A stretch of DNA of 64,000 nt from Candidatus Neomarinimicrobiota bacterium. GTDB lineage: Bacteria > Fidelibacterota > Fidelibacteria > Fidelibacterales > Fidelibacteraceae. Of this stretch, positions 1 through 64,000 are shown one piece after another. The stretch spans positions 1 to 64,000 of the forward strand of contig JAGGVO010000042.1 in assembly GCA_021157965.1 (NCBI GenBank), written 5' to 3'. A program made the translations under genes and the position numbers. Positions within the stretch are counted from its first letter, which is position 1. Each line of letters begins with the position of its first letter. A model generated the notes under the pieces. The model had not been told where the DNA came from, searched no databases, and saw only the letters and a program-made list of their open reading frames with translations.

Positions 1-2270
1 AACGCGGGTTTTTCGGCATAGAACCCATTGGCTCCGACTTTCAGGTTCAATTCCCCCTGAGGTACCCAGAGGTCAAAATATCCGTTCTCGTCGGTCCAGA
101 TATGGTGGTCACCGTATTCATCATAATGCCATACAATGGCGCCACCGACAGGGTTCACGCCATCGGTAACCTGTCCCTGTACCCAGACATAACCGGTATC
201 CGAATGAGATGAAAGATAAATCTCATAATTATCAACAGGACCATCAATCCAAACATTGCCATACCAGGTATTGAATCCTTCTGCATTGACTGTAATATTA
301 TATCCTTCATAAGGTTTCAAGCCATCAAAATAGAAGTATCCGGCACCGTCTGTCGTGGTTCTGGCAAAGTACTCATAGCTTTCGATATCCACTACAGCAC
401 CACCTACGGGGAATCTATCATTATCATAGACATTCCCCTGAAAGTATACAAATTCCTCTGGAGATTTCAGAGCCATCGGATATTCCACCATGCCACCCTG
501 AGGAATAAAAAGGGTATCCACAAGAGCCGGCATATACCATTCATCGGGATAGTACGCTTCGATGATATACATCATACCACCAATGAGATCAAAATAGTAA
601 TTCCCATATTCATCCGTATAAGTCCAGTAATCATAAGTGTAATCTGTAGTGTATACATTGATTTCCGCATCGTAGAGTGGATAGCCAGTCTGATAATCTG
701 TAACGACACCGAAGAGGGCGGCGTCGGGTTCAATGATCTGAAAATCAATCCCGGATGAACCGGACATAACTTCAGGATAATAGTCAGGAACCGTCATAGG
801 ATCTTCATAATCATTACGGGATACCCAAACCCCATATCCATAAGACATGCCGTTCCAGTCATCAACATACACACAATCCAGCTCAGATGTTACAGGCACG
901 GCATAATCCCCGAATTCATCCACAGACGCAATGGAATATCCAAAGGGCCATTTATCTGCAATCACAGACAGATCTGTTAACGCATACTTGTCCGGAACAT
1001 TGAAAGAAACCGTTCCGCTTATAGCATCCTGAGGATACACATTGTAAAGCTGGATATCCAGGGTGACATCTGCATCCATGACATCGGCATAATACTGGCC
1101 CCAATAGGGGATGAGGTATTGTCCGGCCAGGTCTTCTTCGATGAATTCAATTTCCCACCAACCGGGCATCACCGGAATTTCATAATAACCCGTTGCATCT
1201 GTCGTGCCCATCACTTCATACATACCGTTATTGGCCAGCATCCGCACATTGGAGACTGGAAGCCCTTCTGTTGAAGTCACAAAACCGGATATGAAATAAG
1301 CCCCTTCAACCAGTGTAAAATCGGCAACAGGAGTCCCGGGGAGAAAAACCGTATAATACATGGGTTCGGCATACATGCCACCCGGAACCTGCCAGATATT
1401 CAGGGCAAAAACTGTCCATGGGCCGGGGAACATGTTCTCCGCTTCTTTTGGTATGGCCATGGAATAATTCCCGTTCTGATCAGTTTTTGTCAGGAAAACA
1501 ACCTCCGGTTCATCTTCGGATTTCGCATACATAGAATCAATGACACCTGGGAAAGCAACCATCAGAATATTCTGCACAGGATTCATCCCATCCGACACAT
1601 TGCCAGTAATAAAAGACGTTGCGCCTATGGGTTCCTCACAATAAGCCATTGCCAGGTCGTACATTTCAGTATTCATATCCATGACGACGATATAGATAGT
1701 GGCATTCTGAAGAGATATAAGAGGACCATCCTCTTCAAATTCCGTGGATATCGTCACTTCCCAAATACCGTCTCCGGGAGGTGTCATATCCATTTCATCC
1801 CCATCTTCAATCATGAAAACAAATTCCTCGCCTCCCATCTCCAAATGGGCAAAAGCATTCAGATCTGAGAATGAAAACACATTGTCCCCATCATCCACAA
1901 AGATCATAGTGCCTAATGGCCGGTCTGCCGTTACTGTCAGTGTAATACTGTCGCCAACAGCATAAATTGTTGTATCTGCGCCATTGATCTGTATAGAGAA
2001 ATCAATTGTGGATTTCTGCATGGAAATTCCGGACAAGTGATGTAACATCACATTTTCCTTCCATACATTCCGATCTCTCATCTGTTTCGGACTATGGGGC
2101 TTGTTCGCCGTTTCAGGGTGGTATTGATCCACCTTCAGCATCTGTGAAGACGGTCTTAAATTCTGTACGGCTTTCTGTGCCCGTACCTGCATTTGTTCGT
2201 CCGTCATACCGGCAAAGGTCATTCCGGCCAGTACGAAGAGACACATCAAAACAACAGCACATTTTCTCAT
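1..2270 (-). CDS. Large secreted multi-domain protein with carboxypeptidase-regulatory-like repeats (partial, 3' end off window)
   Basis: The frame is open from an ATG at 2270 to the left edge (756 codons visible, no stop). The start is preceded by a G-rich site (AGGGGG about 7 nt upstream). Residues 1-20 form a signal peptide ending in TFAG. From about residue 200 the protein is built of at least five beta-sandwich repeats of the CarboxypepD_reg / surface Ig-like type, each with a GxVxD...NGYY-like core, and it is very rich in Asp, Tyr and Gly. It is probably a surface or exported protein; a sorting tail, if any, lies beyond the window. The specific role is unknown. A TATAAT-like hexamer lies on this strand near 2310. 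Confidence 0.8.
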   Translation of the reverse strand, partial: MRKCAVVLMCLFVLAGMTFAGMTDEQMQVRAQKAVQNLRPSSQMLKVDQYHPETANKPHSPKQMRDRNVWKENVMLHHLSGISMQKSTIDFSIQINGADTTIYAVGDSITLTVTADRPLGTMIFVDDGDNVFSFSDLNAFAHLEMGGEEFVFMIEDGDEMDMTPPGDGIWEVTISTEFEEDGPLISLQNATIYIVVMDMNTEMYDLAMAYCEEPIGATSFITGNVSDGMNPVQNILMVAFPGVIDSMYAKSEDEPEVVFLTKTDQNGNYSMAIPKEAENMFPGPWTVFALNIWQVPGGMYAEPMYYTVFLPGTPVADFTLVEGAYFISGFVTSTEGLPVSNVRMLANNGMYEVMGTTDATGYYEIPVMPGWWEIEFIEEDLAGQYLIPYWGQYYADVMDADVTLDIQLYNVYPQDAISGTVSFNVPDKYALTDLSVIADKWPFGYSIASVDEFGDYAVPVTSELDCVYVDDWNGMSYGYGVWVSRNDYEDPMTVPDYYPEVMSGSSGIDFQIIEPDAALFGVVTDYQTGYPLYDAEINVYTTDYTYDYWTYTDEYGNYYFDLIGGMMYIIEAYYPDEWYMPALVDTLFIPQGGMVEYPMALKSPEEFVYFQGNVYDNDRFPVGGAVVDIESYEYFARTTTDGAGYFYFDGLKPYEGYNITVNAEGFNTWYGNVWIDGPVDNYEIYLSSHSDTGYVWVQGQVTDGVNPVGGAIVWHYDEYGDHHIWTDENGYFDLWVPQGELNLKVGANGFYAEKPA

Positions 2271-2351
2271 AATGTACCCCCTACTTTGTTCGTTATGGTT
2301 TATTATTATAATAGTTGTATTTTCATCTCAATGCAATACTGATTATAAAAA

Positions 2352-2367
2352 TGTGATACGCATCATA
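2352..2367. promoter_or_regulatory. Candidate Crp/Fnr-family operator
   Basis: TGTGA-N6-TCATA differs from the TGTGA-N6-TCACA Crp consensus at one position. It lies about 85 nt upstream of the start of the secreted repeat-protein gene and about 25 nt past the end of the transporter gene. A second Crp-like site occurs at 55603-55618. No Crp-family regulator is encoded in this window, so the assignment rests on the motif alone. Confidence 0.3.
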
Positions 2368-2391
2368 AACTCTTTAGTAAAAGGTTTTTAT

Positions 2392-3666
2392 TTAATCTGC
2401 GAGGTATTTTTTCGCCATGATTTCCCCTTCTGTGATATTCACCCGGGAAAGGAAATAAGCCCCGCCAATAAAGAGGAAGAGGATAGACAATATCCCCATT
2501 CTCTGGTTACCTGAAATATACCCGATGGTACCCATGAGGAAAGGGCCGACCACGGCGGCAAATTTTCCAAGCATATTGTAAAAGCCAAAGAATTCCGCTG
2601 ATTTTTCCTTGGGGATGATCCGTGTATACAGGCTCCGGCTCAGGGCTTGAATACCTCCCTGAAAAAGTCCGATACAGATGGCCAGAGCCAGGAAATGCCA
2701 GGATTGGTTCATAAAGTAGCCCAGAATTGTAATCAGGCAGTAGGCACAAATAGCCACCATAATGGCGGGTTTCACACCGATTTTCCGGGCAAACCAGCTA
2801 TAGGCAAGCGATCCGAAAAAGGCGACAAACTGGGTAATCAGCAAAGCTGAAATCAGAACACTGCTGTCAAATCCCAGAGAGTCCCCGTAACTCACGGCCA
2901 TCCGGATAATCGTATCCACCCCGTCGATATACAACCAGTAGGCAAAGAGAAAGAGTCCGACGACTTTAAGGTGCCGGATATGTCTGAAAGTACCTATTAA
3001 CTGGCGCCATCCCATTACAAAAGCCTTATGAAGCGGCACAGCATCTATAAGGCGGGGTTCTTTCACAAAGAGAAAGATAGGAATGGAAAAAACAGCCCAC
3101 CACACCGCAACGCTGAGAAACGAGAGTTTTATGGCAGTTGCTCCGTCGGGAATTCCAAAGAAATCAGGCTTTAGAAACATAAAAACATTCACGGCAAAAA
3201 GGAGTCCCCCGCCGATATATCCTATGGCAAACCCCAGGCTACTGACAAAATCCACCTTTTTTTCCGTCGCCACTCCCGGGAGAAGGGAATCATAAAAAAT
3301 ATTGCCTCCGGAAAACCCTACGGTACCCAGCACGTAGAGCAATGCGGCAAATTTCCACATTCCCTGGGCCACAAACCAGAGTCCGCCAGTCATTAAAACC
3401 CCTAAAAAAGCAAAAAGGAACAGAAATTTCTTCTTGGCAGTCCCCCGGTCTGCCACGGCTCCCAGAAAAGGGGCCAGAAGGGCCACGACAATAGATGCAA
3501 CCGAGTTTGCCCATCCCAGATACATGACACTCCGTGTAGGATTGGAAGGATCCGCCCAATACTGATTGAAAAAGAGAGGAAAAAATCCGGCCATCACCGT
3601 CGTTGCAAAAGCACTGTTGGCCCAGTCGTACAGAGCCCAGGATGCTATCGAGCGTTTTTCGTTCAT
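2392..3666 (-). CDS. MFS transporter, UMF1/Atg22-like family
   Basis: A 424-residue polytopic inner-membrane protein with about 12 hydrophobic segments. The N-terminal motif ALYDWANSAF (residues 10-19) is the hallmark of the UMF1 / vacuole-effluxer (Atg22-like) branch of the major facilitator superfamily. I chose the ATG at 3666 because AGGGGA lies 9-10 nt upstream; the open frame extends 17 codons further without a ribosome site. Members are predicted effluxers, often of amino acids, but the substrate cannot be read from sequence. It is followed in the same direction by the secreted repeat-protein gene. Confidence 0.85.
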   Translation of the reverse strand: MNEKRSIASWALYDWANSAFATTVMAGFFPLFFNQYWADPSNPTRSVMYLGWANSVASIVVALLAPFLGAVADRGTAKKKFLFLFAFLGVLMTGGLWFVAQGMWKFAALLYVLGTVGFSGGNIFYDSLLPGVATEKKVDFVSSLGFAIGYIGGGLLFAVNVFMFLKPDFFGIPDGATAIKLSFLSVAVWWAVFSIPIFLFVKEPRLIDAVPLHKAFVMGWRQLIGTFRHIRHLKVVGLFLFAYWLYIDGVDTIIRMAVSYGDSLGFDSSVLISALLITQFVAFFGSLAYSWFARKIGVKPAIMVAICAYCLITILGYFMNQSWHFLALAICIGLFQGGIQALSRSLYTRIIPKEKSAEFFGFYNMLGKFAAVVGPFLMGTIGYISGNQRMGILSILFLFIGGAYFLSRVNITEGEIMAKKYLAD

Positions 3667-3778
3667 CTCAGAATTCCCCTGTTTTAAATTTTTGAAATAT
3701 ACAACAGACAAAATCAAGTCACAAAATTAAAGTCCTCAACCAAGCCCGGTTTCCCGGAGAATAAATAGAAAGAATATA

Positions 3779-3807
3779 TTGCATGTCGCTTCAAATCCTA
3801 TTATAAT
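3779..3807 (+). promoter_or_regulatory. Sigma-70-type promoter for the ACP operon
   Basis: TTGCAT (3779-3784), a 17-bp spacer, then a perfect TATAAT (3802-3807). Transcription would begin near 3814, giving a leader of about 160 nt before the acyl carrier protein start. This rules out the longer open frame that begins at 3779, because its first codons overlap the promoter. Confidence 0.6.
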
Positions 3808-3973
3808 TTATTTAAATTTTGAAAACGGGGCTCTTATCTCGCACGTTCCGATAATTGACCCTCACCCTAAACAAAGATCCGTTGATTCAATCCTGTTATA
3901 TGCATGGGGGACATCTACAGACCCATCATTAAATATGCACCATAGCCGATATATCAACCAACAGGAGGAAAGA

Positions 3974-4216
3974 ATGGAAAAAAACGAGGTACAGGAACGG
4001 GTAAAGAAAGTCGTTGCCAACGTATTGAAAATGGATCCGGAAGAAATCTTTGATGATGCTAACTTCATCTTTGATCTGGGAGCGGATTCCATGCAGAGTC
4101 TGGAACTTGTTGCTGCTTTTGAAGAAGAATTCGACGTCGAATTGGATGAAGACAAGGCATTGTCAGTTCAGACGGTTGCCGATGCCGTGGAATTTATCTC
4201 ATCACATTTATCATAA
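3974..4216 (+). CDS. Acyl carrier protein
   Basis: An 80-residue acidic four-helix protein. The phosphopantetheine attachment motif is GADSMQSLEL with Ser39 as the modified residue; DSM replaces the usual DSL. AGGAGG stands 7 nt before the ATG. It would carry acyl groups as 4'-phosphopantetheine thioesters in the cytoplasm. No fatty-acid synthesis genes (fabD, fabG, fabF) adjoin it. It is instead followed after 30 nt by an ADP-forming acyl-CoA ligase gene, so it is probably a specialised rather than housekeeping ACP (inference). Confidence 0.93.
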   Translation: MEKNEVQERVKKVVANVLKMDPEEIFDDANFIFDLGADSMQSLELVAAFEEEFDVELDEDKALSVQTVADAVEFISSHLS

Positions 4217-4246
4217 GCGACATATTAATCAAACGGGGGAATCCTC

Positions 4247-6376
4247 ATGAAAAAGGATTTCAAGGCAAATCTGGATAAAATATTTTATCCGGATTCTGTA
4301 GCAGTTGTAGGAACAAATAAAGTTGTGGGAACAGTTCCACATGATATACTCAGAAATATACTGGATGCGGATTTCAACGGTGTTGTTTATCCTGTCAGTC
4401 CGCGTGAGCGTTTTATAGCCGGAATCAAAGCTTACAAATATGTGACGGATATTTCGGATTCAGTAGATCTGGCGATCATCGTCTTTCCTGCATCTGTCAT
4501 CCATCTGGCCCTTGAGCAGTGTGGTCAGAAGGGAATCAAAGCCGCTATTATCATATCAGCCGGTTTTAAAGAAGTCGGTGGAGAAGGCATTAAAAGGGAA
4601 AAGCAGGTCAAGGCCATTGCCGATAAATACGGGATGTCCATCATTGGTCCCAATTGCCTGGGTGTTATTAATACGGATGCCCGGTCCAAAATCAACGCCT
4701 CTTTTGCCCGCCGCATGCCGGAGGAGGGAACTATCGGGTTTTTGTCCCAAAGCGGAGCCTTATGTACCGCTGTCCTGGATTACGCCTATGCAAAACGCAT
4801 CGGATTTTCTAAATTTATTAGTTTTGGTAACAAGGCTGATGTAACAGAAATTGACCTTCTTTATTATCTAAAGGATGATCCAAAAACAAAGATTATCCTG
4901 ATGTACCTTGAAGAGGTCAAAGACGGTCCGGGACTGATGAAAGCAGCCCGTGAAGTAATTAAGGCCGGAAAACCGGTTTTGATTCTGAAATCGGGGCGAA
5001 CATCCGAAGGGGCCATTGCTGCTGCATCCCATACAGGTTCCATGGCCGGAAGCGATGAAGTGTGCGATGCCGCCTTTCGCCAGACAGGCATTATCCGATG
5101 CCAGGATGTCGATGAAATGTTCAATATTGCCATAGCTTTTGCCTATCAGCCCATCCCAAAATCCAGGCGGGTAGCTATTATCACCAACGCAGGGGGACCC
5201 GGTGTTCTCACAACAGATGCTGCGATACGTGACGGTCTGGAACTGGCAAAATTTTCTGATGAAACCACGGCCATCCTTAAAAAAAGCCTGCCGGCGACTG
5301 CAAATATTAAAAATCCGGTGGATGTTATTGGGGATGCAAGGGCGGACCGTTATAGTGTGGCCCTGTCAGCCGCATTTAAAGATCCGGCTGTGGACGGTGT
5401 TTTTGTCATTCTAACCCCTCAATCCATGACGGAAATCGACCTTATCGCCCGGGAAATTGCCAAGGTCGCTCACCATTACAACAAACCGGTCTACGCCTCT
5501 TTTATGGGGGAGGCAGATGTAGCTCAGGGCATCGATGTACTTCAGCGAAATAAAATCCCCCATTATACCCGGCCTGAATCCATGTGCCGGGCATTTGCAA
5601 CCGTATATCATTTCAACCAGGATCGGAAAGAAGTCCCAAAGCCGGCACCGGTATTTAAAGATGTGGATGATGCACGGGTAAATGAAATTATTCAGGAAGT
5701 GAAAAACGCAGGAAAACACTACCTGACAGAAGATCTCTCGGATGAACTGCTGAAAGCTTACGCTTTTCCGGTTGTCGAATCGGTTCTTGCCCGTTCTGAA
5801 GATGAAGCCGTTCAGAAGGCTGAATCCATGGGATATCCCGTGGTCATGAAAGTCGTATCCGATGAAATTATCCATAAATCGGAAGCCGGCGGCGTGATTC
5901 TGAATATCCGGTCTGATCAAGAGGTGAAAGAAGCCTATAAAACAATCCTGGAAAAGGCAAAACAATATGATTCCAACGCCAAAGTGAAGGGAGTCCTTAT
6001 CGAACAAATGATTTCAGATGGAGAAGAAGTGATTCTGGGACTCAACCGGGACAACAGTTTCGGTCCGGTCATTATGTTCGGTCTGGGCGGAATCTATGTG
6101 GAAGTCTTCAAGGATGTGAGTTTCCGGGTTGCTCCTCTGCAAACAAGTGATGTGGAGCATATGATTGAAGAAACCCGATCCTCCAGCATTCTTCACGGTG
6201 TACGTGGACACGGACCACGGGATCTGGATAAAGTTATAGAATGCATTCTCAGGCTTTCGCAACTGGCCGTGAATCATCCCGACATTCAGGAACTGGATAT
6301 TAACCCCCTCATCGTGCTGGACAAAAGTAAAGGCGTCTTTGTGGCTGATGCAAGAATAATGATAAAACAAGAATAA
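4247..6376 (+). CDS. Acetate/acyl-CoA ligase (ADP-forming), fused alpha-beta
   Basis: 709 residues in the order CoA-binding Rossmann domain (about 10-135), succinyl-CoA-ligase-like domains (about 150-460), then an ATP-grasp beta part (about 485-705). Both phosphohistidine relay sites are visible: His262 in ASHTGS and His543 in IIHKSEAGG. The family converts acyl-CoA + ADP + Pi to acid + CoA + ATP, a substrate-level phosphorylation step of amino-acid and pyruvate fermenters; whether it runs in the ATP-forming direction here is inferred. GGGG lies 10 nt before the start. The gene sits directly after an ACP gene and 18 nt before nagB. Acyl substrate range is not predictable. Confidence 0.92.
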   Translation: MKKDFKANLDKIFYPDSVAVVGTNKVVGTVPHDILRNILDADFNGVVYPVSPRERFIAGIKAYKYVTDISDSVDLAIIVFPASVIHLALEQCGQKGIKAAIIISAGFKEVGGEGIKREKQVKAIADKYGMSIIGPNCLGVINTDARSKINASFARRMPEEGTIGFLSQSGALCTAVLDYAYAKRIGFSKFISFGNKADVTEIDLLYYLKDDPKTKIILMYLEEVKDGPGLMKAAREVIKAGKPVLILKSGRTSEGAIAAASHTGSMAGSDEVCDAAFRQTGIIRCQDVDEMFNIAIAFAYQPIPKSRRVAIITNAGGPGVLTTDAAIRDGLELAKFSDETTAILKKSLPATANIKNPVDVIGDARADRYSVALSAAFKDPAVDGVFVILTPQSMTEIDLIAREIAKVAHHYNKPVYASFMGEADVAQGIDVLQRNKIPHYTRPESMCRAFATVYHFNQDRKEVPKPAPVFKDVDDARVNEIIQEVKNAGKHYLTEDLSDELLKAYAFPVVESVLARSEDEAVQKAESMGYPVVMKVVSDEIIHKSEAGGVILNIRSDQEVKEAYKTILEKAKQYDSNAKVKGVLIEQMISDGEEVILGLNRDNSFGPVIMFGLGGIYVEVFKDVSFRVAPLQTSDVEHMIEETRSSSILHGVRGHGPRDLDKVIECILRLSQLAVNHPDIQELDINPLIVLDKSKGVFVADARIMIKQE

Positions 6377-6394
6377 AAGAAAGGATGGGATGCT

Positions 6395-7204
6395 ATGCGT
6401 ATCTTGATCTACAATGATTATGATCATCTGAGTCAGTGGGTGGCCCACTATGTAGCCAGCAAAATCAACCAGGCTGAAAAGAAGGGAGACAAACCTTTTG
6501 TATTAGGACTTCCAACCGGTTCCTCTCCCATCGGGACCTATCAGGAATTGGTGAAACTCCATAAAGCAGGTAAAGTCTCCTTCAAAAATGTCATCACTTT
6601 CAATATGGATGAATATGTGGGTATTCCGGAAGATCATCCCCAGAGTTATCACTTTTTCATGTGGGATAACCTTTTCAAATATATCGATATCCCTAAAGAA
6701 AATGTGAATATCCTGAATGGAAATGCGGCGGATCTGGAAAAAGAGTGCTGTGATTATGAGCAAAAGATTAAGGATGCAGGCGGAATTGATCTTTTCCTGG
6801 GAGGAATCGGTCCGGATGGGCACATCGCTTTTAATGAACCGGGATCTTCGCTATCTTCCAAAACGCGGATTAAAACCCTTACCTATGATACCATTATGGC
6901 CAACTCGCGCTTTTTTGATAACGACGTGAACAAAGTCCCCAAAATGGCTCTGACGGTAGGTGTGGAAACGGTGATGGCGGCCCATGAAGTGCTGATTATT
7001 GTAAACGGTTATAAAAAAGCCCGGGCGCTCCAAAATGTGGTGGAAGAAGGAATAAATCACATGTGGACTGTGTCCATGCTTCAGATGCACCCCCACGGCA
7101 TTATTTGCTGCGACGAGGAAGCCACCATGGAACTGAAGGTGGGAACGGTGAAATATTTCAAGAATATTGAACACGATGCCCTTCATAATTTACCAAAAGT
7201 ATAG
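6395..7204 (+). CDS. nagB: Glucosamine-6-phosphate deaminase
   Basis: 269 residues, close to the usual NagB length. The catalytic residues fall at the same positions as in E. coli: Asp72 and Glu73 (NMDEY), Asp141, His143 and Glu148 ([11 protein letters not shown]). The phosphate-binding loop LPTGSSP is at 39-45. It converts glucosamine 6-phosphate to fructose 6-phosphate and ammonia in the cytoplasm. The gene sits in the ACP/ligase/DUF4954 operon with no nagA or transporter alongside. Its place between an acyl-CoA ligase and a hexapeptide-repeat protein is unusual. Confidence 0.96.
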
Positions 7205-7218
7205 AATCAGGTAACACG

Positions 7219-9192
7219 ATGTTATATCGTAAACTCAAATCACAGGAAATCGGTCGTCTGAAAAAGCAGGGATGCTCCGCCGAATCCTGGGAAACCATTC
7301 TGGTTCATGAGCGCTTTACCCCGGAACGGATCCACAATGTCCGTTTTCAGGGAAAGGTGAGTCTCGGGATTTTTACTGAGGATCTTACCCTTCCGGACCG
7401 GGGAAGGCATCCTGCAGGTCTTTGGAATAGTACTTTGAAAGACTGCACTATCGGGGATAATGCCCTGATTTGCAATGTTCAGAATCTGTGCCGGTATGAG
7501 ATTTCTCATCACGCTGTTGTGGATTCGGTACAATCTTTGGCGGTGACAGGTGAAACCAGGTTTGGAAACGGGACGGAAATCGAGGTTCTCAATGAAGGCG
7601 GAGGTCGGGAGTTACTTATATACGACAAGCTCTCTGCACAAATTGCCTACATGCTGGCCCATTTTCGTCATCATGATGCTTTAATGGAAAAGCTGCAAAC
7701 CCTGATCCGAAATTACTGCAACGAAAAAACCTGCACCACGGGTTATGTGGGACCTTATGCCCAAATCCGGAACTGCCAGGTATTACGAAACATGGAAATC
7801 GGTGAAGGAGCTGAAGTCCTGGGAGCTCTCCTCCTGGAAGAGGGATCCCTGGCAGGATGCCGGGAAGATCCTGTGAAAATCGGTTCCGGCGTTATAGCCA
7901 AACACTTTATCGTGCAATCAGGATCCCATATCCGGGATGGGGTGCTGCTGGATAAGTGTTTTGTGGGACAGGGTGTCCGCCTGGGTAAGCAGTATTCTGC
8001 AGAAGGATCGGCTTTCTTTGCCAATTGTGAGGGATTCCACGGAGAAGCCGTCAGTGTCTTCGGCGGACCTTACACCGTCACCCATCACAAATCAACACTC
8101 ATGATTGCCGGTATGTTTTCCTTTTACAATGCAGGAAGCGGAACCAATCAAAGCAATCACATGTACAAACTGGGCCCATTGCATCAGGGAATCCTGGAAC
8201 GCGGTGTCAAAACCGGTTCACTCTCCTATATGCTCTGGCCCTGCAGGGTCGGTGCCTTCAGTGTGGTGACGGGAAAACACACGGGGAATTTTGATGCCGC
8301 AGATTTTCCCTTCTCCTATATCACAGCCGAAGCGGGAAAAAGCCAGCTTACTCCCGCCATGAATCTCTTTACCGTGGGAACCCGGCGGGATAGTGAAAAA
8401 TGGCCGGCGCGTGACCGCCGTAAAGATCCCCGGAAGTTCGATCAGATCCATTTTGATCTCTTCAATCCCCGAACCATCGGCAAAGTTTTAAATGCCATTT
8501 CAATCCTCCAGGAGCTGAATGAAAAAAGCAGAAAAGAACAGGAATTTGTCTCTTACAAGGGGTTGGTCATTAAACGGCTGTTGTTGAGAACAGGCGTCAA
8601 ATACTACAAAATAGCGGTGGCCATTTACCTGGGAGAAATCCTGTTGAAGCTTTTGAATCATGAAAAGACAGGGAAAACACTCAGGGAAGTTTTTACGGAA
8701 ATATCAGAGAATTCTGGTGACTCACCCGAAAAATGGTTTGATCTGGCTGGAATGCTGGTATCAGAAAAAGGTCTGAACAGATGTATTGATACGATATGCC
8801 GTGACGATACAGATTCAGTTGAAGCACTGCTTGCCATCCTGCAGAATACAGCCGCAAATTATAAAAAAGACAATCTGAGATGGTGGGCACAGGTCGTTAG
8901 GCAAACATTCGGAAAGTATCCGGAAAATCTGAATCGGGACCAGCTGAAGCTGATTCTGGAAGATTGGAAGAAGAATATTCTGAAACTGAACAACATGATT
9001 CTGAAGGATGCAGAAAAGGAATTTGATCCCACAAGCCGCATCGGCTACGGTCCGGATGGTGATGAAACGATTCAGCAGAAGGATTTCGAATCGGTTCGCG
9101 GAAGTTATGACGAAAACAAATTCGTAAAAGCGCTCCGAAATGAAAATGAAAAAGTGGAAACCCGTTTTCAGCAGGCACTAAAAAAACTATGA
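7219..9192 (+). CDS. DUF4954 family protein (left-handed beta-helix, sugar-nucleotidyltransferase-like)
   Basis: 657 residues, the usual size of the DUF4954 family known mainly from Bacteroidota and spirochaetes. The first ~430 residues contain hexapeptide-like strands (IGEGAEVLG, IGSGVIA and similar) and the conserved segment YTVTHHKSTLMIAGMFSFYN around residue 289. The C-terminal ~220 residues are helical and charged. The hexapeptide fold is shared with sugar-nucleotide acyl- and nucleotidyltransferases, but no function is established. It follows nagB by 14 nt, suggesting an amino-sugar connection (inference). It is the last gene before a strong terminator. Confidence 0.85.
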   Translation: MLYRKLKSQEIGRLKKQGCSAESWETILVHERFTPERIHNVRFQGKVSLGIFTEDLTLPDRGRHPAGLWNSTLKDCTIGDNALICNVQNLCRYEISHHAVVDSVQSLAVTGETRFGNGTEIEVLNEGGGRELLIYDKLSAQIAYMLAHFRHHDALMEKLQTLIRNYCNEKTCTTGYVGPYAQIRNCQVLRNMEIGEGAEVLGALLLEEGSLAGCREDPVKIGSGVIAKHFIVQSGSHIRDGVLLDKCFVGQGVRLGKQYSAEGSAFFANCEGFHGEAVSVFGGPYTVTHHKSTLMIAGMFSFYNAGSGTNQSNHMYKLGPLHQGILERGVKTGSLSYMLWPCRVGAFSVVTGKHTGNFDAADFPFSYITAEAGKSQLTPAMNLFTVGTRRDSEKWPARDRRKDPRKFDQIHFDLFNPRTIGKVLNAISILQELNEKSRKEQEFVSYKGLVIKRLLLRTGVKYYKIAVAIYLGEILLKLLNHEKTGKTLREVFTEISENSGDSPEKWFDLAGMLVSEKGLNRCIDTICRDDTDSVEALLAILQNTAANYKKDNLRWWAQVVRQTFGKYPENLNRDQLKLILEDWKKNILKLNNMILKDAEKEFDPTSRIGYGPDGDETIQQKDFESVRGSYDENKFVKALRNENEKVETRFQQALKKL

Positions 9193-9213
9193 TTAAACGG
9201 AAAAATCAATAAG

Positions 9214-9247
9214 CAAAAAAAGGCAGAAAAAACTCTGCCTTTTTTTA
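9214..9247. terminator. Bidirectional rho-independent terminator
   Basis: A 7-bp stem (AGGCAGA / TCTGCCT, 9221-9227 and 9234-9240) with a 6-nt loop, flanked by an A-run on the left and a T-run on the right. It can therefore serve both the DUF4954 operon and the convergent PpiD-like gene. Confidence 0.85.
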
Positions 9248-9270
9248 TTGTTCGTATCAGAAAATAATAA

Positions 9271-11076
9271 TCAGAAATATTTATTCCGGTAGTCATGAAC
9301 TTCAGCCTTTTCCCTGAGTTTTGCGAGAAAGGCTTCAATCACTGTCGTTTCTTTTTCTCTCCGGAGCCGCTGTCTGATGGATTCCTGCTGAATCCGAAAT
9401 CCTTTTTCATCAAAGGCACTTTTTTTCATCACCTGAATGAGGGTATATCCACGGGATGTTTTGACAGGTCCCACAATTTCATTCAGCGCGGCCATGCGGA
9501 CAAGTTCATCAAACACCGGATTATTCCTGAACTGTACCGGCGGGTTTTTTAACGTGATTGCTTCTTCACTGCCGAAAACCGTCAGGGGATTCTCATCTTT
9601 CAAATCGTAGAGATTTCCCTCTAATTCAGTAAGTTCCATAGCTATTTGACGGCTGAGTTCATCTTTCTTTTTCTGCCGGAGTTGCCGTTCAAGGGTAGGT
9701 TTGAGTTCACTGAAGGATTGATATGATTCCGGTTTTTCCTCGATAATTTGCGCGACAATAATTTTATCCTGTGTCTCAAAAGGTTGTTCTGTAATTGCAC
9801 CGACTTTATTCCGGAAAGCCCACCGGGTCAAATCGGGGACAAATCCAAGTCCCGGATAATAATAGTTATCCTCTGTAACTCCCATGTGTGTCGTATCTGC
9901 TTGAAGCTTATAATAGTTCAAAGCTTTCTCAAAACCCTGGTCTTCCGCGTCAAAGGTAAAAATCCGGGCTTCGGAAGCAAGATTATCCAGTGTATTGGGC
10001 CCCACATCCACTTTCAGTAGAATATGGGAAACCTTCACCTGGGGTTCGCCATTTTCCACCTTCCGGTCATCAACCCGAATTAAATGATATCCGAAACGGG
10101 TTTCAACGGGTCCGACCACCTTATGAAGGGGTGCCGAAAAAGCGGCATCTTCAAAGGGCTTAACCATTTCACCTTTTTGAATATATCCCAGGCTTCCGCC
10201 TTCCGATGCAGACGGATCCTGAGAAAAAATCCTGGCAAGGTCTTCAAATGTTTCGCCTTCTTCAAGACGAAGCAATATCTCTTCAATCTCTTTACGGACA
10301 AGCAGGGTGTCTTCCGAAGATGGCACTTTAGACCAGCTGACACATTGAAGAATTTTTGTCTCAGGGATTTTATATTTTTCTTTATTCTGATTATAATAGT
10401 CCCGGATTTCCTCGTCAGTTATTTTTATGGTATCGTTAGGAATTTTATTAGAGGCAACCGTCAGATATTCAATATCATAAAGGACAGTCTCATCAGCATA
10501 GACCCGGCGGACATCTTCATCAGTTACAATGATCGTAGCAGCCAGATATTCATTCAGCTTTTCATAGGGGAGAATCCTCCGGATTTCTTCCTCGATAGGC
10601 ACCCAGTTAATACCATAAGGATTTGAAGGATCTCTGAGAATGTTCAGGTATTTCTGATGATCAAAAAGGCTGTCTGTTTGAAATATTTCAGCCTGCCGGA
10701 TATATTCCGGGGGATTGTTTTCCAGGTAGAAATAGACCTCTTCGTCTGTAGCTTCCAATCCCAGTTTTTCAATTTCCTGCTGTATCAGAATTTCCTGAAC
10801 CATCCTTTCAAAGACCTGGTCCTGAAGTCGAACCCGGGTCATTGCATCCAACTCCTGTCCGGTTTGCTCTCTATAGTAGGACATCTGTTGGTTTAAGGCG
10901 GACATGTATTGTTCCAGAGTAATTTCCGTCCCATTCACTTCCGCGATAATATTTTTTTGGCTGCGGGAACCATTGATGCCCATACCCCAGCTAAAAAAAA
11001 TCGTCGCCAGAAATGCGACAATTACGATCCCGAGGATGATTGACATTTTATCCCGCATTTGATTCATGACACCCAT
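9271..11076 (-). CDS. PpiD/SurA-like peptidylprolyl isomerase, periplasmic chaperone
   Basis: 601 residues. One N-terminal membrane anchor (about 12-32) follows a short cytoplasmic MNQMRDKMS segment, then a SurA-like helical domain (about 45-190), a clear parvulin domain (about 235-335, ending GYHLIRVDD), a second degenerate parvulin-like region (about 345-465) and a third C-terminal segment near 500-560 ending GYTLIQVMKK. This matches PpiD-type chaperones that assist proteins leaving the Sec translocon. AGGAGA lies 8 nt before the ATG. It likely supports folding of the many barrels and surface proteins in this genome (inference). Confidence 0.88.
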   Translation of the reverse strand: MGVMNQMRDKMSIILGIVIVAFLATIFFSWGMGINGSRSQKNIIAEVNGTEITLEQYMSALNQQMSYYREQTGQELDAMTRVRLQDQVFERMVQEILIQQEIEKLGLEATDEEVYFYLENNPPEYIRQAEIFQTDSLFDHQKYLNILRDPSNPYGINWVPIEEEIRRILPYEKLNEYLAATIIVTDEDVRRVYADETVLYDIEYLTVASNKIPNDTIKITDEEIRDYYNQNKEKYKIPETKILQCVSWSKVPSSEDTLLVRKEIEEILLRLEEGETFEDLARIFSQDPSASEGGSLGYIQKGEMVKPFEDAAFSAPLHKVVGPVETRFGYHLIRVDDRKVENGEPQVKVSHILLKVDVGPNTLDNLASEARIFTFDAEDQGFEKALNYYKLQADTTHMGVTEDNYYYPGLGFVPDLTRWAFRNKVGAITEQPFETQDKIIVAQIIEEKPESYQSFSELKPTLERQLRQKKKDELSRQIAMELTELEGNLYDLKDENPLTVFGSEEAITLKNPPVQFRNNPVFDELVRMAALNEIVGPVKTSRGYTLIQVMKKSAFDEKGFRIQQESIRQRLRREKETTVIEAFLAKLREKAEVHDYRNKYF

Positions 11077-11134
11077 ATAATCGGTCTCCTGATAATTTAT
11101 TTTACAAAGCTGGTAAATTTAAAGAAAGGTATAG

Positions 11135-11182
11135 CGTTTAGCAATTAATTATGGAAGATGGGTTGATACGTTTAGAAATTAA
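11135..11182 (+). repeat. Short imperfect direct repeat
   Basis: CGTTTAGCAATTAA (11135-11148) recurs as CGTTTAGAAATTAA (11169-11182), 13 of 14 bases identical with starts 34 bp apart. It lies in the intergenic region between the divergent PpiD-like and rubrerythrin genes. It could be a tandem operator or chance in AT-rich DNA. No other gene is visible in 11077-11509 apart from the bipartite element at 11312. Confidence 0.3.
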
Positions 11183-11311
11183 GACGTTGAGAGGTTCATA
11201 AATTCTTGGATTCATGAGCTGGGTTGGGGCGGGTGCTTGGGCCAGAATATGGGTAACAGTGATTTATAAATTTTAATGTCCCTATATAGGAAGAACTTTA
11301 TGATTTGTGAT

Positions 11312-11361
11312 CCCCGGGGACAAAATAATCACACCGGCAATGAGATGCAAGCTTATATTGT
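11312..11361 (+). repeat. Bipartite intergenic element, copy A
   Basis: CCCGGGG (11313-11319) followed by ACAAAATAA, then CAAGCTTATATTGT (11348-11361). Exactly 28 bp separate the last G from CAAG, as in three other copies in this window. An AT-rich tail continues to about 11375. It lies 148 nt upstream of the rubrerythrin start, on the same strand. The family is unrecognised. Confidence 0.7.
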
Positions 11362-11509
11362 TTTTTATATATAATACGAGTCGGGGCTTAGCATTTGGCA
11401 GATTTTCATAATCGATTGATTTTGATATAAAATTTCTGTTTATATTTCTCATGAATGCTTATTATTGCTTTTCAGATAAATATTAACCCGTTACCAAAAG
11501 GAGATTCAC

Positions 11510-12085
11510 ATGGCGTCAATAAAGGGGACCCGGACAGAGCAGAACTTATTGAAAGCATTTGCAGGAGAATCTCAGGCACGGATGCGCTATGATTATTTTG
11601 CAAAACAGGCAAAAAAAGAGGGATTGGAACAGATTGCAGCTCTTTTTGAAGAAACAGCTCTCAATGAGAAAGAACATGCAAAGCGTTTCTTCAAATTTCT
11701 GGAAGGGGGACCGGTTGAAATTACGGCTATATACCCTGCCGGAAAAATCGGCACAACCCTGGAAAATTTGGAAGCCGCTGCAGAGGGTGAAAAAGAAGAG
11801 TGGAAAGAGCTTTATCCTGAATTTGCTAAAGTAGCCGAAGAAGAGGGATTCCAGGATGTGGCTTCGGCTTTTAAACTGATTGCCCGGGTGGAAAAAGCCC
11901 ATGAAACCCGTTACAGAAAACTCTATGAAAACCTGGAACAGGGAAAAGTCTTTGCCAAAAATGGGAAAGTTGTCTGGAAATGCCGGAATTGCGGCTATCT
12001 CCACGAAGGCAGCTCTGCTCCAAAGAACTGTCCCGCCTGCCTTCATCCCCAATCCTATTTTGAAGTGATGATGGAGAATTATTAG
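11510..12085 (+). CDS. rbr: Rubrerythrin
   Basis: 191 residues. The N-terminal ferritin-like four-helix domain carries the di-iron ligands in GES (Glu20), NEKEHA (Glu53, His56), the Glu94-97 region and VEKAHE (Glu128, His131). The C-terminal rubredoxin-like knuckle has Cys158, Cys161, Cys174 and Cys177. It reduces hydrogen peroxide using electrons from rubredoxin or NADH-linked donors, a typical defence of anaerobes. AGGAGA lies 6 nt before the ATG. The gene stands alone with about 430 bp of leader DNA that includes bipartite element A; a regulatory link is unproven. Confidence 0.96.
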   Translation: MASIKGTRTEQNLLKAFAGESQARMRYDYFAKQAKKEGLEQIAALFEETALNEKEHAKRFFKFLEGGPVEITAIYPAGKIGTTLENLEAAAEGEKEEWKELYPEFAKVAEEEGFQDVASAFKLIARVEKAHETRYRKLYENLEQGKVFAKNGKVVWKCRNCGYLHEGSSAPKNCPACLHPQSYFEVMMENY

Positions 12086-12251
12086 AGGTCACGGGATCAA
12101 CAGTTTTACGATTTTTTGAACATCGCTAAGCGGTGTCGGAATCTTCCAATAAAATCAATCAGCCGATCTACCAATTACCGGGGACTGGTTTGAAACCGTT
12201 CACTGCTCGTACTTAACCTAAATCTTTAATCTTTATCTTAATCTCTACTCG

Positions 12252-12325
12252 TGGGCGATACTGGATTCGAACCAGTGACCTCTGGTATGTGAGACCAGCG
12301 CTCTAACCAACTGAGCCAATCGCCC
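12252..12325 (-). tRNA. tRNA-Val (anticodon CAC)
   Basis: A 74-nt cloverleaf. The acceptor stem pairs GGGCGAT with ATCGCCC, the D-arm begins GCTCAGTTGG, the anticodon stem CTGGT/ACCAG closes the loop CTCACAT giving anticodon CAC, and the T-arm is ACTGG-TTCGAAT-CCAGT. Discriminator base is A; the 3' CCA is not encoded. It would read the GUG valine codon. The 166 bp between the rubrerythrin stop and this tRNA hold nothing I can name. Confidence 0.96.
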
Positions 12326-12375
12326 TCACCGGGGGAAAATTTACGTATCCCCTCAGCCGGTGACAATCACATTTT

Positions 12376-13632
12376 TTAAAATTGTCCGATCATTTTTTCC
12401 GCCGCATCCCGGTGAAGCGTGATGCTCAACATCTTCAGCCTGATGTAATCCTCCCTGTAAAACATATATCCGAAATGGTTACCAGCCCGGCCTGTACTGC
12501 CGGAATCCTTGACCAGATACCAATCCCTGCCACCATACCGCGTGAATCCCACAATGTGTACACCATGATCGTCAGTGGTACATCCATTGTAGATCCTGTA
12601 TTCCCTGGATGCCTGATCAATATTTCTTTCCGGAATATCCACCGGTGCCGTGACGGCAATATCTTTCTCTTTAATAAAAGACGGCTCGCTAACATCCCCG
12701 CCGATAGCAACCGTGTAACCTTGCTTTACAGCCGTTTCGATCACCTCCATCCATTGTTCCAGCGGGATATTGTAGTAAGAGCTGTCCAGCCACCAATTGT
12801 CGGGGACATCAAAGGCCGTATAGGTATAAAATGGATCTTTCATTGTTGAAATCAGATTCACATAATCCCCGCCGTTGAAATGAAGAAACTCCCGGGCAAA
12901 CCGTTTGGGAGTCCAGATCTCCCCCGCAAAGAAAAATTCTGCAGGAGGTTCTCCCATCGTGTGATTCAGGATGACTTTCACCCCTTCCAAAACCCGTTCG
13001 GTATCCCAAATTTTATGAGTTTTAATAAAATCCAGATAATCTGAGATTTCTTCGTACATTTTCTCATGGTCATGAAATTCATCCATTGTTCCGGGATACA
13101 CAGATTCCGGCACAATACCATACCAGTCCATAATCCGAAGTCCGCTGCCAATCTGGCTCCCCTGACCCACATAGGAATTTCCCCGTTTTTCCACAAAGCG
13201 TCGGATTTTTTCCAGATATTCATAATACACGGTATGCATTTCAGAGAGTTTGATTTTCTTTCCCTTGATCCGGGTGATTTCCGATTCCACAAACGATGTG
13301 GCTGCATAGGCCCAGCACGTTCCCGTAGCATCCTGATGATTCGGTGAAAAATGAAACCAGCTGGTAAAATCCTTCGGAGAACCAGGGGCTTTAATATCTT
13401 CCGTATTCCAACGGAGAACCTTTTTGGCATTCCGCTTTTGTTCCCGGAGCATGTCTTCCTGTTCCAGAATCACTCGGGTCAGGGAGTCTTCCTCCGCTTT
13501 CGCATCCTCACGAATATCTTTTACCTGCTGAAGAATTTGATCCCATTTTGCCGGAATGTACTCAAGCCGGGGTTCCTGTGCGCGTATATCAACAAATCCG
13601 GCAAGACATAAGATAATAACCCATCGAACCAT
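12376..13632 (-). CDS. Papain-like cysteine peptidase (C1, bleomycin-hydrolase/aminopeptidase C-like)
   Basis: 418 residues with an N-terminal signal peptide (residues 1-18). The active Cys is Cys106 in GTCWAYA, with the oxyanion Gln100 just before it (NHQ). The His motif is DDHGVHIVGF near residue 374. The third catalytic position, normally Asn in NSW or NSWG, reads KDSGS, so Asp replaces Asn. The start at 13632 has AGGAG 8 nt upstream; a longer frame to 13734 overlaps the preceding gene. A secreted or periplasmic peptidase of this kind would trim peptides for uptake. It lies 41 bp downstream of the VOC-nitroreductase gene. Confidence 0.82.
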   Translation of the reverse strand: MVRWVIILCLAGFVDIRAQEPRLEYIPAKWDQILQQVKDIREDAKAEEDSLTRVILEQEDMLREQKRNAKKVLRWNTEDIKAPGSPKDFTSWFHFSPNHQDATGTCWAYAATSFVESEITRIKGKKIKLSEMHTVYYEYLEKIRRFVEKRGNSYVGQGSQIGSGLRIMDWYGIVPESVYPGTMDEFHDHEKMYEEISDYLDFIKTHKIWDTERVLEGVKVILNHTMGEPPAEFFFAGEIWTPKRFAREFLHFNGGDYVNLISTMKDPFYTYTAFDVPDNWWLDSSYYNIPLEQWMEVIETAVKQGYTVAIGGDVSEPSFIKEKDIAVTAPVDIPERNIDQASREYRIYNGCTTDDHGVHIVGFTRYGGRDWYLVKDSGSTGRAGNHFGYMFYREDYIRLKMLSITLHRDAAEKMIGQF

Positions 13633-13673
13633 GGCAAACTCCTTATGATTGTCATTGATATAACATTGCTTTA

Positions 13674-14501
13674 TCACAAATTTTTCAGTGAAACCAGACG
13701 TCTTTCCCGGATTGGGGGTGATTCTGCAGGCCATCCCAGGGGTGTCACAGTACTGACATAGTGATGTTCCGGTACATTGAGGATTTTTTTCACCTCCGGA
13801 CGGTCCATGTCGGCAATCCAGCAGGTACCCAAACCGTAATCCCAGGCAGCAAGGAGCAGATGATATGCGGCAATGTCCCCATCCTGCACCGCCCGTCGGC
13901 TGATCTCCGGATCGGCAACAATGGCCAGAGCCATGGGTGCCCTGGCAATGGGAGCAGCAGCAGCCCGGACATTTGCCAACGCCCGAAGCATTTCCTGTGT
14001 CCGGACAGCTACAAAATAGACAGGCTGGGAATTACGGGCTGAGGGTGCATACCGGGTGGAATCGAGAACACGGTGTAACAAATCATCGGGAATGGGTTCA
14101 GAAGTAAAAGACCGGATACTCCGGCGGGACATGAGCAAATCGGTTCCGCTTCGATAGGGGTTCAACCCGTGATTAAACCATTGAATTTCTACTGTCCTGC
14201 CCTCCGGATCCCGGGCAAAAAACCGGTAAATACGATAGGTGTCGTTAAAAACAGGCTTTTTTTCACTCCGGTCTAAAAGCCTGCCGTATAATTGATCCAC
14301 TTCATCCCGGGTTTCTGTAAAAATAGTGATAATTCCCCGGGCATCTATAGTATCCCTCTGACAAAACCCAAGAAGCAGATTTCCCTTTTGAAGAATCACA
14401 CAATCCGCCTGCTCCAGCCAGATTGCCATACCCAGTGTCCGTGTATAAAAAGCTATCACTTCCGCCAGTTTCATGGTTCTAAAAAAAATGATCCCATTCA
14501 T
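13674..14501 (-). CDS. VOC (glyoxalase-fold) - nitroreductase fusion protein
   Basis: 275 residues with two recognisable parts. Residues 1-112 form a vicinal-oxygen-chelate module with the typical DPEGRTVEIQW end strand. Residues 118-275 are a nitroreductase-like flavoprotein with RRSIRSF, APSARNSQP and GTCWIADMD motifs. The FMN-dependent part would reduce quinones, nitro compounds or flavin-type substrates with NAD(P)H. The role of the VOC part, perhaps substrate binding, is unknown. GGGAGG precedes the ATG. The fusion reads through without any frameshift or internal start. Confidence 0.82.
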   Translation of the reverse strand: MNGIIFFRTMKLAEVIAFYTRTLGMAIWLEQADCVILQKGNLLLGFCQRDTIDARGIITIFTETRDEVDQLYGRLLDRSEKKPVFNDTYRIYRFFARDPEGRTVEIQWFNHGLNPYRSGTDLLMSRRSIRSFTSEPIPDDLLHRVLDSTRYAPSARNSQPVYFVAVRTQEMLRALANVRAAAAPIARAPMALAIVADPEISRRAVQDGDIAAYHLLLAAWDYGLGTCWIADMDRPEVKKILNVPEHHYVSTVTPLGWPAESPPIRERRLVSLKNL

Positions 14502-14593
14502 GATAGCCTCCCTTCATCTGCTTCGATGAATGCATAATAATTTATTAATTCTTTAAAAATATTTATTCATGATAATTTAATAATAATCAGGGA

Positions 14594-15385
14594 TTAGATA
14601 TCCGTCTTTTCCGGCATCTTGTAAACCCCTTCCAGCATGTGATCCAGCTTTTCGGAATACAGGGGATGGTTCTTTCTGAAGGAATTTCGCTTAACCTCCC
14701 CGGAAGAGTGTATAAACTGTGACGGTCCGGTCATAATGGCCACATGGACAATCCGTCCCTGTTCATTCCGGAAAAATGCCAGATCCCCGGGTTCGGCTTC
14801 TTCAGGATCAATCGGATTATGGTTAACCCCTTTTATCTGTTGTGATGCATCCCGGGGCATGTAAATCCCTTCAATGCCAAAACAACACTGAACCAGCCCG
14901 CTGCAATCGGTTCCGTATTCCGTTTTCCCGCCCCACAGGTAGGCTGTCCCGATCATCTCTGCTGCCAGAGCCACAACCCGAGCCCGGACGGTGTGGACTG
15001 TTTCGAGCTTCTGTCCCCGCACACATCCCTGAATCCCGGACGGCAGGATCACACAATCCGGTGCATCTTCCGGTACCGGATAGCGCCCACCCATCACTGT
15101 TTCGCCAATAAACTCCCCGTTTTCGTTCATCAAACGGCCAAAGGGGAAATCCATGACTCGCTGGTGCAGCTTTTGATATCTTTGGTACGTTTTTTCTGAC
15201 ATTTCCAGAATGGAAAAATTTTGCATCCACCCTTCATAAGAATCCGACAGGCGGACCTTCAGCCAATCCTCTTTTCGGTCCAACAGCTCAACTTTTTCCC
15301 AGGCCACACCTTGTGTTACCATCTGAGAGGAAAAGGACGGGCCGTCATAGACATTTGCAAATGTGGTACGGACAATGCGTATCAT
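14594..15385 (-). CDS. SH3-NlpC/P60 gamma-D-glutamyl endopeptidase (YkfC-like)
   Basis: 263 residues. Bacterial SH3-like domains occupy residues 1-125, followed by an NlpC/P60 catalytic domain with AYLWGGKT (148-155), Cys161 in DCSGL, His214 in HVAIM and His226 in FIHSSG. This arrangement and the lack of a signal peptide match YkfC-type dipeptidyl-peptidase VI, which trims murein peptides in the cytoplasm for recycling. I chose the ATG at 15385 because GAGG lies 6-7 nt upstream; the ATG four codons earlier overlaps that site. It is 15 nt downstream of the CDF-like gene. Confidence 0.87.
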   Translation of the reverse strand: MIRIVRTTFANVYDGPSFSSQMVTQGVAWEKVELLDRKEDWLKVRLSDSYEGWMQNFSILEMSEKTYQRYQKLHQRVMDFPFGRLMNENGEFIGETVMGGRYPVPEDAPDCVILPSGIQGCVRGQKLETVHTVRARVVALAAEMIGTAYLWGGKTEYGTDCSGLVQCCFGIEGIYMPRDASQQIKGVNHNPIDPEEAEPGDLAFFRNEQGRIVHVAIMTGPSQFIHSSGEVKRNSFRKNHPLYSEKLDHMLEGVYKMPEKTDI

Positions 15386-15400
15386 ACATATCCTCAATGA

Positions 15401-16267
15401 TTACTCGTTATCGGATTTCTTGTCGCCTTTAAACACGAGTTCCAAAATTGCCTGGTGAATACCAAATTTTTCATTCAGGTAGGCGCGGATGGCATCTCCC
15501 CTGTCAGGATCATAGGATGTGTTCAGCGTCACTTTCCCAGTAAATTGCAAACCCTCGTCTTCCCGGGAGAGCCGGGCCTGGGAAACAGTGCTTACATCCA
15601 CCTGCTTTTCCAGTTCCTGCACTATTTTATTAAGCTTTATCCCTGTAGGAACCCCCCGCTGCAAAAGTTCGGCTACCGATTTGAAAACATTCCAGATCGC
15701 CGCGACGAAGAGGAGAGTCATGATTATGGCGATAATGGGGTCCCAGCTTTTCCACGGGCTTTTCAACAGGAGGAATCCACCGACAGTCATGGTTATCACA
15801 GAAAAAAGGCGAAGATAAAAGCCGCCCCGGTTTAGAATTTTATTCATCAGCCAGGCACTTAAAATATTGATCAAAAGAAAGGCTGCCGTCAGAATAAACA
15901 CGGTATCGGGATTCACAGTCACGGGATTTCTGAATCGCCCGGGTATATCCAGGGCAACCCGGACACCATATCCTACAAGAATCAGACTGCTGATAAAGGT
16001 CACAAGCAATTCCCGGCGGATAAAACGGGCTGTCCGGTTTGTCATGGGCAGATCCTGCCAGGCAAAGCGGTATCCCATAAAAGCTGCAGAAGCCGCGGCA
16101 AGATCAGCCAGAATCAATCCGGCGGCAACCCGGACAATCAGGCTTTGCATCCGCCAACTGGCGAAGAGAAAGGATGCGGCAAAAATCAAGAGTAATCCCG
16201 TAAGCCAGATGAGTTGCTGATGAAGTACCTGCACCAGCACATGGGGCGAAGATTTTAAATCTCTCAT
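15401..16267 (-). CDS. Cation-diffusion-facilitator-like membrane protein with degenerate metal sites
   Basis: 288 residues with about six hydrophobic segments and a soluble C-terminal alpha-beta domain (about 205-288). The segment WDPIIAIIMTLLF followed by LLQRGVP is the CDF signature before the cytoplasmic domain. However, the paired transmembrane metal ligands (HxxxD / DxxxD) of zinc and iron exporters are not recognisable: the equivalent helices read LADLAAASAAF and FYLRLFSVITM. It may be a non-transporting or altered relative. AGGAGG precedes the start, and the ATG overlaps the methyltransferase stop as ATGA, so the two genes are likely coupled. Confidence 0.65.
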   Translation of the reverse strand: MRDLKSSPHVLVQVLHQQLIWLTGLLLIFAASFLFASWRMQSLIVRVAAGLILADLAAASAAFMGYRFAWQDLPMTNRTARFIRRELLVTFISSLILVGYGVRVALDIPGRFRNPVTVNPDTVFILTAAFLLINILSAWLMNKILNRGGFYLRLFSVITMTVGGFLLLKSPWKSWDPIIAIIMTLLFVAAIWNVFKSVAELLQRGVPTGIKLNKIVQELEKQVDVSTVSQARLSREDEGLQFTGKVTLNTSYDPDRGDAIRAYLNEKFGIHQAILELVFKGDKKSDNE

Positions 16268-18129
16268 GATAAAACCTCCTTTAACACTTCCAGAGGATAT
16301 TTCACATTGCCAAAAGGCATGGAAATCTGGGCACCCTGAAGGTGGGGCTTTAGAATCCTCAGAGTTTCCCGGGCTATGGCCAGGCCTGTCTCCCGGGCCT
16401 CTTCCTTGCTGCGGGTCCGTTTCAGCCGTTCCATAACCCAATCGGGGACATTAGCGCCGGGGACTTCATTATTCATAAACTCGGCATTCCTCACACTGAC
16501 CAGAGGCCATATACCGGCGATAACAGGGAGTTTGATATGTTTAATTTTATCCATAAATGTGAGAAAAATTTCCGGATCAAAAACAGGTTGGGTCATAATA
16601 TATTCTGCACCGGCATCCCGTTTTTCCTCAAGGCGGCGGATTTCTTCCTCCGGATTGATCGCCCCCGGATTGGCCCCCACACCAATAAAAAAGCCTGTTG
16701 CTTTCTTCAGGACATTCCCGCCTAAATCCCGGCCATGATTCAGAATGGAAGCCACCCGGGTGAGTCCGATGGAATCCACATCGAAGACAGCGGAAGCATC
16801 AGGGAACGTCCCCATTTTCGGCGGATCGCCCGTAATGATGAGAATATTCCTGATTCCGGCGGCATAAGCCCCGAGGAAATCCCCAACCATCCCTAATAAA
16901 TTCCGGTCCCGGCAGGTAAAATGCTGGATTGCCTCGCCGCCTGTTTCCTGTTGAATAATCAGGGAAAGATAGCTGGAAGCCATGCGGGATAAAGCCCGGG
17001 GACCGTCAGGAATGTTGATGGCATCAACACCGGCTTCAAAGAGAATCCGGGATTGTTCGACGGCCTTTTGAGGATTTGGTCCCTGAGGAGGGACAATTTC
17101 CACTGTCGTGACAAATTCACCCCGGCTCATTTTTTCAGCCAGACGGGATTTTTTTGCCGTAGGTATCAGATCCACATTTTCATCATGTTGAGGCGGGAGC
17201 GATGTTATTTCGATGCGCTTCCGGGGCTGAATGGACTTTAGGGCATTTCGCATGCTCCGAATAAAATCCGGAGTGGTTCCGCAACATCCCCCCACAATCC
17301 GTACTCCAACCTGGACAAATCGACGGGTATATTCGCTAAAATACTCGGGAGACGAAAAATAGATATTTCGGCCGTCCACACGCTGGGGAACCCCGGCATT
17401 GGGCATGGCGCTTACAGGGATCGGTGAAATCCGGAAGATCCGTTCAGCCACATCCAGCATCTTGCTGGGGCCCAGGCTGCAATTTGTTCCCACCACATCG
17501 GCACCGGCCCGGACAATTTCCGAGGCGAAAATTTCCGGTGTGCTCCCCAGGGATGTCCGTCCCTCCTTATCCACGGTCATCTGACCGATCAGTGGCACCT
17601 GGGGGAAAGACCTTTTAATTTCCCGGATAATTTCAAGAATCATTCCCAGGTCAGAAAAAGTTTCCAGAATCAGAATATCCGCGCCGCCCTGCAAAAGGGC
17701 TTCCGCCTGCTCATGATAAGCTTCACGGATTTCACGGGATGTCAGTTTGCCCAGGGGCTCCATCCGGTCAGGCGGCGGTCCCATGGAACCCGCGACAAAA
17801 AGTTGTCCGCCAGCGACCTGCCGGGCCAGTTCAGCACCTTTGCGGTTGATTTCAGCCGTTCGTTCTTCATAGCCGTATTTTTTCAGAAGAAAACGGTTCG
17901 CTCCAAAGGTATTGGTCGTTAATACATCTGCTCCGGCATCGGCATAATCCCGGTGAATCCCCAGGATCAAATCCGGCTTCTGTATGTTTAAAGCATCATA
18001 ACATTGATTAACATACACACCCCGTTCATAGATCATCGTGCCCATAGCCCCATCAAATAAAACTACGTGATCCCTGATACAGGCTAAAAAATCCCGGGAG
18101 TTCAGACCTGTTGTGTATCCTTTTTTCAT
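16264..18129 (-). CDS. Bifunctional homocysteine S-methyltransferase / methylenetetrahydrofolate reductase
   Basis: 621 residues. The N-terminal ~300 residues are a homocysteine methyltransferase barrel with zinc ligands in GTNCS and GGCCGT, opening with LFDGAMGTMIYERG. The C-terminal part (about 330-621) is a MetF-type flavin barrel with TTVEIVPPQGP and LIITGDPPK. The fusion makes 5-methyl-THF and can transfer methyl groups to homocysteine for methionine synthesis; it lacks the B12 domain of MetH. The start codon is not preceded by a convincing ribosome site. No SAM riboswitch is visible in the short 98-nt gap upstream. Confidence 0.92.
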   Translation of the reverse strand: MKKGYTTGLNSRDFLACIRDHVVLFDGAMGTMIYERGVYVNQCYDALNIQKPDLILGIHRDYADAGADVLTTNTFGANRFLLKKYGYEERTAEINRKGAELARQVAGGQLFVAGSMGPPPDRMEPLGKLTSREIREAYHEQAEALLQGGADILILETFSDLGMILEIIREIKRSFPQVPLIGQMTVDKEGRTSLGSTPEIFASEIVRAGADVVGTNCSLGPSKMLDVAERIFRISPIPVSAMPNAGVPQRVDGRNIYFSSPEYFSEYTRRFVQVGVRIVGGCCGTTPDFIRSMRNALKSIQPRKRIEITSLPPQHDENVDLIPTAKKSRLAEKMSRGEFVTTVEIVPPQGPNPQKAVEQSRILFEAGVDAINIPDGPRALSRMASSYLSLIIQQETGGEAIQHFTCRDRNLLGMVGDFLGAYAAGIRNILIITGDPPKMGTFPDASAVFDVDSIGLTRVASILNHGRDLGGNVLKKATGFFIGVGANPGAINPEEEIRRLEEKRDAGAEYIMTQPVFDPEIFLTFMDKIKHIKLPVIAGIWPLVSVRNAEFMNNEVPGANVPDWVMERLKRTRSKEEARETGLAIARETLRILKPHLQGAQISMPFGNVKYPLEVLKEVLS

Positions 18130-18227
18130 GGATTTAATTTACACTTTTCATCTCCCGGAAAACAGGCGGGATTTTAACGGCAATGTTTAAACTTTCCATT
18201 ATGCTCTGACTTGCGTAGACTTTCCGT

Positions 18228-18899
18228 ATGTCCGTTCACCAGGAAATAAAGCCGGAACAAATACTATATGAGGATAACCACCTTCTTGTTGTGAATAAGG
18301 CACCGGGGGTCCTTTCCCAGGGGGATATCAGCGGGGATCCCAACCTGCTGGATATGGCCAAAGTTTACATTAAAAAGAAATATAATAAGCCTGGAAATGT
18401 TTTTTTGGGATTAGTCCACAGGTTGGATCGCCCCACATCGGGTGTGATAGTTTTCGCCAGGACATCCAAGGCCGCCTCAAGGCTCAGCCGTTATTTCCGG
18501 AAACACCGAATTGATAAAACATATCTGGCATTGATAGAGGGTATTCCACCGGAAAAAGGGACATATACAGACTATATCCGTCGGGATAAAATCGCCGGAT
18601 TTGTCACGGACAACCCGATGGATCAGTCTGCCGAACTCCGTTTTCACCGCCTGAAAACCCTTGGGGATATTTCACTGATTGAAATAGACCTGCTTACCGG
18701 AAGGCACCATCAAATCCGTATTCAGTTTTCACACCGGGGACATCCCGTCCTGGGGGATCGCCGATATGGAAGTCGCCGTGACTGGCCGGGAGAAGGCATT
18801 GCACTCCATGCATGGAAATTGACCATCCTTCATCCCGTGACGCGGGAAAAAATGCTCTTTACGGCATCACCACCTGAAATGTGGACTCCCTTTATTTAA
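18228..18899 (+). CDS. RluA-family RNA pseudouridine synthase
   Basis: 223 residues, lacking an S4 domain. The catalytic Asp is in HRLDRPTSG, with LLTGRHHQIRIQ downstream as in the RluA family. It isomerises specific uridines in rRNA or tRNA; the target cannot be assigned. No clear Shine-Dalgarno site precedes the ATG. The last 8 bp overlap the 3' end of the convergent malic enzyme gene. Confidence 0.9.
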   Translation: MSVHQEIKPEQILYEDNHLLVVNKAPGVLSQGDISGDPNLLDMAKVYIKKKYNKPGNVFLGLVHRLDRPTSGVIVFARTSKAASRLSRYFRKHRIDKTYLALIEGIPPEKGTYTDYIRRDKIAGFVTDNPMDQSAELRFHRLKTLGDISLIEIDLLTGRHHQIRIQFSHRGHPVLGDRRYGSRRDWPGEGIALHAWKLTILHPVTREKMLFTASPPEMWTPFI

Positions 18900-20349
18900 C
18901 TTCTTTTACCGCCCATTCAAAAGCAGATTGAAGCATGGACCGTGGAGGTGTTTTAATATAACCTTCATCCAGCATCAATTTTACCAGTTCCCTGGATTCC
19001 CGGATTCCCTTTTCCACCCGGGCATAGGCCTCCTTATGGGAAATATCCTCCCGCGCAAGTCCCTCTTTCACCGCCTGACAGGCGACATCGGCCGCTTCAA
19101 AAGGAAAAACACCTGCTTCATCCATGGTAGGAATGATATTGTCAGGATGGATGCCACGTCTTTCGGCAAAATCTGCCAGGGACCGAGCCGCCACAATGGC
19201 CATTTCATCACTGATTTTCCTGGCCCGGGCCATTAATGCTCCCTTGAGGATACCAGGAAATCCCAGGGAATTATTCACCTGATTGGGGAAATCACCTCGT
19301 CCGGTAGCCACGATATAGGCCCCGGCTTCTTTGGCTTTATACGGATAGATTTCCGGCACCGGATTTGCACAGGCAAAGACAATGGGTTTGTGCGCCATGC
19401 TCTGAATCCACCGGGGCTTAATGGTGTTCGGATCGGATTTGGACAGGGCAATCAGGACATCCGCTCCTTTCATGGCTTCATCCATTGTCTGAATTTTTTG
19501 AGGATTGGTGGATTCACAAAGCTCCCACTTCCGGTAGTACCGGATATCCGCCTTGATGTCTTCCCGGTCACGGTTCAGAGATCCGGTGGAATCAAAAACA
19601 ATCATCTTTTCAGGATCGCCGCCGGCTTTTTGAATAATGCGGGCAATGGTGGTATTGGATGCCCCGGCGCCAAAGAGCACAATACGGACATCCCCGATGG
19701 GTTTATCCACCAGTTTCAGGGCATTGAAAAGCCCTGCCAGTGTCACAGAAGCCGTTCCCTGGGCATCATCATGCCACACCGGAATATCACATTCCTCCCG
19801 AAGTGTATCCAAAACCTTATAACAATTGGGCTGGGAAATATCTTCCAGGTTGACGGCACCGAAACCGGGTTGTAGCATCTTCACAAAATCGATGATTTTA
19901 TCAGGATCGTGTTCGCCCTTTTCATTCCGGCTGTCAATACACAGGGCATTGGCATCTACACCACCCAGATATTTCATGAGAAATGCCTTCCCCTCCATCA
20001 CACCCAATCCTCCGGGAGGCGTACAGTTGCCATCTCCTAACACCCGGGTGGAATCACTGACCACGGCCACCAGATTCCCCCGGTTGGATAAATCATAGGA
20101 TGTCAGATTGTTATCCCGGATAGTGGTCGACACTTTGGAAACACCGGGGGTATACCACACATTGAACCAGTTGAATCCAAATACGGCTGCCTTGGGGACA
20201 GTCTGCATTTTTCCGTTATAGAAAGCATGAGCATCAATAGAGAGCCGTTTAAGAAACAACGTTTTCGCCCTGGCAATCTGTTCGCTGCTTAAACCCTCGG
20301 ATTCCAGCATTTCATTCAAATTATCCAGCGTATAGTGAATCTCTTTCAT
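18892..20349 (-). CDS. Malic enzyme (oxaloacetate-decarboxylating malate dehydrogenase)
   Basis: 485 residues. It has the malic N-terminal domain and a C-terminal NAD(P)-binding domain with LFGAGASNTTIAR; the DDAQGTASVTLAGL segment binds metal and substrate. It converts malate to pyruvate and CO2, yielding NAD(P)H. Cofactor preference is not assigned. The ATG at 20349 has GGAGAG close upstream, while the frame opens at a GTG five codons earlier. The transhydrogenase at 57-60 kb could interconvert the reduced cofactor (inference). It follows the DUF6485 gene by 21 bp. Confidence 0.93.
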   Translation of the reverse strand: MKEIHYTLDNLNEMLESEGLSSEQIARAKTLFLKRLSIDAHAFYNGKMQTVPKAAVFGFNWFNVWYTPGVSKVSTTIRDNNLTSYDLSNRGNLVAVVSDSTRVLGDGNCTPPGGLGVMEGKAFLMKYLGGVDANALCIDSRNEKGEHDPDKIIDFVKMLQPGFGAVNLEDISQPNCYKVLDTLREECDIPVWHDDAQGTASVTLAGLFNALKLVDKPIGDVRIVLFGAGASNTTIARIIQKAGGDPEKMIVFDSTGSLNRDREDIKADIRYYRKWELCESTNPQKIQTMDEAMKGADVLIALSKSDPNTIKPRWIQSMAHKPIVFACANPVPEIYPYKAKEAGAYIVATGRGDFPNQVNNSLGFPGILKGALMARARKISDEMAIVAARSLADFAERRGIHPDNIIPTMDEAGVFPFEAADVACQAVKEGLAREDISHKEAYARVEKGIRESRELVKLMLDEGYIKTPPRSMLQSAFEWAVKEVK

Positions 20350-20370
20350 CTTTTCTCTCCGCACTTTCAG

Positions 20371-20573
20371 TTAAATCCGCCCCGCCTGCACCAGACGGGA
20401 AAAATGTTCAAAACTCCGCTCCCGGTTTTCCCGGCATCATCCTGGAAACAACACCCGGGTAACTCACGCATTTTTAAATAACAGGCTATGCATTCACAGC
20501 TCATTCCCTTGTGAGGATACGGTGAATAGATGCAATTGCTCTGCCTTAGATTATTCTCCTGCCTGCACTCCAT
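20371..20573 (-). pseudogene. DUF6485-like small cysteine-rich protein, apparent frameshift
   Basis: From the ATG at 20573 (GAGAG upstream) the frame encodes a Cys-rich start (MECRQENN, then CIACYLKMRELPGCCF) characteristic of the roughly 65-residue DUF6485 family. The in-frame continuation after DDAGK is unrelated and ends at 20367. A different frame, entered at the GGG at 20430-20432, gives NRERSFEHFSRLV and ends at 20371, which is the expected family C-terminus. Removing two bases or adding one at the GGG would restore about 66 residues. This may be a real mutation or a sequencing error. Seven Cys suggest metal binding; the function is unknown. Confidence 0.65.
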
Positions 20574-20666
20574 GCTGCTCTCTCGTGACTTATGGTTAAC
20601 AGAAGAATCTATCAATCCGCAGGGGAATCTGCAAACATTATTAGAACTCTTGAATATTATAATTTT

Positions 20667-20719
20667 AATATTATCTTGATTTATGTTTTATAATTCCTCA
20701 TATTAGACTTGCCCCCGGA
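20667..20719 (-). repeat. Possible degenerate copy of the bipartite intergenic element
   Basis: On the minus strand TCCGGGG then GCAAG (20719 downward), followed by CAAGATAATATTAA (20678 downward). The boxes match the consensus at 6 of 7 and 12 of 14 positions, but the spacing is 34 bp rather than 28. It lies about 95 nt upstream of the DUF6485-like gene on the same strand and just before the divergent surface-protein gene. Confidence 0.3.
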
Positions 20720-20739
20720 AAGCAGAAGAGGAGTTAATC

Positions 20740-22782
20740 ATGAGACATGTTAATGGTCGCTTATTTTCAGTTTTTCTTATTGTCACCCTTCAGGCACTGG
20801 CAGTTGTGAAAGGCCTTTGGGGTGAAATAGTCATCGCCTGGGACTTTGCCGGGTATACAGGTGAAGAAGCAACAGGAGAAGCGATAGTAACCCATCCCTT
20901 TTTGGCAAAGACCGATTCATCCTATCTTATCCGCCGGGGAACCGGTATTCAGCATGCACCAAACAATGACCGGTTTAATGCCAACAACTGGACTGAACCG
21001 AATCTGACATCAGCGATGGATCAGGGGGATTTTTTTGAATGGGAGATTTTTCCAATCCCGGGAAGTGTCCTGCAACTCACGTCACTCACTCTGCAGATTG
21101 AGCGGTCCTCCACCGGTCCCTCCTGTTTTACGCTGCGCAGTAGTCTGGACGGATTCACAGAGGATCTCGGAAACTGGGAAATCACAACATCTTCCCAAAA
21201 TATCACGGTGGACCTAAGCTCTATGCCGGAAACGGACTCCCGGCTTGTTTTTCGACTGTACGGATACGGGAACTCCTATACTGCCGGTTCCGCCGGATTT
21301 GAAGGACCGGGAAAAGATGTGATTGTGGAAGGATTGCTGAGCAGCAAAGTCCCCCTTCCGGAACATTTATCCATTCCTTCAGCCACGGATTCAACCATGA
21401 CCATAAGCTGGAATCCTCCGGCAGGCGAGTTGGGAACGGACTGGAGTGGCTTTTACCTCTTTGTCCGGCCGGACAGTTCTAATACACTGAATCCAATGCA
21501 ACTGGAAAGGCAATCCATCCTTCCGAATCCTGTCCTTTCTCTCGCCAGTGTTCATGAGGGCAGTTACTGTGCAGGCCACATCCAGGATACCACGACCCGT
21601 TCCCTCATTCTTTCAGGCATTACTGAGGACCGTTTCTATTATGTAACGTCTTATGCATACCTTTTGGAAGACTCCGACACATCATGGTCCGTACAGGCAC
21701 CGGAACGATCTCTCCGTTATTACGCTATTGTGATCAATGAAATCTTCGCCGATCCGGCAACGGACATCAGCGGGGATGCCAATGGGGATGGAATACGCAG
21801 TGCTTCGGAGGATGAATTTATTGAACTGGTTAACACCTCGGCATCAGATGCGGACCTGAGCAGCTGGATGCTGTGTGACGGGGATGATGTAAGGCATATA
21901 TTCCCTCATGGAACTATCATACCGTCCGGAGGTGTTTTCGTTGTCTTCGGCGGAGGATCTCCGGATATTCCCGATTCAGAGATACAAATTTATCTGGCCA
22001 CATCCGGAGGACTTTCCCTTAACAATACTGGCGAATCGGTCTTCTTGAGAACGCATGATTCTACCTTAATCGATCATCATAGCTGGGGTTCTGAAGGCAA
22101 CCAGGACCAATCGCTGGTGCGGAATCCGGCACTCACCGGCCCCTTTATCCTGCACACATCTCTCTCCGGCACCGAAGCGTATTCACCCGGCATCATCACT
22201 AACTATGAAAACTCGCTTCCGGTTTCTTTGAGTACTTTTTCAGGAACCGCAACAGGTTATACCGTCCATCTCACCTGGACCACCGAATCGGAGACAGAAA
22301 ACGCAGGTTTTTCGGTGACCCGTCGGTATGAAGAGGAAGAACCTGTAATTTTGGCAAATTTCACCAGTAATCCTGAACTGAAAGGACACGGATCAACAAC
22401 AGAACGACATGTTTATCATTTTACTGATTATCCCGTGCGTGCCGGCATCTATACCTATTGGCTTACGGATCACAGTTACTCTGGTGAAGAAACAACCTAC
22501 TTGCATAAACGGATCCGCATTCCTTACGGACTCACACCACAGCCTTATCCCAACCCTTTTAATACTGTTTTTCATGTCCCGCTTTACCTGCCGAACCGCC
22601 AATCCGTATCCCTGACCGTTTACGCACTCACAGGCCAAACAATCCTTGAAAAAAAACAACTGCTGAATGCCGGGAATCATGATATTACCATCAATATGGA
22701 AACCTTTCATTCAGGCATCTACTTTTTACGTATTAAAACCAAAGGCCATTGTTCAGTTCATAAAATGATATATTTGCAGTAA
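20740..22782 (+). CDS. Secreted surface protein with lamin-tail domain and T9SS-type C-terminal sorting domain
   Basis: 680 residues. A signal peptide lies at 1-27. An N-terminal beta-sandwich of unknown type is followed by a fibronectin-like stretch (about 205-325) and a lamin-tail domain (about 332-480, starting VINEIFADP). The C-terminal ~80 residues begin PQPYPNPFN and end in a GIYFLRI...KMIYL pattern, the type A sorting signal used by type IX secretion. Lamin-tail domains in bacteria often accompany exported nucleases or adhesins. No catalytic motif is visible. AGAGGAG precedes the start by 5 nt. Confidence 0.85.
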   Translation: MRHVNGRLFSVFLIVTLQALAVVKGLWGEIVIAWDFAGYTGEEATGEAIVTHPFLAKTDSSYLIRRGTGIQHAPNNDRFNANNWTEPNLTSAMDQGDFFEWEIFPIPGSVLQLTSLTLQIERSSTGPSCFTLRSSLDGFTEDLGNWEITTSSQNITVDLSSMPETDSRLVFRLYGYGNSYTAGSAGFEGPGKDVIVEGLLSSKVPLPEHLSIPSATDSTMTISWNPPAGELGTDWSGFYLFVRPDSSNTLNPMQLERQSILPNPVLSLASVHEGSYCAGHIQDTTTRSLILSGITEDRFYYVTSYAYLLEDSDTSWSVQAPERSLRYYAIVINEIFADPATDISGDANGDGIRSASEDEFIELVNTSASDADLSSWMLCDGDDVRHIFPHGTIIPSGGVFVVFGGGSPDIPDSEIQIYLATSGGLSLNNTGESVFLRTHDSTLIDHHSWGSEGNQDQSLVRNPALTGPFILHTSLSGTEAYSPGIITNYENSLPVSLSTFSGTATGYTVHLTWTTESETENAGFSVTRRYEEEEPVILANFTSNPELKGHGSTTERHVYHFTDYPVRAGIYTYWLTDHSYSGEETTYLHKRIRIPYGLTPQPYPNPFNTVFHVPLYLPNRQSVSLTVYALTGQTILEKKQLLNAGNHDITINMETFHSGIYFLRIKTKGHCSVHKMIYLQ

Positions 22783-22787
22783 CTGTA

Positions 22788-22904
22788 TCAGTGGCCGGGG
22801 TAAAGGCTGGAATAGAGAAAAACAAATAAAGTTATCAGGCTAACCAAGAGCAGAAAACGAATCAGGCTCTGTGCAAGAGTGACTTTGTTTATGAATGTTT
22901 TCAT
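22788..22904 (-). CDS. Small single-pass membrane protein (38 aa)
   Basis: ATG at 22904 with an excellent AGGGAGGT site 4-7 nt upstream. It encodes a short basic N-terminus (MKTFINK) and one hydrophobic helix (about residues 13-34). A longer frame upstream of this start lacks a ribosome site and reads as noise. The helix resembles the one in the divergent small gene at 23245 (SLIRFLLL against SLVRALLF). Function unknown. Confidence 0.55.
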   Translation of the reverse strand: MKTFINKVTLAQSLIRFLLLVSLITLFVFLYSSLYPGH

Positions 22905-23136
22905 ACTTACCTCCCTGCCTGTTTTAATGTATGAAGAACTCACAACTTTCTCTGTGCGTCGTATCACTTTATACAGCATCATGTAGTCTTTGTTTTTTAA
23001 CATACTATATATTGACTGTTTTAAACAAGATAAAAAATGAAGAATTTCACCCACCCGATTTCTTATTCCGAAACTGAGGAATCTGCCAAAGAAATAGTGT
23101 GGGATAAAAAATATCCACATCAACAACATTTTATCC

Positions 23137-23157
23137 TTGATAATTTTAAATTATCAA
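23137..23157. promoter_or_regulatory. Perfect inverted repeat (possible operator)
   Basis: TTGATAATTT, one T, then AAATTATCAA: 10-bp arms with a 1-bp centre. It is the only notable structure in the 340-bp space between the two divergent small membrane-protein genes, 88 nt upstream of the plus-strand gene. It could be a dimeric repressor site. AT-rich composition makes chance palindromes more likely. Confidence 0.35.
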
Positions 23158-23244
23158 ATTATTTTATTGTTTAAATAAAGCTGTGATTATAGATGCCTTA
23201 TAAAAGTAAAAAATACATCTGTTTTATTTAGTTGGGAGATTTCT

Positions 23245-23379
23245 ATGCCTGATGAAACACACGACATACAAGAAAATGAGTACAACAGTTTCCGCCCATT
23301 AATCAAATCTCTGGTCAGGGCTTTGCTTTTTTCTGTGGGAATGGTTTTTATTATTTATCTGTTTTTAACCTTAAAATAA
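23245..23379 (+). CDS. Small single-pass membrane protein (44 aa)
   Basis: ATG with GGGAG 8 nt upstream. It has an acidic N-terminal half (MPDETHDIQENE) and a C-terminal hydrophobic helix (about residues 25-43) ending in Lys. The segment KSLVRALLF resembles QSLIRFLLL of the divergent gene at 22788-22904, which suggests two related membrane microproteins. Function unknown. About 160 bp of AT-rich DNA follow with no other gene visible. Confidence 0.5.
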   Translation: MPDETHDIQENEYNSFRPLIKSLVRALLFSVGMVFIIYLFLTLK

Positions 23380-23540
23380 ACTTAAACAGATCCGGTTTTC
23401 TCATCAGACGATATGTTTATATAGTCCACCCGGTACTAAGCCGTTGAATTTTTATTGATTTATTACAACTACTCCTTTCTTAAATAAAAAAAAATCAGCA
23501 AATTATCTCCCTCTTGGAATAAGAAAATGAAAGGATCATC

Positions 23541-25421
23541 ATGAAAAGAAAATATGAAATTTTAATGCTCTTGCTCATTGCTGTTTTGCTGATATTCTCT
23601 TGCGGACAAAAAGGCGAAGAGTCTTCGGGTGCTGTTCCGGAGCGGAGTGATATTGCTGAAGAATACACATGGAACCTGGAAGATTTGTACCCCGGGCTGG
23701 AAGCCTGGGAAGCCGAATTTCAGTCCGTGGAAAAATCCATCCCCGAATTAAAAGTCTATCAGGGTAAGCTGGGCAATTCCGGTCGTACCGTCCTGGAATG
23801 TCTGAAAAAACGGGATAAACTGGCAAGCCGTATTGACAAACTCTATGTCTATGCCAACCTTTCCATGGATTCGGACACACGGAACCCTGAATTTCAAAGC
23901 CGTGTAAACCGGATAGCCTCTCTCGAAGTCCGTTTTCACGAGGTTGTTTCATACATTGTCCCCGAACTCCAGACAATTCCCGGAGAAACGCTGGACCGTT
24001 TCATAGAAAATACGCCCGGACTTGATATGTACGCCCACTATTTCGATGACCTGAACCGAAGCCGTCCCCATGTGCTGAGCCCCGACCAGGAACGGCTTCT
24101 AGCCATGACCGGCAATATGGCCCGTACTCCGGGACGGATCCACGAGATGCTGACAGTGACGGATATCCGTTTCCCAAAAGTTAAAAATGAAGATGGTAAA
24201 TGGGTTGAGCTTTCCCCGGGCCGTTACTATCAATTGTTGTACTCAAAAGATCCGGATGTGCGAAGAGGAGCTTTCGAAGGAATGTACGGGACGTATGAAA
24301 AATTTCAGAATGTCAACGCCGCTGCATTCGACGGTATGCTCAAGGCGAATATCTTTTATGCCCGGGCCCGGAATTTTGAGAGCACGCTCCATGCTTCCCT
24401 TTTCAGCGATAATATTCCAACTGATGTCTATGACAATCTGATTCAAAGTGTCCACAACAACCTGGAGCCCCTTCGGAAATATATGGAACTCCGGAAGAGG
24501 ATTTTAGGTGTGGATGATCTGCATCTTTATGACACAAGCGTTCCCATTGTACCCGAAGCCGGAGAGAAAGTCCCCTATGATGAAGCCCGCAAAAAGGTCC
24601 TGGAAGCCCTTCATCCTCTTGGAGAAGATTATCTGAAACTGGCCAAAGAAGGACTCTACGGCCGGTGGATTGATGTCTGTGAAACCCGGGGAAAAACCAA
24701 TGGGGCCTACTCCTGGGGAACATACGACGCACCCCATCCTTATATTCTGATGAATTACAATGACACCCGCGATAATATGTTCACTCTGGCTCATGAACTG
24801 GGACATACCATACACAGCATGTTGACAAATAAAAACCAACCTTATATCTATTCAGATTACAGCCTGTTTGTAGCGGAAGTGGCTTCAACCATGAACGAAA
24901 CCCTGCTTATGAACCATTTGTTAAAAACCACGGAAGATCCCAATATCCGCCTTGCTCTCATGGACCAATGGGCGGATAATATTGTTGGGACTCTCTATAC
25001 CCAGGTCCTTTTTGCTGAATTTGAAAAAACCATTCATGAAAAAGCAGAAGCCGGAATTCCCATCACAGCTGAAACCCTCAATGAGACATACATGACAATC
25101 CTGAAATCCTATTATGGAGATACCCTGGTTCTGGATGACCTGTATAAGCTGACCTGGGGCCGCATCGGCCATTTTTACCGGAGTTTTTACGTCTATGTCT
25201 ATGCAACCAGCATCAGTGCCTCCACCTATCTCAGTGGTAAAATTCTCGATGGCAACCCGGAAGCGGTTTCCGATTACCTGAATATGCTTAAAGCAGGAGG
25301 CTCAGACTATCCCATAAATCTGCTGAAAAATGCCGGTGTTGATATGTCCAAACCGGACGCAGTGAATTATACGCTTCAAAAATTTGGCGAGATTGTGGAT
25401 GAGATGAGCCGGACTTTGTAA
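23541..25421 (+). CDS. pepF: Lipoprotein oligoendopeptidase F (M3 family metallopeptidase)
   Basis: 626 residues. A lipoprotein signal peptide (lipobox LIFSC, Cys21) anchors it outside the cytoplasm, unlike classical cytoplasmic PepF. The PepF/M3 domain occupies about 45-620. The zinc motif HELGH starts at His418, and a downstream FVAEVAST supplies the third ligand Glu. It would cleave oligopeptides in the periplasm or at the surface. GAAAGGA precedes the ATG. The sodium symporter downstream (87 bp) may take up the products (inference). Confidence 0.93.
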   Translation: MKRKYEILMLLLIAVLLIFSCGQKGEESSGAVPERSDIAEEYTWNLEDLYPGLEAWEAEFQSVEKSIPELKVYQGKLGNSGRTVLECLKKRDKLASRIDKLYVYANLSMDSDTRNPEFQSRVNRIASLEVRFHEVVSYIVPELQTIPGETLDRFIENTPGLDMYAHYFDDLNRSRPHVLSPDQERLLAMTGNMARTPGRIHEMLTVTDIRFPKVKNEDGKWVELSPGRYYQLLYSKDPDVRRGAFEGMYGTYEKFQNVNAAAFDGMLKANIFYARARNFESTLHASLFSDNIPTDVYDNLIQSVHNNLEPLRKYMELRKRILGVDDLHLYDTSVPIVPEAGEKVPYDEARKKVLEALHPLGEDYLKLAKEGLYGRWIDVCETRGKTNGAYSWGTYDAPHPYILMNYNDTRDNMFTLAHELGHTIHSMLTNKNQPYIYSDYSLFVAEVASTMNETLLMNHLLKTTEDPNIRLALMDQWADNIVGTLYTQVLFAEFEKTIHEKAEAGIPITAETLNETYMTILKSYYGDTLVLDDLYKLTWGRIGHFYRSFYVYVYATSISASTYLSGKILDGNPEAVSDYLNMLKAGGSDYPINLLKNAGVDMSKPDAVNYTLQKFGEIVDEMSRTL

Positions 25422-25507
25422 GTTTTGACTAACCTTTGCTTTGCATAGTCATTCACCGTTAAATTCTGCAGGAAATTTGTAAGCAATCTATCATAGGAGA
25501 GGTTGAC

Positions 25508-27412
25508 ATGAATCTGAATGGTTTGGATATTGCGGTAATCGTTGCTTTTTTTGCCGTGATTTTCGGCATTGCAATTTATTATTCCCGTAAAGCAGGAGAA
25601 AATACAGGAGAATTTTTTCTATCCGGCCGGAATTTGCCCTGGTATTTAGCAGGGACAGCCATGGTGGCCACGACCTTTGCAGCAGATACACCTCTGGCCG
25701 TGACAGAGCTGGTGGCCCGGAACGGCATCGCCGGAAACTGGCTTTGGTGGAATATGGCAATCGGCGGGATGCTGACAGTTTTTTTCTATGCCCGTCTCTG
25801 GCGCCGGGCCGGCATTATGACGGATGTGGAATTTGTAGAAATGCGCTACAGCGGAAAAGCAGCGGCTTTTCTCCGGGGATTCAGAGCACTGTACCTGGGA
25901 CTCTTCATGAATATCATTGTCCTGGGATGGGTGCACCTGGCTATGGAAAAAATCTTCCTGGTAACTCTGCCCGGTGTGAATGCCTTTTTACTGGTCACTA
26001 TTGCAGCCATGATCATTGCCGTATATGCATCGGCCTCCGGTCTTTTAGGAACTGCCCGGACTGACAGTTTTCAGTTCGTGTTTGCCATGGTAGGGTGTAT
26101 TGTTCTGGCGGTGCTTGTTGTACGCCTGCCACTTGTAGGCGGTGTTGCAGGACTGAAAGAGAAACTGGCTCCACAGGTTATGAGCTTTGTACCAATAATT
26201 GGAACATCCACTGTACTTGAAGGGGTTACGGGTGGCGTGCTGGCTTTGAGTGTAGGGGCTTTTATCGCTCACATTGGTCTCCAATGGTGGTCCAGCTGGT
26301 ATCCGGGGGCAGATCCCGGCGGGGGTGGATATGTGGCACAGCGGATGATGAGTGCCAAGGACGAAAAACACAGCCTCTTTGCCACTCTCTGGTTTACCAT
26401 CGCCCACTATACCATCCGTCCCTGGCCCTGGATTATTGTCGCCCTCAGTGCCCTTGTGATTCTTCCCCGGGCCGAGAGTCCCGAAATACTGATGAAGGAA
26501 AATCCGGCCTACTATACGGTGGCTCAGGAAACCTTCAAAAATAATGGACAGATTCCGGATAAAAACCTGGCAGATGATGCCGAATTTCTTACTTACTACG
26601 AAAAATATGAAAACACGGTGGATCCGGGACGCATGTATCCCAAACTAATGATGAGATATCTGCCCAGCGGTCTTTTGGGACTTCTCATTGCTGTTTTCCT
26701 GGCAGCCTATATGTCCACAATCGCCTCCCAGCTCAACTGGGGAACCTCTTACCTGATCAATGACTTTTACCGCCGTTTTATCAAGCCCGACGCCGGAGAA
26801 AAGCACTACGTTCTGATCTCCCGGATCGGGCTGATTCTCATGACGGTCCTGTCCCTGATTATCACAAAATATTTTTTAACGACCATATCCGGTGCCTGGG
26901 AGTTTATCATCAATGCATCGGCCGGTATCGGACTGGTATTATTGCTCCGGTGGTTCTGGTGGCGTATCAATGCCTGGAGTGAGATTTCCGCACTCATCGC
27001 ACCTTTGATTATTTATCCCATTGCCCGCTACGGTTTCGGCATGCAATCCCCCATTACACTCTATCCTACCGTCTTCGGGACAACTCTCATCTGGCTCATC
27101 GTAACCTGGCTGACCCGTCCCGTAAAAGAGGAAAAGCTTCTGGATTTTTACCGGAAAGTCCATCCCGGCGGAATCGGATGGAAAGCCATTGCGGAAAAAC
27201 TCCCCGATGTACAGGGTGATAAAGGCTTCGGAAGAATGTTTCTGGACTGGATATGCGGGGTAATCATGGTGTACTCCGCCCTGTTCGGACTGGGAAAACT
27301 TATTTTTGGTGAATGGCTGATGGCTCTTATTTATTTTGTCATCGTCGCCGTCATGGTCGCTATAATCTATGCAGATCTTAAAGCACGGGGCTTTGAGCAA
27401 ATTGCTGAATAA
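25508..27412 (+). CDS. Sodium:solute symporter (SSS family)
   Basis: 634 residues with about 13-14 hydrophobic segments. The N-terminal YSRKAGENTGEFFLSGRNLPWY and the TTFAADTPLA region in the second helix are typical of the SSS/PutP-SGLT fold. A long extracytoplasmic insert lies at about 320-375. The substrate is unknown; several relatives carry sugars, amino acids or nucleosides. AGGAGAGG lies 6 nt before the ATG. A terminator follows 30 bp after the stop. Confidence 0.9.
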   Translation: MNLNGLDIAVIVAFFAVIFGIAIYYSRKAGENTGEFFLSGRNLPWYLAGTAMVATTFAADTPLAVTELVARNGIAGNWLWWNMAIGGMLTVFFYARLWRRAGIMTDVEFVEMRYSGKAAAFLRGFRALYLGLFMNIIVLGWVHLAMEKIFLVTLPGVNAFLLVTIAAMIIAVYASASGLLGTARTDSFQFVFAMVGCIVLAVLVVRLPLVGGVAGLKEKLAPQVMSFVPIIGTSTVLEGVTGGVLALSVGAFIAHIGLQWWSSWYPGADPGGGGYVAQRMMSAKDEKHSLFATLWFTIAHYTIRPWPWIIVALSALVILPRAESPEILMKENPAYYTVAQETFKNNGQIPDKNLADDAEFLTYYEKYENTVDPGRMYPKLMMRYLPSGLLGLLIAVFLAAYMSTIASQLNWGTSYLINDFYRRFIKPDAGEKHYVLISRIGLILMTVLSLIITKYFLTTISGAWEFIINASAGIGLVLLLRWFWWRINAWSEISALIAPLIIYPIARYGFGMQSPITLYPTVFGTTLIWLIVTWLTRPVKEEKLLDFYRKVHPGGIGWKAIAEKLPDVQGDKGFGRMFLDWICGVIMVYSALFGLGKLIFGEWLMALIYFVIVAVMVAIIYADLKARGFEQIAE

Positions 27413-27439
27413 TACCTGACTAAAAACATAACACATAAA

Positions 27440-27470
27440 AAAAGAGACGCTTTTTAACGTCTCTTTTTTT
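27440..27470. terminator. Bidirectional rho-independent terminator
   Basis: The stem AAGAGACG / CGTCTCTT (27442-27449, 27458-27465) has a T-run on the right and an A-run on the left. It lies between the convergent symporter and PorV-like genes and can stop both. Confidence 0.85.
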
Positions 27471-27490
27471 TGCTATTTGATTTTTCCGAA

Positions 27491-28504
27491 TCAGTAAACT
27501 AACGAGAGTGTCAACATTTTCGCCTGATGAAGCCGGCCATAGTCACACCAGGCATAATCTGCTTTGATTTTCAGTGCCGGTGTTACGGGATAATATAGGC
27601 CGCCACCAAAAGATAATCCGCCTTCAGCATCCTCAAGAAAAAGCTGACGGTAACCGGCCCTCAGAAAGACGGTTCCAAACATGGCCAGCTCTGTCCCGAC
27701 ATTGATATACTCCAGATTATCACTGGGGTGCAAGGCATCCACATTCATGCAGAGAACCAGTTTATCTGTGGTAAACACGTCACCCGACAAACCAATCCGG
27801 AAAATGATGGGCAGGGGCCAGCGATCCAGTTCATAGATGGCAGGAATCTGATCATTATTCCCGTACATCTTCTCATCGGGATCAGAATAAAAGCGGATAT
27901 CCCTGCCGTCCAGGAGGAGTTTCCCGCCGAAATTGGTAATACTCATACCCAGGCGGATATTTTTAAACGGAAGAATGAAAAGTGCTCCCATATCCAGTGC
28001 CATAGTGCTGGCACTCATATGCCAGATTTCCTGGCGAATAAATTTAACCTGACCGCCCATGCTGAACCGGTCTGTCAGTCGGTTGGCATAGGTCAGACCG
28101 ATGGTCAGGTCCTGGGCGGAAAAATATTCTCCCGTTCCATCCTGCATGGTCTCGGTCCGAACACTCATCTCTCCGTAATCCAGATGGGCAACATTCACAC
28201 CTACGGCACCATAACGCCCCAAATTCATGGAACCGGCAGTATAAAGGTAACGGGTGGATGCCAGCCAGTCGCTCTGGGTAAACATGGCCTCCTGAATTTG
28301 ATTATGTGCCAGTCCGGCCGCATTGTAATGTAGGGCTTCCAGTCCGCGGACATCGGCAACAGCCGCTTCACCCATACTGAGCGCCCGGGCCGATGTTCCG
28401 ATTTTCAGAAATTGCGCCACGGATGTTCCCACTTTATTGACAGCAAAACCAGGATTCACCATGAACAACAAGATGAGAAATATGCTAATAATTTTACTTT
28501 TCAT
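27491..28504 (-). CDS. PorV/PorQ-family outer-membrane barrel protein
   Basis: 337 residues with a signal peptide (about 1-21). The mature start carries KVGTSVAQFLKIGTSARALS, the characteristic opening of PorV/PorQ-type proteins, followed by many amphipathic strands and a terminal aromatic (LVY). In Bacteroidota PorV binds T9SS cargo sorting domains and passes them to the sortase. The ATG overlaps the stop of the upstream T9SS-type cargo gene as ATGA, so the two are probably translated together and may act as a dedicated pair. Confidence 0.87.
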   Translation of the reverse strand: MKSKIISIFLILLFMVNPGFAVNKVGTSVAQFLKIGTSARALSMGEAAVADVRGLEALHYNAAGLAHNQIQEAMFTQSDWLASTRYLYTAGSMNLGRYGAVGVNVAHLDYGEMSVRTETMQDGTGEYFSAQDLTIGLTYANRLTDRFSMGGQVKFIRQEIWHMSASTMALDMGALFILPFKNIRLGMSITNFGGKLLLDGRDIRFYSDPDEKMYGNNDQIPAIYELDRWPLPIIFRIGLSGDVFTTDKLVLCMNVDALHPSDNLEYINVGTELAMFGTVFLRAGYRQLFLEDAEGGLSFGGGLYYPVTPALKIKADYAWCDYGRLHQAKMLTLSLVY

Positions 28505-31500
28505 TTGATCACCGCAAATTTTCCGATTTTGGTTCCAAGTCCCGATGCAGATGCATCCACATGCCACAGATACATACCATAAGCGAGTTCCATATTATCT
28601 TTATTCAGCAGATTAAAATTTTCACTGCCATCCCACATGGAGCTGTTATGATACAATGTGTTTACCAGTTCACCGGTAATGGTATAGATGCGGATCGTAC
28701 ATACAGGCGGCAGATTGATAAATTTGATAATCCGGTCTCCTCGCCCGCTGGCAAAGGCACTTTTCGGTTCCCAAACGGCCTGGGCGCGGTATGGATTGGG
28801 AACAACCGCGATTTTATCCAGCGGATCTTCAACTGTCTCCGGAGCATATTCTGCCGCTTTCGTGGTAAACCACAGGGTGTCCATGTTTGAAAAGGGCTGA
28901 CTGACACTTACACGAAACACATCACCGTTTGCAGGCGGAATTTTATCCTGTCCGGCCGGCGGTGTGAACTTGATCTCCCAGGTTTTATTCTCAATTTTCA
29001 GCTCCGGTTCACTCAGAATTCCGATTTTATGCTGATCAATATTGAAGGTCTGTCCACCCACAATATAAAAAGGTGCATTGGTAATGCTATCCTTATACGC
29101 ATAAGTCACATCCTGAATGATAAACGGAGCTTTCTGGTTGAACCGGGTCGGCGTATCCAGGTATTTTTCATCCCAGTGGAGTTCATAGATCCGCGGATGG
29201 GCAAATCCCTGGGTGGATTGCCCCAAATCCCAGATTTGCACCTTATGCAGATAGTTGGTCTTTCCCGTCAGCCAACCGGTTTCTTCCTTCTTTAGGACCA
29301 CAGCCTCATCCTGGGTGAATATGCGCATCCCGTCGAATACAGTCACAGCATCTTCCCGGTTGAAATACCTGTTTTCAAAAACGGGCTGATGGTAATAGGT
29401 GACATCCAGCGCCTGATTCCAGTATTCAGGAGCCATATTGTAAACACGGCCTAAAGCCCGGTTAATGTGATATTTATTTTTAGGAATGGGAATTCCATTT
29501 ACCTTGATGGTCACATCGCCAATCTGGGACCGGTTCAACTGATAATAGACACTGTCTTCAATGGTGATGGTTTCGGTAATAGGTGTCATTTCTGTAACAA
29601 ACATGACCGTATCCTGCACATTGTTTGTGGGCGCACCAAATGTAATCCGGTAGGTGATTTGATCCCGAACCTGTTCCGGATGGAGAATTTCAATCTCAAT
29701 ATCACCGGTTCCGGGACCGACATGAGTCATGCCCTCTTCCGTGAGGCCGGGTTCCACAATACCCGGGGAAGACGCCGAGGGTGTGGCAGAACCGGTATTG
29801 ACATCGAAGGTGATCAATCCGGTATAAGGATCCTTATCGATGATTTTTGTGCACTCACTGGGCGGAATGTCAATCGTCCCTGTTGTATCCCCGATATCAT
29901 ACGAACACACTGCATAATAATAAGTAACACCATTGGTTACAGTCGTATCCACAAATTGGTGACGGAGCCCTGTGTCCGTGCCCAGGTTATAGTGGATACC
30001 GTTTATTCCCACATGGGACTCTCCATGAATTCCATCCTTCAGATCAAAGCGGGCTATGGGTTCCCATAAAGTTGCAATCCCGTTATTGTCCGTAATAGTG
30101 TGGACCTCATTAAAACCGGGGTCGGTACTCCGGTAAACGGCATAACCCTGGAAATCGAATCCGTAAACCGGATCCCAGGATTTTTCTGCCAGGTCATCCC
30201 AGTAGAGAGTCACCTTCCCGTCCCCGGGTACAATGCTCACATTGGGTTTTTCCGGGGCCTTGGCAAACTGGTAGCCACTGTCATAAATTCTTTGAACAAC
30301 CTTTGCCGTCTGGAAGAGATCATATTCATTTTCACCCAGAATCAGGGCAATTGAAAAGCGCTGTGTGTCTCCGGATTTCAGAGGAAAATAACCTGACCCG
30401 TAGAGAAAAATATTATCCGTTCTTTGCTGGATATCCGTAAAAGCATTATCCACACCCACCAGGGTATAGGGACGCATACGGCGCCAAATACCGGCATCGT
30501 TCCGAATCATATCGGCTCCATATTGGTAGGCATTGAAGCTGGTCAATCCTATCTGGTCCGCTTCATCCAGATCCGTCCCGTCAAAATTCGGTTCACCGGG
30601 ATAAATCGGGTTGTAAGGGTCCCCTGCTGTGGGAACACCATCTCCCTCACCTCTGTCGGGTCCCGGATAATTTGGATCATCAGGGCCAATCCCGTCAATT
30701 CCAACATCGTGGACATCAGGATCCCAGTCTCCGTCATCATCAATACCATTGAACATGGATTCATCAACCAGCCCATCCCCGTCATTATCGATACCGTCAT
30801 AGGGATTGCCGGGAGACTCAAGAAACGTATATCCAAGCCATCCGGTTTTGCCGCCCCATTCACCTTTTTCATCCCCGTCATATCCGTAAATCATATTTAA
30901 ATCCGTATCAAAATAGGCCATATCATCGGAGAAATCATTGCTTCCACCGATGTGGGGATCACCGAACATCCCGAAGACGACCTTTTCATAGTCATTGGGA
31001 CTTTTATTTGTGATTTCATACACGAAGAAAATCGCATCGTTCGCAACGGGGTTGGACCACTGATAAGCCCGGACTTCCACTTCCAGGCCCATACCTCCGA
31101 TACTGTGATTATCGGGAAATGGTTTAAAGGGGAACTCCAGGTTATACCGGTCATCCATCAGATAATACATGGCCTGATCGGCGGTGGCTGCGTTGGCTTT
31201 ATACGTCCCCGGCCACTGGTTATTCCACAGGGAAGGCCAGGTTTCCGGTTTGTGTGAGAGGGGAATACTTTCCGATGCCGGATTGGCATAATTATCCAGA
31301 GGCTGCCAACCCCAGGGTTCATTGTCCGGAGACAACTCTTCCGCTGCCCCGGGTGCCCCCCCATCCAGCAACCCGTCATTGATAATGTAATAAGTTGTGT
31401 CGTACAGGGGATTGGTCTCGTCTATGACATAATTCCCGTTGCCATCATCGATATACGGCAAAAAATAGCCATTGGTATCCACCGGGACTTCCACCCCGAC

Positions 31501-31809
31501 TAGCGGGCCGAATTCATAGCCGTAGCCATGATAGGAGTAAACAGGCCATTCCAGGGAAGGCTCCCGTCCCGGCGCTCCGATGGAACCAAAATCAAAAACC
31601 AGTGTCCGAATCTGATTCCCCGATAAAACGGCAGACCGGGGGGTCGGCCGATCCATTACCGCACCCTGTTTTTTTAAAGCATCATAAAACCTGTCAACCC
31701 GGGATTGGGGCCACGTTTTCGGGGATCCTTCCTGGAAGGGATTCGCCGCAAAAATCGTGACCGCCGTGAACAGAATAAATATGAATATGCGCGTCATCAA
31801 TTGTTTCAT
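28501..31809 (-). CDS. Large secreted protein with C-terminal sorting (FlgD-like) domain
   Basis: 1102 residues with a signal peptide ending TIFA. The middle contains many Asp/Gly-rich DGIDNDGDG-type calcium-binding-like repeats (about 345-420) and a fibronectin-like region near 525-620. The C-terminal ~90 residues begin VVPNPYRA and end GMYLWHVDA...IGKFAVIK, a FlgD/T9SS-type sorting domain. It sits between the TonB receptor (3 nt upstream) and the PorV-like gene (overlapping), so it is probably the cargo or surface partner of this system. The enzymatic role is unknown. Confidence 0.85.
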   Translation of the reverse strand: MKQLMTRIFIFILFTAVTIFAANPFQEGSPKTWPQSRVDRFYDALKKQGAVMDRPTPRSAVLSGNQIRTLVFDFGSIGAPGREPSLEWPVYSYHGYGYEFGPLVGVEVPVDTNGYFLPYIDDGNGNYVIDETNPLYDTTYYIINDGLLDGGAPGAAEELSPDNEPWGWQPLDNYANPASESIPLSHKPETWPSLWNNQWPGTYKANAATADQAMYYLMDDRYNLEFPFKPFPDNHSIGGMGLEVEVRAYQWSNPVANDAIFFVYEITNKSPNDYEKVVFGMFGDPHIGGSNDFSDDMAYFDTDLNMIYGYDGDEKGEWGGKTGWLGYTFLESPGNPYDGIDNDGDGLVDESMFNGIDDDGDWDPDVHDVGIDGIGPDDPNYPGPDRGEGDGVPTAGDPYNPIYPGEPNFDGTDLDEADQIGLTSFNAYQYGADMIRNDAGIWRRMRPYTLVGVDNAFTDIQQRTDNIFLYGSGYFPLKSGDTQRFSIALILGENEYDLFQTAKVVQRIYDSGYQFAKAPEKPNVSIVPGDGKVTLYWDDLAEKSWDPVYGFDFQGYAVYRSTDPGFNEVHTITDNNGIATLWEPIARFDLKDGIHGESHVGINGIHYNLGTDTGLRHQFVDTTVTNGVTYYYAVCSYDIGDTTGTIDIPPSECTKIIDKDPYTGLITFDVNTGSATPSASSPGIVEPGLTEEGMTHVGPGTGDIEIEILHPEQVRDQITYRITFGAPTNNVQDTVMFVTEMTPITETITIEDSVYYQLNRSQIGDVTIKVNGIPIPKNKYHINRALGRVYNMAPEYWNQALDVTYYHQPVFENRYFNREDAVTVFDGMRIFTQDEAVVLKKEETGWLTGKTNYLHKVQIWDLGQSTQGFAHPRIYELHWDEKYLDTPTRFNQKAPFIIQDVTYAYKDSITNAPFYIVGGQTFNIDQHKIGILSEPELKIENKTWEIKFTPPAGQDKIPPANGDVFRVSVSQPFSNMDTLWFTTKAAEYAPETVEDPLDKIAVVPNPYRAQAVWEPKSAFASGRGDRIIKFINLPPVCTIRIYTITGELVNTLYHNSSMWDGSENFNLLNKDNMELAYGMYLWHVDASASGLGTKIGKFAVIK

Positions 31810-31812
31810 GGA

Positions 31813-34662
31813 TTAGTTTCCTTTATACTGCCAGCTCAGACTTAACAAAATTTGTCTTGGATTTGAATAATATGTAGGCGGTGTAATATATTCCTCCAGA
31901 GGATGAACCGCCGGATGATCTTCATGTTCCTGCACCGCATGACCGGCATAGGTGGGAATCAGGGAATATCCCGCCCGGCCTGTGTCATCATGCACGTAAT
32001 TTTCATTCAGACGGTCAAAAAGATTGTAAATCTTTACTGACAATCGGAAACGGCTTTTCATCACATAAAAATCATAATACGCCTGCATGTCCGTTGTCAG
32101 GTGGAAAGGTTTGTTGTCCGAGTTCTCCTCGGCATTCCGCTGTCCCTGAACCGCCGGTGTATAAGGTTTGCCGGTTGAAAACCGATTCAGGAAAGATATT
32201 CCGGCATTTTGTACTGGACGAATCGTAATATTTGCATTCACTGAATGGCGGACATCCCAGGCCAGAGGCACCACATACTTTTCGGATTCAATGGGCGGTA
32301 TCTGCAGATTATCGTAATAGGCCGCATCCGGTGATGAAGAATTTCCCTCCGCCAGCTGATAGGTATAATCCAGATTCAGTGTCAGGGCGTGTCCGCTTCG
32401 TTGGGTAAATGAAAAAGTAATCCCGCGGACATTTCCGTAATCCTCGGTAACATACTTTGTATACCGGAATGTATTGTCGATAAAATTATATTCTGAAGAA
32501 AGCCAGTTGATAATATCCCTGTAAAAAAGGGTCACATCAATGGCTGTCGTCATGGAAAGCTGTTGCTGGAAGCCCAGTTCATACATGACGGTCTTCTGTG
32601 CACTCAGATCCGGGTTTCCAAACTGGGTTACCCCGGATGTCCGTTTAAGATCCGGATTCCGATAAAGGTAATAAAAAGAAGGCATCTGGAAAAAATGGCC
32701 ATACGAAAAGTGGATGAATCCCTGATCCGTGATGGGAAAACTGAGTCCAAGCCTGGGACTGAACTGTGATTTGGGAGAAGCTTTGACAGTATCGGATTGG
32801 GCCGGATGGGTGGCATCGGAAAAGGTATAATCTTTGGCATCAAAATAGTCATAACGTAATCCAATATTCATGATAAAGTCCTGCAACTCAATTTTATCCT
32901 GAATATAGGCACTAAAATCAAAGGGATGGCGTGTGTAATCGTCATGAGCCGATGAACTGACATCAGGAATATAGGGCTCCCAGAGCGTCCGGCTGCTCAT
33001 TTCTATGGCCATATTGTTCCGGTGATAAGTATGAAAATTGGCTTCCGCACCGGTCCGGACCAGGTGATTCCGGGTGACCTGGCTGGTCAGGTCAAATTTA
33101 ATGGTGGATGTTAACTCATCACTCAGATAATAACCCGTGTTTTGACCACCGTAAATAAAATGATATGAGGGTACATCGCTCCGTTGGGTGTTGACCACAT
33201 AATGGGGAACACCAATGGAGTCGCCAATTGTATACCATACAGGATTTGGAATAAAACTTCCGTGTTCTTTTATAAAATCCCAATCCACAGAGACAACCGT
33301 CAATTGACCGTCGCCGTTTAAATCTTCCGTGAAAGGAGAACCGTCGCTCTTACGACCCAGTTCATCAATTTTACCGTTTCCATTGATATCTTCATCCCAT
33401 ACAAAGGGAATATCCAGCTTATGGACATAATCTTCAGCATGTTTATCGGAATGACTGAATTTCAGGGTATAGTAGGTTCTATTGGACAACGTATGTGTAA
33501 AATGAAGGGCATGAAAAACATATTGATTTTCATGCCGGTAACGGCCATTTGGATTGTATTTCCAGGCATGATCATAATTCTGCCAGTCACTTTTCTCTGC
33601 CGCTACCTGGTACATCAGTTTTGTGTTTTCCGTGGGAGTGATAAACAATTTCATCATGGTGTTCACAGAAAAATTATCATTCAGTGCCACACGCTGTGAA
33701 TCACCTGTCATCATAATATCCCACTGATCTCCCACGAGGGAATAGCTGTCGTAGGTATTGTGTTCCCGCACGCCATACAGCCACCCTTTAGAATTCTTTA
33801 TCGTTCCTGTAATAAAGAAACCACTGTTGCTCAGGAAAGGAATGGGGCCGCTCACATCAAAATCGGTCCGTAAAAATGTGGTGGGGTCATATTCGTCCAC
33901 ATCGGTAAAGATATGTGTATTTTGGGAAAACATATCTCCGGCCTGCAATTTCACATTTCCGGATAAAGCCCGGCTGGCGTCTTTTGTAGTAATATTAACA
34001 ATACCACTCATGGCCTTACCGTATTCTGCATTGAAAGTTCCTGAAATCAGAGTCAGCTCCGAAATAATGTTCGTGGAAATAGACTTTCCGAGATTCGCAT
34101 TGACTGGAATGCCGTCGATCATATAAACCACTTCCGAGGAGCGACCACCCCGAATATGAAGGGCACCATCCGAACCTTGTGTTACCCCGGCCTGTGTAGA
34201 GAGTATGGCTGAAGAGCTTTCAACCGGCATCACTTCAAGATCTTCCTCTGTCACAGTGGATTTTGAAGATGTCAGGTCTGAGCGAACCAGGGGCTGTTTG
34301 GCAATCACGATGACCTCTTCACCCTGAAGAACCGTCGGTTCGAGCCGGATGTCCAACGTCCGGGTCATGTCTGAATTGACCTGAATATTTTGAATCCTTA
34401 CGGTTTTATACCCAATGGATGTAGCCATAATTTCATAGGTCCCCGGAGGAACATTTAATATCGTGTAATAGCCCTCATCATCCGATGCAGCCCCCAGGGA
34501 TTCATTGACAACCATAATATTGACACCCATGAGGGGTTCACCACTTCCGCTGTGGGTCACACGGCCGGCAATTTTTCCGCCTGTGGCGCCCTGCAGCAAT
34601 CCGGTTATATAAAAGAGTAATACGCAGAATGTACTAATCCGCCTTTTCCATTCAGCTAACAT
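31813..34662 (-). CDS. TonB-dependent receptor with carboxypeptidase-like N-terminal domain
   Basis: 949 residues. A signal peptide precedes a CarboxypepD_reg-like domain (about 28-110, GRVTHSGSGEPLMGVNI). A plug domain follows (about 125-235, with LHIRGGRSSEVVYMIDGIPV), then a 22-strand-type barrel to the C-terminus. It imports an unknown ligand across the outer membrane using TonB energy. The ATG at 34662 has AGGGAAAG just upstream; the frame opens at a TTG six codons earlier. It forms one unit with the sorting-domain and PorV-like genes. No SusD-type gene is adjacent. Confidence 0.9.
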   Translation of the reverse strand: MLAEWKRRISTFCVLLFYITGLLQGATGGKIAGRVTHSGSGEPLMGVNIMVVNESLGAASDDEGYYTILNVPPGTYEIMATSIGYKTVRIQNIQVNSDMTRTLDIRLEPTVLQGEEVIVIAKQPLVRSDLTSSKSTVTEEDLEVMPVESSSAILSTQAGVTQGSDGALHIRGGRSSEVVYMIDGIPVNANLGKSISTNIISELTLISGTFNAEYGKAMSGIVNITTKDASRALSGNVKLQAGDMFSQNTHIFTDVDEYDPTTFLRTDFDVSGPIPFLSNSGFFITGTIKNSKGWLYGVREHNTYDSYSLVGDQWDIMMTGDSQRVALNDNFSVNTMMKLFITPTENTKLMYQVAAEKSDWQNYDHAWKYNPNGRYRHENQYVFHALHFTHTLSNRTYYTLKFSHSDKHAEDYVHKLDIPFVWDEDINGNGKIDELGRKSDGSPFTEDLNGDGQLTVVSVDWDFIKEHGSFIPNPVWYTIGDSIGVPHYVVNTQRSDVPSYHFIYGGQNTGYYLSDELTSTIKFDLTSQVTRNHLVRTGAEANFHTYHRNNMAIEMSSRTLWEPYIPDVSSSAHDDYTRHPFDFSAYIQDKIELQDFIMNIGLRYDYFDAKDYTFSDATHPAQSDTVKASPKSQFSPRLGLSFPITDQGFIHFSYGHFFQMPSFYYLYRNPDLKRTSGVTQFGNPDLSAQKTVMYELGFQQQLSMTTAIDVTLFYRDIINWLSSEYNFIDNTFRYTKYVTEDYGNVRGITFSFTQRSGHALTLNLDYTYQLAEGNSSSPDAAYYDNLQIPPIESEKYVVPLAWDVRHSVNANITIRPVQNAGISFLNRFSTGKPYTPAVQGQRNAEENSDNKPFHLTTDMQAYYDFYVMKSRFRLSVKIYNLFDRLNENYVHDDTGRAGYSLIPTYAGHAVQEHEDHPAVHPLEEYITPPTYYSNPRQILLSLSWQYKGN

Positions 34663-34689
34663 AGCTTTCCCTATTATCAAATATAAACA

Positions 34690-34724
34690 GGCGACCGCAC
34701 CGGAAATGCTCCCATACGGTCGCC
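34690..34724 (-). terminator. Hairpin between the FG-GAP gene and the TonB receptor gene
   Basis: Perfect 8-bp arms GGCGACCG / CGGTCGCC (34690-34697, 34717-34724) enclose a 19-nt loop. On the minus strand it is followed by a T-rich stretch. It could partly terminate the FG-GAP transcript or attenuate expression of the receptor operon. Confidence 0.5.
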
Positions 34725-34739
34725 CATGTTCAGTTACGA

Positions 34740-36527
34740 TTATTTAAGATATGTGACTTTGCGGGTCTTGGTGAAATTTCCATACTTCAAAGAATAGAAA
34801 TAAACGCCACTGGAAACTTCTTTACCCAGGGCATTGGTACCATCCCAGGTAACGGAATAACTTCCTTTCTGATAGGTTTTTCCGTCAATCAGGCGGGTCA
34901 CTTCCTGTCCCAACTCGTTGTAAACAATCAGAGAAATCTCTTTGTTTACGGGGAGAGTAAATTCAATCATCGTTGTGGGATTGAAAGGATTGGGATAGGC
35001 TGCCGCCAGTTTATAATCGTTTGGAGTGATGACCGGAAGATCTTTCACGGAAACCACATCACCAATTTTCACGACCCGGATAATCCAGTAGTGAGGATTG
35101 GCAATCGTTGTCGTATCCGTTTCGGTTTCAATCACGATAGAATCCGGCACACCCTGAAGGGCTGTAATCAGCTCTTCTTTTCCGTCATTATCTATATCTG
35201 CCGGCCACATTTTAGATATGAACATTTCCGGGAAGCTGGCATCGATGGTATCCGTTTTGAAAACGGTAAATTCAGAACCATCCCAGCGGATCAGGTCGCC
35301 CGTGTTGTAAGAAGATCCCACATAGATCTCTTTTGTGCCGTCACCGTTGGCATCAGCAGCTGTAACACCAAAGATGGCATTGACCGGATCGGCACCGGCT
35401 GTTGTATCATTCAGAAGGGTAAATTCATCCATGGTTAAGGTCGTGGCTTCACCATCCAGATCTTCAACTTTCCAGAGCTGTCCGCTGTAGTAATTGGAAA
35501 GATACACTTCTTCTTTTCCGTCGCCATTCAGATCTGCTGCATCGGGATGCATCAGACATACGTGGTCATCGGGATAAGTAGCCATCACATTGGTCGTATC
35601 ACCGATCGTGTAGCTGTCGGGGCCGGTGGCTTCCACGACGAAGTTGTTGAAATAATTCCAGACGTGGCAGAACATTTCTTTATTGCCGTCGCCATCCAGG
35701 TCGCAGACGGTGAGCGTATTGGGGGAACCGCCACCGAGACGATTGTCGCGTCCGAACATCGGATGATCGGGACCCACCGTTCCCATATCAATATCACGGG
35801 CAGAAATGACATATTCGCTTACCAACGTACCAAAACCTCCCTGGAGATCCCCGGTTGCAGACATAATGGCAAAGAAATCTCCGGAGTGTTCATAAGCAAC
35901 TGTATCCGTTTCCGTGGTATCACCATAATCAAAAACCATGCTGGGACCATTGAAGGGAACCAACAATTCTTCAGTATCGTCCCCGTCAATATCATCCACC
36001 AGGAAATATTCCACACGGGTAGCTCCCATGGCTCCCACACCGTTGAAATTAAAGATCTGTCCCAGAGCGTTCAGGGTATAGTGGACCGGATCTTTAAAGC
36101 CGTTATCCGTCCCGTCGGCTTCATAAATATACAGGCCACCGTTCATATCATCGGTATAACGGCCGCGGAAAAAGATCACTTCACCCAGGCCATCATTATC
36201 CAAATCGGCAACCTGGACCATACGGGTTCCGGTCGAATAGGTCGTGGACGTGGTATCGGAGTACCAAATCACTTCCATGGCACCTTCACCGGTATATTCC
36301 AGTCCCACAACTCCGCCGCCATTGCCATAGTGAACGGCATAGACTTCCATTTTTCCGTCATTATCCAGGTCGTAACCTCCGGTTACACCCCGGCTTCCGC
36401 TGGTGCCGTACCAGGCAACCGTGCTGTCCGTGGGATCATATTCCATATATGCCACGGTTTGAGCCGATTCTGCCCAAAGGGCTGATACCATAAGCAATAG
36501 TACCAGAACAGTTAACATTCGTTTCAT
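34740..36527 (-). CDS. Secreted FG-GAP/VCBS-repeat protein with T9SS type A sorting domain
   Basis: 595 residues with a signal peptide (1-19). Repeated DLDNDGKMEVYAV-type segments (DxDxDG calcium-binding loops) recur along the protein, giving a predicted beta-propeller of the FG-GAP/VCBS kind. The C-terminal ~95 residues start LAAAYPNPFNPTT and end GVYFYSLKYG...KVTYLK, a canonical sorting signal for type IX secretion. AAAGGAG lies 6 nt before the ATG. It is the most upstream gene of the minus-strand surface cluster. Confidence 0.88.
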   Translation of the reverse strand: MKRMLTVLVLLLMVSALWAESAQTVAYMEYDPTDSTVAWYGTSGSRGVTGGYDLDNDGKMEVYAVHYGNGGGVVGLEYTGEGAMEVIWYSDTTSTTYSTGTRMVQVADLDNDGLGEVIFFRGRYTDDMNGGLYIYEADGTDNGFKDPVHYTLNALGQIFNFNGVGAMGATRVEYFLVDDIDGDDTEELLVPFNGPSMVFDYGDTTETDTVAYEHSGDFFAIMSATGDLQGGFGTLVSEYVISARDIDMGTVGPDHPMFGRDNRLGGGSPNTLTVCDLDGDGNKEMFCHVWNYFNNFVVEATGPDSYTIGDTTNVMATYPDDHVCLMHPDAADLNGDGKEEVYLSNYYSGQLWKVEDLDGEATTLTMDEFTLLNDTTAGADPVNAIFGVTAADANGDGTKEIYVGSSYNTGDLIRWDGSEFTVFKTDTIDASFPEMFISKMWPADIDNDGKEELITALQGVPDSIVIETETDTTTIANPHYWIIRVVKIGDVVSVKDLPVITPNDYKLAAAYPNPFNPTTMIEFTLPVNKEISLIVYNELGQEVTRLIDGKTYQKGSYSVTWDGTNALGKEVSSGVYFYSLKYGNFTKTRKVTYLK

Positions 36528-36701
36528 TACGAACTCCTTTCTATGTTTGCACTGTTTATGCGATTGGTCATGAGTATGTATAGTTTCTTTTAACTGGGAA
36601 AGTAAATTTTTCTCTTTTAATAGTCAAATAATAAAATATTTTTTGATAGATTGATTCTTACGGCAGGCCCAATCATTTTAAGTGCAGTCCGTCTCTTGTC
36701 A

Positions 36702-36730
36702 TTGACATTCCCCCCGGATGGAAATAAATT
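36702..36730 (+). promoter_or_regulatory. Candidate sigma-70 promoter for the ileS gene cluster
   Basis: TTGACA (36702-36707), 17-bp spacer, TAAATT (36725-36730). The leader to ileS would be about 115 nt. I see no T-box consensus in that leader. The rest of the 325-bp divergent intergenic region is AT-rich and holds no gene I can support. Confidence 0.45.
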
Positions 36731-36852
36731 TAAAGTTATCTGCAATGACTCCGGGACGAACATCAGGCCGGATTTCAAAAGCCCGTGAAAAGGGGATGGG
36801 AAAAATCATAGCAGAGATGATCTGAAATAGTGCTATCAATCGGGAGAAATTC

Positions 36853-39800
36853 ATGTACAAACCGGTATCAAGCAAAGTTGACTTCATTCAGTTGGAACAC
36901 GAGAAGCTGAAATTCTGGGAAGAAAAAGGCATTTTCAATACACTGCGTGAACAAAACAAAGGACATAAAAAATGGTCCTTTCTGGACGGACCGATTACAG
37001 CCAACAACCCTATGGGAGTCCATCATGCGTGGGGAAGAACCCTGAAGGATGTCTTTAATCGCTACCATTCCATGCTGGGGGAAGAGCTCCGTTATCAGAA
37101 TGGTTTTGACTGTCAGGGACTCTGGGTCGAAGTGGAAGTTGAAAAAGAGCTGGGTTTCAAATCCAAGACGGATATTGAAGCATACGGCATTGAAAAATTT
37201 ATCAAGGCCTGCAAAGACAGAGTAAACAAATACTCTAAAATTCAAACGCAGCAATCTATCCGGCTGGGGTACTGGATGGACTGGGACAATTCTTATTACA
37301 CCATGTCCGACGAAAACAATTATACCATCTGGCATTTTTTGAAAAAGTGCTACGACCGGGGAATGATTTACAAAGGATACGATGTGATGCCCTGGTGTCC
37401 CAAGTGCGGATCGGCCATGAGTGAGCATGAAATTGCCACAGAGGGATACAAGGAGCTGACCCATCCAACGATATATGCCAAATTCCGGTTGAAAGAAAAA
37501 GAAAACGAATTCCTGCTGGTCTGGACCACCACACCCTGGACACTCGCCGCCAATACAGCAGCGGCGGTCCACCCCGATCTGGATTACGTCAAAGTAAAAC
37601 AGGGCCATGAAATTTATTACCTGGCACAGAACCTCACGGAAATTCTCAAGGGAGATTATACTCTTCTGGAAACACTGAGAGGTACAGATTTGCTGGGACT
37701 GGAATATGAGGGACCTTTTGATGAACTCACGGCCCAGAAGGGTGTCCGTCATTTTGTGATAGCCTGGGATGAAGTCAGTGATTCCGACGGAACAGGCATT
37801 GTTCACATTGCTCCCGGATGTGGTAAAGAGGACTTTGCCCTGTCCAAAGAAAATGACATAGCCGTCATTGCACCTATCGATGAATTCGGAAATTATCTTG
37901 AAGGATTTGACTGGCTCACCGGTAAAAACGTCCAGTCCATTGCACCTGATATTTTTTCATCACTCAAAGAAAAAGGCATTCTCTACAAACGGGATCAAAT
38001 TACCCACAGATACCCCACCTGCTGGCGACACGGGACGGAACTGGTTTTCCGCCTGGTGGATGAATGGTTCATTTCCATGGATGATCTCCGCCACGAAATT
38101 GCAGACGTCGTGGATGACATCCAATGGATTCCCGCCTGGGGCAGGGAACGGGAACTTGACTGGCTCAAAAACATGCATGACTGGATGATCTCCAAAAAGC
38201 GGTACTGGGGACTCAGTCTGCCCATCTGGGTTTGTGATTCCTGTGGCCATTTTGAAGTAATCGGAGGAAAAGAAGAACTCAAAGAACGGGCAGTGAAAGG
38301 CTGGGAGGAATTTGAAGGACACAGTCCACATAAACCATATATAGATAAAGTTGAAATTGCCTGTTCCAAATGCGGAGGTGTGTCCAGACGGATCCCGGAT
38401 GTGGGGAATCCCTGGCTGGATGCCGGAATTGTCCCCTACAGCACCCTGGGGTATCTTTCAAACAGAGAATACTGGAAACAGTGGTTCCCTGCAGATTTTG
38501 TCACTGAAAGCCTGCCGGGACAGTTCCGGAACTGGTTTTATTCCCTGCTGGCCATGAGCACGGTTCTGGAAAAGAAAGCACCCTTTAAAACCCTGCTGGG
38601 GCATGCCCTGGTCAAGGATGAACACGGCAACGACATGCACAAAAGCGCCGGCAATGCCATCTGGTTTGAAGATGCAGCAGATAAAATGGGTGTGGATGTG
38701 ATGCGCTGGATTTTTACGGCTCACAACCCGGAAAATAACCTCAATTTCGGATATGGACCGGCCGATGAAATCCGCAAAAAGCTCCTCACACTTTGGAATA
38801 TGTATTCGTTTTACATTACCTACGCAAATCTGGATGAATACAATCCCGTCACCCGGGAAGTGGACCGGAAATCTTTGACCGAACTGGACCGCTGGACCCT
38901 GTCTAAAGTCCATACCTTTGTTAAAGAAGCTCGTGAGGATTACGACAGCTATCATGTTGAACGACTCATGCGGAAATTTGAAATTCTCCTGGACAACCTA
39001 TCAAACTGGTATGTTCGCCGAAGCCGCCGCCGTTTTTGGAAAAGTGAAAACGACAGTGACAAACTGGCTGCTTATTTTACCCTTTACACTGCATTGAAAA
39101 CCATCATTCTTACAATGGCTCCCATTATACCTTTCGTGACAGAAGAAATATATCAGAACATGGTCCTTTCCGTGGATAAAAACGCCCCGGAGAGTATCCA
39201 TCTGAATCCCTTTCCTGAAGCGGATGAATCCTGCATTGATGAAACACTTTCCGAACGGATTGACACTATCATCAAGATTGTGGAACTGGGTCGTTCCGCC
39301 CGGAACAAGGCCAATATCCGCACACGGCAACCGCTGTCCAATGTCATCGTCAAACCGGCCCGTAAAAGCGAACGCGAACATATTTTGGCCTTAAAAGACC
39401 AGATTCTTGAAGAACTGAACATCAAGGAGGTAACCCTTACTGAAAATCCCCAGGATTATATTCGCTTTGTCATCAAGCCCAACTACAAACTGCTGGGACA
39501 GAAACTGGGAAAAGACATGCCCGTCGTCGCCAGGGCTTTGGCTGAACTGAATGCCGATGAAACGGCGGAAAAGGTCCGCAGGGGCGAGAACATCCGGGTG
39601 GAGGGATATACCCTGGAACCTTCGGAAATCCTGGTAAACATGGAAGAACAGCCAAATCTTGCGGCTGTAGAAGATAAAGGGTATTTTCTGGCCCTGAATA
39701 CAGAATTGACACCGGAATTGAAAGATGAGGGGCTCATCAGGGATCTGGTCCGGCATATTCAGACCCTTCGAAAAGACGCCAATTTTCGTGTAAACGACCG

Positions 39801-40002
39801 GATTCATCTGGGAATTCAGGGTCCTGAGATGGTAAAAAGAGCCGTTGAAGCGCATCGGGATTATCTTATGACAGAAACCCTTGCAGATGAATTGTCAGAA
39901 ACCGTAGATTATCCTGAGGCCACAAAAGCACTGAAACTTGATGGTGCGGAAATAAGCATGATGATCAAACGATTAAGCAAAGAAGGAACCGGTAATGGCT
40001 GA
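36853..40002 (+). CDS. ileS: Isoleucine--tRNA ligase
   Basis: 1049 residues, class I synthetase. The HIGH-type motif reads HHAWGRT (57-63) and the KMSKS-type motif reads MHKSAGN (about 595-601). A CP1 editing insert, zinc knuckles (WCPKCG; WVCDSCGH with CSKCGG) and an anticodon-binding domain follow. It charges tRNA-Ile with isoleucine. The divergent signature motifs resemble those seen in several uncultured or thermophilic lineages rather than E. coli. CGGGAGAA precedes the ATG. It starts a long plus-strand gene run. Confidence 0.92.
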   Translation: MYKPVSSKVDFIQLEHEKLKFWEEKGIFNTLREQNKGHKKWSFLDGPITANNPMGVHHAWGRTLKDVFNRYHSMLGEELRYQNGFDCQGLWVEVEVEKELGFKSKTDIEAYGIEKFIKACKDRVNKYSKIQTQQSIRLGYWMDWDNSYYTMSDENNYTIWHFLKKCYDRGMIYKGYDVMPWCPKCGSAMSEHEIATEGYKELTHPTIYAKFRLKEKENEFLLVWTTTPWTLAANTAAAVHPDLDYVKVKQGHEIYYLAQNLTEILKGDYTLLETLRGTDLLGLEYEGPFDELTAQKGVRHFVIAWDEVSDSDGTGIVHIAPGCGKEDFALSKENDIAVIAPIDEFGNYLEGFDWLTGKNVQSIAPDIFSSLKEKGILYKRDQITHRYPTCWRHGTELVFRLVDEWFISMDDLRHEIADVVDDIQWIPAWGRERELDWLKNMHDWMISKKRYWGLSLPIWVCDSCGHFEVIGGKEELKERAVKGWEEFEGHSPHKPYIDKVEIACSKCGGVSRRIPDVGNPWLDAGIVPYSTLGYLSNREYWKQWFPADFVTESLPGQFRNWFYSLLAMSTVLEKKAPFKTLLGHALVKDEHGNDMHKSAGNAIWFEDAADKMGVDVMRWIFTAHNPENNLNFGYGPADEIRKKLLTLWNMYSFYITYANLDEYNPVTREVDRKSLTELDRWTLSKVHTFVKEAREDYDSYHVERLMRKFEILLDNLSNWYVRRSRRRFWKSENDSDKLAAYFTLYTALKTIILTMAPIIPFVTEEIYQNMVLSVDKNAPESIHLNPFPEADESCIDETLSERIDTIIKIVELGRSARNKANIRTRQPLSNVIVKPARKSEREHILALKDQILEELNIKEVTLTENPQDYIRFVIKPNYKLLGQKLGKDMPVVARALAELNADETAEKVRRGENIRVEGYTLEPSEILVNMEEQPNLAAVEDKGYFLALNTELTPELKDEGLIRDLVRHIQTLRKDANFRVNDRIHLGIQGPEMVKRAVEAHRDYLMTETLADELSETVDYPEATKALKLDGAEISMMIKRLSKEGTGNG

Positions 40003-40390
40003 CAAAAAGAATAAAGGTCTCACGGCCAAAGAACGGCAACATTTCAGAGAAGTCATCCTGAAAAAAAGAGAAGAAACCATGGAGCAACTGGATGAAAAAC
40101 GCCAGGCTTTCATGGATAACTCTCCAACGGGCGGATCGGCACAAATTGATTCCAATTACGCCTATCACATGGCAGATGTGGGAACCGATGCCCAGGAACG
40201 TGAAAAGGCCTTCATGCATTATACCCGTGAATTCAAATATTTGAATTACCTGAATGATGCCCTCAACCGGGTGGATAATGATCCCGAATATGGTTTTTGT
40301 GTGGAATGTGGTAACCGGATACCCAATGAGCGACTTGAGGAAGTCCCCCATACCCGTCATTGCGTAAACTGTAAATCTAAAATTAAATAA
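39995..40390 (+). CDS. DksA/TraR-type zinc-finger protein
   Basis: 131 residues. A coiled-coil N-terminal half leads to a C4 zinc finger of the DksA type, CVECGNRIPNERL...HCVNC. DksA-family proteins bind the RNA polymerase secondary channel and modulate transcription, often with ppGpp. The coiled-coil tip lacks an obvious DxxDxA motif, so a true DksA role is uncertain. The start overlaps the ileS stop by 8 bp, indicating coupling. Confidence 0.85.
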   Translation: MADKKNKGLTAKERQHFREVILKKREETMEQLDEKRQAFMDNSPTGGSAQIDSNYAYHMADVGTDAQEREKAFMHYTREFKYLNYLNDALNRVDNDPEYGFCVECGNRIPNERLEEVPHTRHCVNCKSKIK

Positions 40391-40427
40391 TCTCAGGGCC
40401 GGCATAGGTTGACCCGGAAATTGGTAT

Positions 40428-40937
40428 ATGACCAACAAAACACTTAAACTTTCTACCCGCCGGGTTCGGTTTGCTTTAATCGTTATCTTTGTAATGCTTT
40501 TGGATCAGTGGACCAAATTTCTGACCCGCGCCCATTTCAGAATACCCGTACGGAATCCGATTCGCCTTATCGGAGATAATCTGATGATCACCCGGGTTGA
40601 AAACCACGGCGTGGCTTTCGGTATACACTTCCCCGGGATTCATATTATATCTTACATTGGCTTTATTGTGATTATCCTTTATCTTTTTTATCAATATCGG
40701 CGTGAAACCTATAGTCTGTTGAGCGATATTGCCTTTAGCCTGATCATCGGTGGTGCCCTGGGCAATTTCTACGACCGGCTTTTCCGGGGGACCGTGACAG
40801 ATATGATTCAAATGGGGATTTCCGGATATTACTGGCCTGTGTATAATATTGCGGATTCCGCCATAACCATTGGAGTGCTGCTTTTTATTCTGGGGACTTT
40901 TCTCCAGAATCGACAGACAAAACATGCTGACGGATGA
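40428..40937 (+). CDS. lspA: Lipoprotein signal peptidase (signal peptidase II)
   Basis: 169 residues with four transmembrane helices. The catalytic aspartates are Asp125 (GTVTDM) and Asp143 (YNIADS), with the conserved GNFYDR at 112-117. It cleaves prolipoproteins before the lipidated Cys at the inner membrane, consistent with the lipoproteins encoded at 23.5 and 46.4 kb. Confidence 0.94.
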   Translation: MTNKTLKLSTRRVRFALIVIFVMLLDQWTKFLTRAHFRIPVRNPIRLIGDNLMITRVENHGVAFGIHFPGIHIISYIGFIVIILYLFYQYRRETYSLLSDIAFSLIIGGALGNFYDRLFRGTVTDMIQMGISGYYWPVYNIADSAITIGVLLFILGTFLQNRQTKHADG

Positions 40938-40953
40938 ACTCTATGAAGAGACA

Positions 40954-41937
40954 ATGGATACCCAGACGTATCAAATCATTGTCTCTCCACATCAAAAATC
41001 CCTGCGTCTCGACCGTTTTATTGCCGAGTCAATTCCCCGTATTTCCCGGACCCGGGTTCAAATGCTCATCGAAAACGGCCATATCCTCCGAAACGGCCTG
41101 GTAATTGATAAAGCATCCTTAAAAGTCACATCCGGTGATATTCTGACCATAAACATACCGCAACGTCGCCCTCTGACAGTTGAACCGGAGATGATCCCCC
41201 TTCAGATTGTCTATGAGGATGACGATCTTATTGTAATCAACAAACCCCCGGATATGGTTGTCCACCCGGCGGCGGGAAACCGGACAGGTACACTGGTTAA
41301 CGCTCTGGCTCATTATTGCACAACGCTTTCCACTGTCGGCGGATATTACCGACCCGGCATCATCCACCGGCTGGATAAAGACACATCCGGAACCATCATC
41401 GCGGCAAAAAATGATGTGGCACACAATGAAATGGCCAGGAAATTTGAATACCGGAAGATAGAAAAATATTATTTGGCATTGGTCTGGGGGCAATTCGCCC
41501 ACCCTTCCGGTGTAATTCTGGCCCCCATCGGACGGGATCCATCCAACCGGAAGAAATTTTCCGTAGTTCCTGACGGGAAACATGCCGAAACCCGCTATGA
41601 GGTCCTGGCTGATCTTGATTTCCTCAGCCTGGTCCGCCTGCGGATTATTACGGGCCGGACTCATCAGATCCGTGTCCACATGGCTTACAGCGGTCATCCG
41701 GTTTTGGGGGACAGCACCTACGGCGGGCGGACTAAAAAACTAAAAAGCCTGAAGCCCCGTCAACGGGAAAAAGCCGTGCAGGTTTTGGATTGCATTCACA
41801 GACAGGCACTCCACAGCTATGAAATGTTTTTTGATCATCCCCGGACCGGAAATCCGCTGCATGTCAGGTCTTCCCTGCCCCGGGATATGTGTGACGTTCT
41901 CCAGATTTTTGGTTATGACGGTGAAACCTTATGTTAA
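40954..41937 (+). CDS. rluD: RluD-type 23S rRNA pseudouridine synthase
   Basis: 327 residues. An S4 RNA-binding domain (about 12-75) precedes the RluA-family catalytic domain with HRLDKDTSG and GRTHQIRVHM. RluD modifies helix 69 uridines of 23S rRNA; assignment to RluD is by architecture. I favour the ATG at 40954 (GAAGAG upstream); the ATG at 40924, inside the lspA end, is an alternative. The lspA-rluD order is common in bacteria. Confidence 0.88.
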   Translation: MDTQTYQIIVSPHQKSLRLDRFIAESIPRISRTRVQMLIENGHILRNGLVIDKASLKVTSGDILTINIPQRRPLTVEPEMIPLQIVYEDDDLIVINKPPDMVVHPAAGNRTGTLVNALAHYCTTLSTVGGYYRPGIIHRLDKDTSGTIIAAKNDVAHNEMARKFEYRKIEKYYLALVWGQFAHPSGVILAPIGRDPSNRKKFSVVPDGKHAETRYEVLADLDFLSLVRLRIITGRTHQIRVHMAYSGHPVLGDSTYGGRTKKLKSLKPRQREKAVQVLDCIHRQALHSYEMFFDHPRTGNPLHVRSSLPRDMCDVLQIFGYDGETLC

Positions 41938-42887
41938 GCTATGATATATGCCTGAACCGTTTTCTTTCCTATCTTCACGAGATCCGGGGGTATTCCGCCA
42001 ACACCCTGAAAGCATATGGCAGGGATTTACTCCAGTTCAGAGATTATTGCCGGGACTATTACGGAGAGCCGGAAACCGATATACAACGGATTGACAAACT
42101 CACGATCCGACACTTTCTGGGCAAGCTTTCTGAAGAGGGACAGTCGGCTAAAACCATCGCACGGAAACTGGCTGCTTTAAAATCCCTCTTTAAATATGTC
42201 ATGCGGAATGAATGGATCGAAAAAAATCCCACCTATGCCATACGTTCCCCTAAACTCCCTTCAAAATTGCCTGTGTTTATCTCACAGGAACAGATGAGGG
42301 CTCTCTTCCGTTCAATTCCTGCAGACACATTCATACACAGCCGGGATAAAGCCCTGGTGGATTTGATTTACAGCACGGGAATGCGTCTGAACGAACTGGT
42401 TCAACTGAATATTATGGATTTGAATACACACGGAAATACTGTTTCGGTTGTAGGCAAGGGGGACAAGCAACGGATTCTGCCGGTTGGCTCGGAAACCATG
42501 AAGAGCATTAAAGCCTATTTGGCTTTCAGGCGGGAGAAATTCGGAACTTATGAAACGTCTTCCCCCCTTTTCATCTCTAAACAAAACAAACGAATTAGTC
42601 CGAGGGATGTCCAATACCGTATCGAAAAAATCATCCGGGCTTTTTCTGAAGGTGCCCGGAAAAACAGTCCGCATGTACTCCGCCACTCCTTTGCCACCCA
42701 CCTCCTGGAAAACGGGGCGGACCTGCAAGCGGTCCGTTCTCTTTTGGGACACTCAAGCCTGTCCACTACCCAGATTTATACCCATGTGAATACAGGGCGG
42801 CTTAAGGATGTCTATCGACAGGCACATCCCCGGGCCGGCAGACAAAATAAACCCCATAATATGAACGGAGGCCACGATGAGAGTTGA
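41931..42887 (+). CDS. Tyrosine recombinase XerC/XerD
   Basis: 318 residues. A SAM-like N-terminal domain (1-95) and a catalytic domain with the full set Arg152, Lys176, His248, Arg251, His274 and the nucleophile Tyr283. It resolves chromosome dimers at a dif site; none was recognised in this window. The start overlaps rluD by 7 bp, so it is a housekeeping Xer protein rather than part of a mobile element. Confidence 0.92.
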   Translation: MLSYDICLNRFLSYLHEIRGYSANTLKAYGRDLLQFRDYCRDYYGEPETDIQRIDKLTIRHFLGKLSEEGQSAKTIARKLAALKSLFKYVMRNEWIEKNPTYAIRSPKLPSKLPVFISQEQMRALFRSIPADTFIHSRDKALVDLIYSTGMRLNELVQLNIMDLNTHGNTVSVVGKGDKQRILPVGSETMKSIKAYLAFRREKFGTYETSSPLFISKQNKRISPRDVQYRIEKIIRAFSEGARKNSPHVLRHSFATHLLENGADLQAVRSLLGHSSLSTTQIYTHVNTGRLKDVYRQAHPRAGRQNKPHNMNGGHDES

Positions 42888-43158
42888 AATCACGGCAAGA
42901 CACCTCAATGTTTCAGACAAGATGAAACAGTACGTACAGGATGAATTAAACCGCCTGACCAAAGTTTTTGAACGCATTATCGATATCCACGTGATCATCG
43001 AGGATGCAGAAGCCGGTCAGGTAAAAACCGAACTCATAGTGAATGTCCCCGGTAAAACACTGACGGTCGAGAAAAAAAGCCGTGAACTCACGAAAGCCAT
43101 TGACCAGGCCGTGATAAAAATGGTAAGGCAATTGAAAAAATATAAAGATAAATTTTAA
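42877..43158 (+). CDS. hpf: Ribosome hibernation-promoting factor (short HPF/YfiA)
   Basis: 93 residues of the beta-alpha-beta-beta-beta-alpha HPF fold, starting MRVEITARHLNVSDKMK, without the long C-terminal dimerisation domain. It binds idle 30S subunits at the decoding site in stationary phase. ACGGAGG precedes the ATG; the start overlaps the xer gene by 11 bp and hprK follows after 2 bp. Confidence 0.93.
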   Translation: MRVEITARHLNVSDKMKQYVQDELNRLTKVFERIIDIHVIIEDAEAGQVKTELIVNVPGKTLTVEKKSRELTKAIDQAVIKMVRQLKKYKDKF

Positions 43159-43160
43159 GT

Positions 43161-44138
43161 ATGTCTTTTGAACTGACAATACAGCGGTTGCTGAATGAAA
43201 TCGGAGCAAAGCTCCGCTTTGTTCAGCTGAACGGCCGGGTGGGACGGAAGAATATCATCCGTTCTTCAAAGGTGAATATTCCCGGACTTGAATTGGCGGG
43301 GTACTGGGATTTCTTTTCCCCAAAATCCCTGCAGATCCTCACAAATAAGGAAGTCAAATTCATATCCACCATATCGGCTACCGCCATGAAATCCATCTTT
43401 CAGCGGATGTTTGCCTATGAGATCCCGGCGGTTATTCTGCTGAAAGACCTGGAACTGCCCCCTCTTGTCGTGGACCTTGCCACGGAAATGAAAATCCCCC
43501 TCTTGCAGACAAAAGTGGAAAACACCGATTTCCTGAAAGAAATCAACTCCTTCCTCTACAAGGAATTTGCACCGCGCATCAATGTACACGGGACACTCCT
43601 GGATATTTACGGCGTAGGAGTTTTACTGACGGGACGGAGTGGCATCGGGAAAAGCGAAATTGCTCTGGATTTGATTGAGCGGGGACACCGGCTGGTTGCC
43701 GATGATGTGGTGAATATTGAAAAAACCAGTGAAACCATCCTCATGGGATATGGTGAAAAAATCCTGCAAAACACCTTGGAAATCAGAGGATTGGGAGTTG
43801 TCAACGTTCGGAAGGCCTTCGGAATCCGTGCCGTTCGCCCCCGAAAGCGCCTCGAGGTCCAGATTGAACTGGTGGAATGGAATTCTGATGTCCAGTATGA
43901 ACGCTTTGGACTGGACGAACAAAAAAACACCATCCTGGATGTGGATATCCCGTTCATCACCCTTCCTATCTATCCAGGGAAAAATATTACCGTCATCGCG
44001 GAAGTCATCGCCCTCAATTACATGCTGAAACTCCACGGAGAAAATCCGGCAAAAGAGTTACAGGAAGAGCTGATGAACAAACTTAAACTCCAGACATCGA
44101 TCATGAACGACAAGCGGTTTAAAGGAGACTTTGAATAA
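43161..44138 (+). CDS. hprK: HPr kinase/phosphorylase
   Basis: 325 residues. An N-terminal domain (1-130) precedes the kinase domain with Walker A GRSGIGKS (158-165) and the HprK signature EIRGLGVVNV (near 211). It phosphorylates and dephosphorylates Ser46 of HPr or an HPr-like protein. No HPr or PTS gene is in this window. In Gram-negatives without a sugar PTS, HprK is often kept for regulation. Directly coupled to hpf. Confidence 0.94.
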   Translation: MSFELTIQRLLNEIGAKLRFVQLNGRVGRKNIIRSSKVNIPGLELAGYWDFFSPKSLQILTNKEVKFISTISATAMKSIFQRMFAYEIPAVILLKDLELPPLVVDLATEMKIPLLQTKVENTDFLKEINSFLYKEFAPRINVHGTLLDIYGVGVLLTGRSGIGKSEIALDLIERGHRLVADDVVNIEKTSETILMGYGEKILQNTLEIRGLGVVNVRKAFGIRAVRPRKRLEVQIELVEWNSDVQYERFGLDEQKNTILDVDIPFITLPIYPGKNITVIAEVIALNYMLKLHGENPAKELQEELMNKLKLQTSIMNDKRFKGDFE

Positions 44139-44165
44139 CCTTGAAACAGCCACGGAGGCTTTTCT

Positions 44166-45140
44166 ATGAAAGCAATCATACCCGCAGCCGGGATCGGAAC
44201 CCGTCTGCACCCCCATACATTGACACGTCCCAAGGTGATGCTTCATGTGGCCGGAAAACCGATCATCGGCCACATTGCCGATACCCTGAAGGATGCCGGC
44301 ATCAACCAGTTGTCCATCATTGTCGGATATAAAAAAGAACGGGTGATTGATTATTTTTCCGGAATAGAGGGGCTTCAATGTGATTTTCCGGAACAGAAAG
44401 AGATGCTGGGACTGGGTCATGCTGTTTTATACGGACTGGAAGAGACGGACGAACCGGTTTTGATCATACTTGGTGATACCATTATCAATACGGATTACAA
44501 GGCATTCATATCCCGGGAAACTCATACACTGGGTGTTGTTCAGGTGAAAGATCCCAAACGGTTTGGGATTGTGGAAACCAATGGAAAGGGGCAAGTGGTT
44601 TCCATGGTTGAAAAACCGGAAAAACCGCCGGGGAATCTGGCAATAGCAGGACTCTATCTGATCCGGAATCAGGGATTACTGAAAACAGCCATAGAAAAAC
44701 TGATCCGGGAGAATAAAAAGACCCGGGGAGAATACCAGTTAACGGATGCCCTCAAAATTATGATGGATCAGGGAGAGATTTTCACAGCTGCCGAAATGGA
44801 CAGCTGGCTGGATTGCGGAAAGCAGGAGACACTGCTGGAAACAAATCGCATGATTCTGGAAAAGGAAGGATCCAGGGCGGGAAGGGCAGAGAACTGTGCA
44901 ATCATCCCTCCCGTGTATATTGCTGACGATGCCTCCGTAAAAAATTCCGTTATCGGACCCTATGTATCCATCGGCTCTGGTGCCGATATCTGTGGCTCTG
45001 TCATCCGGGATTCCATTATTTATGAGGAAGCCTACATAGAACATGCCCTGCTTTCAGGTGCCATTATCGGTCAGAAAACCATCTGTAAGGGCCGGCTGAA
45101 ACCGGTGAACCTGGGAGATTATTCAGAAGCTTTTGAATAA
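44166..45140 (+). CDS. Sugar-1-phosphate nucleotidyltransferase (RmlA-like)
   Basis: 324 residues. The N-terminal nucleotidyltransferase domain opens AAGIGTRLHPHT with LTRPKVMLHVAGKPI, and a short left-handed beta-helix (about 245-310) follows. This is the long glucose-1-phosphate thymidylyl/uridylyltransferase type. It makes an NDP-sugar for surface polysaccharide synthesis; the actual sugar and nucleotide are unknown. GGAGG precedes the ATG. Confidence 0.87.
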   Translation: MKAIIPAAGIGTRLHPHTLTRPKVMLHVAGKPIIGHIADTLKDAGINQLSIIVGYKKERVIDYFSGIEGLQCDFPEQKEMLGLGHAVLYGLEETDEPVLIILGDTIINTDYKAFISRETHTLGVVQVKDPKRFGIVETNGKGQVVSMVEKPEKPPGNLAIAGLYLIRNQGLLKTAIEKLIRENKKTRGEYQLTDALKIMMDQGEIFTAAEMDSWLDCGKQETLLETNRMILEKEGSRAGRAENCAIIPPVYIADDASVKNSVIGPYVSIGSGADICGSVIRDSIIYEEAYIEHALLSGAIIGQKTICKGRLKPVNLGDYSEAFE

Positions 45141-45187
45141 GGGACGAAATGATTAAATTATCACGCTTTAAATAAAGGAGATAATTT

Positions 45188-46339
45188 TTGCGTATTACAT
45201 ACTTCACCTCCGAATCCGTCACGGAAGGTCATCCTGACAAAATCTGTGATCAGATTTCCGATTCCATTCTGGATTCCATACTGGAGAAAGATAAAGAGGC
45301 CAGGGTAGCCTGTGAAACCCTGGTCACCACTGGCCTTGTAATGGTTGTAGGGGAAATCACGACTGAATGTTATGTAGACATCCCGGAGGTAGTCCGGAAA
45401 ACCCTCAAGCGCATCGGTTACGATAGTTACGACAGTGGATTCAGTTATGAAAACTGTGCCGTCATTGAATCCATACATCCCCAGTCACCCGATATTAAAA
45501 AAGGGGTTGACGAAACGGAAGGTCACGAGCAGGGCGCCGGTGATCAGGGACTTATGTTCGGCTTTGCCTGCAGGGAAACGCCGGAATTGATGCCACTCCC
45601 CATTTCGCTGGCTCATAAATTGACACACCGCATGTCCATACTTCGCAAAGAAGGGGAATTGCTGTGGGCGCTTCCCGATGGCAAAAGCCAGGTAACAGTG
45701 GAATATCACGACGGAGTACCTGTCCGGGTCAGCTCGGTTGTGATTGCCATCCATCACCGCAAAGATGCCGACTCCGATAAAATCCGCCGGGATGTGACCG
45801 AAATGATCATTAAACCGGTCCTGGGAGATTTAATGGACGACAAAACCATGCTGCATATCAATGCCACCGGCCGTTTTGAAATGGGTGGTCCTCAGGCGGA
45901 TGCCGGCGTAACGGGACGAAAAATTATAGTGGATACTTACGGTGGTTATGCTCGTCACGGCGGTGGCGCTTTCTCCGGAAAAGATCCGTCAAAAGTGGAC
46001 CGGTCCGCAACATATATGGCCCGTTACATTGCAAAAAATCTCGTGGCCGCCGGACTTGCCGACAGCTGCGAAATCCAACTGGCCTATTCCATCGGCGTTG
46101 CCGAACCCCTGTCCGTTTTTGTTGAAACCTTCGGAACCGGAAAACTTCCCGATCCCCAACTGGCTGATATCATCCGGAAAGAATTCCCCCTGAAACCCCA
46201 CCAGATCATTGATTATCTGAACCTGAAGCGCCCGATTTACCGGAAAACCGCGGTCTATGGTCACTTCGGCCGGGAAGATTGTGGCTTTAGCTGGGAAAAA
46301 ACAGATAAGGCAGAGGAACTTAAAAAATATCTTTCCTGA
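45188..46339 (+). CDS. metK: S-adenosylmethionine synthetase
   Basis: 383 residues, family length. [16 protein letters not shown] near the N-terminus (ATP/Mg site), [12 protein letters not shown] and [16 protein letters not shown] are all present. It makes SAM from methionine and ATP. The start codon is TTG at 45188, supported by AAAGGAG 7 nt upstream and by the conserved N-terminus. No SAM riboswitch is visible in the 47-bp gap. It links to the homocysteine methyltransferase at 16-18 kb. Confidence 0.96.
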
Positions 46340-46359
46340 GCCTTTCCGGTTTTTGGAAA

Positions 46360-48669
46360 ATGAAACATCCTAACAATACATGGCAACGAATAAAAGCTTG
46401 TTTAGCAGTTTTATTTTCGTGTACTATCCTTTTTTCATCCTGTGATATCAATGTTCCCAGCAAACTGGAACCACCAGTATGGAAAGCATCTCTCACACTT
46501 CCCCTGATTTATGAACAATATCCCGTCATCGACCTGGAAAACGATTCCACTTTCTTTGCCGAAGGGGATACCATGTTTCTCCGATTTGGAGGAAGTCTGG
46601 GAAAAGTGACTCTTTCGAAAAGCAATTTTCATGTCCCGGTCAATACCGAAATTTCTGTACAGGAAGAAGGACAAACCCTCAGGGTTGACCCGGTCAGCAG
46701 AGAAATAAGCGATAAACTGACCATCGAGGATATTGTGGGAGCAAGCCTGTCCACCATACCGCCGGATGTCTGGAATGATGCTGCTGCAGATCCTATAGCC
46801 GAAATGGATGAAATGGTCGATATGGGTGAAGAAACCCGGGATGAACTTAATCATTACTTCTCCGCTTACGCACTGGAAACCGGTGAAGGCAGTTTTTTCG
46901 TGACCGAATTTAGAAATGATCTGCCGGGACCTATTTTTATTGATACGGTAAAAATCGAAGTTATCCGGGATGATATGTCCCGCTATGACCTTGTGGTTCA
47001 TGAAGGAGGCAGAATTGCAGCCTATGACAGACTCCGGGACTCTACAGATCTGACCGGAAAACTGGTTGAAGGCACCCGCCTTAATGCTTCCATGGCGATT
47101 TTTCTTGTCCCGGTAAGCGATACCCTTTATTCAAACCCCGACATAGAAGACGGACTCTTCTACCGGCAAAACACGCAAATGTCCTTTACATCCATCCATG
47201 GACGTACCAAAGAAATTGTCCTTATGGACACAACCATGGGATTCTCCCTTCCCCAAAGCAATACACAGATTGAAGAAGGAGCATTAAGTATTACAGGGCC
47301 GGATACCAATGAAATCAACATGGTCGTTCTTGACAATACTTTTGATGCGCCGATCCGTTTCGGACTTACCTTTCCCCAGATTCAGACACCCCCTCCGGGA
47401 AATACTCCTGCAGCATTTCCCGATACCCTCCTCGCTCCGGGCCTGAATATGACCCTGGACCTGGGCGGATACCATGTAAAAAGCAGTGAAGACGGTGAGT
47501 TGTTAAACAATCTGGAATATACTTACCGGGTAAAAATCGACAGTGCAGCACCCGATGTGGCAGGATATAACGCCATCTTTCCATTAAATGAAAGTATGGG
47601 AACACTGCAGGTAGATTTTCAGGTGACGGATATGCGCTTTGATTCATTGAAGGGACAATTCAATATGCTGCTGCCTGGAGATGAACAGAAGATAGAACTT
47701 CCTGAAGGGATTACCGGCATCGGCATTGCCGAACCCGAAATGACACTCCGCGTGCAGAACCACATCCTCCCTGTCAAACTGATAATGGATATAACGGCCG
47801 TCAAAAAAACCGAATCCCGCACTATGCATGTAGAGCCGTCTCTCAATCATCCGGACGCAGCAGCCACCGATTCAGCTCTATCCATCATTAAATTTAACCG
47901 TCAAGGTATGTTTGTCTACTGGGATGACGAGTCCAATTTGGTACATGTCAATGAAACATATCCCACAATTGCCGATCTGATTGATCTGAATCCCAAAAAC
48001 TTTCGCATTAATACCAGCGCCCTTGTCAGGGGAGAAGGAACGATTGGTATCGGGGATAGCCTGTGGGCCGATTATACACTGGAAGCTCCTTTTAAATTTC
48101 TGGCAAGCCGGCAAAGTTTTATACCAAAAGAGTATACGAAAATTGCCGCATGGGATAGTTCCACAGCAGCTTTTATTAAGAAGAATGCTACCGGAGCCAT
48201 TATTTATGCCAATCTGACCAATCATATCCCGATGCACGGAACTTTCACCCTGCTGATGTCTGACAGCACGATTTTCCCTCAGGACACCCTTCAGACAACC
48301 CTTGATTCACTGAACATTTCAGGTATGGAAAACAGTCGTATCTATTTTAACAATGGGGATACCATTCGACTGGATACACTCTTTTCTGTCCCATTGCCCC
48401 GGGTACAGGTGGATCCGGAGACAGGCATCGTTACAGCACCGATTGATTCCATGGTCACCGATACTATCTCTGCCGACCTGGTTATCGAACTGACCCGCCA
48501 GGTAAATCATTACGTCATGCCCCGTATCGATCTTCAAACAAGCTCGGATTCCCTGATCTTTATCCGGCCTCAGGATTATATCGGAGTTCATGCTTATATT
48601 GGCTTCCGGGTCAATACCGGCGATTTTATCTATGATTCCGAAAATGATGAGGAGGATGGCGGAGAATGA
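46360..48669 (+). CDS. Large lipoprotein of unknown function
   Basis: 769 residues. A lipoprotein signal (lipobox LFSSC, Cys28) is followed by a predominantly beta-strand protein rich in Asp and Thr, with an acidic C-terminus (NDEEDGGE). No catalytic motif is recognised. The stop overlaps the start of the barrel gene as ATGA, so it is probably the lipoprotein partner of that outer-membrane protein. No convincing Shine-Dalgarno site is seen. Confidence 0.7.
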   Translation: MKHPNNTWQRIKACLAVLFSCTILFSSCDINVPSKLEPPVWKASLTLPLIYEQYPVIDLENDSTFFAEGDTMFLRFGGSLGKVTLSKSNFHVPVNTEISVQEEGQTLRVDPVSREISDKLTIEDIVGASLSTIPPDVWNDAAADPIAEMDEMVDMGEETRDELNHYFSAYALETGEGSFFVTEFRNDLPGPIFIDTVKIEVIRDDMSRYDLVVHEGGRIAAYDRLRDSTDLTGKLVEGTRLNASMAIFLVPVSDTLYSNPDIEDGLFYRQNTQMSFTSIHGRTKEIVLMDTTMGFSLPQSNTQIEEGALSITGPDTNEINMVVLDNTFDAPIRFGLTFPQIQTPPPGNTPAAFPDTLLAPGLNMTLDLGGYHVKSSEDGELLNNLEYTYRVKIDSAAPDVAGYNAIFPLNESMGTLQVDFQVTDMRFDSLKGQFNMLLPGDEQKIELPEGITGIGIAEPEMTLRVQNHILPVKLIMDITAVKKTESRTMHVEPSLNHPDAAATDSALSIIKFNRQGMFVYWDDESNLVHVNETYPTIADLIDLNPKNFRINTSALVRGEGTIGIGDSLWADYTLEAPFKFLASRQSFIPKEYTKIAAWDSSTAAFIKKNATGAIIYANLTNHIPMHGTFTLLMSDSTIFPQDTLQTTLDSLNISGMENSRIYFNNGDTIRLDTLFSVPLPRVQVDPETGIVTAPIDSMVTDTISADLVIELTRQVNHYVMPRIDLQTSSDSLIFIRPQDYIGVHAYIGFRVNTGDFIYDSENDEEDGGE

Positions 48670-49997
48670 TACGGCGCTTTCTTGTCCTGTTTCTAGGTTT
48701 AGCCGTTTTCCTGCATGCCCAGTTTGACCGGGATCCCCGGGCTGTGGGACTGGCTGGAGCCTATGGTACGATTTCCCGTGGCTTTTCCGCTGTCGGGTGG
48801 AATCCGGCTAACCTTGCCTTTTCCGACTCTGCCGGCCACATGCGAATCTCCCTGGGCTATGTGGATTTCCGAATCCAAAACACGGTCCTTTCCCTTAAGG
48901 ATTTAAACTATTATAACGGCCGCGATCTGGAAAGACCCGATCCCTATACCGGTGAAATTCCCAAGGAGGGTTTTCTTGAACTTTTCCGGGAGGATGGATT
49001 CCGGGGAGAAGCAGGCCTTTCGGTCGTCATTCCCTTTTTGAGCCTGTCAGGCAAGAACTGGGCCGTCACCACCCGGATGATCTCTGCAGCCGATTTAATG
49101 ATGCCTTACGATTATGCAGACCTTTTCGTAAACGGCAACAGAATTCTCAAGGATTATGACCTGACAATTGATCTTAACTCCATGGTAATGGTCGCAGCCG
49201 ATTACTCCATGGGATTTCCCTTTGAATTCGGAGCTGTGGGATTTACGCTCCGCTATTTTCAGGGATTAACCTATTACGGTTTTGATAGTGACGAATCCAC
49301 CGCACATTTCCTCACCGACACGACATCCCTTAAAGCCAGAGCTGAATATATTACACGGCTTATGTACGGCGGGACCGGTGCCGGACTGGATTTGGGCTAT
49401 ACATCCAACCCTTGGAACGGCTGGCAATTCAGTGTGGCGCTGAACAACCTTTTTGCCCAGACATACTGGAATAAACCCACTTATGCCCGGATGCTGTTGG
49501 GTGTCAATGAAGATGACATTTATCAAAGCAAAAAATATGTTTACCGTCTGAAAGAACTGACACCTATGGATTTCTTCGGCGATACAACAGGAGTAACACC
49601 TAACTTCGAAGAAATTTATATCACTGAGGAATCCTCGCTCGATCCGCCTGGCGGAACCGTCAAAATCCGTTATCCGGCATGGGTCCGTTTTGGCCTTCGC
49701 CGGCAGTTGAATCCGGAAGTTGTATGGGTCAGCGATTTTTCAGCATCCTTTCAGAATATCTTTTTTGCACGGGATTCATGGCTGTGGAGCAACGGAATCG
49801 AAATTGTCCGGTCACCCGTTTTCCCGGTTCGGGCAGGATTGGCCTGGGGCGGAAAAAACAATAAGCATATTTCCTTCGGCTTTTCGGTGAAAACCTGGAT
49901 TCTGAACCTGGATTTTGCCATGGCTCTGCATAACGGATTCAGCCTGCAGACAGCGAAAGGACTCGAACTGGCTTTGGGTGGATATCTTGAATTTTAA
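48666..49997 (+). CDS. Outer-membrane beta-barrel protein (DUF5723-like)
   Basis: 443 residues with a signal peptide (1-18). The mature start DRDPRAVGLAGAYGTISRG resembles PorV- and FadL-like barrels that open with an A(V/L)G(L/M)AGA motif. Alternating amphipathic strands run to the terminal Phe (GGYLEF). It is translationally coupled to the upstream lipoprotein. Function unknown; the pair looks like a surface complex. Confidence 0.78.
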   Translation: MIRRFLVLFLGLAVFLHAQFDRDPRAVGLAGAYGTISRGFSAVGWNPANLAFSDSAGHMRISLGYVDFRIQNTVLSLKDLNYYNGRDLERPDPYTGEIPKEGFLELFREDGFRGEAGLSVVIPFLSLSGKNWAVTTRMISAADLMMPYDYADLFVNGNRILKDYDLTIDLNSMVMVAADYSMGFPFEFGAVGFTLRYFQGLTYYGFDSDESTAHFLTDTTSLKARAEYITRLMYGGTGAGLDLGYTSNPWNGWQFSVALNNLFAQTYWNKPTYARMLLGVNEDDIYQSKKYVYRLKELTPMDFFGDTTGVTPNFEEIYITEESSLDPPGGTVKIRYPAWVRFGLRRQLNPEVVWVSDFSASFQNIFFARDSWLWSNGIEIVRSPVFPVRAGLAWGGKNNKHISFGFSVKTWILNLDFAMALHNGFSLQTAKGLELALGGYLEF

Positions 49998-50039
49998 CGG
50001 CTTTTTCTGTGATCAAAGGCTAAGAAAGGGTTTTATTCC

Positions 50040-50237
50040 ATGAAAGATCAGGAGAAAAACAACACAGCGGAACCTTTTGGAAAAACATGTACTCTCTGCG
50101 GCGAAGAAAACAGGGAAAAATTAACAGAAGATCCCTTCAACAAAGGTGTATACATCTGTCATGAGTGTCTTGAAAGAACCAGTCGTCACGACACCATGGT
50201 CCGGCTGGGACTCGAAGTACAGCCAGAACACGAATAA
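50040..50237 (+). CDS. Stand-alone ClpX-type zinc-finger protein
   Basis: 65 residues. CTLCG (17-21) and YICHEC (38-43) form a C4 zinc finger like the N-terminal zinc-binding domain of ClpX, but no AAA+ domain follows. It might act as an adaptor or decoy for protein quality control; this is inference. AAAGGG lies upstream. The pterin-enzyme gene starts 74 nt later. Confidence 0.6.
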   Translation: MKDQEKNNTAEPFGKTCTLCGEENREKLTEDPFNKGVYICHECLERTSRHDTMVRLGLEVQPEHE

Positions 50238-50311
50238 AAGGGAACAAAACGGTGAAGAAGAGGTCCAAAGAGATTCGCTATGGACACATGGATAAAAATA
50301 TGGAGGATTCC

Positions 50312-50719
50312 ATGATTTACCTGACAAAGCGGGTGACTTTTTCAGCCTCCCACGTGCTTCGGAATCCGGATTTTGATGAAAAAAAGAATCTGGATATTTA
50401 TGGTAAATGCAGCTGGCCTCACGGACACGGCCATAATTATATCCTGGAAGTCACGGTTCAGGGACACATCCCAAAAGAAACCGGGATACTCATTGATCTA
50501 AAAAAACTCAAACACATCATTCACGAAACAGTCGTGGATAAACTGGACCACAAATTCCTGAATACAGATGTGGAGTTCCTGAAGGGAGTTATCCCCACAT
50601 CGGAAAATCTGATTGTCTTGATATGGAAAGAACTGGAAAACGTTTTGGAACCCGGGATGCTGTATGAACTGAAACTGTGGGAAACAGAAAACAACTGGGT
50701 TGTCTATCGTGGCGAATAA
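50312..50719 (+). CDS. queD: 6-carboxytetrahydropterin synthase / PTPS family
   Basis: 135 residues. The zinc histidines are in FSASH and HGHGHNY, and the catalytic Cys is in YGKCSWPHG. This is the QueD-type arrangement, producing 6-carboxy-tetrahydropterin for queuosine synthesis. GGAGG lies 6 nt before the ATG at 50312; the longer frame from 50252 is not favoured. A second PTPS-like gene and folE follow, all overlapping. Confidence 0.88.
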   Translation: MIYLTKRVTFSASHVLRNPDFDEKKNLDIYGKCSWPHGHGHNYILEVTVQGHIPKETGILIDLKKLKHIIHETVVDKLDHKFLNTDVEFLKGVIPTSENLIVLIWKELENVLEPGMLYELKLWETENNWVVYRGE

Positions 50720-51131
50720 AAATCCTATCCTCGAATTGTATACCCGAATCTCATTTTCCGCCGCCCACAGCTACCGGGATCAAAACAAATCCCCGGAGGA
50801 AAACCGCCGGCAATACGGAAAAAACAGCCATGTTCACGGGCATAATTATGAAGTAACCCTTGGCCTGCGGGGCTCCGTTGATATGCAGAGCGGGATGATA
50901 ATAAATTTCTTCGAGGTGAAACAGATCCTCAAAGAAAAAATTCTATCTGTCCTGGATGTAACCCACCTGGAGGAGGATATCCCCTGGTTCAGGGAAAACC
51001 TTCCCACAACCGAAAATATAACCCTGTTTATATATAACAAACTTAAGCGTGCCTTCCCTTCTTCAGTGACTCTGATATCGGTGGAAGTACGCGAAACCCC
51101 TGATTTAGGAGCAAAAATATACAATGAGTAA
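50709..51131 (+). CDS. PTPS-family protein lacking the catalytic cysteine
   Basis: About 140 residues. The zinc motifs are conserved ([15 protein letters not shown]), but the position of the catalytic Cys reads YGKNSHVHG, with Asn replacing Cys. The start is GTG at 50709 or TTG at 50700, both inside queD. It may use a different pterin substrate or pair with the preceding enzyme; neither is shown. It overlaps folE by 8 bp. Confidence 0.82.
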
Positions 51132-51702
51132 TGTTCGTATTAAAAAACTTGAAGCCATTACACTGGATCTGTTAAAGGAAATTGGTGAAGATCCTCAGCG
51201 GGACGGACTATTAAAAACACCATACCGCGTGGCAAAATCCTGGGAATTCCTTTCGAAAGGCTATGATATGAAACTGAAGGACATCATCAATGATGCCATT
51301 TATGATGAAGAATCTCAGGGTATGGTTGTTGTCCGGGACATTGATTTCTTTTCCCTGTGTGAACATCACATGTTACCTTTTTTTGGAGTTGTCCATGTGG
51401 GATATATTCCCAATGGAAAGGTTTTGGGGCTCAGTAAAATCCCCAGGATTGTAGAGATGTATTCCCGGCGTTTGCAAATTCAGGAACGCATGACACGTCA
51501 GATTGCGGAAACGCTCTGGAATACGGTGAATCCCATTGGTGTCGGGGTTGTCATTGAAGGTCAGCACATGTGCATGCAAATGCGGGGTGTTGAGAAGAAG
51601 AATTCCTATACAACGACCTCTACGGTTCTGGGGGAATTCCACGATGATCCCGAGACCCGGGCGGAATTCCTCACAATGATTTCAAAAAAGACCTTCGGAT
51701 AA
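51124..51702 (+). CDS. folE: GTP cyclohydrolase I
   Basis: 192 residues, family length. CEHHMLPF carries the zinc-binding Cys and His residues, and [10 protein letters not shown] supplies the second Cys ligand region. It opens the guanine ring of GTP to 7,8-dihydroneopterin triphosphate, the precursor for folate and for the PTPS enzymes encoded immediately upstream. The two overlaps show co-translation. Confidence 0.96.
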
Positions 51703-51712
51703 TATCCATTAT

Positions 51713-52975
51713 ATGAATATTCCACTCCTGCTTACCCTGGTAACGGAGCTGTTCCGGCAAGCTACGGAACGTTCCCACCTCCCTGCAGATGAGGTTGTTC
51801 AACATTATTTTCAGCATAAACGTTTTTTAGGAAAAAGGGACCGAAAAGAAATATCCGGGATATTCTGGCATGCCATCCGCCATAAATCCCGTTTCGAGTG
51901 GGATTCTTCCGGGATCCTGTCACCTTCCATAAAAGCCGGAATCCCGGTTGAAGAACTGGTAGTCCGGGCATATCGGGATCTATACCCGATATCCTCAGCG
52001 CCGGATTTCCGAAAAGAGGATGGAATAAGCCGGGCATGGAACATAACGGACAAAAAGCCTGTCAGGGAAGGAATTCCGGACCATGCTTTTTACAGCCTTC
52101 CGGAATGGATGTGGATACGTCTGGAGCAATTCTTCGACCGTGAAACACTTCGGGATACTGCAGCATCGCTTTTGAAACCGGCAGAACTCCATCTCCGGGT
52201 AAACACACTCAAAGCAAGTGTGGAAGACGTTATCCGGACCTGTACCGAATTTAAAATCCACAAAGGAAAGATATTACCGGAAGCCCTTCGTTTCCAGAGA
52301 AAGACAGATATCAAACATCATATTACATACCGGCGGGGAGGGGTAGAAATTCAGGATGAAGGGAGCCAGCTTATCACCCGGATAATCCAGCCTCAGGCGG
52401 GGGATTGCATTATCGATGCCTGTGCCGGAGCCGGAGGAAAATCCCTCCATCTTGCAGCCCTCACCCATAATCGGGCCCGTATTATTGCAACAGATAAATA
52501 TCCTGAACGGCTGATGGAGCTCATGATCCGGGCTTCCCGTGCTGATGCTCAAATTCAAATCATGGATCAGAAAGAAGTTTTTAAGAGACTTCAAGGCATG
52601 GCGGACATTTTGTTTCTGGATGTCCCCTGCAGCGGGAGTGGAACCTTTCGGCGCCGGCCGGACCTGAAATGGAATCTGACACCTGAATCAATCCAACGTT
52701 ACGTTGACCTGCAACGAAAAATTCTTAAAGAAAATATTCCTCTGCTAAAACCGGGGGGGCGGCTCGTATACGCAACCTGTTCCATCCTGCCTGAAGAAAA
52801 TGAAGAACAGATGGAATTTATCATGAAAACCTGGCCCCAATTGAAACCGGTATCGATTCCGGACACGGTTCGGAATTTGAACATTCCGATAAAACCCGTG
52901 GATACTCCCTGGCTCAGAATCAAACCGCAGGATTTTGATACGGATGGCTATTTTGTGGGTATTTTTGAATTCTGA
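51713..52975 (+). CDS. RsmB-like 16S rRNA (cytosine-C5) methyltransferase
   Basis: 420 residues. An N-terminal NusB-like region is followed by a SAM-binding Rossmann domain with ACAGAGGKSLHLAAL, the catalytic Cys motif PCSGSG and the second Cys in TCSILPEENEEQ. It methylates cytosine in rRNA, m5C967 in E. coli. It starts 10 nt after folE. The 173 bp after the stop are AT-rich with no visible gene. Confidence 0.87.
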   Translation: MNIPLLLTLVTELFRQATERSHLPADEVVQHYFQHKRFLGKRDRKEISGIFWHAIRHKSRFEWDSSGILSPSIKAGIPVEELVVRAYRDLYPISSAPDFRKEDGISRAWNITDKKPVREGIPDHAFYSLPEWMWIRLEQFFDRETLRDTAASLLKPAELHLRVNTLKASVEDVIRTCTEFKIHKGKILPEALRFQRKTDIKHHITYRRGGVEIQDEGSQLITRIIQPQAGDCIIDACAGAGGKSLHLAALTHNRARIIATDKYPERLMELMIRASRADAQIQIMDQKEVFKRLQGMADILFLDVPCSGSGTFRRRPDLKWNLTPESIQRYVDLQRKILKENIPLLKPGGRLVYATCSILPEENEEQMEFIMKTWPQLKPVSIPDTVRNLNIPIKPVDTPWLRIKPQDFDTDGYFVGIFEF

Positions 52976-53148
52976 ATTTTGAATGATAGCTTGAATTGAA
53001 TAATTATGAATCGGGTTTTATGGAAAATCAATGAATAAAATGATGAGCTATATTTTTTCACCGTATTTTTAAACATCTGGAAGAGCGGGATACTTGAGCG
53101 TCGAAGATGCTTGAACACAGTCAAACACCGCCCAATCTATCCAACAAT

Positions 53149-54141
53149 TCAATTTTCGTCCTCACCGGGATATTTCAATCCAATCTGTTCGCGGATTTGA
53201 TCCATAAGTTTCATAATACCCAGTGTTTCCTCATGGGGTATGGCAGGACTTTCGGTCAATCCTTTCCGGATGCAGGACATAACATGTAATGCCATATATC
53301 CATATCCCCGGTTTTCAAAAGGGAAATGTTTTACAATCGGACGACCTGACACCGGATGGATGGTTAGGGTGTTCTGGTGCCACCACGGTTCATGAACAGT
53401 AATCATTCCTTTTTCACCCATTACCGTGAAATCATAGGGAGTCCGATTGACCACAGCCGTATAGAAGACAGACAACATCCCATCTGCAGTTTTCATCACA
53501 ATACCCGTTCGTTCATCAATGCCGCTTTCCCCCAATGTTGCAAGAGACTTTGTTTCAACTGGCATTCCCAAAAGCCAGACACTGGTTGAAAGGGGATAAA
53601 TGCCAACATCCAGCAAGGCACCGCCACCTAAATGTGGATTGAAAACACGGCTTTCGGGATTAAAATCCATGGCATAACCAAAAGCACCGGAAAAGAGGCC
53701 TGGTTTTCCCACAACTTCATCCTCAAGTGCCTGTTTCAGCCACTGCATCAAAGGAGTAAAACGGATCCACAGAGCATCCATAAGGAACAATCCCTTTGTC
53801 TGAGACACTGTTATCATGGATTCAGCTTCCCGGGCATTGATGGCAAAGGGTTTTTCACATAAAACATGCTTTCCCGCTGACAGGGCAAGGATGGTGTTAT
53901 CTTTGTGAAAAGGATGGGGGGTTGCCACATAAATAATATCCGCTGATGATTGGTTAACCAGGTCAGAATAACTATTAAATCGTTCAGGAATATGAAATCT
54001 TTCTCCGAAAGCTTCTGCCTTTTTGTGATGACGGGAGCCGACAGCAACAACTATTGCCTCGGGTAAATGCATTAATTCGCTTGTAAAAATCTCCGCCATT
54101 CGCCCTGTCCCAAGAATCCCCCACTTTATCTGCTTCTTCAT
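53149..54141 (-). CDS. Gfo/Idh/MocA-family oxidoreductase
   Basis: 330 residues. A Rossmann NAD(P) site opens WGILGTGRMAEIF, the family EKP motif is CEKPF (about 94-98), and the C-terminal alpha-beta domain includes DVGIYPLS. It oxidises or reduces sugars, inositols or similar compounds; the sequence is closest in pattern to the dihydrodiol/xylose-dehydrogenase-like branch. GGAGG lies 5 nt before the ATG at 54141. Bipartite element D (minus strand) ends about 150 nt upstream. Confidence 0.88.
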   Translation of the reverse strand: MKKQIKWGILGTGRMAEIFTSELMHLPEAIVVAVGSRHHKKAEAFGERFHIPERFNSYSDLVNQSSADIIYVATPHPFHKDNTILALSAGKHVLCEKPFAINAREAESMITVSQTKGLFLMDALWIRFTPLMQWLKQALEDEVVGKPGLFSGAFGYAMDFNPESRVFNPHLGGGALLDVGIYPLSTSVWLLGMPVETKSLATLGESGIDERTGIVMKTADGMLSVFYTAVVNRTPYDFTVMGEKGMITVHEPWWHQNTLTIHPVSGRPIVKHFPFENRGYGYMALHVMSCIRKGLTESPAIPHEETLGIMKLMDQIREQIGLKYPGEDEN

Positions 54142-54293
54142 GTGTCCTCCCAAATGATTATATATAAATGTAGAAAAGAATGGTCAAGGTCAATATGTTT
54201 TATTGCCGGTTTATATAGAATTTCAAAGAGAGGTTCAGAAAAAAAAACATCTGAAACAACAGAGGAAAATAAGCATTAACCTATATATAATTT

Positions 54294-54342
54294 ATAATAT
54301 AAACTTGACTTGTTTGAGTATTTGGTTTATTTTACCCCCGGG
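54294..54342 (-). repeat. Bipartite intergenic element, copy D
   Basis: On the minus strand CCCGGGG (54342-54336) with GTAAAATAA, then CAAGTTTATATTAT (54307-54294). The 28-bp spacing equals that of copies A, B and C. A C-rich run precedes the GC box as in copy C. It lies about 150 nt upstream of the Gfo/Idh/MocA gene, reading toward it. Confidence 0.7.
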
Positions 54343-54383
54343 GCGGGGGGCGAGCGCATCACGAGATTGTAATATATCATTTT

Positions 54384-54415
54384 CCTAAAAAAAAGCCGGT
54401 GAAATCACCGGCTTT
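54384..54415 (-). terminator. Rho-independent terminator of the PEGA-protein gene
   Basis: Arms AAAGCCGGTGA (54392-54402) and TCACCGGCTTT (54405-54415) have a 2-nt loop. On the minus strand the hairpin is followed by a run of T. It stands 21 bp after the PEGA gene stop. Confidence 0.88.
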
Positions 54416-54436
54416 ACACATATTATATAAACATCA

Positions 54437-55423
54437 TTATTCAATCGGAATACCTCTGAAAGGCAAAGTCCACTCTTTTGTTGTCAGTTCGAGGAGACTA
54501 ATAGACCGGGATGAACGTGGAACATCACTGAAAGTAAGGGTCAGCAGTGTGGGGATACGGCTAATCATCTGGTGTACCAATATGTTATGATAGGTTGCCT
54601 TTTTATTTCCCATGGTTCTGACCGGCGATCCGAATTCACGTCCCTGATCATCATAAAAGCGGCTATTCCGGTGAATTGCAAGTTCTTTGTCATCAGGGGA
54701 AAGATTTGTAATCCGGATTTTAATAATCACCTTATCATCCGGCATACGTTTGCAGGAAAGTAAATCAAAAGAAAAGTCATAAGCTGTTACGGTGGATACA
54801 GACTTAGATTGAGCTGCCGGTACTGCTGCCGGCGACTGTATTTCCGGAACTGTTGTTTCCGGTGTCATGGTATAATTAAATACAGCAGGCCGGTTTTCAA
54901 TCTGAAGGGTTTCATGAATAGGTTCATAGCCATCCAGTGTAATTTCAAGGTCATGATTGCCGGGAGTCAGTTTCCCATTGTTTTGTGTCCATAATTCACC
55001 GTCTACCCGAATTTTAGCATCCTGGGGATTCACCCGAATTGAAACATCCACATCATCACGGGTATCCACCCTCAAAAAGTAAACAACCCCGGGTTTAAAA
55101 CCCCGCTCCGGCGGCTCAATAGTCAGGGATTCATAACTATGGGACTGCAGTGTCAAGAATTTTTCCCGTGAGGAAAAATAGAAATAAAACTTTCCCGGAC
55201 CGATTTTTTCAGTCCTGTAGGTTTTTTCCTTCAGAGAGATCTCAACTGCCCGGGTACTCTCTACCCGCAGGACCGAACAATAATTCATGTCCATATCCAA
55301 TTCAGGGGCGGTTTGGGCTTTAAAATCAGATTGAAGCTCCCTGAATTCCAGGATCGTAAAGGACCGTCCCCATAACAGGACAGCACTCATCATGAGTAAT
55401 ACAATACATTTAACAAACTTCAT
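54437..55423 (-). CDS. PEGA-domain exported protein
   Basis: 328 residues with a signal peptide (about 1-20). A PEGA domain sits at about 120-165, with PQDAKIRVDGEL and GNHDLEITLDGYEP. An N-terminal beta region and a C-terminal domain (about 205-328) of unknown type flank it. PEGA domains are common in periplasmic and surface proteins. AGGAGA precedes the ATG at 55423. It is a single gene with its own terminator. Function unknown. Confidence 0.78.
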   Translation of the reverse strand: MKFVKCIVLLMMSAVLLWGRSFTILEFRELQSDFKAQTAPELDMDMNYCSVLRVESTRAVEISLKEKTYRTEKIGPGKFYFYFSSREKFLTLQSHSYESLTIEPPERGFKPGVVYFLRVDTRDDVDVSIRVNPQDAKIRVDGELWTQNNGKLTPGNHDLEITLDGYEPIHETLQIENRPAVFNYTMTPETTVPEIQSPAAVPAAQSKSVSTVTAYDFSFDLLSCKRMPDDKVIIKIRITNLSPDDKELAIHRNSRFYDDQGREFGSPVRTMGNKKATYHNILVHQMISRIPTLLTLTFSDVPRSSRSISLLELTTKEWTLPFRGIPIE

Positions 55424-55581
55424 GGTTATCTCCTTATTTCCCAAAAAAAATGTCTATCATGAATGGATTTTATCTTATTACCATTTTGCGTCATCACTCA
55501 ACCATTCTTTATTTGTACTTGCTTTATCTTACTCAAAGGAGGTAAACAAGTGCAAGGTTTTTTTTATGCATAAAAATCGGA

Positions 55582-55618
55582 TTGACCGTCCGAAGAAATA
55601 AGCGTGATATATGTCACA
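55582..55618 (+). promoter_or_regulatory. Candidate promoter with Crp-type site upstream of P5C dehydrogenase
   Basis: TTGACC (55582-55587), 17-bp spacer, TGATAT (55605-55610). Overlapping the -10 region is CGTGA-N6-TCACA (55603-55618), one base from the Crp consensus. Its position over the -10 suggests repression if bound. The rest of 55424-55741 shows no gene. Confidence 0.35.
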
Positions 55619-55741
55619 GTACAAACGCTGAAAATCCGGGGATTAATCCTGATTTTTTCATGGAAATAATGAAATGAAAAGGATAAGTTGAGGTGTATTA
55701 TACAGAGAGAAGAGAGAACATTAACCATGATGAGGTGACTA

Positions 55742-57370
55742 ATGAGTAACGGAATATTTAAAGTTCCAACAGCTGTCAATGAGCCCATATTGTCGTATGC
55801 TCCCGGAAGTCCGGAACGTGCCCGCCTGGAGAAAAAGCTCAAAGAATTAAAAAAGACAACAGTAGAAATTCCCCTGATAATCGGGGGTAAAGAAGTCCGC
55901 ACAGGGAACCTGGGAAAATGTCACATACCTCATGATCATCACCATGATCTGGGTGTTTTTCATCAGGCAGGTGAAAAGGAAATTGGGATGGCAGTGAAAG
56001 CCGCTGCAGAAGCCTGGAAAACCTGGTCCGAAATGCCGTGGGAAGACCGGGCCGCGATTTTCAAACGCATGGCCGTTCTCTTATCAGGTCCTTACAGGGA
56101 TTTACTGAACGCTGCCACCATGCTTGGACAAAGTAAATCAGTCTTCCAGGCAGAAATTGATAGTGCCTGTGAATTAATTGATTTTTTCAATTTTAATGCT
56201 GATTACATGTGCCAGATTTATAAAGATCAGCCCCCGTACAACACGAAGGAAACCTGGAACCGGTTGGAATACAGGCCTCTTGAAGGATTCATCTTTGCTG
56301 TCACACCTTTTAATTTTACATCCATTGCCGGCAACCTTCCGACATCACCGGCCCTTATGGGCAATACGGTGCTTTGGAAACCGGCATCCTCTGCAGTTTA
56401 TTCGGCATATTTCCTGATGAAACTCTTCAAAGAGGCCGGATTGCCGGACGGGGTAATCAACTTTATTCCCGGAAAAGGTTCTGTAGTAGGACGGATGGTA
56501 ATGGAAAATGAAAACCTTGCCGGCATCCATTTCACAGGTTCCACGGCTGTTTTCCAAAATATGTGGAAAACAGTGGGAAATAATATCGCCAATTATAAAA
56601 CCTACCCCCGCATCGTCGGAGAAACAGGCGGTAAAGATTTTATATTCGCTCATGCATCTGCAGACCCGGATGAATTGATTACAGCCATGGTCCGGGGGGC
56701 ATTTGAGTACCAGGGACAGAAATGTTCCGCCGCATCCAGGGCATATATTCCAGAGACACTTTGGAATACCATTAAAGATAAATATGTAGAAACTGTAAAA
56801 TCGATTCCCATGGGTGATCCTACGGATTTGAAAAATTTCATGGGTGCAGTTATTGATGAAGCCGCCTTTAAAAATATCACAAAATATATCGACCTTGTCA
56901 GGGAATCCCGTGAGGCGGAATTTATAACCGGCGGCAACTATGATGGTTCTAGGGGGTGGTTTATCGAACCTACAACCATTCTGACAACGAACCCTAAATT
57001 CATCACAATGGAAGAAGAAATATTCGGACCGGTTATTAGCCTATACATCTATAAAGACGAGGTATATGAGGAGACACTCAAACTCTGTGACGAAACAAGT
57101 CCTTATGCCCTGACCGGGGCGATCTTTGCTAAGGACAGATACGCCATCCGGAAGGCAGAGAAAATTTTACGTCATGCCGCCGGTAATTTCTATATTAATG
57201 ATAAACCGACCGGAGCAGTTGTCGGACAACAGCCCTTCGGTGGATCAAGGGCATCCGGTACAAATGATAAAGCCGGATCACCCATGAATCTCATGCGCTG
57301 GGTTTCCATGAGAGCGATTAAAGAAAATTTCATTCCTCCGAAAGACTATCGATATCCGCATATGGAGTAA
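55742..57370 (+). CDS. pruA: L-glutamate gamma-semialdehyde (P5C) dehydrogenase
   Basis: 542 residues, aldehyde dehydrogenase superfamily. The catalytic Cys lies in GQKCSAASRAY, the general-base Glu in VGETGGKDF, and FTGSTAVFQNMW and EEEIFGPV fit the P5CDH branch. It oxidises glutamate semialdehyde to glutamate with NAD+, the last step of proline and arginine breakdown. No proline dehydrogenase gene adjoins. GAGGTG precedes the ATG. Confidence 0.94.
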   Translation: MSNGIFKVPTAVNEPILSYAPGSPERARLEKKLKELKKTTVEIPLIIGGKEVRTGNLGKCHIPHDHHHDLGVFHQAGEKEIGMAVKAAAEAWKTWSEMPWEDRAAIFKRMAVLLSGPYRDLLNAATMLGQSKSVFQAEIDSACELIDFFNFNADYMCQIYKDQPPYNTKETWNRLEYRPLEGFIFAVTPFNFTSIAGNLPTSPALMGNTVLWKPASSAVYSAYFLMKLFKEAGLPDGVINFIPGKGSVVGRMVMENENLAGIHFTGSTAVFQNMWKTVGNNIANYKTYPRIVGETGGKDFIFAHASADPDELITAMVRGAFEYQGQKCSAASRAYIPETLWNTIKDKYVETVKSIPMGDPTDLKNFMGAVIDEAAFKNITKYIDLVRESREAEFITGGNYDGSRGWFIEPTTILTTNPKFITMEEEIFGPVISLYIYKDEVYEETLKLCDETSPYALTGAIFAKDRYAIRKAEKILRHAAGNFYINDKPTGAVVGQQPFGGSRASGTNDKAGSPMNLMRWVSMRAIKENFIPPKDYRYPHME

Positions 57371-57394
57371 CGATCTCTGATTTTCGAATCATAG

Positions 57395-57425
57395 AGGGGT
57401 GGATATATAACCACCCCTTTTTTAT
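57395..57425 (+). terminator. Rho-independent terminator of pruA
   Basis: Arms AGGGGTGG (57395-57402) and CCACCCCT (57411-57418) have an 8-nt loop and are followed by a T-run. It is 24 bp after the stop codon. Confidence 0.88.
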
Positions 57426-57527
57426 AATTCGAAAATTTGAAGTATTTTTCATGAGTTTTAATTACTTTTTAAATTTAATCGTTTATAAGCGGTATACAAT
57501 ATATGGTTTTTTCTATATCCAACTACC

Positions 57528-57576
57528 CCCGGGGATAAAATAACCCCGATTACACAAAAACGCAAGATTATATTAT
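57528..57576 (+). repeat. Bipartite intergenic element, copy B
   Basis: CCCGGGG (57528-57534) with ATAAAATAA, then CAAGATTATATTAT (57563-57576), with 28-bp spacing. It lies between the convergent pruA and pntB 3' ends, so it cannot be a promoter of an annotated same-strand gene. The AT-rich tail also aligns with copy C. Confidence 0.7.
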
Positions 57577-57646
57577 ATTTAATACATTAATATTTACTAA
57601 ACACACAATTAAAAAAATCAGTTATCTCGTCATCACGACAGATACA

Positions 57647-59044
57647 TCAACTTTTAAATTCTGCCACCAGTCCCTGAATGGAATGCTTGGCATCCCCAAA
57701 AAGCATGCGAGTGTTTTCCTTATAGAAAAGGGGATTTTCAATGCCGGCAAACCCCGGACGCATGGAGCGTTTCAGCACAAAGACTGTCCGGGCATAATCG
57801 GCATTGATAATCGGCATTCCGTATATAGGACTGTTTTTATCCTCCCGGGCAGCAGGATTCACAACGTCATTGGCACCAATCACGATTGCAACATCCACGG
57901 TAGGCATGGTAGGATTGATATCATCCATTTCCCGCAATTTATCGTAATCCACATTGGCTTCAGCCAGCAGGACATTCATGTGTCCGGGCATCCGGCCGGC
58001 GACAGGATGAATGGCAAAATTCACCTCTGTCCCGTTTTTCTCCATCAGTTCAGCCAGCTCACGCACTACATGTTGAGCCTGTGCAACTGCCATCCCGTAA
58101 CCGGGAATTATAACAACAGAACGTGCCGCCTCCAGAATCAAATAAGCATCTTCGACGGTGATAGGTTTCACTTCGCCCTGTTCGGCTGATCCTGCACCTG
58201 ATACAACTGACCCGAATCCACTGAAAAGGATATTTCCAAGGCTACGGTTCATGGCTTTAGACATAATCTGAGTGAGAATAATTCCGCTGGCCCCCACCAG
58301 AGCACCCGATACAATCAGGACATTATTGCTGATAACAAATCCTGCAGCTGCAGCTGCAAGGCCAGAAAAGGAATTCAAGAGAGAAATTACAACCGGCATA
58401 TCTGCACCACCGATTGGAATGACCATGAGTATGCCCAGAATACCCGACACAAGAACCAAGAGGATAAATATCCAGTACATGGATAAATCTGTATTCCAGA
58501 ACATTCCTACCGGCTTAATCACCAGAAAAACACTTGCAGCCAGCAATATCAGAAGAATAATGACATTGAGAATATGCTGACCCTTGAAAATATGAGGCTT
58601 CCCGTCAATTACTTCAGATAATTTTGCCCAGGCAATAATACTTCCGGTAAAGGTAACTCCGCCAATGAGTACAGATAGAATGATTGGAATGGTCGTCGAG
58701 GGTGTCAGAGCACTTCCCACATGGTATACACTCCATCCCACCAGCAAACTGGCAATACCGCCGGATCCGTTAAAAAGGGCCACCATTTCCGGCATGGCCG
58801 TCATTTTGACTATCCGCGCACTGACAGCACCAATCATGGCACCGGCCAGGAGTCCCACAATAATCCATTCATAACCAATAATATCCTGATGCCACAATGT
58901 TGCGACAACTGCCAACAACATACCCAACGATGAGAGTCCGTTTCCCTGCCGGGCAGTTTTAGGGGAACTGAGTTTCTTAACACCTATAATAAAAAGAAGG
59001 GCTGCCAGGATATAAACCAGATTAATCAACTGATTAACATTCAT
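57647..59044 (-). CDS. pntB: NAD(P) transhydrogenase subunit beta
   Basis: 465 residues. About eight or nine transmembrane helices (1-260) are followed by a soluble NADP-binding domain with VVIIPGYGMAVAQAQ, HPVAGRMPGHMNVLLAEA and IVIGANDVVNP. Together with the alpha subunits it drives hydride transfer between NADH and NADP+ coupled to proton movement. Its ATG overlaps the upstream stop as ATGA. Confidence 0.96.
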   Translation of the reverse strand: MNVNQLINLVYILAALLFIIGVKKLSSPKTARQGNGLSSLGMLLAVVATLWHQDIIGYEWIIVGLLAGAMIGAVSARIVKMTAMPEMVALFNGSGGIASLLVGWSVYHVGSALTPSTTIPIILSVLIGGVTFTGSIIAWAKLSEVIDGKPHIFKGQHILNVIILLILLAASVFLVIKPVGMFWNTDLSMYWIFILLVLVSGILGILMVIPIGGADMPVVISLLNSFSGLAAAAAGFVISNNVLIVSGALVGASGIILTQIMSKAMNRSLGNILFSGFGSVVSGAGSAEQGEVKPITVEDAYLILEAARSVVIIPGYGMAVAQAQHVVRELAELMEKNGTEVNFAIHPVAGRMPGHMNVLLAEANVDYDKLREMDDINPTMPTVDVAIVIGANDVVNPAAREDKNSPIYGMPIINADYARTVFVLKRSMRPGFAGIENPLFYKENTRMLFGDAKHSIQGLVAEFKS

Positions 59045-59337
59045 GATTTATCCTCCCCCTCTTTTTTCTTCTTGAACATAGCCAGCATGCGATCCGTCAC
59101 AAGGTAGCCCCCTACTACATTTATAGTGGCAAAAGTAACAGCCAGTGTTCCCAAAACAATGGTTACTGTTTCATTTGCCGAGCCTGCAGCAATCAGCGCA
59201 CCTACCAATGTAATCCCTGAGATGGCATTACTACCGGACATCAAAGGGGTATGCAGTGTTGCAGGTACCTTGGAAATCAGCTCAAATCCGGCAACAATCG
59301 CCAGCATCAAAATGAATATGAGATAAATGAATTCCAT
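59041..59337 (-). CDS. pntAB: NAD(P) transhydrogenase subunit alpha-2 (membrane part)
   Basis: 98 residues with three transmembrane helices. The segments SKVPATLHTPLMSGSNAISG and a basic tail (MFKKKKEGEDKS) match the small membrane subunit of three-gene transhydrogenases. Its start shares one base with the alpha-1 stop. Confidence 0.95.
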   Translation of the reverse strand: MEFIYLIFILMLAIVAGFELISKVPATLHTPLMSGSNAISGITLVGALIAAGSANETVTIVLGTLAVTFATINVVGGYLVTDRMLAMFKKKKEGEDKS

Positions 59338-60470
59338 TATTTACTCCACATTTTTTTCAGCGTTTCATGGATTACATCACCATTCCGGGCCAGGCAAATT
59401 GATTGGAAAATTTCATCACCCGACAGGGACTTCATTTCACCTGTTTCAGAATCCATAAGATGAATCAGAAGTGCCGTCAGATTTCCGCTCAGCATCCGGC
59501 TGGCATCGACCGCCACACGCCCGGGGATATTCTTCATACCAACTATACAGACATCATTAATGATGACATCCTCACCGGCTTTTGCACCTTCCACATTCCC
59601 TCCGGACTCTACAGCCAAATCCACAATGACACTCCCCTTTTTCATCTTCTCAATGATTTCCCGGGTGACAATCAGGGGGGCTTTTCGGCCAAACACCTGA
59701 GCTGTCGTGATAACAACATCCGATAAAGTACAATGTTTGGCCATCAACTGTCGTTGCTTTTCCAATTGCTCTTCAGTGAGCTCCTTTGCGTATCCATCTT
59801 TGGTTTGACCGGTTTTTCCCAGATCAATTTTAATAAATTTTGCTCCAAGAGAGCGGACTTCATCTTCCACAACCGGACGCGTATCAAAGGCTTCAACCCG
59901 GGCTCCCAGCCGTTTGGCTGTTGCTATGGCCTGCAAACCGGCAACCCCGGCCCCTATCACAAAAACCCGGGCCGGCTGAATGGTCCCTGCCGGTGTCATC
60001 ATCATGGGAAAGATCTTATTCAGCCGCTCAGCCGCAAGGATTACCGCTTCGTATCCGGCAAGACTCGCCTGAGAACTCAGAGCATCCATTTTCTGAGCAT
60101 AGGTGCTTCGGGGAATAAACTCCAGACTCAGGACTGTAACACCCTGCCTGGCCAATGCTTCAACAGTTTTTTTTCGATTCACCGGATCAAGGTAACTGAT
60201 CCATGTACTCCCATTGGAAAGTTTTTGAATCAATTCATTTTCAGGAGGATTGATCCGAACATAAACAAAGGCCTTTTTTAAAAGCGTACCCCGGTCCGTG
60301 ACCATCGCTCCGGCCTTTTCATATTCTCCATCCGAAATGAAAAGAGATTCTCCAATTCCCCTTTCAACAAACACTTGGTGCTTCCCTGAATCAAGCAGCT
60401 TTTGTACATGTTCAGGCAGAAGAGCAATTCGTGTCTCTTCAGTCGGTTCTTTCAATACTCCAATTACCAT
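59337..60470 (-). CDS. pntAA: NAD(P) transhydrogenase subunit alpha-1 (NAD-binding part)
   Basis: About 377 residues of the alanine dehydrogenase/PNT family. KEPTEETRIALLPEHVQKL at the N-terminus and the NAD-binding VFVIGAGVAGLQAIATAK are present. The membrane portion is on a separate gene, as in most non-enterobacterial pnt operons. I chose the ATG at 60470; GGAG lies 7 nt upstream, and an in-frame ATG one codon earlier is equally possible. Confidence 0.95.
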   Translation of the reverse strand: MVIGVLKEPTEETRIALLPEHVQKLLDSGKHQVFVERGIGESLFISDGEYEKAGAMVTDRGTLLKKAFVYVRINPPENELIQKLSNGSTWISYLDPVNRKKTVEALARQGVTVLSLEFIPRSTYAQKMDALSSQASLAGYEAVILAAERLNKIFPMMMTPAGTIQPARVFVIGAGVAGLQAIATAKRLGARVEAFDTRPVVEDEVRSLGAKFIKIDLGKTGQTKDGYAKELTEEQLEKQRQLMAKHCTLSDVVITTAQVFGRKAPLIVTREIIEKMKKGSVIVDLAVESGGNVEGAKAGEDVIINDVCIVGMKNIPGRVAVDASRMLSGNLTALLIHLMDSETGEMKSLSGDEIFQSICLARNGDVIHETLKKMWSK

Positions 60471-60601
60471 CATGCGCTCCACTCTGTTTTATCTGTTTGT
60501 ACGTGCTCTTTTTTCTGTTTCGTTACATCTTTCCTGTCGCACACATAAGATATACATTGAATCAGGCACATAATTATAGTAAAAGAAAGTGAGAGAAGCT
60601 A

Positions 60602-60793
60602 ATGAGTAAATTCATTGTTATAGACCCCGAAAATAATTATCAATATGCCGCTGTGACCAACAATTCAAAATAACACCTTTGGATATTGAGCCGGTTAAAA
60701 ACTATGGATGAAAAATATTATCAACACCTGACGGATAAACTCGAAAGACACCGATTTAACACCGAAAATCTCATTCGAGTGACTCAAATTTAA
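60602..60793 (+). other. Intergenic region with two very short ORFs of uncertain reality
   Basis: The 337-bp gap between pntAA and comF holds an ORF of 23 codons (60602-60673, MSKFIVIDPENNY, with GAGAGAAG upstream) and one of 29 codons (60704-60793, MDEKYYQHLTDKLERH). The polar, compositionally protein-like sequences could be remnants of a decayed gene or real microproteins. I cannot decide between these. Nothing else is visible in the gap. Confidence 0.2.
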
Positions 60794-60807
60794 GTATTGC
60801 TTTTTAT

Positions 60808-61542
60808 TTAAGGTTTTATATCTGTTTCATCAATATCCGGAGAAAACCGAATCCCATGGTGTGTAAACGGGGTTCCGAGTGTCATAATACCGATTTTTTC
60901 CGCACCGGCTTCATGCAGGGTTCGACCCAATTCACAGGTTGTAGCACCGGTTGTCAGAATGTCATCCACTATGACACAACGGGCAGGAACCGACCGCCCT
61001 TGTTTTATACCAAATACACCTGCTATATTTTGCCGCCGCTCCTCCCTGTTCAATCGTGTTTGTGTTGACGTGTTGACTTTTCTGTAAGTCAGTTCTGGCA
61101 TGACCGGGATATTCCAGATATGGGATATCCCAAGGGCAATCTGTTCACTCTGATTATATCCCCGCTTCCGTTTTCGCCGGGGATGCAGGGGAACAGGAAT
61201 CAGGGCGTTGTAATGGTTTATTGAAAGATGCCGGGTAAGTAAGCCAGCCTTTGCACCCAACCAACGGCCAATGTAATCAGCCTGCTTATATTTTAAGTGA
61301 TGCACCAATATCTGGAGTCCAGGTGTAAACCAATAAACACAAACGACATCCCCCAGCCAAGGCATATCACTCCTTTGAAAATCTACCGGCATATCCAAAA
61401 AAAGCTCCAGTTCCATAAAACAATCCCTGCAGATAAAGGTGGAAAAAACTGAAACCCGGCGGCATATAAGGCATCGGGACGGGAAAAGTGCATTTAAAAG
61501 ATATTTCATCCTTGGAAATATTTTTGTTGCCCGTTTATTCAT
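60808..61542 (-). CDS. ComF-family phosphoribosyltransferase-like protein
   Basis: About 244 residues from the ATG at 61542. The N-terminal zinc finger has CLICRR and CRDC, and the PRPP-binding loop is CVIVDDILTTGATT. PVPLHPRRKRKRGYNQSE is the ComF hallmark. The family is linked to DNA uptake and recombination. The start is uncertain; an ATG at 61509 also fits the domain boundary and the frame is open to 61638. No strong ribosome site precedes any of these. Confidence 0.87.
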   Translation of the reverse strand: MNKRATKIFPRMKYLLNALFPSRCLICRRVSVFSTFICRDCFMELELFLDMPVDFQRSDMPWLGDVVCVYWFTPGLQILVHHLKYKQADYIGRWLGAKAGLLTRHLSINHYNALIPVPLHPRRKRKRGYNQSEQIALGISHIWNIPVMPELTYRKVNTSTQTRLNREERRQNIAGVFGIKQGRSVPARCVIVDDILTTGATTCELGRTLHEAGAEKIGIMTLGTPFTHHGIRFSPDIDETDIKP

Positions 61543-61737
61543 GAGTAGATACTGCCGTATTCGTTGATAATATTTCCAATGTTTCTTTCCGGCCGGTACA
61601 ATGAATTGAAATATATGGAAGCCGATTAATGAAATCAAATTAATATTATTAATAATATATTATTCCTCCTTGATAATGTATTGGGCTGAAAATTATATCA
61701 TTCCTATATACAGAATCTGCAAGATATCTCCCCCCAT

Positions 61738-61786
61738 CCCGGGGGTAAGATACGGCCATGACGGCATCTTGTCAAGATTATATTAT
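61738..61786 (+). repeat. Bipartite intergenic element, copy C
   Basis: CCCGGGG (61738-61744) with GTAAGATAC, then CAAGATTATATTAT (61773-61786), with 28-bp spacing. It lies between comF and the 3' end of the ROK kinase gene, reading antisense to that gene. A CCCCCC run stands just upstream, as in copy D. Nothing else was recognised in 61543-61926. Confidence 0.7.
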
Positions 61787-61926
61787 TATTAATATATTGA
61801 TACGTTATAAATCCTTGTCCCGGTTGAGCATCATTTCAAAATGATAATGACAGGCAGGACATATCCAATCCAAATACATTTGTTAAGTACGTAAAACGAA
61901 AAGCACGATTTTTCAAAAAAATCCAT

Positions 61927-62832
61927 TTATATTAAATAATCCATATCCAAAAGACCGGCGGCGCCAATCACGGCAGCAATTTCGCCCAGTTCGGATTTCT
62001 CAATTTTCAAATGTTCCTGCTGGTGAGAAAATATATGTTGACGGATTGTCTCTTTAAGGCTGGCCTGAAAAAAGGGCCAATTTATGGATACTGATCCTCC
62101 CAAAACCACAATATCCGGATCCACCAGGGCAATAAAAGGTAAAATTGTATACGCGACAGTCCGCCCATATTCCTCAAAGGTTTTCAGGCAGTTTTTATCT
62201 CCTTTGAAAGCCCGGTCTGAAATTTCCTTCGGATCAAGGTCTTCACTGCTCAACCGGGCATGCATGGCCCGGAGTCCCCGCCCTGTCACAAAATCCTCGT
62301 AGATCCCCCCCTGATAAGGGAGCATCCCGATTTCAGTTGCCGTGCCTGTGGAACCGTGTAGAACATTCCCATTCAGGATACATGCAAAACCAAAGCCTGT
62401 CCCCAGGGTGCCTACTAAAACATGATGCATCCCTTTGGCTTTTCCCGCACGCTGTTCTCCCAATCCAAAGCAATTGGCATCATTATCCACGCAGACACGC
62501 ATGCCCGTCGCTTCCGCCAAAGATTTTCCCAAAGGGTAATTGCATACAGCTTTTAAATTCAAGGTTTCTTTAATGTATCCGGTGTAGGGATCCAAAGGTC
62601 CCGGAGATCCCACGCCAATGCCCTTGATATGGTCTGCGCTCAGATTATTCTTCTCCATCAAAAGTCGGACTCCCTGATGAATTCGGGCTACAACCTCATC
62701 TCCGCTGCTGCAATCGTAAGTGTTTAATCTGGGCGTCTCTCCAATAACTTCATACGCTTCATTAACCAGACCAAGACGAACTTTAGTTCCTCCCAAATCA
62801 ACCCCAATAGCAAATTGTCTCGACTCGCTCAT
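61927..62832 (-). CDS. ROK-family sugar kinase
   Basis: 301 residues. The ATP-binding DLGGTKVRLGLV (residues 11-22), catalytic Asp in DNDANCFGLGE and LGGSVS are present. The usual zinc motif (GH...CxCGxxGC) is absent: the segment reads EIGMLPYQGGIYEDFV. It probably phosphorylates glucose or a related hexose, with altered specificity possible. Its ATG overlaps the stop of the upstream GWxTD gene as ATGA. Confidence 0.87.
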   Translation of the reverse strand: MSESRQFAIGVDLGGTKVRLGLVNEAYEVIGETPRLNTYDCSSGDEVVARIHQGVRLLMEKNNLSADHIKGIGVGSPGPLDPYTGYIKETLNLKAVCNYPLGKSLAEATGMRVCVDNDANCFGLGEQRAGKAKGMHHVLVGTLGTGFGFACILNGNVLHGSTGTATEIGMLPYQGGIYEDFVTGRGLRAMHARLSSEDLDPKEISDRAFKGDKNCLKTFEEYGRTVAYTILPFIALVDPDIVVLGGSVSINWPFFQASLKETIRQHIFSHQQEHLKIEKSELGEIAAVIGAAGLLDMDYLI

Positions 62833-64000
62833 CGGTAATTATACCTTTCATACCAATCCGGATCGTAACGTTCTCCTCTTTTGGTACTATGGACTAATTC
62901 GTAGAGCCCGGTTCCCATTTCATCCACAAAAACGAATTCCACGCCACCTTCAATATGGTTGTAACTCCATATTTCATAGGGATTTCTCTCCATACGGCTG
63001 GGAAAAACCTCCCGGTCACTGGGAAAACCGTATTTCAATAAAACCATGCCCCGGTCAGTTTGAGCCCCCCGGCGTATCTGAGTCGAAAACTGGTCATTGG
63101 CATATTGAATGCGTTTTTCCAGTTCAATCCGAAACTCGTTCACCGGCGTGGTAGGATCAGGATCCCGGGCTTCCCAAAACCGGATCAGCACATTTTTCTT
63201 CCCCTCAAGATTGCTGCTTTTGTACATGCGAATTTCTTCTTTCGCCATTACCGGTTGTAAAATACTGAAGATGGAATCCACATCCTCCGCTGTCAAATTC
63301 CGGACGGTATCTTCCAGGGGACTGATTTCCGGCATAGCACCGCGGGAACTCATGACATAAAACTTCTTTGTAGAGATGTCTGTCTGGCCTGTATTCAAAT
63401 CTTCCACTTTAAGTTCATAGGTATAAATACCCGGTTCCAGCGCCCCGACATTCAATTTATCCATAACCACACTGAAAGAGCCGGGCGTGTCAATTTCCAG
63501 TTTCTTATTCTTCATCACTTCCCGACCGTTCATATCCAACACACGGCTGATCTGTGTATATCGGTTTTTATCCCGCCGTTTGTCCGTTTTCGTCAGATTG
63601 TAAATTTCAGCATAGACGATCATGGATGGGTTTTCAGGATTATACATTCTTTGGGCGTGGGGTATAACATCATAACGTCCAAGTTTTGTAAAATGACTTA
63701 CTTCTTCTGCATTTAAAATATAGGATGCAATTTCAATATCACTCAGCACAAGGGAATCTTTTGGAAACTCAGGCACCGTCACGGCTATTTTCTGTTCCCC
63801 CGTATGTCCTGAATGAATATCTTTTATCTCTACTTTAATTTCATAATTTCCCGGCCGGATCTGAAGCGGCAGGATATTTGGGATTTTTTGTTTGGGTGTA
63901 ACAAGGGAAGGATCCTTTACTTCATCATTTTGAATGTCTTTCTTTTGATAGACCGGCTCCCCCCGGCTGTATAATGTGGTTACAATTTCATATCCTCCCT
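62829..64000 (-). CDS. GWxTD-domain protein (partial, 5' end off window)
   Basis: The frame is open to the right edge (390 codons visible). N-terminal visible residues form beta-rich segments (IRPGNYEIKVEIKDI), and the C-terminal ~130 residues are a GWxTD domain with LKYGFPSDREVFP and PYEIWSYNHIEGGVEFVFVD. GWxTD proteins are typically exported and found in FCB-group bacteria. The role is unknown. It is translationally coupled to the downstream ROK kinase, an unusual partnership. Confidence 0.8.
   Translation of the reverse strand, partial: GGYEIVTTLYSRGEPVYQKKDIQNDEVKDPSLVTPKQKIPNILPLQIRPGNYEIKVEIKDIHSGHTGEQKIAVTVPEFPKDSLVLSDIEIASYILNAEEVSHFTKLGRYDVIPHAQRMYNPENPSMIVYAEIYNLTKTDKRRDKNRYTQISRVLDMNGREVMKNKKLEIDTPGSFSVVMDKLNVGALEPGIYTYELKVEDLNTGQTDISTKKFYVMSSRGAMPEISPLEDTVRNLTAEDVDSIFSILQPVMAKEEIRMYKSSNLEGKKNVLIRFWEARDPDPTTPVNEFRIELEKRIQYANDQFSTQIRRGAQTDRGMVLLKYGFPSDREVFPSRMERNPYEIWSYNHIEGGVEFVFVDEMGTGLYELVHSTKRGERYDPDWYERYNYR

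Follow-up and report, generated by a model that had tools for sequence, protein, structure and literature searches.

What might a TonB-dependent receptor, a large exported protein and a PorV-like barrel, encoded by tightly coupled genes, do together at the cell surface? The question is raised by a locus in the window, which is the whole stretch of 64,000 nucleotides that we analysed (positions 1-64,000, forward strand, of contig JAGGVO010000042.1 in assembly GCA_021157965.1 of Candidatus Neomarinimicrobiota bacterium, Fidelibacterota). The initial annotation placed a 1102-residue exported protein with a T9SS-type tail, hereafter the cargo, between a TonB receptor and a PorV-like barrel and suggested a dedicated uptake or surface-assembly unit with no SusD. 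The claimed arrangement is borne out by gene order and family scores (Table 1), and the re-read coordinates give exactly the claimed 3-bp gap between receptor and cargo genes and 4-bp overlap between cargo and barrel genes, all three being on the minus strand and without internal stops.

Table 1. Features of the receptor-cargo-barrel locus, in window coordinates.
Feature	Coordinates	Strand	Basis
FG-GAP repeat protein gene, exported, 595 aa	34740..36527	-	Pfam/NCBIfam scores, spacing
TonB-dependent receptor gene, 949 aa, ATG/TAA	31813..34662	-	Pfam PF00593, PF07715, PF13715/PF13620 above cut-offs
Cargo gene, 1102 aa, ATG/TGA, exported surface-protein candidate	28501..31809	-	Reading frame, AlphaFold2 model
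Cargo N-terminal part, beta-supersandwich fold	30265..31677	-	VIA-align structural comparison
Unit-type C-terminal domain of cargo, residues 1002-1102, VVPNPY...IGKFAVIK	28501..28806	-	Alignment, 83 members
PorV/PorQ-family outer-membrane barrel gene, 337 aa, ATG/TGA	27491..28504	-	NF033709, structure model
Intrinsic-terminator-like hairpin and T run, just 3' of barrel gene	27441..27463	-	Read by eye

The FG-GAP gene ends 77 bp upstream of the receptor gene, and its product combines an FG-GAP_3 match (71.6 bits) with a type A T9SS tail (TIGR04183, 33.3 bits, cut-off 23). ORFs of 587-621 aa occupy the same upstream position at six related loci (L047, L050, L052, L053, L055 and L084), and the one of these that was scanned, that of L053, is also an FG-GAP protein with a type A tail; this gene is probably the first of the receptor-cargo-barrel operon in this orthologous group.

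The receptor has TonB plug and barrel domains, preceded by an N-terminal carboxypeptidase-regulatory-like extension, and stays below the cut-off of the SusC/RagA model TIGR04056 (77.4 bits, cut-off 368). When a subfamily profile was applied, the full-length unit receptor outside the seed reached 690 bits and full-length non-unit receptors at most 197 bits. The absence of SusD was confirmed, as SusD/RagB (PF07980) has no match in the host genome and the control, Bacteroides ihuae, was positive. The PorV-like character of the barrel also holds: it belongs to the PorV/PorQ family according to NF033709 (178 bits, cut-off 90), is just above the cut-off of the PorV model PF19572 (28.6 bits, cut-off 27) and falls below those of PorV and PorQ proper (NF033710, 59.6 bits, cut-off 250; NF033711, 95.9 bits, cut-off 220). 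Its structural model (pLDDT 90.2) is closest to the PorV chains 8gl6_F (Z 34.5) and 6h3i_F (Z 33.6), which are PorV with bound CTD substrate, and FadL chains come next (Z 31.1 and below).

Nothing in Pfam matches the cargo at E <= 0.1, and NCBIfam offers no more than a sub-threshold acidic repeat, so that the T9SS-type tail of the cargo, as initially annotated, finds no match in the curated libraries; it is nevertheless supported by an alignment of profiles (hhalign 97.9%, E 4.6e-13, 78 columns) between the unit tails and canonical type A tails from this lineage. The window cargo matches neither type A model, TIGR04183 or PF18962. Among 83 unit tails, 26 match TIGR04183 at E <= 0.01, against 19/19 ordinary tails, none is listed for PF18962, and the cargo of unit C23 lies marginally above the TIGR04183 cut-off (24.1). 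The type B model PF13585 gives the window tail 18.6 bits (cut-off 27) and matches 20/83 unit tails at E <= 0.01, TIGR04131 matching one. Because of these partial TIGR04183 and PF13585 matches the assignment is not clean, and we rejected both a type A and a type B label. The motif PNPY occurs in 87 cargo ORFs and PNPF in 3, the C-terminus lying a median of 98 residues beyond PNP; within the host genome, unit tails have PNPY and 95-106 residues, versus PNPF and 77-84 residues in 14 free tails, and a unit-tail profile run on this genome gave 58-165 bits for unit tails and at most 44 for the other tails listed. Judged by sequence, the unit tail (PNPY...GKFAVIK) is thus distinct in class from the type A tails that occur free in this genome, and longer. 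Models of PorZ and PorU match 68/83 and 54/83 unit tails, and also 11/19 and 17/19 ordinary type A tails used as control, and we therefore do not regard these matches as specific. The median of 98 residues is near the 96-108 given for PorZ/PorU in the available part of PMC11285876, which is no more than suggestive of a retained CTD.

There is no lipobox cysteine within the first 40 residues of the window cargo, and a lipobox-like motif occurs in 1/84 cargos. The AlphaFold2 model of the cargo (mean pLDDT 84.9, pTM 0.80) shows a predicted beta-supersandwich over residues 45-515 approximately, with alignments extending to about 670; the 50 VIA-align matches listed for this part (Z 15.4-20.3) are mostly carbohydrate-active enzymes, including GH94 phosphorylases, GH116 and GH15-type glucoamylase. 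Sharing this fold does not prove that the cargo binds sugar, and a glycan ligand is the weakest of the inferences drawn here. PorZ (5m11), ranked third by Foldseek, was rejected as a likeness of the whole cargo (TM 0.10, rmsd 31.7). The middle parts of some cargos have a weak sub-threshold match to a phage tail-tube model and to SprA.

The host genome does not lack T9SS core genes: we found the SprA/Sov translocon (2041-aa frame, 134 bits, E 2.7e-39), and along with it three C25 (PorU-type) peptidases, type A tails and a separate general PorV (C12; 274 bits with NF033709 and 210 with the PorV equivalog model, below its cut-off of 250). PorM/GldM (TIGR03517) has no match in this genome and none in 14 control genomes either. 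As SprA is present, a reading of the locus as a unit without T9SS was rejected.

The arrangement recurs within the same genome, which contains ten units with 11 cargo genes; nine are ordered TonB receptor, cargo, barrel and six are strictly adjacent, and the cargo of C61 precedes a receptor-barrel pair by four genes. SurA/PPIC-type chaperone genes are found inside or beside several units. For nine units, distance matrices computed separately from receptor, cargo body, tail and barrel are congruent (r 0.65-0.86; 0/5000 permutations as high for each pair); such matched distances would also be expected from block duplication of whole units. Between receptor and cargo-body distances a partial correlation of 0.40 persists once tail and barrel are allowed for, the receptor-barrel value being 0.67.

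Using the cargo as query, relatives were then surveyed for the triplet at 78 loci of other genomes (from the best 80 of 250). The exact triplet on the same strand surrounds 61/72 cargo genes that have both neighbours on the contig, loci without a cargo being outside this sample; the direct upstream neighbour is a TonB receptor in 77/82 cases and the direct downstream neighbour a PorV-family barrel in 67/79, the barrel preceding the cargo at L119 and L123. With ten units in one genome and this recurrence elsewhere, the three genes do not behave as independent occurrences. Gene order is fixed across several FCB phyla, and the receptor-cargo-barrel unit is a large, old family.

At the scale of the phylum, 60 genomes gave 943 PorV-family, 608 unit-type C-terminal-domain and 15 SusD matches, the last as one or two copies in 12/60 genomes, and 59/60 encode SprA. 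Copy numbers of PorV-family barrels and unit-type tails are correlated (r 0.82; 0.59 after genome size), but as barrels outnumber tails, not every PorV-family barrel has a unit-type partner. In the stretches examined of four streamlined genomes (G005, G025, G033 and G058), the PorV-family gene adjoins neither a TonB receptor nor a cargo, and each genome has a single tail match. In a tree of 56 barrels, where long branches meet, the unit label needs two changes, a result compatible with a single origin of all unit barrels and with more than one. The genes flanking the units were scanned for 94/195 near and 100/137 far ORFs: type A tails occur in 25/94 near versus 10/100 far, FG-GAP in 9/94 near while not being among the 25 of 136 families listed for the far set, and glycoside hydrolases in both sets; the carbohydrate signal of the flanks is modest.

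The three genes represent one copy of a unit that is both repeated and conserved, and we consider, with a probability of about 0.55, that this unit serves SusD-free, T9SS-dependent uptake with a dedicated barrel; the recurrence, the conserved triplet and the presence of SprA support the unit initially proposed, be it for uptake or for surface assembly. The cargo would be exported by Sec and would then use its C-terminal domain to pass through SprA. As the cargo's dedicated partner, the adjacent PorV-family barrel would recognise it and receive it from SprA, and may hold it at the surface by keeping the uncleaved tail docked, by analogy with PorU-PorV and PorZ-PorQ in Porphyromonas. There the cargo, with its sugar-related N-terminal beta-supersandwich, might capture ligand for the adjacent TonB receptor, perhaps in complex with it, and so fill the role of the SusD lipoprotein in SusCD systems. 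More tentatively, and at slightly less than even odds, this may be a T9SS-built counterpart of SusCD, that is, a new outer-membrane nutrient-uptake complex with a T9SS-delivered ligand-binding partner, its own PorV-family barrel and a new non-cleaved CTD class, in which case the PorV family would have given rise to dozens of shuttle-anchors, each specific to a cargo, in Fidelibacterota, Calditrichota, KSB1, Ignavibacteria-type and Kryptonia lineages.

The barrel could instead be a dedicated shuttle and anchor with a TonB receptor that is merely co-regulated, the cargo being an adhesin, an S-layer-like protein or an enzyme scaffold outside any receptor complex. The cargo-barrel pair taken alone does resemble type B cargo/SprF pairs, and most known cases of these are adhesins according to the available part of PMC12618676; the reversed order at L119 and L123, the displaced cargo of C61 and the enrichment of the flanks in ordinary type A cargo point the same way. 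We find this account unlikely in view of the receptor found upstream in 77/82 cases, and of the distance correlations of the receptor with cargo body (partial) and barrel. It is improbable, and was already disfavoured, that the clustering is a genomic habit in which abundant outer-membrane genes share regulation without dedicated partnership: all three families are indeed numerous in the host genome (16 PorV-family matches, 19 TonB plugs and 55 type A tail matches), but the order is fixed over several FCB phyla, the tail class is confined to unit cargos, receptor subfamily scores are far apart and the parts of units have matched distances within one genome. A FadL-type channel for a hydrophobic or small substrate beside the receptor, with the cargo exported via the general PorV, would suit the transport roles of FadL-family barrels (PMC12611786, available part) and the FadL chains that follow closely in the structural list; with PorV chains ranking first, a PorV/PorQ family match and the barrel directly after a T9SS-type-tail gene in 67/79 cases, we hold it to be highly improbable.

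Our literature search found no description of a unit of TonB receptor, cargo and PorV barrel, and the available parts of PMC12578637 and PMC5317091 describe none. If the uptake reading is true, the own-shuttle principle would exist in the PorV branch itself, hundreds of times and outside Bacteroidota, to which tail-bearing proteins are said to be restricted (PMC10202324, available part); T9SS would be tied directly to TonB-dependent uptake, and there would be an explanation of the way in which phyla that are poor in SusD and largely uncultured may capture large nutrients. Protection of the tail from cleavage by cognate PorV-like barrels, a hypothesis of review authors (among PMC5562754, PMC10202324 and PMC11285876, as far as their available parts go), would become testable, the units being a large natural test of it.

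According to the accessible sections of PMC12618676 and PMC9143113, a type B cargo gene is followed by a cognate PorP/SprF gene for its own shuttle and anchor, a 14-stranded barrel of the FadL superfamily, as in SprB-SprF of Flavobacterium johnsoniae, which has 12 type B substrates, and PG1035-PorP of P. gingivalis; these sections do not mention TonB. The units likewise have a cargo gene directly followed by a barrel gene, in many pairs per genome, but their barrel is of the PorV/PorQ and not the PorP/SprF family, their tail is not clearly type B and a TonB receptor leads. A single PorV is reported to serve all type A tails, unlike type B with its own PorP/SprF (PMC12618676); the units share barrel fold and translocon with this general route and have a tail profile alignable with type A, whereas one PorV-family barrel stands beside each unit cargo and the general PorV is separate. 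Non-cleaved CTDs of PorU and PorZ are held by PorV/PorQ barrels in what is available of PMC10202324, PMC5562754 and PMC11285876; Porphyromonas has one pair of each per cell, devoted to cargo processing, in contrast to about ten pairs with non-protease cargos plus a TonB receptor in the units. With SusCD, finally, the units have in common a coupled surface-partner gene and a TonB receptor whose N-terminus bears a regulatory-like extension, although the receptor is far below the SusC/RagA cut-off and the partner, neither a SusD nor a lipoprotein, carries a T9SS-type tail and has a barrel of its own.

The window carries a unit in which a TonB receptor gene is followed by genes for an exported protein with a T9SS-type tail (the cargo) and for a PorV-family barrel, and the gene coordinates bear out the tight junctions, one of them overlapping, that the initial annotation had described (table). 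The barrel scores 178 bits against the PorV/PorQ family model NF033709 (cut-off 90) and thus belongs to this family, with scores below both the PorV and the PorQ equivalog cut-offs, and no Pfam family matched the cargo at E <= 0.1. Outside any unit, window:48666-49997 encodes a protein of 443 aa that exceeds the DUF5723 cut-off and matches the PorV family weakly (39 bits).

Features of the window unit and of SurA_N-like genes in related units
Feature	Position	Strand	Remarks
TonB receptor, 949 aa	34662..31813	minus	plug and barrel domains over Pfam cut-offs
Cargo, exported, 1102 aa	31809..28501	minus	3 bp after receptor gene
Barrel, 337 aa	28504..27491	minus	4-bp overlap with cargo gene
FG-GAP protein, 595 aa	77 bp upstream of receptor gene		canonical type A tail
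Hairpin and T run	3' of barrel gene		read directly in window sequence
SurA_N-like lipoprotein-type chaperone gene	L032:6596-7990; L092:4614-6005		cargo-barrel gap; one orthologous unit group

Using PorV-family and cargo searches, then the stretches around the matches, we located ten units with 11 cargo genes in the window's genome (2.3 Mb, 61 contigs, 96% complete; the window is on contig C42). Triplets are strictly adjacent on C42, C23, C57a, C47, C36 and C4; cargo and barrel are separated by a SurA-like gene on C41 and by a 258-aa gene on C57b, C16 has two cargos in tandem and a receptor truncated by the contig end, and C61 departs from the usual order, running cargo, tail protein, a further gene, receptor and barrel. 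The two different cargos ahead of one barrel on C16 (L033) recur at L121, an arrangement common to both genomes. The genome has 19 TonB plugs, nine of them inside units, plus the truncated one of C16. At the edge of C6 (L148, G000:C6:1-6000), a 626-aa fragment of a unit-type TonB receptor (422 bits) is perhaps an eleventh unit.

Two other genes directly followed by a barrel gene were seen in this genome. At L037:15376-17903 (C41), a 529-aa protein with a 98-residue PNPF tail directly precedes a PorV/PorQ-family barrel (73 bits; 66 with the PorQ model), 9 kb from the start of the translocon gene sprA, possibly a PorZ-PorQ pair. At L043:2074-7682 (C20), a 1534-aa C25 (PorU-type) peptidase directly precedes a barrel that matches the PorV family weakly (28 bits), and the two may be a second pair of sortase and barrel.

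A cargo-profile search of genome contigs gave 250 relatives, the best 80 representing 78 distinct loci, in which receptor, barrel and cargo were labelled with profiles seeded from the window's genome; as the cargo served as query, the survey covers loci that have a cargo gene. The loci are labelled Neomarinimicrobiota, Calditrichota, KSB1, Ignavibacteriae, Kryptonia genera, WOR-3, Delongbacteria, Bacteroidetes and others, and the nearest named relative (94% cargo identity) is labelled Candidatus Neomarinimicrobiota, now Fidelibacterota. Among their 89 cargo genes, the upstream gene, where on the contig, is a TonB receptor in 77 of 82 and the downstream gene is of the PorV family in 67 of 79. 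The exact one-strand triplet, for which the initial annotation proposed a survey of relatives, was found around 61 of the 72 cargo genes with both neighbours on the contig. What breaks the triplet in the 11 other cases is mostly an additional ORF that parts cargo from barrel (about 463 aa in L087, L092 and L109), a further cargo (L121), division of the cargo into two ORFs (L115) or a barrel gene ahead of the cargo (L119, L123).

In 60 evenly drawn genomes of the phylum, each at least 85% complete, we counted at least 943 PorV-family matches (median 16, range 1-29) and at least 608 unit-type tails at E <= 1e-8 (median 10, range 1-25), and the two counts correlate per genome (r 0.82; 0.59 after genome size). 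The translocon protein SprA is present in 59, the exception being G034 (88% complete), and SusD in 12, with 15 matches in total; 43 genomes combine at least two unit-type tails with no SusD. Four streamlined genomes (G005, G025, G033, G058; L153-L156; 0.8-1.0 Mb) keep SprA, one unit-type tail match and one or two PorV-family matches each; in the stretches read, their barrel gene adjoins neither receptor nor cargo.

The tails form a class related to type A by profile comparison, with an additional ~15 residues (GRG loop) after PNPY. PNP and two glycines are among the invariant columns of 83 aligned tails; cargo ORFs have PNPY in 87 cases and PNPF in 3, and PNP lies 95-106 residues from the C-terminus (5th-95th percentile, median 98), compared with 77-84 for 14 free PNPF tails from stretches of the window's genome and 84, 87 and 95 for C25 peptidases. 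A profile built from most of the scored unit tails gives unit cargos of this genome 58-165 bits, C4 (58 bits) being outside the profile, and other tails among those listed at most 44. Library matches are ambiguous: unit tails match TIGR04183 in 26/83, the PorU model in 54/83, the PorZ model in 68/83 and the type B models TIGR04131 and PF13585 in 1/83 and 20/83, whereas ordinary tails show the reverse order (TIGR04183 19/19, PorU 17/19, PorZ 11/19), so that PorU/PorZ likeness is not exclusive to unit tails.

SurA/PPIC-type genes lie inside or beside units at L032, L092 and L033, the SurA_N-like gene being over the Pfam cut-off in L092 and under it in L032. The 94 ORFs near units include four SurA_N and three rotamase matches, with none among the 25 families listed for 100 far ORFs, and type A tails are commoner near (25/94) than far (10/100). 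An alpha-amylase gene lies near the L120 unit; LacI regulators, sodium-solute symporters and glycoside hydrolases each occur near single loci, the last also in the far set.

In a set of 62 units, the receptor (T), cargo body (M), tail (C) and barrel (V) have distances that correlate with one another at 0.75-0.89, against 0.36 for the best of 500 shuffles, with partial correlations of 0.67 (TV), 0.43 (MC), 0.40 (TM), 0.32 (CV), 0.07 (TC) and -0.06 (MV). Because species history confounds these values, the comparison was redone inside the window's genome, where nine units gave r 0.65-0.86 and 0 of 5000 permutations was as high for every pair; whole-unit duplication would produce the same within-genome correlations. 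In the barrel tree, the genome's unit barrels fall beside those of the matching unit elsewhere: C41 with L087, L092 and L107, C16 with L121, C47 with the L047 and L054 copies, and C42 with L046. Both the SurA-like insertion and the double cargo follow these groups across genomes, so the units had diversified before these genomes separated and have remained intact since.

The model of the barrel (pLDDT 90.2) most resembles PorV in two T9SS translocon structures, 8gl6, which has the RemA CTD bound (Z 34.5), and 6h3i (Z 33.6), with rmsd 3.4 over 278-279 residues; FadL comes next (Z 31.1). In the cargo model (pLDDT 84.9, pTM 0.80), the beta-supersandwich regions that match residues ~45 to 515-670 belong to GH94 phosphorylases, GH116, glucoamylases and related proteins (among matches listed, Z 15.4-20.3 over 213-287 residues). 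The GH94, GH116 and glucoamylase families have a catalytic alpha/alpha barrel, which the cargo probably lacks, judging from the strand content of the model and these family traits. The predicted fold hints at glycans as ligand. One aspartate-rich stretch, DNDGDG (residue 341), falls in a low-confidence loop.

By analogy with known T9SS biology, the tail would carry the cargo through SprA and the PorV-family barrel would then collect it. Having one barrel for each cargo, at equal gene dose, is easier to square with a lasting partner than with a recycled shuttle. As a receptor heads the unit, uptake is its likeliest purpose; there is a real chance that the units are a separate uptake system. The barrel family and its automatic labels are already known, and the unit and its tail class appear undescribed, as no TonB/tail-protein/PorV-family unit was found in searches of open-access full text. 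According to published accounts, uncleaved tails keep PorU on PorV and PorZ on PorQ (PMC10202324, PMC5562754), and type B cargos are served by PorP/SprF barrels of their own (PMC12618676, PMC9143113), pairs for which the stoichiometry argument has already been made (PMC12618676); the units would likewise provide a cargo with its own shuttle barrel.
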